Positions 1 to 15,297 of a DNA stretch of 15,297 nt are shown one piece after another. The stretch comes from Candidatus Hydrogenedens sp. Its GTDB lineage: Bacteria > Hydrogenedentota > Hydrogenedentia > Hydrogenedentales > Hydrogenedentaceae. Position 1 is the stretch's first letter; every line of letters begins with the position of its first letter. The stretch covers positions 1 through 15,297 of the forward strand of contig JAIWNQ010000278.1 of NCBI GenBank assembly GCA_020216745.1, read 5' to 3'. Position numbers and translations under genes: made by a program. A model generated the notes under the pieces. The model worked only from the letters and a program-made list of their open reading frames with translations. It was not told the DNA's origin and did not search any database.

Positions 1-472
1 ATCCTTCCAATGCATAATATTCACACTGTAAGGGAACAATAACTTTATGTGCTGTTACAAGACCATTGATAGTTAAAAGTCCCAAAGCTGGTGGACAATC
101 TATAATAATAAAATCAAAATTCTCAATAATCGCACTTATTTTCTCTCTTAATTTTGATTCCCGATTTTCTATATCCACCAGTTCGACCTCACCTCCAGCC
201 AAATCTCTATTGGACGGAAGTATATATAGATTTTTATATTCTGTCGCTTTTATTGCACTTTCAATAGGAAAACCAAGCAATAACACAGAATAGGTAGTAT
301 TTTCCACCGTATACTTATCTATTCCAAGTCCTTGAGTGGCATTGCCCTGAGGGTCAAGGTCAATTAACAACGTTTTATATCCCTCATTGCCAAGGCATGC
401 CGAAATATTTACAGCACTTGTGGTTTTACCGACACCACCTTTTTGATTTGCAAATGCAATAATTATACCCAT
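1..472 (-). CDS. parA: ParA/Soj family partition ATPase (partial, C-terminus off the left edge)
   Basis: The first 157 residues are readable from an ATG at 472-470 and the frame stays open to the window edge. A deviant Walker A, KGGVGKTT, lies at residues 11-18, followed by LIDLDPQGN (36-44), the LPSNRDLAGGEVELV segment (85-99) typical of Soj/ParA, and a Walker B-like FIIIDCPPALG (121-131). These ATPases dimerise on DNA with ATP and act with ParB and parS in chromosome or plasmid segregation. Short length before the Walker A, without an N-terminal HTH, fits the chromosomal Soj type rather than the P1 plasmid type. parB would be expected further left, outside the window. No clear Shine-Dalgarno precedes the ATG. 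The gene is divergent from the RNA methyltransferase across about 100 bp of AT-rich DNA. Family assignment is firm; a role in chromosome rather than plasmid partition is inferred. Confidence 0.93.
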   Translation of the reverse strand, partial: MGIIIAFANQKGGVGKTTSAVNISACLGNEGYKTLLIDLDPQGNATQGLGIDKYTVENTTYSVLLLGFPIESAIKATEYKNLYILPSNRDLAGGEVELVDIENRESKLREKISAIIENFDFIIIDCPPALGLLTINGLVTAHKVIVPLQCEYYALEG

Positions 473-572
473 AATAAACAATCAGTAAAAGGTAAAAAAA
501 TATACATATTAGATATAATATCAGTTATATAAATCATATAACAAGGACGGTATTTTATAGTAAACTTTTTTT

Positions 573-1325
573 ATGAAAGAAACTATGTTACATCCGTATT
601 TCCCATATAAAGAACCGTTAAAGATGGATGATATTATCTGCTCATCTATACAAATATTGCAAGCACTTAAACCATGGTTAACGGAACAAAGAGCGAATCG
701 TATTGAGCAGGTAATTGAAGGAAGAACATATACAATCACCCCTGTTTTAGATGGTTTATATGATATAGGAAATATAAATGCTGTATTGCGGACGTCAGAG
801 GCATTGGGCTTTCAGTCTGTCCATGTTATAGAAACCAGTGTTAGATACCGTGAAGCAAATCGTGTCGCTCAAGGTGCAGAAAAATGGCTTGATATTTTCC
901 GATGGAAAAATACCACAGACTGCATCTCTTACCTAAAAAATCGAAAATACAAAATATACACAACTACGTTTGACTCTGCAAGACCTATTCAGGAAATTGA
1001 TTTTTTAGAACCAACTGCAATTGTATTCGGGAATGAACATCAAGGTGTCTCAAAAGAAATTATTAACGAGGCTGATGAACGGGTTTTTATCCCTATGTAT
1101 GGTTTTACACAAAGTTTTAATATTTCTGTTGCAGCTGCGATTACTCTTTATCATGCCTTTTCAATGAGAACTACTAAACTAAAAGCAAATGGCGACCTCT
1201 ATGAAAACGAAAAACAAATACTGAAAGCCATTTTTTATTTTAAGTCACTTCCTAATGCAAAACATATTTTAACTCATGAATTAAAAAGACAAAATAAAAA
1301 AGAACCTATAAATGATGTTGAATAA
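573..1325 (+). CDS. TrmH/SpoU-family RNA 2'-O-ribose methyltransferase
   Basis: This 250-residue protein carries the three SPOUT (SpoU) motifs: NINAVLRT at residues 67-74 (catalytic Arg73), IVFGNEHQGVS at 150-160, and IPMYGFTQSFNISVAAA at 173-189, which form the knotted S-adenosylmethionine site. Such enzymes methylate a ribose 2'-OH. The IPM-G--QS-N-SVA pattern is closest to TrmH, which makes Gm18 in tRNA, but 23S rRNA-modifying relatives share these motifs, so the substrate is not certain. The N-terminal 60 residues are helical and basic, as in TrmH-type enzymes. The start is uncertain: the ATG at 573 has no good ribosome-binding site, and ATGs at 585 and 624 are in frame. The methyltransferase core is intact with any of them. 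The protein is presumably cytoplasmic. Confidence 0.88.
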   Translation: MKETMLHPYFPYKEPLKMDDIICSSIQILQALKPWLTEQRANRIEQVIEGRTYTITPVLDGLYDIGNINAVLRTSEALGFQSVHVIETSVRYREANRVAQGAEKWLDIFRWKNTTDCISYLKNRKYKIYTTTFDSARPIQEIDFLEPTAIVFGNEHQGVSKEIINEADERVFIPMYGFTQSFNISVAAAITLYHAFSMRTTKLKANGDLYENEKQILKAIFYFKSLPNAKHILTHELKRQNKKEPINDVE

Positions 1326-1346
1326 TATGCATATAAATAGGATAAA
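1318..1346 (+). promoter_or_regulatory. possible sigma-70-type promoter for the ABC transporter genes
   Basis: TTGAAT (1318-1323), a 17-bp spacer and GATAAA (1341-1346) resemble -35 and -10 boxes, each four of six to consensus. They lie just before the binding-protein gene and would give a 5' leader of about 40 nt. AT-rich DNA yields such matches by chance, so this is weak. Confidence 0.3.
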
Positions 1347-1392
1347 CTATAAATCTAAACCATTATTAATCAGTTTTTAAGGAGGAATAAAA

Positions 1393-2409
1393 ATGTGCCG
1401 TAATTTCACGAAATTATTCAGTATTACAACTGTCATAGCATCATTGTTCTTTCTTACCAGTTGTGGTGGACAACAACAAACTTCTCCTACCACACCACCT
1501 TCTACACAACAGAAATCGCCGACCTCTACCCAAAAGATAAAAGTGGCTTTTATCACAAATAATGCGTCGGATTTCTGGAAGATAGCCGAGGCAGGAACGA
1601 AAAAAGCGGCACAAGATTTTGGTGTAGATGTTATTTTTCGCATCCCTTCAGCAGGAACTGCAGAACAACAACAGCAGATATTGCAAGATCTAATTACATT
1701 AGGTGTTGCTGGCATTGCAATAAGTCCAAAAGACCCCGAAAATCAAACAGAAATGTTAAACGAGGCGGCTAAAAAAACCAATCTTATTACACAAGATAGT
1801 GATGCCCCTAACAGTTTAAGAAAATGCTACATCGGAACAAATAATTTCGACGCAGGAGTTGAAGCAGGTAAATTAATTCAGGCTTGTACTCCACCAGGCT
1901 CTAAAATAATTGTCTGTGTCGGGACGTTAGATGCACAAAATGCACGAGACCGTTTAGACGGCTTAAAAAAGCAAATCGAATCAACAGGACACCAAATAAT
2001 TGATGTGCGTACAGACGAGACAGACCGTGCCAAAGCCATAGCCAATGTTCAGGATGCATTAGTCCGTTATCCAGATGTGGCATGTTTCGTCGGCTTATGG
2101 AGTTATAATGGACCCGCAATCTTGAATGGTGTTCGTGACTCAGGAAAATTGGGGCAGGTAAAGATTGTATGCTTTGATGAAGAAGATGAAACATTACAAG
2201 GCGTGAAAGATGGACATATTTACGGAACAGTAGTACAAAGACCCTTCGAGTTTGGATATCAATCCGTCAAAGTCTTAAAAGAACTTGCGGAAGGAAACAC
2301 AACCAGCATCCCTGAAAACAAACAAATTTTTATCCCTACATTATCAGTTACACGTGAAAATGTAGATACGTTCTGGTCTGAACTAAAACAGATATTAGGG
2401 AAATCTTAA
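1393..2409 (+). CDS. sugar ABC transporter substrate-binding lipoprotein (RbsB/periplasmic-binding type)
   Basis: The 338-residue product starts with a basic, hydrophobic signal peptide ending in a lipobox, LTSC, with Cys24 as the predicted lipidated residue. A Gln/Pro/Thr/Ser-rich tether (about 27-47) follows. The rest reads as a ribose-type periplasmic binding protein (Peripla_BP_4): KVAFITNNASDFW at the first strand, QQQILQDLITLGVAGIAISP, a central CYIGTNNFDAGVEAGKL, and VCFDEEDETLQGVKDGHIYGTVVQRPFEFGYQSV. Proteins of this family capture pentoses, hexoses or autoinducer-2 and deliver them to an RbsC-like permease. The ligand cannot be told from sequence alone. A strong ribosome-binding site, AAGGAGG (1379-1385), sits 7 nt before the ATG. 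The permease gene follows after a 23-bp gap, so the two are very likely one operon. Confidence 0.93.
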   Translation: MCRNFTKLFSITTVIASLFFLTSCGGQQQTSPTTPPSTQQKSPTSTQKIKVAFITNNASDFWKIAEAGTKKAAQDFGVDVIFRIPSAGTAEQQQQILQDLITLGVAGIAISPKDPENQTEMLNEAAKKTNLITQDSDAPNSLRKCYIGTNNFDAGVEAGKLIQACTPPGSKIIVCVGTLDAQNARDRLDGLKKQIESTGHQIIDVRTDETDRAKAIANVQDALVRYPDVACFVGLWSYNGPAILNGVRDSGKLGQVKIVCFDEEDETLQGVKDGHIYGTVVQRPFEFGYQSVKVLKELAEGNTTSIPENKQIFIPTLSVTRENVDTFWSELKQILGKS

Positions 2410-2432
2410 CAATTTCCAAAAGGTAACCTATA

Positions 2433-3518
2433 ATGCGGAAAACACTCGGTTTAATTGGATTAATTATTGTATTATGCATATTAGCCTATTCATGGGAATG
2501 GTTACATTGGTATCAACATGGAAGAGCATTAGGATTACCCTTTTCAAGTAATTTCTTATCCTTAACAAACTTCAAAAACTTACTTCCATGGATTGGCTTG
2601 TTCGGGATTTTGGCTTTGGCTCAATCCGTAGTAATTATTACAGGGGGTATTGACCTTTCCTTAGGCAGTGTAGTATGTCTAATTTCTGTTATCGCCTGCA
2701 TATTAATTAATAAAGGAGAAGGATGGTCACCATTTTTAGTATTTCCATTGGCAATTTGCATCTCCGCATTAATCGGCGTGTGGCATGGAGTTCTCATTTC
2801 CTATTTTAATATTCAGCCTTTCGTAGTAACGTTATGCGGTTTATTTGCATATCGAAGTTTTGCCCGATTTTTTGCCAAGGATACAACCCAAGGGTTTGGA
2901 AATGCATTATCAAACTGGAAATGGTTAGGCAAAGGTAGTCTTTTAGACTGGTTCCCTTCCTTACAGCCAACTGGTGGGTCACCACCATCGACCATCGCTC
3001 TCTTATTAGACTTAGTCGCAGCACCTTTAGTCATCATGATTATTTTCGCCATTATTGTAGGCATATTCCTTCATTTATCACCTATGGGCAGACACTTATT
3101 CGCATTAGGTGCCAACGAAGAGTCCGCCCGTTTTAGTGGAATCCAAACCAATCGACTTAAACTTATGGCTTATGTTATTTGTAGCCTTATCGCTGGAATT
3201 GGAGGCATTTTATTTGCATTTAAAGTAAATTCCGTCCAGCCATCTGATTTTGGTAGTTTTTATGAATTATACGCAGTAGCAGGAGCAGTATTAGGTGGAT
3301 GCAGTTTACGAGGCGGTACTGGAAACGTCCCCGGAGTTATTTTAGGAATTGCTTTGATTATGGTTCTGAGAAATCTGGTAAACATTTTAGGCATTCGGAG
3401 TGAGTTAGAATATGTCGTTATTGGTGGAGCCATTCTTGCCGGCGTGTGTGCCGATGAGTTTTTCTTGCGACGTTCACAAAAAAGACGTGCCCTTGAAGCC
3501 CAAAGAGAGACCAAATAA
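2433..3518 (+). CDS. sugar ABC transporter permease (RbsC/BPD_transp_2 family)
   Basis: This is a 361-residue, very hydrophobic membrane protein with about eight to ten membrane segments. It carries the family signature ITGGIDLSLGSV (residues 69-80), and the cytoplasmic coupling region GRHLFALGANEESARFSGI (219-237) followed by helices ending in GGCSLRGGTGNVPGVILG (288-305). These match the permeases of ribose, xylose, galactose and AI-2 importers. An insertion-like polar stretch between about 148 and 187, rich in Trp, Gly and Pro, lies between membrane segments and may form an external loop. The gene follows the binding protein closely, preceded by an AAAGGT ribosome-binding site, and its stop codon directly abuts the next start. 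The matching duplicated ATPase (RbsA type) is absent from this cluster, which is unusual, so the importer must borrow an ATPase from elsewhere. Confidence 0.93.
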   Translation: MRKTLGLIGLIIVLCILAYSWEWLHWYQHGRALGLPFSSNFLSLTNFKNLLPWIGLFGILALAQSVVIITGGIDLSLGSVVCLISVIACILINKGEGWSPFLVFPLAICISALIGVWHGVLISYFNIQPFVVTLCGLFAYRSFARFFAKDTTQGFGNALSNWKWLGKGSLLDWFPSLQPTGGSPPSTIALLLDLVAAPLVIMIIFAIIVGIFLHLSPMGRHLFALGANEESARFSGIQTNRLKLMAYVICSLIAGIGGILFAFKVNSVQPSDFGSFYELYAVAGAVLGGCSLRGGTGNVPGVILGIALIMVLRNLVNILGIRSELEYVVIGGAILAGVCADEFFLRRSQKRRALEAQRETK

Positions 3519-5813
3519 ATGATAGAAAGCCAATTTGTATATCGAGGTTTATTAAAAGGGATAAAAGAAATCCCAAGCCAAAAAGAAAGAGATGAACGCA
3601 AACACATTACTTTTTATGCAGATGACTTAGCAAAGTGGTCATCAGAAGATGACCCAGCAGAACGAGAATGGCAAGGGATACACTGCGAAAAAAGAGTTGA
3701 GAACATAGATGGAGAGAAAATACTTAATTTTACAGGCGACTTTACACACACATCCAGACTCAATCTGATGAAAGATATGCAAACTCCGAGTTTCTGGGTG
3801 CCACTAACGACCCGAAGCCGTAATGTCCCTCATTTCCCTATCTCCCATAAAGAATACCCGATTATAGAAATAACCTATCGTGTACAATATGGCAAATCTA
3901 TCCCTGCTTGGACATGGCACTATATAACAGGTCAATTTTTTGAGTTTCTAAATATAGAGCCAAAATGGACAACTGTTGCTCGTGCATGGGCTTACAAAGA
4001 CTTCCCAAGTAAAATGGAACATCTTGCAATACGGTTATATTCATTTACTACTACAAAGGAGACTCTTTATATCCACAGTATACGATTTCGTTCTGCAACC
4101 GATGAGGAAAACAAAATCCTTAAAAATATAGATGTTTCAAAATATGTTTCAGAAAAACCTATCTCCTATCCGATATTAGACAATATCTTTCCTGTTGGGA
4201 CATATATTAATGCTAATACTGCAAGGAATATGTCTCACCTTTTGAGAACCGACTTGGCAACTTATTTGGATTTGTTATTTGAAGACATATCCCTTCATCA
4301 TCATAATGTCGTAATCATTGAAAATTTTTATGAATTTCTCCCTGGCGACCAGGATGTTCTTTTTGATATATCGAAAAAATACGGGATAAAGGTTATAATT
4401 CCCTTAGAAGAAGAAACAACTCAATTAGATACTCCTAAAGCATCTGTTTTATTTAAAGAAAAAGAACAAACGATTAAACGAAATGCAACTCGCGAAAATC
4501 TCTTCGGTTGGATTATTAAAGAAAATCCTACAGACAGCGAATTAGAAGGGTATGTCCAGATAAAGAAAAAAATAGAACAAATAGACACAAACCATCCTGT
4601 TATCTACCTTACCAGAGAAGCAAATGCTTTCCCCTTATATGCATCTTTATCATCAGTGAGTGGGCTAAGCCATTGGAAGTCAAGAAACCCATGGGAATTA
4701 GGACAGGTATTACGGACACATGTACAATTCATCAAGAACGGACATTTATGGGCAATAGGTCCAACATTTATATTTGGTTCAGGTGCTCCCGAATGGAATT
4801 CAGCACCAGAAATCCGTTTAATGATAAACCTTGCCATTTCCAGCGGAGCACATGGTTGGATTACATACTCCTACCATAATATGCCCTTATGGGTAGGCAG
4901 TGAATGCCAACGTTCATTGACAGGTCCTTTCTTAACATTTAGTGATGTATGGCAAGAATTAGGAAGCCGATTAGGCCGATTCTTTGTACTTGCTCCATTA
5001 GTAATGCTGGCAAAACCATCTAAACCACCTGATTTTGTCCCAAGTATACAGGTCCGTAAACACCAACGTTCACGCTGTCCAGACAGTATAAATGTAATAA
5101 CGACTTCATGGCTAAAAGGTAATAATTATTGGCTACTATATATCGTTAATCAGGATTCTTCAGAAGTTACGGGGGTAAATGTAACCTTACCCAAATCATT
5201 ACCAGATAATTATCGTGTTTACGATGCTACACAATTTGTAAGAACTTATCAATGGGAAGAACTTCCATCCTCTTTTCATCGGGAAATGTTCCCAGGACAA
5301 GGTCAAATCCTATTAATTGCGACCCCAGAAGAATGCCAATATTGGGGTGATGTTATCCTAAAAAGAATTTTTGAACATATTGAACGGCAAATTAATATTG
5401 ACCTCAATTTACTACGACCATTCCAACCAACTATTGACAAGTTAGAAGAAAAAATTAATAATCTAAAAGAAAAACAATCAATACAGAACTTACTTAAATT
5501 GATAGAAATAAGGAATCAAATAACAGACACAATATATGCGACAGAAGATATTTCTTTAGTTCGTGGAAAATTGTTCGAGGCTGGCTCAATTTTATGTGCT
5601 TGTGATGGCGTTATGTGCCGTCTACTTATTGAAGGCAAAAAATCTATAGTAGAAAAATATAGAGATGAAGTTATTAAATATGCAGGTGACCTTATTCAAT
5701 ACCGACTTAGCATCCGAGAAGGTAAAGGGAAACAATACTTAACATCTATTAATAATCTATCAGAGCGATTATTCACTATTTTATCTGAATTACGACAGAA
5801 TATAAGCACCTAA
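3519..5813 (+). CDS. large uncharacterised protein with a glycosidase-like central region, coupled to the transporter
   Basis: I do not recognise a named family for this 764-residue protein. It has no signal peptide and no obvious membrane segment, so it is probably cytoplasmic. Residues about 60-195 look like a beta-sandwich, perhaps carbohydrate-binding (LNFTGDFTHTSRLN, then ITYRVQYG, WTWHYITGQFFEF, LYIHSIRFRS). Residues about 225-510 alternate strands and helices, with GTYINANTARNMS, HHNVVIIENFYEF, HPVIYLTREANAF and SGAHGWITYSYHNMPLW, which resembles a TIM-barrel glycoside hydrolase. No catalytic pair can be assigned with confidence, although E at NVVIIEN and a late Glu-rich region are candidates. 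A short beta-rich segment (about 535-620) follows, and the last 140 residues are helical, charged and possibly coiled coil. The ATG directly abuts the permease stop, implying translational coupling, so a role in handling the imported sugar is plausible. That role is inference. Confidence 0.7.
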   Translation: MIESQFVYRGLLKGIKEIPSQKERDERKHITFYADDLAKWSSEDDPAEREWQGIHCEKRVENIDGEKILNFTGDFTHTSRLNLMKDMQTPSFWVPLTTRSRNVPHFPISHKEYPIIEITYRVQYGKSIPAWTWHYITGQFFEFLNIEPKWTTVARAWAYKDFPSKMEHLAIRLYSFTTTKETLYIHSIRFRSATDEENKILKNIDVSKYVSEKPISYPILDNIFPVGTYINANTARNMSHLLRTDLATYLDLLFEDISLHHHNVVIIENFYEFLPGDQDVLFDISKKYGIKVIIPLEEETTQLDTPKASVLFKEKEQTIKRNATRENLFGWIIKENPTDSELEGYVQIKKKIEQIDTNHPVIYLTREANAFPLYASLSSVSGLSHWKSRNPWELGQVLRTHVQFIKNGHLWAIGPTFIFGSGAPEWNSAPEIRLMINLAISSGAHGWITYSYHNMPLWVGSECQRSLTGPFLTFSDVWQELGSRLGRFFVLAPLVMLAKPSKPPDFVPSIQVRKHQRSRCPDSINVITTSWLKGNNYWLLYIVNQDSSEVTGVNVTLPKSLPDNYRVYDATQFVRTYQWEELPSSFHREMFPGQGQILLIATPEECQYWGDVILKRIFEHIERQINIDLNLLRPFQPTIDKLEEKINNLKEKQSIQNLLKLIEIRNQITDTIYATEDISLVRGKLFEAGSILCACDGVMCRLLIEGKKSIVEKYRDEVIKYAGDLIQYRLSIREGKGKQYLTSINNLSERLFTILSELRQNIST

Positions 5814-5839
5814 ACTACTAATATCAATTTTTTCATTTC

Positions 5840-5893
5840 TCCGAAATATCTGACCTGTCTGACATATCCGACTCTTCTAACATTTCCAATTCA
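5840..5893. repeat. degenerate 9-bp tandem repeat in a convergent intergenic gap
   Basis: Six in-phase 9-bp units fill most of the gap between the 764-residue gene and xylB: TCCGAAATA, TCTGACCTG, TCTGACATA, TCCGACTCT, TCTAACATT and TCCAATTCA, with a rough consensus TCYGACATA. The units decay towards xylB. The array lies outside both coding frames. No hairpin with a T-run that would act as a terminator is visible in the gap. Confidence 0.75.
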
Positions 5894-5900
5894 TTCCCCT

Positions 5901-7427
5901 CTATCTTTCCATTGATTTTCCAATTCGATGAAAAGCAGGTGCTAATGCAGTATAGGCAGATTTATATTCTTGATACCAAAATTCATATTCATCTGCTTTT
6001 GTGCGGTCAGGTTCAACCCGCTCTATTTCCTTAATTATGCTGGAACATGCCTCTGTTAGTGAAGAGAACATCCCTGCAGAAATACTCGCTAATAAACCCG
6101 CTCCAAATGCAGGACCTTCATCAACATTAATTACTACCATAGGTACTTTACATACATCTGCCATAATTTGTCTCCATAATGTACTTCTTGCCCCTCCACC
6201 AGATATACGAACCTCGTTAATAGGTATCCCCATCCCTTTCATAATCTCAACACTGTCTCGCATCCCAAAAGCAACCCCTTCTAATACCGCTTTAGCCATT
6301 TCAGCTTTCCCATGCATTAAAGATAAACCAATAAATGCACCTCTTGCGTATGGGTCTTTATGAGGCGTTCGTTCCCCCGTAAGGTAAGGAAGGAACAAAA
6401 GACCGTTAGCACCTATTGGTACTTTTTCCGCAGATTGAGTTATATAAACATAAGTGTCAATTCCTGTCTCTTTTGATTTTGTTATCTCTTCCTGACATAA
6501 TTTGTTTCGAAACCATTGCAATGAACCACCTGCACTAAGCATTACACCCATGACATGCCAAGCCCCAGGTACAGAATGGCAAAATGTGTGAACTCGTCCT
6601 TGTGGGTCTGTGTGAACGCTTTCTGAGAATGCGAAAACAACGCCACTTGTGCCTAACGAAGCGGAAACAATTCCAGATTGAACAACACCGCAACCTACAC
6701 CACCTGCCGCTTGGTCTCCCCCTCCTGCAACGACAACTGTATTAGGTGGCAAACGAAGCTGTTCGGCGACAGAGGACTTAATAACCCCTGTTACTTCAGG
6801 TCCTTCATAAACTTTGGGTAACCACTCTATAGGAATTTCAAGCTTGTTTAGTAACTCCTGATGCCAACACCGTTGATTTACATTAAAAAGCAAAGTCCCG
6901 GACGCATCCGCAACATCGGAAGCAAACTCACCTGTAAGCTCATAGCGAATATAATCTTTAGGCAAAAGTACATGTTTGACTTTTTTATACACGTCTGGTT
7001 CTTCATTTCGTAACCATAAAATTTTTGGTGCTGTAAAACCTGTCAAAGCAGGATTAGAAACCATTCGAAGAAGTTCTGTTTCTCCAACAATCTCATTAAT
7101 TTTGTCACATTGTTTTGCTGTTCGTTGGTCACACCATAAAATAGCAGGATATAAAACATCACCTCTCTCATCTAAAAAAACAGAACCATGCATTTGTCCC
7201 GTTAAACCAATAGACCGCACTTCCATACTATTAATGCTCTGGCATATTTCTGAAAGACCATCAAATACAGCCTTTTTCCAATCCAGTGGGTTCTGTTCCG
7301 CCCAACCAGGTTTCGGACTTTTTAAGTCATAATTTTTGGTAAAAGACGCAACAACGGTTCCTTTTTCATTAATGGCTACAATTTTAGTGCCACTTGTGCC
7401 GACATCGATACCAATTACAAAACTCAT
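5901..7427 (-). CDS. xylB: xylulokinase (FGGY carbohydrate kinase)
   Basis: The enzyme phosphorylates D-xylulose with ATP to xylulose 5-phosphate, which enters the pentose phosphate pathway. The 508-residue length is typical. FGGY features in order are the phosphate-1 loop VIGIDVGTSGTKIV (4-17, Asp8), the substrate segment GQMHG (77-81), LWCDQRT (97-103), the catalytic GGGDQAAGGVG (235-245, Asp238), FLPYLTGERTPH, and the adenosine-site ISGGGARSTLWRQIMADV followed by GPAFGAGLLA. QMHG and WCDQRT favour xylulokinase over glycerol kinase or gluconokinase. A GAGGGA ribosome-binding site precedes the ATG. It is the last gene of the minus-strand run after sat and the glycosyltransferase, with an 85-bp gap that could hold its own promoter. 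It converges on the sugar-transporter cluster, which fits a pentose-use locus. Confidence 0.93.
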   Translation of the reverse strand: MSFVIGIDVGTSGTKIVAINEKGTVVASFTKNYDLKSPKPGWAEQNPLDWKKAVFDGLSEICQSINSMEVRSIGLTGQMHGSVFLDERGDVLYPAILWCDQRTAKQCDKINEIVGETELLRMVSNPALTGFTAPKILWLRNEEPDVYKKVKHVLLPKDYIRYELTGEFASDVADASGTLLFNVNQRCWHQELLNKLEIPIEWLPKVYEGPEVTGVIKSSVAEQLRLPPNTVVVAGGGDQAAGGVGCGVVQSGIVSASLGTSGVVFAFSESVHTDPQGRVHTFCHSVPGAWHVMGVMLSAGGSLQWFRNKLCQEEITKSKETGIDTYVYITQSAEKVPIGANGLLFLPYLTGERTPHKDPYARGAFIGLSLMHGKAEMAKAVLEGVAFGMRDSVEIMKGMGIPINEVRISGGGARSTLWRQIMADVCKVPMVVINVDEGPAFGAGLLASISAGMFSSLTEACSSIIKEIERVEPDRTKADEYEFWYQEYKSAYTALAPAFHRIGKSMER

Positions 7428-7512
7428 CGTTCACTTCCCTCTATGTTAATTTTTAATGTGAAATTTGTATTTATAATAAAAGAAAAATCGTTTAAGTGCA
7501 AAATGATTTTTA

Positions 7513-8565
7513 TCATATTCGTTTTAAGGATGTAATTAGCTTCCATGTCGTTTGTTCCCATGAATACTCAACAACTCTTAATCGTCCTAATCGTATTCGT
7601 TCTGCTCTTTCTTCTTTTGGCAGATTTATGACCCGATGGAGTACAGCACTAAGCGAAGCGGTACTCTCCGCATGATAATAAAAAGGCAACTCCCCACAAC
7701 GTTCCTCAATAGCAGGTATCATAGGAGTAATAACACAGGTTCCAGATTGCATTGCCTCGATAGGTCGAAGTGCACTCCCATCATGAATAGCAGGATAAAC
7801 AAAGGCGGTAGCATGCTGGAAAAGCCCCGCTAAGGTTTGGTCCGGACACTCTTCAATTCGGAATATATCATCTCCCCATGTTTCCGGTTCTTTTGGATGG
7901 CGTTTACCTATAAACACGATGGTGTGCGGATACTCTTTACAAAAATGATGAATAACTTCCAATGTCTCTTCCAAATGATTTATAGTAGCATCATCAATAG
8001 CAGAAATAATGTACGGAGGTGATATTAAGGGAGATGAAGGTTGTGAAAGTATCGATTCAACGCCAGCCGATAACGTTATAATTTTATTAAGGGGAACTTT
8101 CCAAACATCTAAACAACTCCGCCGTGCATATTCTGTGGCTGTAAACCAAAGAGGACTTTCATAAAATATCCGTTTTATATCTCGCTTCTTAAAAAAATCA
8201 TCTCTCAAAAAACCATGATACCAGTTTTCCATCTGAATGATTAAAGGAATACAAGGAACTGATGTAATCAAATGGGCTGTCTCTAACGGCGTAATTACAA
8301 CGTCTATTTTGTATTGCCTCAATAATGAACCTAATACCGAACTGCGAAGTGAAAGTGTTGAAAGAAAGTTTCCACGTTTAGCTTCTTCTGTTATAACATG
8401 CCAGCCTGCCCACCGTTCACCACTTGTCGGTGTATTTTTAAATACAAAAAATTCAGTAGTTTCTTGCAAATTAACAGCATGAACAAGACATTTATAAATA
8501 AAACGGGAAAAGAGGTCATCCGGCTCACACTCATCTGAAGCAAACAAGTTAATTCCTACTCTCAT
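7513..8565 (-). CDS. GT4-like (group 1) glycosyltransferase
   Basis: This is a 350-residue GT-B-fold protein. The N-terminal Rossmann half starts MRVGINLFASDECEP and holds IDVVITPLETAHLI and LWFTATEYARRSCLDVW. The C-terminal half has PPYIISAIDD, YPHTIVFIGKR, LAGLFQHATAFVYPAIHDGSALRPIEAMQSGTCVI and the usual trailing helices. The HDGSALRPIEAM segment corresponds to the GT4 donor-binding EX7E motif, with the first Glu replaced by Asp (Asp262, Glu270). Such enzymes transfer a nucleotide-activated sugar onto a sugar or lipid acceptor at the inner face of the membrane. Neither donor nor acceptor can be named. A GAGGGA ribosome-binding site precedes the ATG and only 26 bp separate it from sat upstream, so the two are probably cotranscribed, although their functions are not obviously linked. 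Confidence 0.85.
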   Translation of the reverse strand: MRVGINLFASDECEPDDLFSRFIYKCLVHAVNLQETTEFFVFKNTPTSGERWAGWHVITEEAKRGNFLSTLSLRSSVLGSLLRQYKIDVVITPLETAHLITSVPCIPLIIQMENWYHGFLRDDFFKKRDIKRIFYESPLWFTATEYARRSCLDVWKVPLNKIITLSAGVESILSQPSSPLISPPYIISAIDDATINHLEETLEVIHHFCKEYPHTIVFIGKRHPKEPETWGDDIFRIEECPDQTLAGLFQHATAFVYPAIHDGSALRPIEAMQSGTCVITPMIPAIEERCGELPFYYHAESTASLSAVLHRVINLPKEERAERIRLGRLRVVEYSWEQTTWKLITSLKRI

Positions 8566-8591
8566 GATTCCCTCTTATATTCATAAATAAT

Positions 8592-9749
8592 TTATGCCTT
8601 TTCACCTTGTGCCCATCTCTGCAATACAGATGACACCTCAGGCCGAGTAAATTCCTCAGGCAATGTTTCACCATTCTTTAACATCTCCCTAACCTTCGTT
8701 CCACTTAAAACAACATGCTTTGTGTTATCGTGTGGACATGTTTTGATAGATGCCATATTACCACATGCCCGACAATAAAAAGAATGGTCAAAAAATAGAG
8801 GCGTGATTTTTAATTCATTTGGCTCAAATTTATCGAATATTTTTTGAGCATCATACGTCCCATAATAATTCCCTACGCCAGCATGGTCTCTACCTACAAT
8901 AAAATGCGTACAACCATAATTTTTCCTAACAATAGCATGCATAATTGCTTCCTTAGGACCGGCATATCTCATATTCACTGGCATAATACTTAGTAACACA
9001 TGTTCCTTGGGATAATAATTATCAATCAGAGCTTTATAGCATTCCATACGGATACTCCCCGGTATATCATCACTTTTGGTTGTCCCCATCAATGGATGGA
9101 TTAGTAACCCATCACAAATTTCTAACGCACATTTTGTAAGATATTCATGAGCTCTGTGAATTGGATTACGCGTTTGAAAAGCAACAATTCGATTCCAACC
9201 TTTCTGTTCAAAATAATGTCGCGTTGCCTCTGGAGGCAAATTGTATTCTTCAAATTCTATAACTTTCTTTTCAAAAACCTCTACCCGACCCGATATAAAA
9301 ACATCCCCTAATCCATAAGTTCTCTTTACACCAGGATGTTTATCATCAAGAGTACCATATACTTTTTCCGCAAGGTATTTTTTATCAATACAGAATTTAT
9401 CTCTAACTGTGATAATTCCAATCAGTTGCTCTTCTGTATCATATAAAGCTACGTTTTCTCCTATTTCTATTTCCTCTGCTTTTTTTGAAGACACATCCAA
9501 CAAAATAGGGATAGTCCATGGAATCCCCGGTCGTAAATGCATCGTCTCTAAACAAGATAATGTTTCCTCTTCACACATAAAACCTTCTAAAGGACTAAAT
9601 ATCCCTTTTGCTATACAGTCCAAATCAAATGATAAATATTCGTCTAATTGAATTGATTTTAATCTCTTTGCTTCTTCACGTTTAACATTTCTTTCCACTA
9701 TAGAAACAAAACGATTAACTAATACTCCACCATGAGGCTCTATTGCCAT
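8592..9749 (-). CDS. sat: ATP sulfurylase (sulfate adenylyltransferase)
   Basis: The enzyme makes adenosine 5'-phosphosulfate and pyrophosphate from ATP and sulfate, the first step of sulfate activation, and is cytoplasmic. The 385-residue, single-polypeptide form carries the nucleotide-binding signature QTRNPIHRAHEY (192-203), GTTKSDDIPGSIRMECY (222-238), VNMRYAGPKEAIMHAIVRKN (258-277), VGRDHAGVG (285-293) and LSGTKVREML (348-357). A cysteine set CRACG-N8-C (326-338) matches the metal-binding site of prokaryotic Sat. No APS kinase domain is fused at the C-terminus. No APS reductase, APS kinase or sulfite reductase is in the window, so assimilation and dissimilation cannot be separated. Ribosome-binding site AAGGAT precedes the ATG at a somewhat long spacing. 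It heads the sat-glycosyltransferase-xylB run. Confidence 0.94.
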   Translation of the reverse strand: MAIEPHGGVLVNRFVSIVERNVKREEAKRLKSIQLDEYLSFDLDCIAKGIFSPLEGFMCEEETLSCLETMHLRPGIPWTIPILLDVSSKKAEEIEIGENVALYDTEEQLIGIITVRDKFCIDKKYLAEKVYGTLDDKHPGVKRTYGLGDVFISGRVEVFEKKVIEFEEYNLPPEATRHYFEQKGWNRIVAFQTRNPIHRAHEYLTKCALEICDGLLIHPLMGTTKSDDIPGSIRMECYKALIDNYYPKEHVLLSIMPVNMRYAGPKEAIMHAIVRKNYGCTHFIVGRDHAGVGNYYGTYDAQKIFDKFEPNELKITPLFFDHSFYCRACGNMASIKTCPHDNTKHVVLSGTKVREMLKNGETLPEEFTRPEVSSVLQRWAQGEKA

Positions 9750-9787
9750 TGATTATGAATCCTTATTAAAAAATGTTCTTCAGAAAC

Positions 9788-9813
9788 ATTACACGCACAT
9801 GTAATAAATTATA
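9788..9813 (-). promoter_or_regulatory. sat promoter -10 element with overlapping inverted repeat
   Basis: On the minus strand a perfect TATAAT (9813-9808) lies about 60 bp before the sat ATG. The -35 region is poor. An inverted repeat, ATTACA-N6-TGTAAT (9788-9805), spans the predicted transcription start and could be an operator. The promoter call rests on one hexamer in AT-rich DNA. Confidence 0.4.
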
Positions 9814-9858
9814 CTTTAGAAAGTAAAACAATTTCGAAAAAGGGTATATGCAAAAATC

Positions 9859-9903
9859 TTGGTAGACAAACTTAAATTATAAAACTACCAAAATAAGTAG
9901 TTT
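9859..9903. repeat. overlapping inverted repeats upstream of sat
   Basis: TTGGTAG (9859-9865) is complementary to CTACCAA (9885-9891), and AAACTAC (9882-9888) is complementary to GTAGTTT (9897-9903). The two pairings share bases, so the hairpins exclude each other. They lie between the ncRNA terminator and the sat promoter. They may be protein-binding half-sites or chance in AT-rich DNA. Confidence 0.35.
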
Positions 9904-9930
9904 ATATAACCAAATTAATTTTCTGAAATT

Positions 9931-9967
9931 TAAAATAAAAAAACCGCCGATTCTTTTGAATCGGCGG
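9931..9967 (-). terminator. strong intrinsic terminator on the minus strand
   Basis: A perfect 10-bp GC-rich stem, CCGCCGATTC/GAATCGGCGG (9944-9953 with 9958-9967), has a four-base AAAA loop. On the minus strand it is followed at once by seven T, one A and four T. The T-run occurs only on the minus strand, so it ends a transcript coming from higher coordinates. No credible protein gene lies upstream of it on that strand, which is what points to a non-coding RNA. Confidence 0.92.
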
Positions 9968-10259
9968 CTAGGGTATGTTTTTACCCTCTGCACGACCCTC
10001 TTTGGGGAGCGATGGATAAAGGGAAAGAGAGATGAGAGATTTGGTTTGTTTTGGAAGCGGTAATTAAGGGAGGGTATAATTTGGAAATGATATAAAGGGT
10101 AAGCGAGCATGAGAAGAATATATTAGGATTATGAAGACAATAGAGCCCACAGAGGAGCAAGCCGCAGCCCTTGTTAAATTTTTTGCTTTGACTGTGGGCT
10201 CTTAAAATATACTCTCACTCCTTCCTCAGGAGTACCTACTTTCTTATTCAATTGTTGTA
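9935..10259 (-). ncRNA. candidate sigma-54-dependent structured non-coding RNA, about 325 nt
   Basis: A near-consensus sigma-54 promoter at 10270-10285 predicts a start near 10259, and an intrinsic terminator ends at about 9935. No ORF with a ribosome-binding site fits between them. Structures along the RNA are: a 5' hairpin ACTCCT-N5-AGGAGT; an 11-bp closing stem AGAGCCCACAG/CTGTGGGCTCT (10192-10202 with 10142-10152) around a 39-nt loop that can form an inner CAAG/CTTG helix; a pyrimidine-rich tract (10107-10004) with only three G in 104 nt, including CCCTCCC; a 3' hairpin AGGGTA-N6-TACCCT; and the terminator. I see no match to tmRNA, RNase P, SRP RNA, 6S RNA or a common riboswitch class. 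A structured trans-acting sRNA is the best reading. It has no independent expression evidence here. Confidence 0.68.
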
Positions 10260-10269
10260 CTTATTATAT

Positions 10270-10285
10270 AGCAATACTTATGCCA
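10270..10285 (-). promoter_or_regulatory. sigma-54 (RpoN) -24/-12 promoter
   Basis: On the minus strand the sequence is TGGCAT-AAGTA-TTGCT, preceded by T-rich DNA. The GG (-25/-24) and GC (-13/-12) have the exact 10-bp spacing required for sigma-54, and the flanking bases match the TGGCAC-N5-TTGCA/T consensus at all but one position. The predicted start is near 10259. It points away from an adjacent sigma-54 activator gene, a classic layout. A visual search of the rest of the window found no comparable site. Confidence 0.82.
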
Positions 10286-10338
10286 AAACTATTTATTGAC
10301 TTATCTCATTGATTTGTAGCAATTTTATGTAATTTTTC

Positions 10339-10406
10339 ATTTCCAAAAAATGGAAATAGAACCCGCTTTTCCCAAATTGGGAACAATATTTTTCCCAAAT
10401 TGGGAA
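10339..10406. promoter_or_regulatory. three palindromic upstream activator sites for the sigma-54 promoter
   Basis: Two identical 15-bp palindromes TTCCCAAATTGGGAA lie at 10369-10383 and 10392-10406, with centres 23 bp (about two helical turns) apart. A related palindrome, ATTTCCA-N5-TGGAAAT, is at 10339-10357. Their centres are about 89, 117 and 140 bp upstream of the predicted sigma-54 start, the usual range for enhancer sites. The nearest to the activator gene ends just before its possible -35 box, so autoregulation is possible. Assignment to the neighbouring Fis-HTH protein is inferred from position. Confidence 0.75.
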
Positions 10407-10408
10407 AG

Positions 10409-10437
10409 TTGAATTCTGTTTTATTTTGTTGTATGCT
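10409..10437 (+). promoter_or_regulatory. possible sigma-70-type promoter of the activator gene
   Basis: TTGAAT (10409-10414), a 17-bp spacer and TATGCT (10432-10437) give a plausible promoter with a start near 10444 and a short leader before the ATG at 10460. Each box matches four of six consensus bases. The third activator palindrome ends 2 bp before the -35 box. Confidence 0.4.
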
Positions 10438-10459
10438 ATTATATAAGAAAGGGAAAGTT

Positions 10460-12340
10460 ATGTCTTATAAAAAGGAAGAAAATCAGAAATTTATTATTAC
10501 CGCTCGCTCCGGTTATGTCAAAGGTGGGGCATGGATAGTTCCAGAGGATACCCCTTTAACCATTGGTAGAGACCCAGTTTGTTCCATCGTTATTGAAGAC
10601 CCTCTCATATCTCGGCATCATTGTCAGATATTTATTTCGGGCTCAGAGTTAATAGTACGCGACCTCGGAAGCAGTAATTCAACATTTGTTAACGGGCATC
10701 CTGTCAAAGAAAAGGTGCTTAAGCCCGGAGATGATATTGGCGTTGGAAGCATCATTTTTTCAGTAGGAACAATAATTCATAAAGTTGGTGAAGAGTCAGA
10801 TGAAACAAAGAAGTTAAGAGCGACCCGACCATTGAAAATAGGTTCCCCTGTCTTTATTGAAGGCTCTCCGCAAAGTCTATTTGAATCAGGAAACCCACGA
10901 ACTGCGGAAGAACTTGTCGGTTTATTCTCATTAGCAAGAACATTGAGTCAACTGTATAAAGTTGAGGATATTGTCAATTATGTTCTGAAAACAATCAAAG
11001 AACGGTTTAGTCCAGATTTCCTATGCCTCGTGCAATTTTTAAATGACCCTCTCCAATTTTCAGTGTATCCCATAGAAGCAACACAGGTCGTTTCAGGGAC
11101 ACCAACCTTGCTCCAGTTGCTATCACAGATAAGAGAATCTCCCCGCGGAGTGCTCTATCCAGAAAGATTTTTTAGAAATGGCGAAACAGTGGTTCGCAAC
11201 ACGGTAATTGCACCCATCGCATTAGGCAAAGAAATTATAGGTGCCTTTGTTATCAGTGCAGATACGCCTCATCGGTTTTATGAGGAGGCAGACCTTGAAT
11301 ACTTACTGGCAATGGCTCATACGTTAGCTCCTTATATTCGTGCCGCTGAACGGATGCAACAGTTAGAATGGGAAAATCAACAATTAATTGCAGGGGGACT
11401 TAATTTTGACCCCCTTATAGGAAATAGCAAAGCAATACAAAAGGTTCGTGCTCTTGCACGTGATTGTGCTCGGTCAGACCTCTGTGTTTTAATCCTTGGC
11501 GAAACAGGCACAGGTAAGGAACTCGTTGCAAGATTAATACATAACCTTTCTCATCGTGCCCAGAAAAAACTGGTTGTTGTTAACTGTGCGGCTATTCCTG
11601 ACGAGTTGTTTGAAAGTGAACTCTTTGGTCATGAAAAAGGGGCTTTTACAGGGGCACACACAACAAAAATAGGATTAATGGAAGAAGCAGATAATGGAAC
11701 CCTGTTTTTAGATGAAATCGGAGACCTTAGCCTTTCTCATCAAGCTCGACTCCTTCGAGCAATTGAAACAGGAACTTTTAGAAGGGTCGGTGGAAATACT
11801 GATATTCATGTTAATGTCCGTGTCCTATGTGCCACGAATAAAGACCTACCCGCAGAAGTTAATGCGGGCAGATTTCGAAGAGACCTATTCCACCGACTAA
11901 ATGCCTTCGTTATTACTATACCACCCCTTCGTGAACGACGCGACGATATACCAATTCTCGCCGATTATTTCTTACAGCAAGTGAGACGAAGATTTCCTGT
12001 GCGACCCAAACAGTTCTCTCCCCAAGCATTAAAATGGTTGGACAGCCAACCTTGGTATGGTAACGTCCGTGAATTACGAAACCTAATCGAACGCTCCGCT
12101 GTCGTAGCACGAGCAGACATAATTCAGCCTCAAGACCTTGCCACAGAATTAAAAGAATACACCACGGAAAAATTTCTTACACTTGAAGAAATGGAAAAAG
12201 AGCATATTATAAAAGCATTACAACGATGTCAAGGAAATGTTGTTTCTTCCGCTGAATTACTCGGAATTGGCAAAAGTACCCTTTACAGGAAAATAGCAGA
12301 ATACCAAATAAATCCTTCCGCATATATAAATGGCAAATAA
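10460..12340 (+). CDS. sigma-54 enhancer-binding protein with FHA, GAF, AAA+ and Fis-type HTH domains
   Basis: This activator remodels sigma-54 RNA polymerase using ATP. From the ATG at 10460 it has 626 residues. An FHA domain (about 12-105) shows GRD (36-38), SRHH (51-54) and GSSNSTFVNG (70-79), the phosphothreonine-binding residues. A GAF-like domain (about 150-300) follows. The AAA+ core has Walker A GETGTGKE (347-354), an intact GAFTGA loop (394-399) that contacts sigma-54, Walker B GTLFLDEIGD (413-422) and an R-finger region FRRDLFHRL. A Fis-type HTH lies at about 576-615 (VVSSAELLGIGKSTLYRKI). There is no response-regulator receiver domain, so input is likely through a Ser/Thr kinase via FHA or a GAF ligand. 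A longer TTG start at 10400 lies inside a palindrome and is less likely; AAAGGGA precedes the chosen ATG. Probable targets are the adjacent palindromes. Confidence 0.93.
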   Translation: MSYKKEENQKFIITARSGYVKGGAWIVPEDTPLTIGRDPVCSIVIEDPLISRHHCQIFISGSELIVRDLGSSNSTFVNGHPVKEKVLKPGDDIGVGSIIFSVGTIIHKVGEESDETKKLRATRPLKIGSPVFIEGSPQSLFESGNPRTAEELVGLFSLARTLSQLYKVEDIVNYVLKTIKERFSPDFLCLVQFLNDPLQFSVYPIEATQVVSGTPTLLQLLSQIRESPRGVLYPERFFRNGETVVRNTVIAPIALGKEIIGAFVISADTPHRFYEEADLEYLLAMAHTLAPYIRAAERMQQLEWENQQLIAGGLNFDPLIGNSKAIQKVRALARDCARSDLCVLILGETGTGKELVARLIHNLSHRAQKKLVVVNCAAIPDELFESELFGHEKGAFTGAHTTKIGLMEEADNGTLFLDEIGDLSLSHQARLLRAIETGTFRRVGGNTDIHVNVRVLCATNKDLPAEVNAGRFRRDLFHRLNAFVITIPPLRERRDDIPILADYFLQQVRRRFPVRPKQFSPQALKWLDSQPWYGNVRELRNLIERSAVVARADIIQPQDLATELKEYTTEKFLTLEEMEKEHIIKALQRCQGNVVSSAELLGIGKSTLYRKIAEYQINPSAYINGK

Positions 12341-12812
12341 TCATATAGCCCGATAAACATTAATTGTCATAATCTTAATCCATAAAATATTTGAACAAAA
12401 ATGTTTTAATAACAATACCATTAGTATCACAGAATAGCTTAGCACAAACGACTTATTTGTGAGACTGAACTAATAAAAAGTTTTACATCATCAAAAAAAC
12501 AATACTTATAAAGGATTTCGATGAGGGTGATATAATCGTTTCATAAAATCGTTGGGAGCTGACGTTTTTCTCTTTTTCAATATTCTTAGTTTTATATAGT
12601 GAAAATTGCCTTAAATTATATAAAGCATATACTCATAACCTTTTAATATTTTATAAAACATACTTTATTTTTGAATTGTAATATATAGACCTATTCAATT
12701 AGAGAAGATTGTTTTTATCTCTAAAAATAATCCTGAGCACTTAATATAACATCCTAAACCAACGTTTCTTAAATGCCAATATGTTATCATTACTTCTAAT
12801 AAAATGTTAATT
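12341..12812. other. long AT-rich non-coding stretch
   Basis: This part of the roughly 670-bp gap between the activator and the secreted-protein gene is visibly more AT-rich than its surroundings. I see no ORF with a ribosome-binding site, no tRNA, no convincing terminator after the activator gene, and no insertion-sequence ends. A weak CACAAA/TTTGTG hairpin near 12443 lacks a T-run. Low GC can mark a transferred or nucleoid-protein-bound segment, but nothing here proves it. Confidence 0.6.
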
Positions 12813-12814
12813 AA

Positions 12815-12842
12815 TTGACATTGTCAAATAATTAACTAATAT
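12815..12842 (+). promoter_or_regulatory. possible upstream promoter overlapping a palindrome
   Basis: A perfect -35 box TTGACA (12815-12820) is spaced 16 bp from TAATAT (12837-12842). The -35 is also half of the 13-bp palindrome TTGACATTGTCAA (12815-12827), which could be an operator. It points towards the secreted-protein gene, with a leader of about 160 nt. Confidence 0.4.
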
Positions 12843-12890
12843 AAAAACAATTAAAATATTATAAAAAAATGCTTTTTTCACTTAAAAATA

Positions 12891-12918
12891 TTGACTTTTC
12901 TGGCAAAGTTAGTATAAA
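12891..12918 (+). promoter_or_regulatory. possible proximal promoter of the GLUG/PASTA gene
   Basis: TTGACT (12891-12896), a 16-bp spacer and TATAAA (12913-12918) form a good sigma-70-type promoter. It would start near 12925, leaving a leader of about 88 nt before the ATG at 13013. It is the best promoter candidate in this gap. Confidence 0.5.
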
Positions 12919-13012
12919 ATTATATTAAAAAATAAAAAAATTAGGTTATAGGAATAAAAATAGTTGGTTTTGAATTTAAATAATGAAATTATTTTAAGGA
13001 AGGAGTTAGTAT

Positions 13013-15297
13013 ATGAAAAACAAACTATCATTTAATCTTCATTCAAAATCTATTGCTAAGTCAGTGTTATTTGTTATTCTTGTATCATTCATGGTGGCTT
13101 TTCATGGTTGGTCTGCAACTACTATAAGCACTATAGAGGAATTGCAAAGCATAGGCAATTCACCTCTATATCCCCTCAATGGTGAATATGAATTAACACA
13201 GGATATTGATGCGTCTGATACCGTTAACTGGAATGGTGGACAAGGTTTTTTGCCCATTGGTTCATTAGCAACGCCATTTACAGGCAGGCTTGACGGTAAA
13301 GGATATAAAATCATTAATTTGTATATTAACCGCCCCTTAACTGATTATATTGGTTTATTAAATAATGTTTCATCAACTGGGATAATAACAAATGTAGTTT
13401 TTGAAAATAGTTCTATTACAGGAAGAAATAATGTAGGTATAATTGCAGGTAGAAACAGTGGAACCATAGAGAAATGTAATACCCAAGGTGGGTCAGTTGT
13501 AGCATCGGAAAATACAGGCGCCCTTGTCGGTTATAATATTGGAAACATACGAAGAAGTTATTCCAACACAACATCCGTAACAGGAACAAACTTTGTAGGT
13601 GGTTTAGTTGGCCGTAATGAAAGCATTGTTGAACAATGTTATTCTATGGGTAGCGTTGTTGGAAATAATAGTGTTGGAGGTTTAGTAGGAGGAAGTGTAG
13701 CCAAACGGGCTTCAATTAGCAGATGTTATTCATACAGTTCAGTTTTAGGTTATGTCTCAAATATTGGAGGTTTAGTTGGCTCCTTTACGTTAAATGGAAA
13801 GATACGATATTCGTATTCAACAGGCTCTGTTGCTGGTGCCTCAAATACAGGAGGATTAATTGGCTATCGTTCTGCAGGATTAGTTCAGTCAAGTTATTGG
13901 AATACTGAGACCTCCGGATGGACAACCTCTGCAGGTGGTACGGGCAAAACAACAGCACAAATGAAACAACAGAATACATATAAAGGCTGGCAATTTGGAA
14001 CTGTTTGGGGAATCGTGGAAAATGTAACATATCCCTATTTCTTGTGGCAATATACTGTGCCTGATGTCGTCGGTTTAACTATAGATGACGCAACTATAAT
14101 ATTAAACAATAACAGTTTTATATTAGGCTCAGTGAGTGAAATATGTAGTTCACTTTTTCCTGCAGGAACAATAGTAGGTCAAGATCCACTCGCAGGAACA
14201 CAATCGCCTCCAGGTAGTCCAGTAAACGTCACTATTTCCACAGGACCGTGTCCCGGCGGAGTTGTACCTTATGTTATAGGTTTATTCTTAACAAATGCAG
14301 AAACAGAAATCATTTCAGCAGGACTTACTGTCGGAAATATCAACTATCAATGTGATAATATTGTTCCAGCAGATAGAGTTATAAGCCAAAACCCACAAGC
14401 CGGTTTGGAGGTTCCCTTAGAAAGCCCGGTTGACTTAATAGTATCAACAGGACCTTGTCTAGTTATTGTCCCAAATGTAACAGGTAAATTCTTGGATGAT
14501 GCAGATGATACGTTGGTTAATGCCGGATTATATACAGGAAATATTCAACAGCAATGTAGTAATACTGTTCCTGCGGGTAAAATTATCAGCCAAAACCCAT
14601 CAGCTGGTACTGAAGTTCCATACGGCAGTTCTGTTGATTTAATTGTTTCTGATGGTCCATGTAATGTTATAGTCCCTAATGTTGTAGGCAAAACCTTAAA
14701 TGATGCGGCAATTGATTTAACCAATGTGGGATTAAATGTAGGAGTAGTTCAATATATATGTGATGACGTAGTTCCTGCTGATAATGTTATAAGTCAGAGT
14801 CCTTTGGCTGGTCAACAGATTCCATACGGCAGTTCTGTAAACCTCGTAGTTTCTTCCGGTCCATGTCCAGAAGGTGAGGGCGTTATTGAAGGGGAAGGTA
14901 TAGTCGAAGGAGAAGGAATAGTTGAAGGGGAAGGTGTTATTGAAGGGGAAGGTGCAGTCGAAGGAGAAGGAACACCGGATATAACTACAGTGCCATACGT
15001 AGTAGGGGAAGAAATCACAATTGCAACATCTGAGATTGAAAATGCTTTGTTAGTAGTTGGAACAATCACAGAAGAATGTAATGACATATATCCTGCAGGA
15101 ACAGTTTTTGACCAGAAACCTCTAGGTGGCGAAATAATTGAGATAGGTAGTTTGGTAAATCTATGGGTTTCAACAGGACCTTGTCCAGAAGGAGAAGGCT
15201 CTACAGAAGGTGCGGTCGAAGGCTCTACCGAAGGTGGAACTGAAGGTTCGATAGAAGGCTCTATTGAAGGTGCGGTCGAAGGCTCTACCGAAGGCGG
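13013..15297 (+). CDS. secreted GLUG-repeat and PASTA-like repeat protein with EGEG linkers (partial, C-terminus off the right edge)
   Basis: The frame is open for 761 codons to the window end. The ATG at 13013 follows a strong AAGGAAGGAG site. A signal peptide with a hydrophobic core (SVLFVILVSFMVAF) likely ends near HGWSA. Residues about 35-340 hold at least six GLUG-type repeats such as NFVGGLVGRNESIVEQCYS, which form beta-helix-like or adhesin surfaces. Four PASTA-like repeats run from residue 349 to about 619, each opening VP-V-G and closing with (S/D)GPC, with a second Cys in mid-repeat. An acidic EGEGVI/EGEGIV linker (about 620-653) leads to a fifth PASTA-like repeat (from 660), then an EGS/EGAV repeat. 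Secretion and cell-surface or extracellular binding are likely. The exact ligand is unknown. Unlike PASTA kinases, no kinase domain or transpeptidase is present in the visible part. Confidence 0.9.
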   Translation, partial: MKNKLSFNLHSKSIAKSVLFVILVSFMVAFHGWSATTISTIEELQSIGNSPLYPLNGEYELTQDIDASDTVNWNGGQGFLPIGSLATPFTGRLDGKGYKIINLYINRPLTDYIGLLNNVSSTGIITNVVFENSSITGRNNVGIIAGRNSGTIEKCNTQGGSVVASENTGALVGYNIGNIRRSYSNTTSVTGTNFVGGLVGRNESIVEQCYSMGSVVGNNSVGGLVGGSVAKRASISRCYSYSSVLGYVSNIGGLVGSFTLNGKIRYSYSTGSVAGASNTGGLIGYRSAGLVQSSYWNTETSGWTTSAGGTGKTTAQMKQQNTYKGWQFGTVWGIVENVTYPYFLWQYTVPDVVGLTIDDATIILNNNSFILGSVSEICSSLFPAGTIVGQDPLAGTQSPPGSPVNVTISTGPCPGGVVPYVIGLFLTNAETEIISAGLTVGNINYQCDNIVPADRVISQNPQAGLEVPLESPVDLIVSTGPCLVIVPNVTGKFLDDADDTLVNAGLYTGNIQQQCSNTVPAGKIISQNPSAGTEVPYGSSVDLIVSDGPCNVIVPNVVGKTLNDAAIDLTNVGLNVGVVQYICDDVVPADNVISQSPLAGQQIPYGSSVNLVVSSGPCPEGEGVIEGEGIVEGEGIVEGEGVIEGEGAVEGEGTPDITTVPYVVGEEITIATSEIENALLVVGTITEECNDIYPAGTVFDQKPLGGEIIEIGSLVNLWVSTGPCPEGEGSTEGAVEGSTEGGTEGSIEGSIEGAVEGSTEG
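14870..14971 (+). repeat. 18-bp in-frame repeat coding for EGEG-x-x linker
   Basis: About five and a half imperfect copies of an 18-bp unit encode the hexapeptide Glu-Gly-Glu-Gly followed by two of Val, Ile or Ala. The linker separates the fourth and fifth PASTA-like repeats. Third-position changes between copies suggest selection on the peptide. Confidence 0.85.
15191..15297 (+). repeat. 60-bp tandem repeat encoding Glu-Gly-Ser/Ala-Val linker, continuing past the window
   Basis: Bases 15206-15234 and 15266-15294 are identical over 29 nt, 60 bp apart, inside a longer similar unit. The peptide reads as EGS, EGA and EGG triplets. Near-identity at DNA level indicates recent duplication, unlike the older EGEG repeat upstream. 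The array is cut by the edge. Confidence 0.8.

Follow-up and report, generated by a model that had tools for sequence, protein, structure and literature searches.

A predicted sigma-54 circuit joining an FHA-type activator to a small RNA in Candidatus Hydrogenedens

Organization of the activator locus

The window (the whole 15,297-nt stretch of Candidatus Hydrogenedens DNA analyzed here) contains at 9931..12340 a module composed of a sigma-54 activator, a -24/-12 promoter, palindromes and an RNA, and this module is confirmed as real. The activator (626 aa) is encoded on the plus strand at 10460..12340, from an ATG at 10460 to a stop at 12340. Its FHA-GAF-AAA+-HTH architecture, proposed in the initial annotation together with an intact GAFTGA, is upheld by Pfam, by motifs and by orthologs, with matches to FHA (2.7e-20), Sigma54_activat (9e-69) and the Fis-type HTH (8e-14), although the GAF domain scores weakly in the protein encoded in the window (GAF_2, E 0.0016, under the cut-off). 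Orthologs of the activator (E<=1e-165) are present in 19 genomes, the window's included; FHA, AAA+ and Fis-type HTH domains are matched in all 19 and GAF_2 in 18 at E<=0.1 (best 3e-7), while the sigma-54 contact motif reads GAFTGA in 16, GAYTGA in two and GSFTGA in one. The window protein retains an intact GAFTGA and an intact FHA core (GRD...SRHH), and the residues G36 R37, S51 R52 H54 and N73 are invariant in the ortholog comparison. FHA domains contact phosphothreonine through GR, SxxH and N residues; judging only by these intact residues, the activator may take a phosphothreonine input.

An AlphaFold model of the activator (mean pLDDT 82, pTM 0.44) is divided into an N-terminal beta domain (10-105), an alpha/beta domain (149-311), the ATPase part and a C-terminal HTH. 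The named close relatives of the protein are Candidatus Hydrogenedens: two of the 49 relatives found in named genomes are genus members, and most of the others (e.g., Flavobacterium) align with the ATPase part only. RpoN is encoded in all four genus genomes.

Between the activator gene and the RNA lie two predicted upstream activating palindromes, the first (TTCCCAAATTGGGAA; 10392..10406) exact in genomes G000, G001, G002 and G003, and the second (10369..10383), 23 nt away, exact in three of the four genus loci and carrying three mismatches in G001. The pair (TTCCCANNNTGGGAA) has perfect 6-nt arms, TTCCCA-N3-TGGGAA, centered at -139.5 and -116 from the predicted start, which was placed about 3 nt differently in the shuffle analysis of palindromes and promoter. 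Across the four genus genomes the exact palindrome occurs in this intergenic region only, except for one copy in G003 that falls inside a 770-residue open frame. The third palindrome (ATTTCCAAAAAATGGAAAT; 10339..10357), read as TTTCCATTTTTTGGAAA with its center at -88.5, is unlike the other two in sequence. All three palindromes predicted at about -89, -117 and -140 are thus present, but the one at -89 is different and less conserved, and its role is doubtful because a similar palindrome is found in only G002 among the other three genus loci.

The predicted -24/-12 promoter (TGGCATAAGTATTGCT; 10270..10285, minus strand) bears out the exact spacing originally claimed for it: its GG and GC are separated by exactly 10 nt, TGGCAN6TTGCT is exact in all four genus loci, and no equally good match arose when the 460-nt region was Markov-shuffled 200 times. 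The downstream neighbor on the same strand is sat (ATP sulfurylase; 8592..9749), which is syntenic in all four genus loci, was not found (E<=1e-20) in the 17 searched stretches outside the genus, and is probably not part of the module. A sigma-70-like promoter of sat (9808..9837, minus strand) lies between the RNA terminator and sat; it has 10/12 matches in a region with 6 promoter-like sites (versus 4.2 in shuffles), and it is aligned in all four genus loci.

The predicted RNA

From promoter to terminator, the predicted non-coding RNA spans 323 nt (9937..10259, minus strand), the upper end of a range of 228-323 nt in the genus. It contains hairpin 1 (ACUCCUGAGGAAGGAGU, loop GAGGA; 10217..10233), which is common to a widespread tandem RNA family, followed by hairpin 2 (10143..10201), which encloses the conserved AACAARGGCUGCGGCUUG and in G001 has three nucleotides inserted near its 3' end. 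A 3' module (CUCCCCAAAGAGGGUCGUGCAGAGG; 9985..10009) and an intrinsic terminator (9942..9969; 12 pairs and a T run) complete the transcript, all on the minus strand. Both sides of a pair have changed in 7 of 33 stem pairs across the genus, and six of these seven belong to the terminator, where 6 of 11 pairs have changed on both sides.

For the RNA, which the initial annotation did not recognize, Rfam (including GlmY/GlmZ, Qrr, CrcZ and CsrB) gave no match at gathering score in the window, and a loose search (E<=5) of 9750-10460 gave 22 weak matches, all below that score; at E<=0.05, no match was found in six activator loci or in seven tandem loci. A plasmid DNA search also gave no match. Strong matches to the genus RNA model R1 are restricted to the four genus copies, demonstrating that the RNA diverges fast.

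Among 16 transcripts (one of them, G047:C127, with a shifted start, its promoter having been taken at 80 nt where a candidate exists at 126 nt), the 3' module CUCC..GAGG..GCAGAGG is found in eight, with a shuffled mean of 0.003 for a pattern that was composed after inspection of these same transcripts; three of the module sequences align poorly. The element CUCCGGUGAGG is exact in 5 of the 16 (shuffled mean 0.007). Hairpin 1 of the window RNA belongs also to a second RNA family, often tandemly repeated, with matches in 54 of the 68 genomes. Neither R2 nor a tandem-copy HMM recognized the hairpin in RNAs linked to the activator in other genera. Stretches in G055 and G047 (CUUGGGGAAG) resemble the R2 hairpin by eye, with E no better than 0.5, and were not counted. 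The pentaloops GAGGA, GGGGA and GGUGA also look alike by eye. A separate observation concerns genus g13, where protein genes are apparently driven by this switch and have leaders that start with the CUCCGGUGAG element.

Conservation in the genus and across the phylum

The promoter, the palindrome pair (one member degenerate in G001), the stems and the terminator recur in all four genus members; GG-N10-GC is retained in all four and the stems keep pairing, so that the loss of either in homologous loci, named at the outset as grounds for rejecting the module, was not seen. A scan of 68 Hydrogenedentota genomes found the palindrome pair in 19 (5 with a reversed-pattern control), at one or two pairs per genome, and in 15 of the 19 a -24/-12 promoter (accepted with up to 2 mismatches of 10) stands at a fixed distance from the pair: 102-104 nt in the genus and 123-126 nt in the others. 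This geometry of promoter and palindromes is found in other families of the phylum too, including loci with the RNA and the activator on separate contigs. Fourteen of the 15 genomes with pair and promoter are among the 19 with an activator ortholog, a co-occurrence that is significant by genome (Fisher 1e-9) and by genus (3e-6) in tests that ignore kinship. As a control, more distant FHA activators (41-44% identity) were considered, and of the nine among 11 that could be oriented, one had an exact divergent -24/-12 and one had a version with two mismatches.

The description of the module as self-contained applies to the genus, where the activator adjoins the RNA gene in 4/4 loci, but to only 8 of the 19 orthologous loci overall. 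Beside the activator outside the genus, palindromes and promoter are present in G017, G022 and G051, and the promoter without palindromes in G021, which is included in the eight. The description is not general, since in 8 of the 15 genomes the palindrome pair lies on a different contig from the activator (G011, G043, G047, G055, G031, G037, G026 and G034, each with 125-126 nt from pair to -24/-12).

Individual sites vary in quality. No palindrome pair was found in four of the 19 ortholog genomes (G010, G016, G021 and G040); the G023 pair is at a contig end, where one side ends with the contig and the other has no promoter; and the G022 pair is degenerate (shuffle P 0.16). The promoters of G037 and of the G047:C127 site have two mismatches, a second pair in G026 (C176) breaks the spacing rule, and the G031 terminator is poor; the terminator scan missed some terminators accepted by eye (e.g., G011). 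Open reading frames of about 100 aa that overlap the G011 and G055 transcripts are taken here to be chance. Pairs in G045, G052 and G042 (three mismatches each, without promoter) and a second G003 site (C24; three mismatches) were likewise treated as chance.

Proposed circuit and alternative explanations

As judged by sequence comparison, the locus and its relatives demonstrate an intact activator, a promoter, a palindrome pair, fixed spacing, a terminator, conserved RNA stems and co-occurrence across the phylum, and the wiring of an FHA-type activator to a small RNA is supported. Very probably, the one main job of the activator is to bind the palindrome pair and drive sigma-54 transcription of the non-coding RNA. 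As a one-component FHA-type bacterial enhancer-binding protein, it would have its ATPase gated by FHA (perhaps by GAF too) via a phosphothreonine partner or a ligand, assemble on the palindromes 23 bp apart, reach the sigma-54 polymerase by DNA looping and open the promoter. The resulting non-coding RNA (~115-350 nt, ending at the terminator) would work in trans without Hfq, with its purine pentaloop hairpin and its 3' CUCC..GAGG..GCAGAGG module available to an RNA-binding protein or target mRNAs.

Other readings of the same features were weighed. Autoregulation of the activator gene as the main role of the palindromes, with an incidental -24/-12, fits their window positions (centers 61 and 84 bp before the ATG of the activator), but is most unlikely given the eight genomes that keep 125-126 nt between pair and promoter with the activator on another contig. 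Because sat follows on the RNA strand behind an intrinsic terminator in all four genus loci, the transcript could be a regulated 5' leader of sat (attenuator or riboswitch) and no separate RNA; the conserved sigma-70-like promoter between terminator and sat, the failure to find sat around activators outside the genus, and the next gene converging on the RNA in G022, G021 and G043 make this very unlikely. Another alternative is a transcript encoding a small protein, for the transcript strand in the window has frames of 25, 28, 59 and 77 aa, the last extending beyond the terminator. Judged from its alignment with the three relatives, in which it has insertions of 31 and 8 nt, the window RNA gives no sign of coding and appears to be non-coding, and the transcripts at G017, G022, G051 and G021 share no ORF by eye; a protein product is extremely unlikely.

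There is a slim chance that the RNA is a CsrB/RsmZ-type sponge for CsrA. CsrA is found in 12 of 15 genomes (three of the four in the genus, the window's own being without it), the hairpin 1 loop GAGGA contains GGA, and Hfq (PF17209) is found in 0/20 genomes, in a search positive in 5 of 14 control genomes, which also leaves no indication of an Hfq-dependent small RNA. However, GGA occurs 2, 5, 4 and 3 times per genus RNA, compared with averages of 3.3, 4.7, 3.5 and 2.9 in Markov shuffles (a tally over the whole RNA, loops and elsewhere alike), and the loop GGUGA of CUCCGGUGAGG outside the genus, judged by eye, has no GGA. With GGA no commoner than chance, the sponge reading is unsupported.

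Relation to known systems

The preferred reading, an activator that drives a neighboring sigma-54 RNA, is known in kind. Qrr RNAs and LuxO of Vibrio likewise combine small RNAs with a sigma-54 activator, but there the RNAs are under a quorum-sensing phosphorelay and are Hfq-dependent. FHA-type enhancer-binding proteins of Myxococcus share the FHA, AAA+ and HTH domains, and to our knowledge no dedicated RNA is known for them. In the available extracts of the published accounts, the sigma-54 small RNA gene glmY of Escherichia coli adjoins the operon of its activator QseF (GlrR), with three upstream sites and conserved synteny, as at the present locus (PMC6075780). QseF differs in being the response regulator of a two-component system, with TGTN12ACA sites, GlmY is a different RNA, and here no two-component kinase was found among five window proteins scanned, nor Hfq in any of 20 genomes. 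Pxr of Myxococcus xanthus offers a similar arrangement, retained in the myxobacteria examined: its gene lies immediately downstream of the NtrC-like gene pxrR, and a sigma-54 promoter and an enhancer are predicted for it. But PxrR is paired with the histidine kinase PxrK, FHA is unmentioned for PxrR in the extracts, and Pxr is another RNA (PMC5684412). In Pseudomonas, CbrB is a sigma-54 activator of the protein-sequestering RNAs CrcZ/CrcY and of other genes, resembling the RNA control predicted here; it differs in its non-palindromic subsites, in belonging to a two-component system (PMC6296734), and in directly controlling at least 61 genes, according to the abstract of another study, whereas here each genome with palindrome pairs had one or two. 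The pairing of an enhancer-binding protein with a neighboring small RNA is already well known (GlmY/QseF, CrcZ/CbrB, Pxr/PxrR), and the circuit is new in its parts. In the titles and abstract beginnings searched, mostly outside the subscription literature, no such circuit or RNA was described for Hydrogenedentota, and a word search of the main text of a study of sigma-54 regulons across phyla (PMC12316311) found no Hydrogenedentota, small RNA or FHA.

A more far-reaching proposal, rather unlikely as it stands, is that a phosphothreonine-reading activator controls a new class of RNA in a phylum without recognizable Hfq, the Hydrogenedens RNA being an inducible decoy. The decoy would carry the apical hairpin GGUACUCYUGRGGAAGGAGUG of the separate, often tandem RNA family that has matches in most of the phylum's genomes and, by sharing it, would compete for an RNA-binding protein, as GlmY shields GlmZ.

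The analysis also brings to light two RNA families that have no match in Rfam, one of them matched in 54/68 phylum genomes. For a little-studied uncultured phylum, the locus offers a concrete circuit, predicted from sequence down to its operator code and spacing as well as its activator, promoter and RNA, and recurring in 15 genomes. If FHA gates the activator, Ser/Thr phosphorylation would act directly on RNA control, with no two-component system in between.

Conservation of the locus within the genus

In this genome (G000; 3.1 Mb, 86% complete), in which the window is contig C38, a gap of 710 bp separates sat, an ATP sulfurylase gene on the minus strand (8592..9749), from the activator gene on the plus strand (10460..12340). 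The order sat, gap, activator is kept in all four Candidatus Hydrogenedens genomes, all of which also encode RpoN. Pfam matches to FHA, GAF, AAA+ and Fis-type HTH domains, together with the GAFTGA motif, bear out the protein architecture initially described; the GAF match is weak in the window's activator, yet it is found in 18 of the 19 orthologs. FHA contact residues are invariant among the orthologs, three of which carry GAYTGA or GSFTGA instead of GAFTGA. The AlphaFold model (mean pLDDT 82, pTM 0.44) predicts a beta-rich domain at the N-terminus, then a middle domain of alpha/beta type, followed by the ATPase and, at the C-terminus, the HTH. Named close relatives of the protein are from Candidatus Hydrogenedens sp. 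and Candidatus Hydrogenedentes. Elsewhere in the window are two genes that by eye resemble an ABC transporter sugar-binding protein and permease (1393-3518), an FGGY carbohydrate kinase (5901-7427), and a secreted-looking protein extending past the window edge (13013-15295), with PASTA repeats (five stretches), a weak GLUG motif and low-complexity, EGEG-rich linkers.

The gap sequences of the four genomes were aligned and the parts read off the alignment. The promoter TGGCAT-N5-TTGCTAT (10270..10285, minus strand) has the same form at all four loci, including the claimed exact spacing (10 nt from GG to GC). The upstream palindromes first placed at about -117 and -140 (10369..10383 and 10392..10406) likewise recur as a pair, with centres near -118 and -141 and a spacing of 23 nt, the one near -118 being degenerate in one member (G001). 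Predicted transcripts of 323 (9937..10259, minus strand), 298, 297 and 228 nt end at a strong terminator, behind which a sigma-70-like sat promoter is conserved in the genus. Since the exact palindrome is confined to this gap in the genus genomes, apart from one copy within a 770-residue open frame in G003, the activator looks dedicated.

Distribution of the predicted switch across the phylum

Among 68 phylum genomes, all from one order, 19 (genus included) encode an activator ortholog at E<=1e-165. The initial description of a self-contained module applies to only part of these loci: a divergent -24/-12 promoter (<=1 mismatch) adjoins the activator in eight (the four genus members, G017, G022, G021 and G051), but in the other 11 gaps the best match has 2-4 mismatches and is equalled by 17-100% of Markov shuffles. 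The palindrome pair, again spaced by 23 nt, is present in G017 (-165/-142), G051 (-164/-141) and G022 (-163/-140), where it is degenerate, its two halves having 3 and 4 mismatches (P 0.16 by shuffling); the G021 upstream gap has the promoter only, with no such palindromes. An exact -24/-12 promoter in divergent orientation is likewise found beside a more distant FHA activator (L080, G013:C61).

Scanning the 68 genomes for TCCCANNNTGGGA-N10-TCCCANNNTGGGA (<=3 mismatches) gave matches in 19 genomes, versus 5 for the reversed-pattern control. New sites appeared in genomes where the activator had no adjacent RNA (G011, G043, G031, G037, G026, G034 and, with two sites, G047), as well as in G055, whose best activator is just 43% identical, and at a contig end in G023. 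At all new sites except that of G023, 125-126 nt separate the pair centre from a -24/-12 promoter that departs from the pattern at 0-2 of 10 positions; this distance is 123-125 nt in G017, G022 and G051 and 102-104 nt in the genus; pair matches in G045, G052 and G042 had no promoter. The full switch (pair plus spaced promoter) occurs in 15 of 68 genomes, 14 of which are among the 19 with an ortholog (Fisher 1e-9 by genome; 7/10 versus 0/34 by genus, 3e-6; kinship ignored). The sequences themselves show the parts of this predicted switch, their spacing, their conservation and their co-occurrence.

G026 has a second pair (2 mismatches; L096:823-858, contig C176), situated just beyond where the activator gene ends. 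Its distance to an exact -24/-12 promoter is 78 nt, which makes it an exception to the 102/125-nt rule. In G037 (L089) and G034 (L092), the activator stands behind genes that by eye resemble exopolysaccharide-synthesis sugar-phosphate transferases, which may point to the pathway under its control.

Predicted structure of the RNA and a second, tandem family

The 33 pairs of the proposed RNA structure can form in 94.7% of cells of the genus alignment. Both-sided changes occur in 7 of 33 pairs (shuffled mean 2.9), six of them in the terminator; hairpins 1 and 2 vary too little within the genus for covariation to be judged. No common ORF was seen by eye in the G017, G022, G051 and G021 transcripts. 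A 29-nt stretch (10036-10064, minus strand; AUUACCGCUUCCAAAACAAACCAAAUCUC), identical in three of four genus members and missing from G001, is a candidate region for target pairing.

Sixteen transcripts, defined by palindrome pair and promoter, were taken from 15 genomes (G047 gives two). Within 400 nt, five hold an exact CUCCGGUGAGG, against a mean of 0.007 in shuffles, and eight (G000, G002, G003, G017, G022, G011, G055, G031) hold a wider module, [CG]UCC..GAGG..GCAG[AG]G[AG], against a mean of 0.003; these shuffled rates are too flattering because both patterns were devised after viewing the sequences. The G021 transcript, outside the 16, also has CUCCGGUGAGG. As far as can be told, the wider module lies just ahead of the terminator in most carriers. 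In another genus (G037, G034, G026), the CUCCGGUGAGG element begins 12-15 nt past the predicted start (one mismatch in G026), and in G034 and G026 it is followed on the same strand by a protein whose length is about 380 aa or more and which has no Pfam match at E<=0.01. One G047 site (C127) is upstream of a leucine-rich-repeat protein.

When the genus RNA was turned into a covariance model, its weak extra matches proved to be units, often in tandem (period about 110-135 nt), that have the hairpin GGUACUCYUGRGGAAGGAGUG in common. At E<=0.5, 54 of the 68 genomes have a match to a model of this 46-nt motif trained on copies from nine genomes, typically at one locus with 1-4 copies; G000 has copies at C66:6924-6969 and 7052-7097 plus one in the window, and the sole match in G003 is the activator-linked copy. 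As an independent test of hairpin kinship, an HMM from tandem copies alone was run on the 19 activator loci; the four genus RNAs came out on top, with E values between 6.7e-6 and 1.5e-3, and training outside the genus gave them 4e-4, 0.008, 0.01 and 0.24. Outside the genus, neither model picked up the hairpin in the RNAs linked to the activator, and Rfam gave no match for the activator-linked RNA or for the tandem family (7 loci searched). In the tandem units, the hairpin loop GRGGA sits within a variable long stem with an internal loop AGGU/GACGUGAG. In the six tandem loci for which ORFs were listed (L111, L112, L114, L115, L117, L118), the next gene is convergent and encodes about 400 aa or more; by eye, the N-terminus of its product resembles a zinc-finger anti-sigma protein.

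Possible mechanism and relation to known systems

We infer that the FHA domain (and GAF) would gate the ATPase of the activator, which, on the palindrome pair, would loop to sigma-54 polymerase, and that the RNA would work in trans. A search of 20 genomes for Hfq gave no match. CsrA is found in 12 of 15, as would suit an RNA acting as a CsrA sponge, but that role is not favoured since the RNA shows no excess of GGA. Our preferred, tentative idea is that the genus RNA may be a decoy for a protein binding the tandem RNA family.

GlmY/QseF and Pxr/PxrR likewise combine a sigma-54 activator with an adjacent small RNA that it drives, and in CrcZ/CbrB a sigma-54 activator likewise drives a small RNA. 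Among the matches listed in open-licence literature, none pairs a small RNA with an FHA activator. Relative to these systems, the novelty lies in a one-component activator of the FHA type, in the operator code, in the phylum and in the RNA families.
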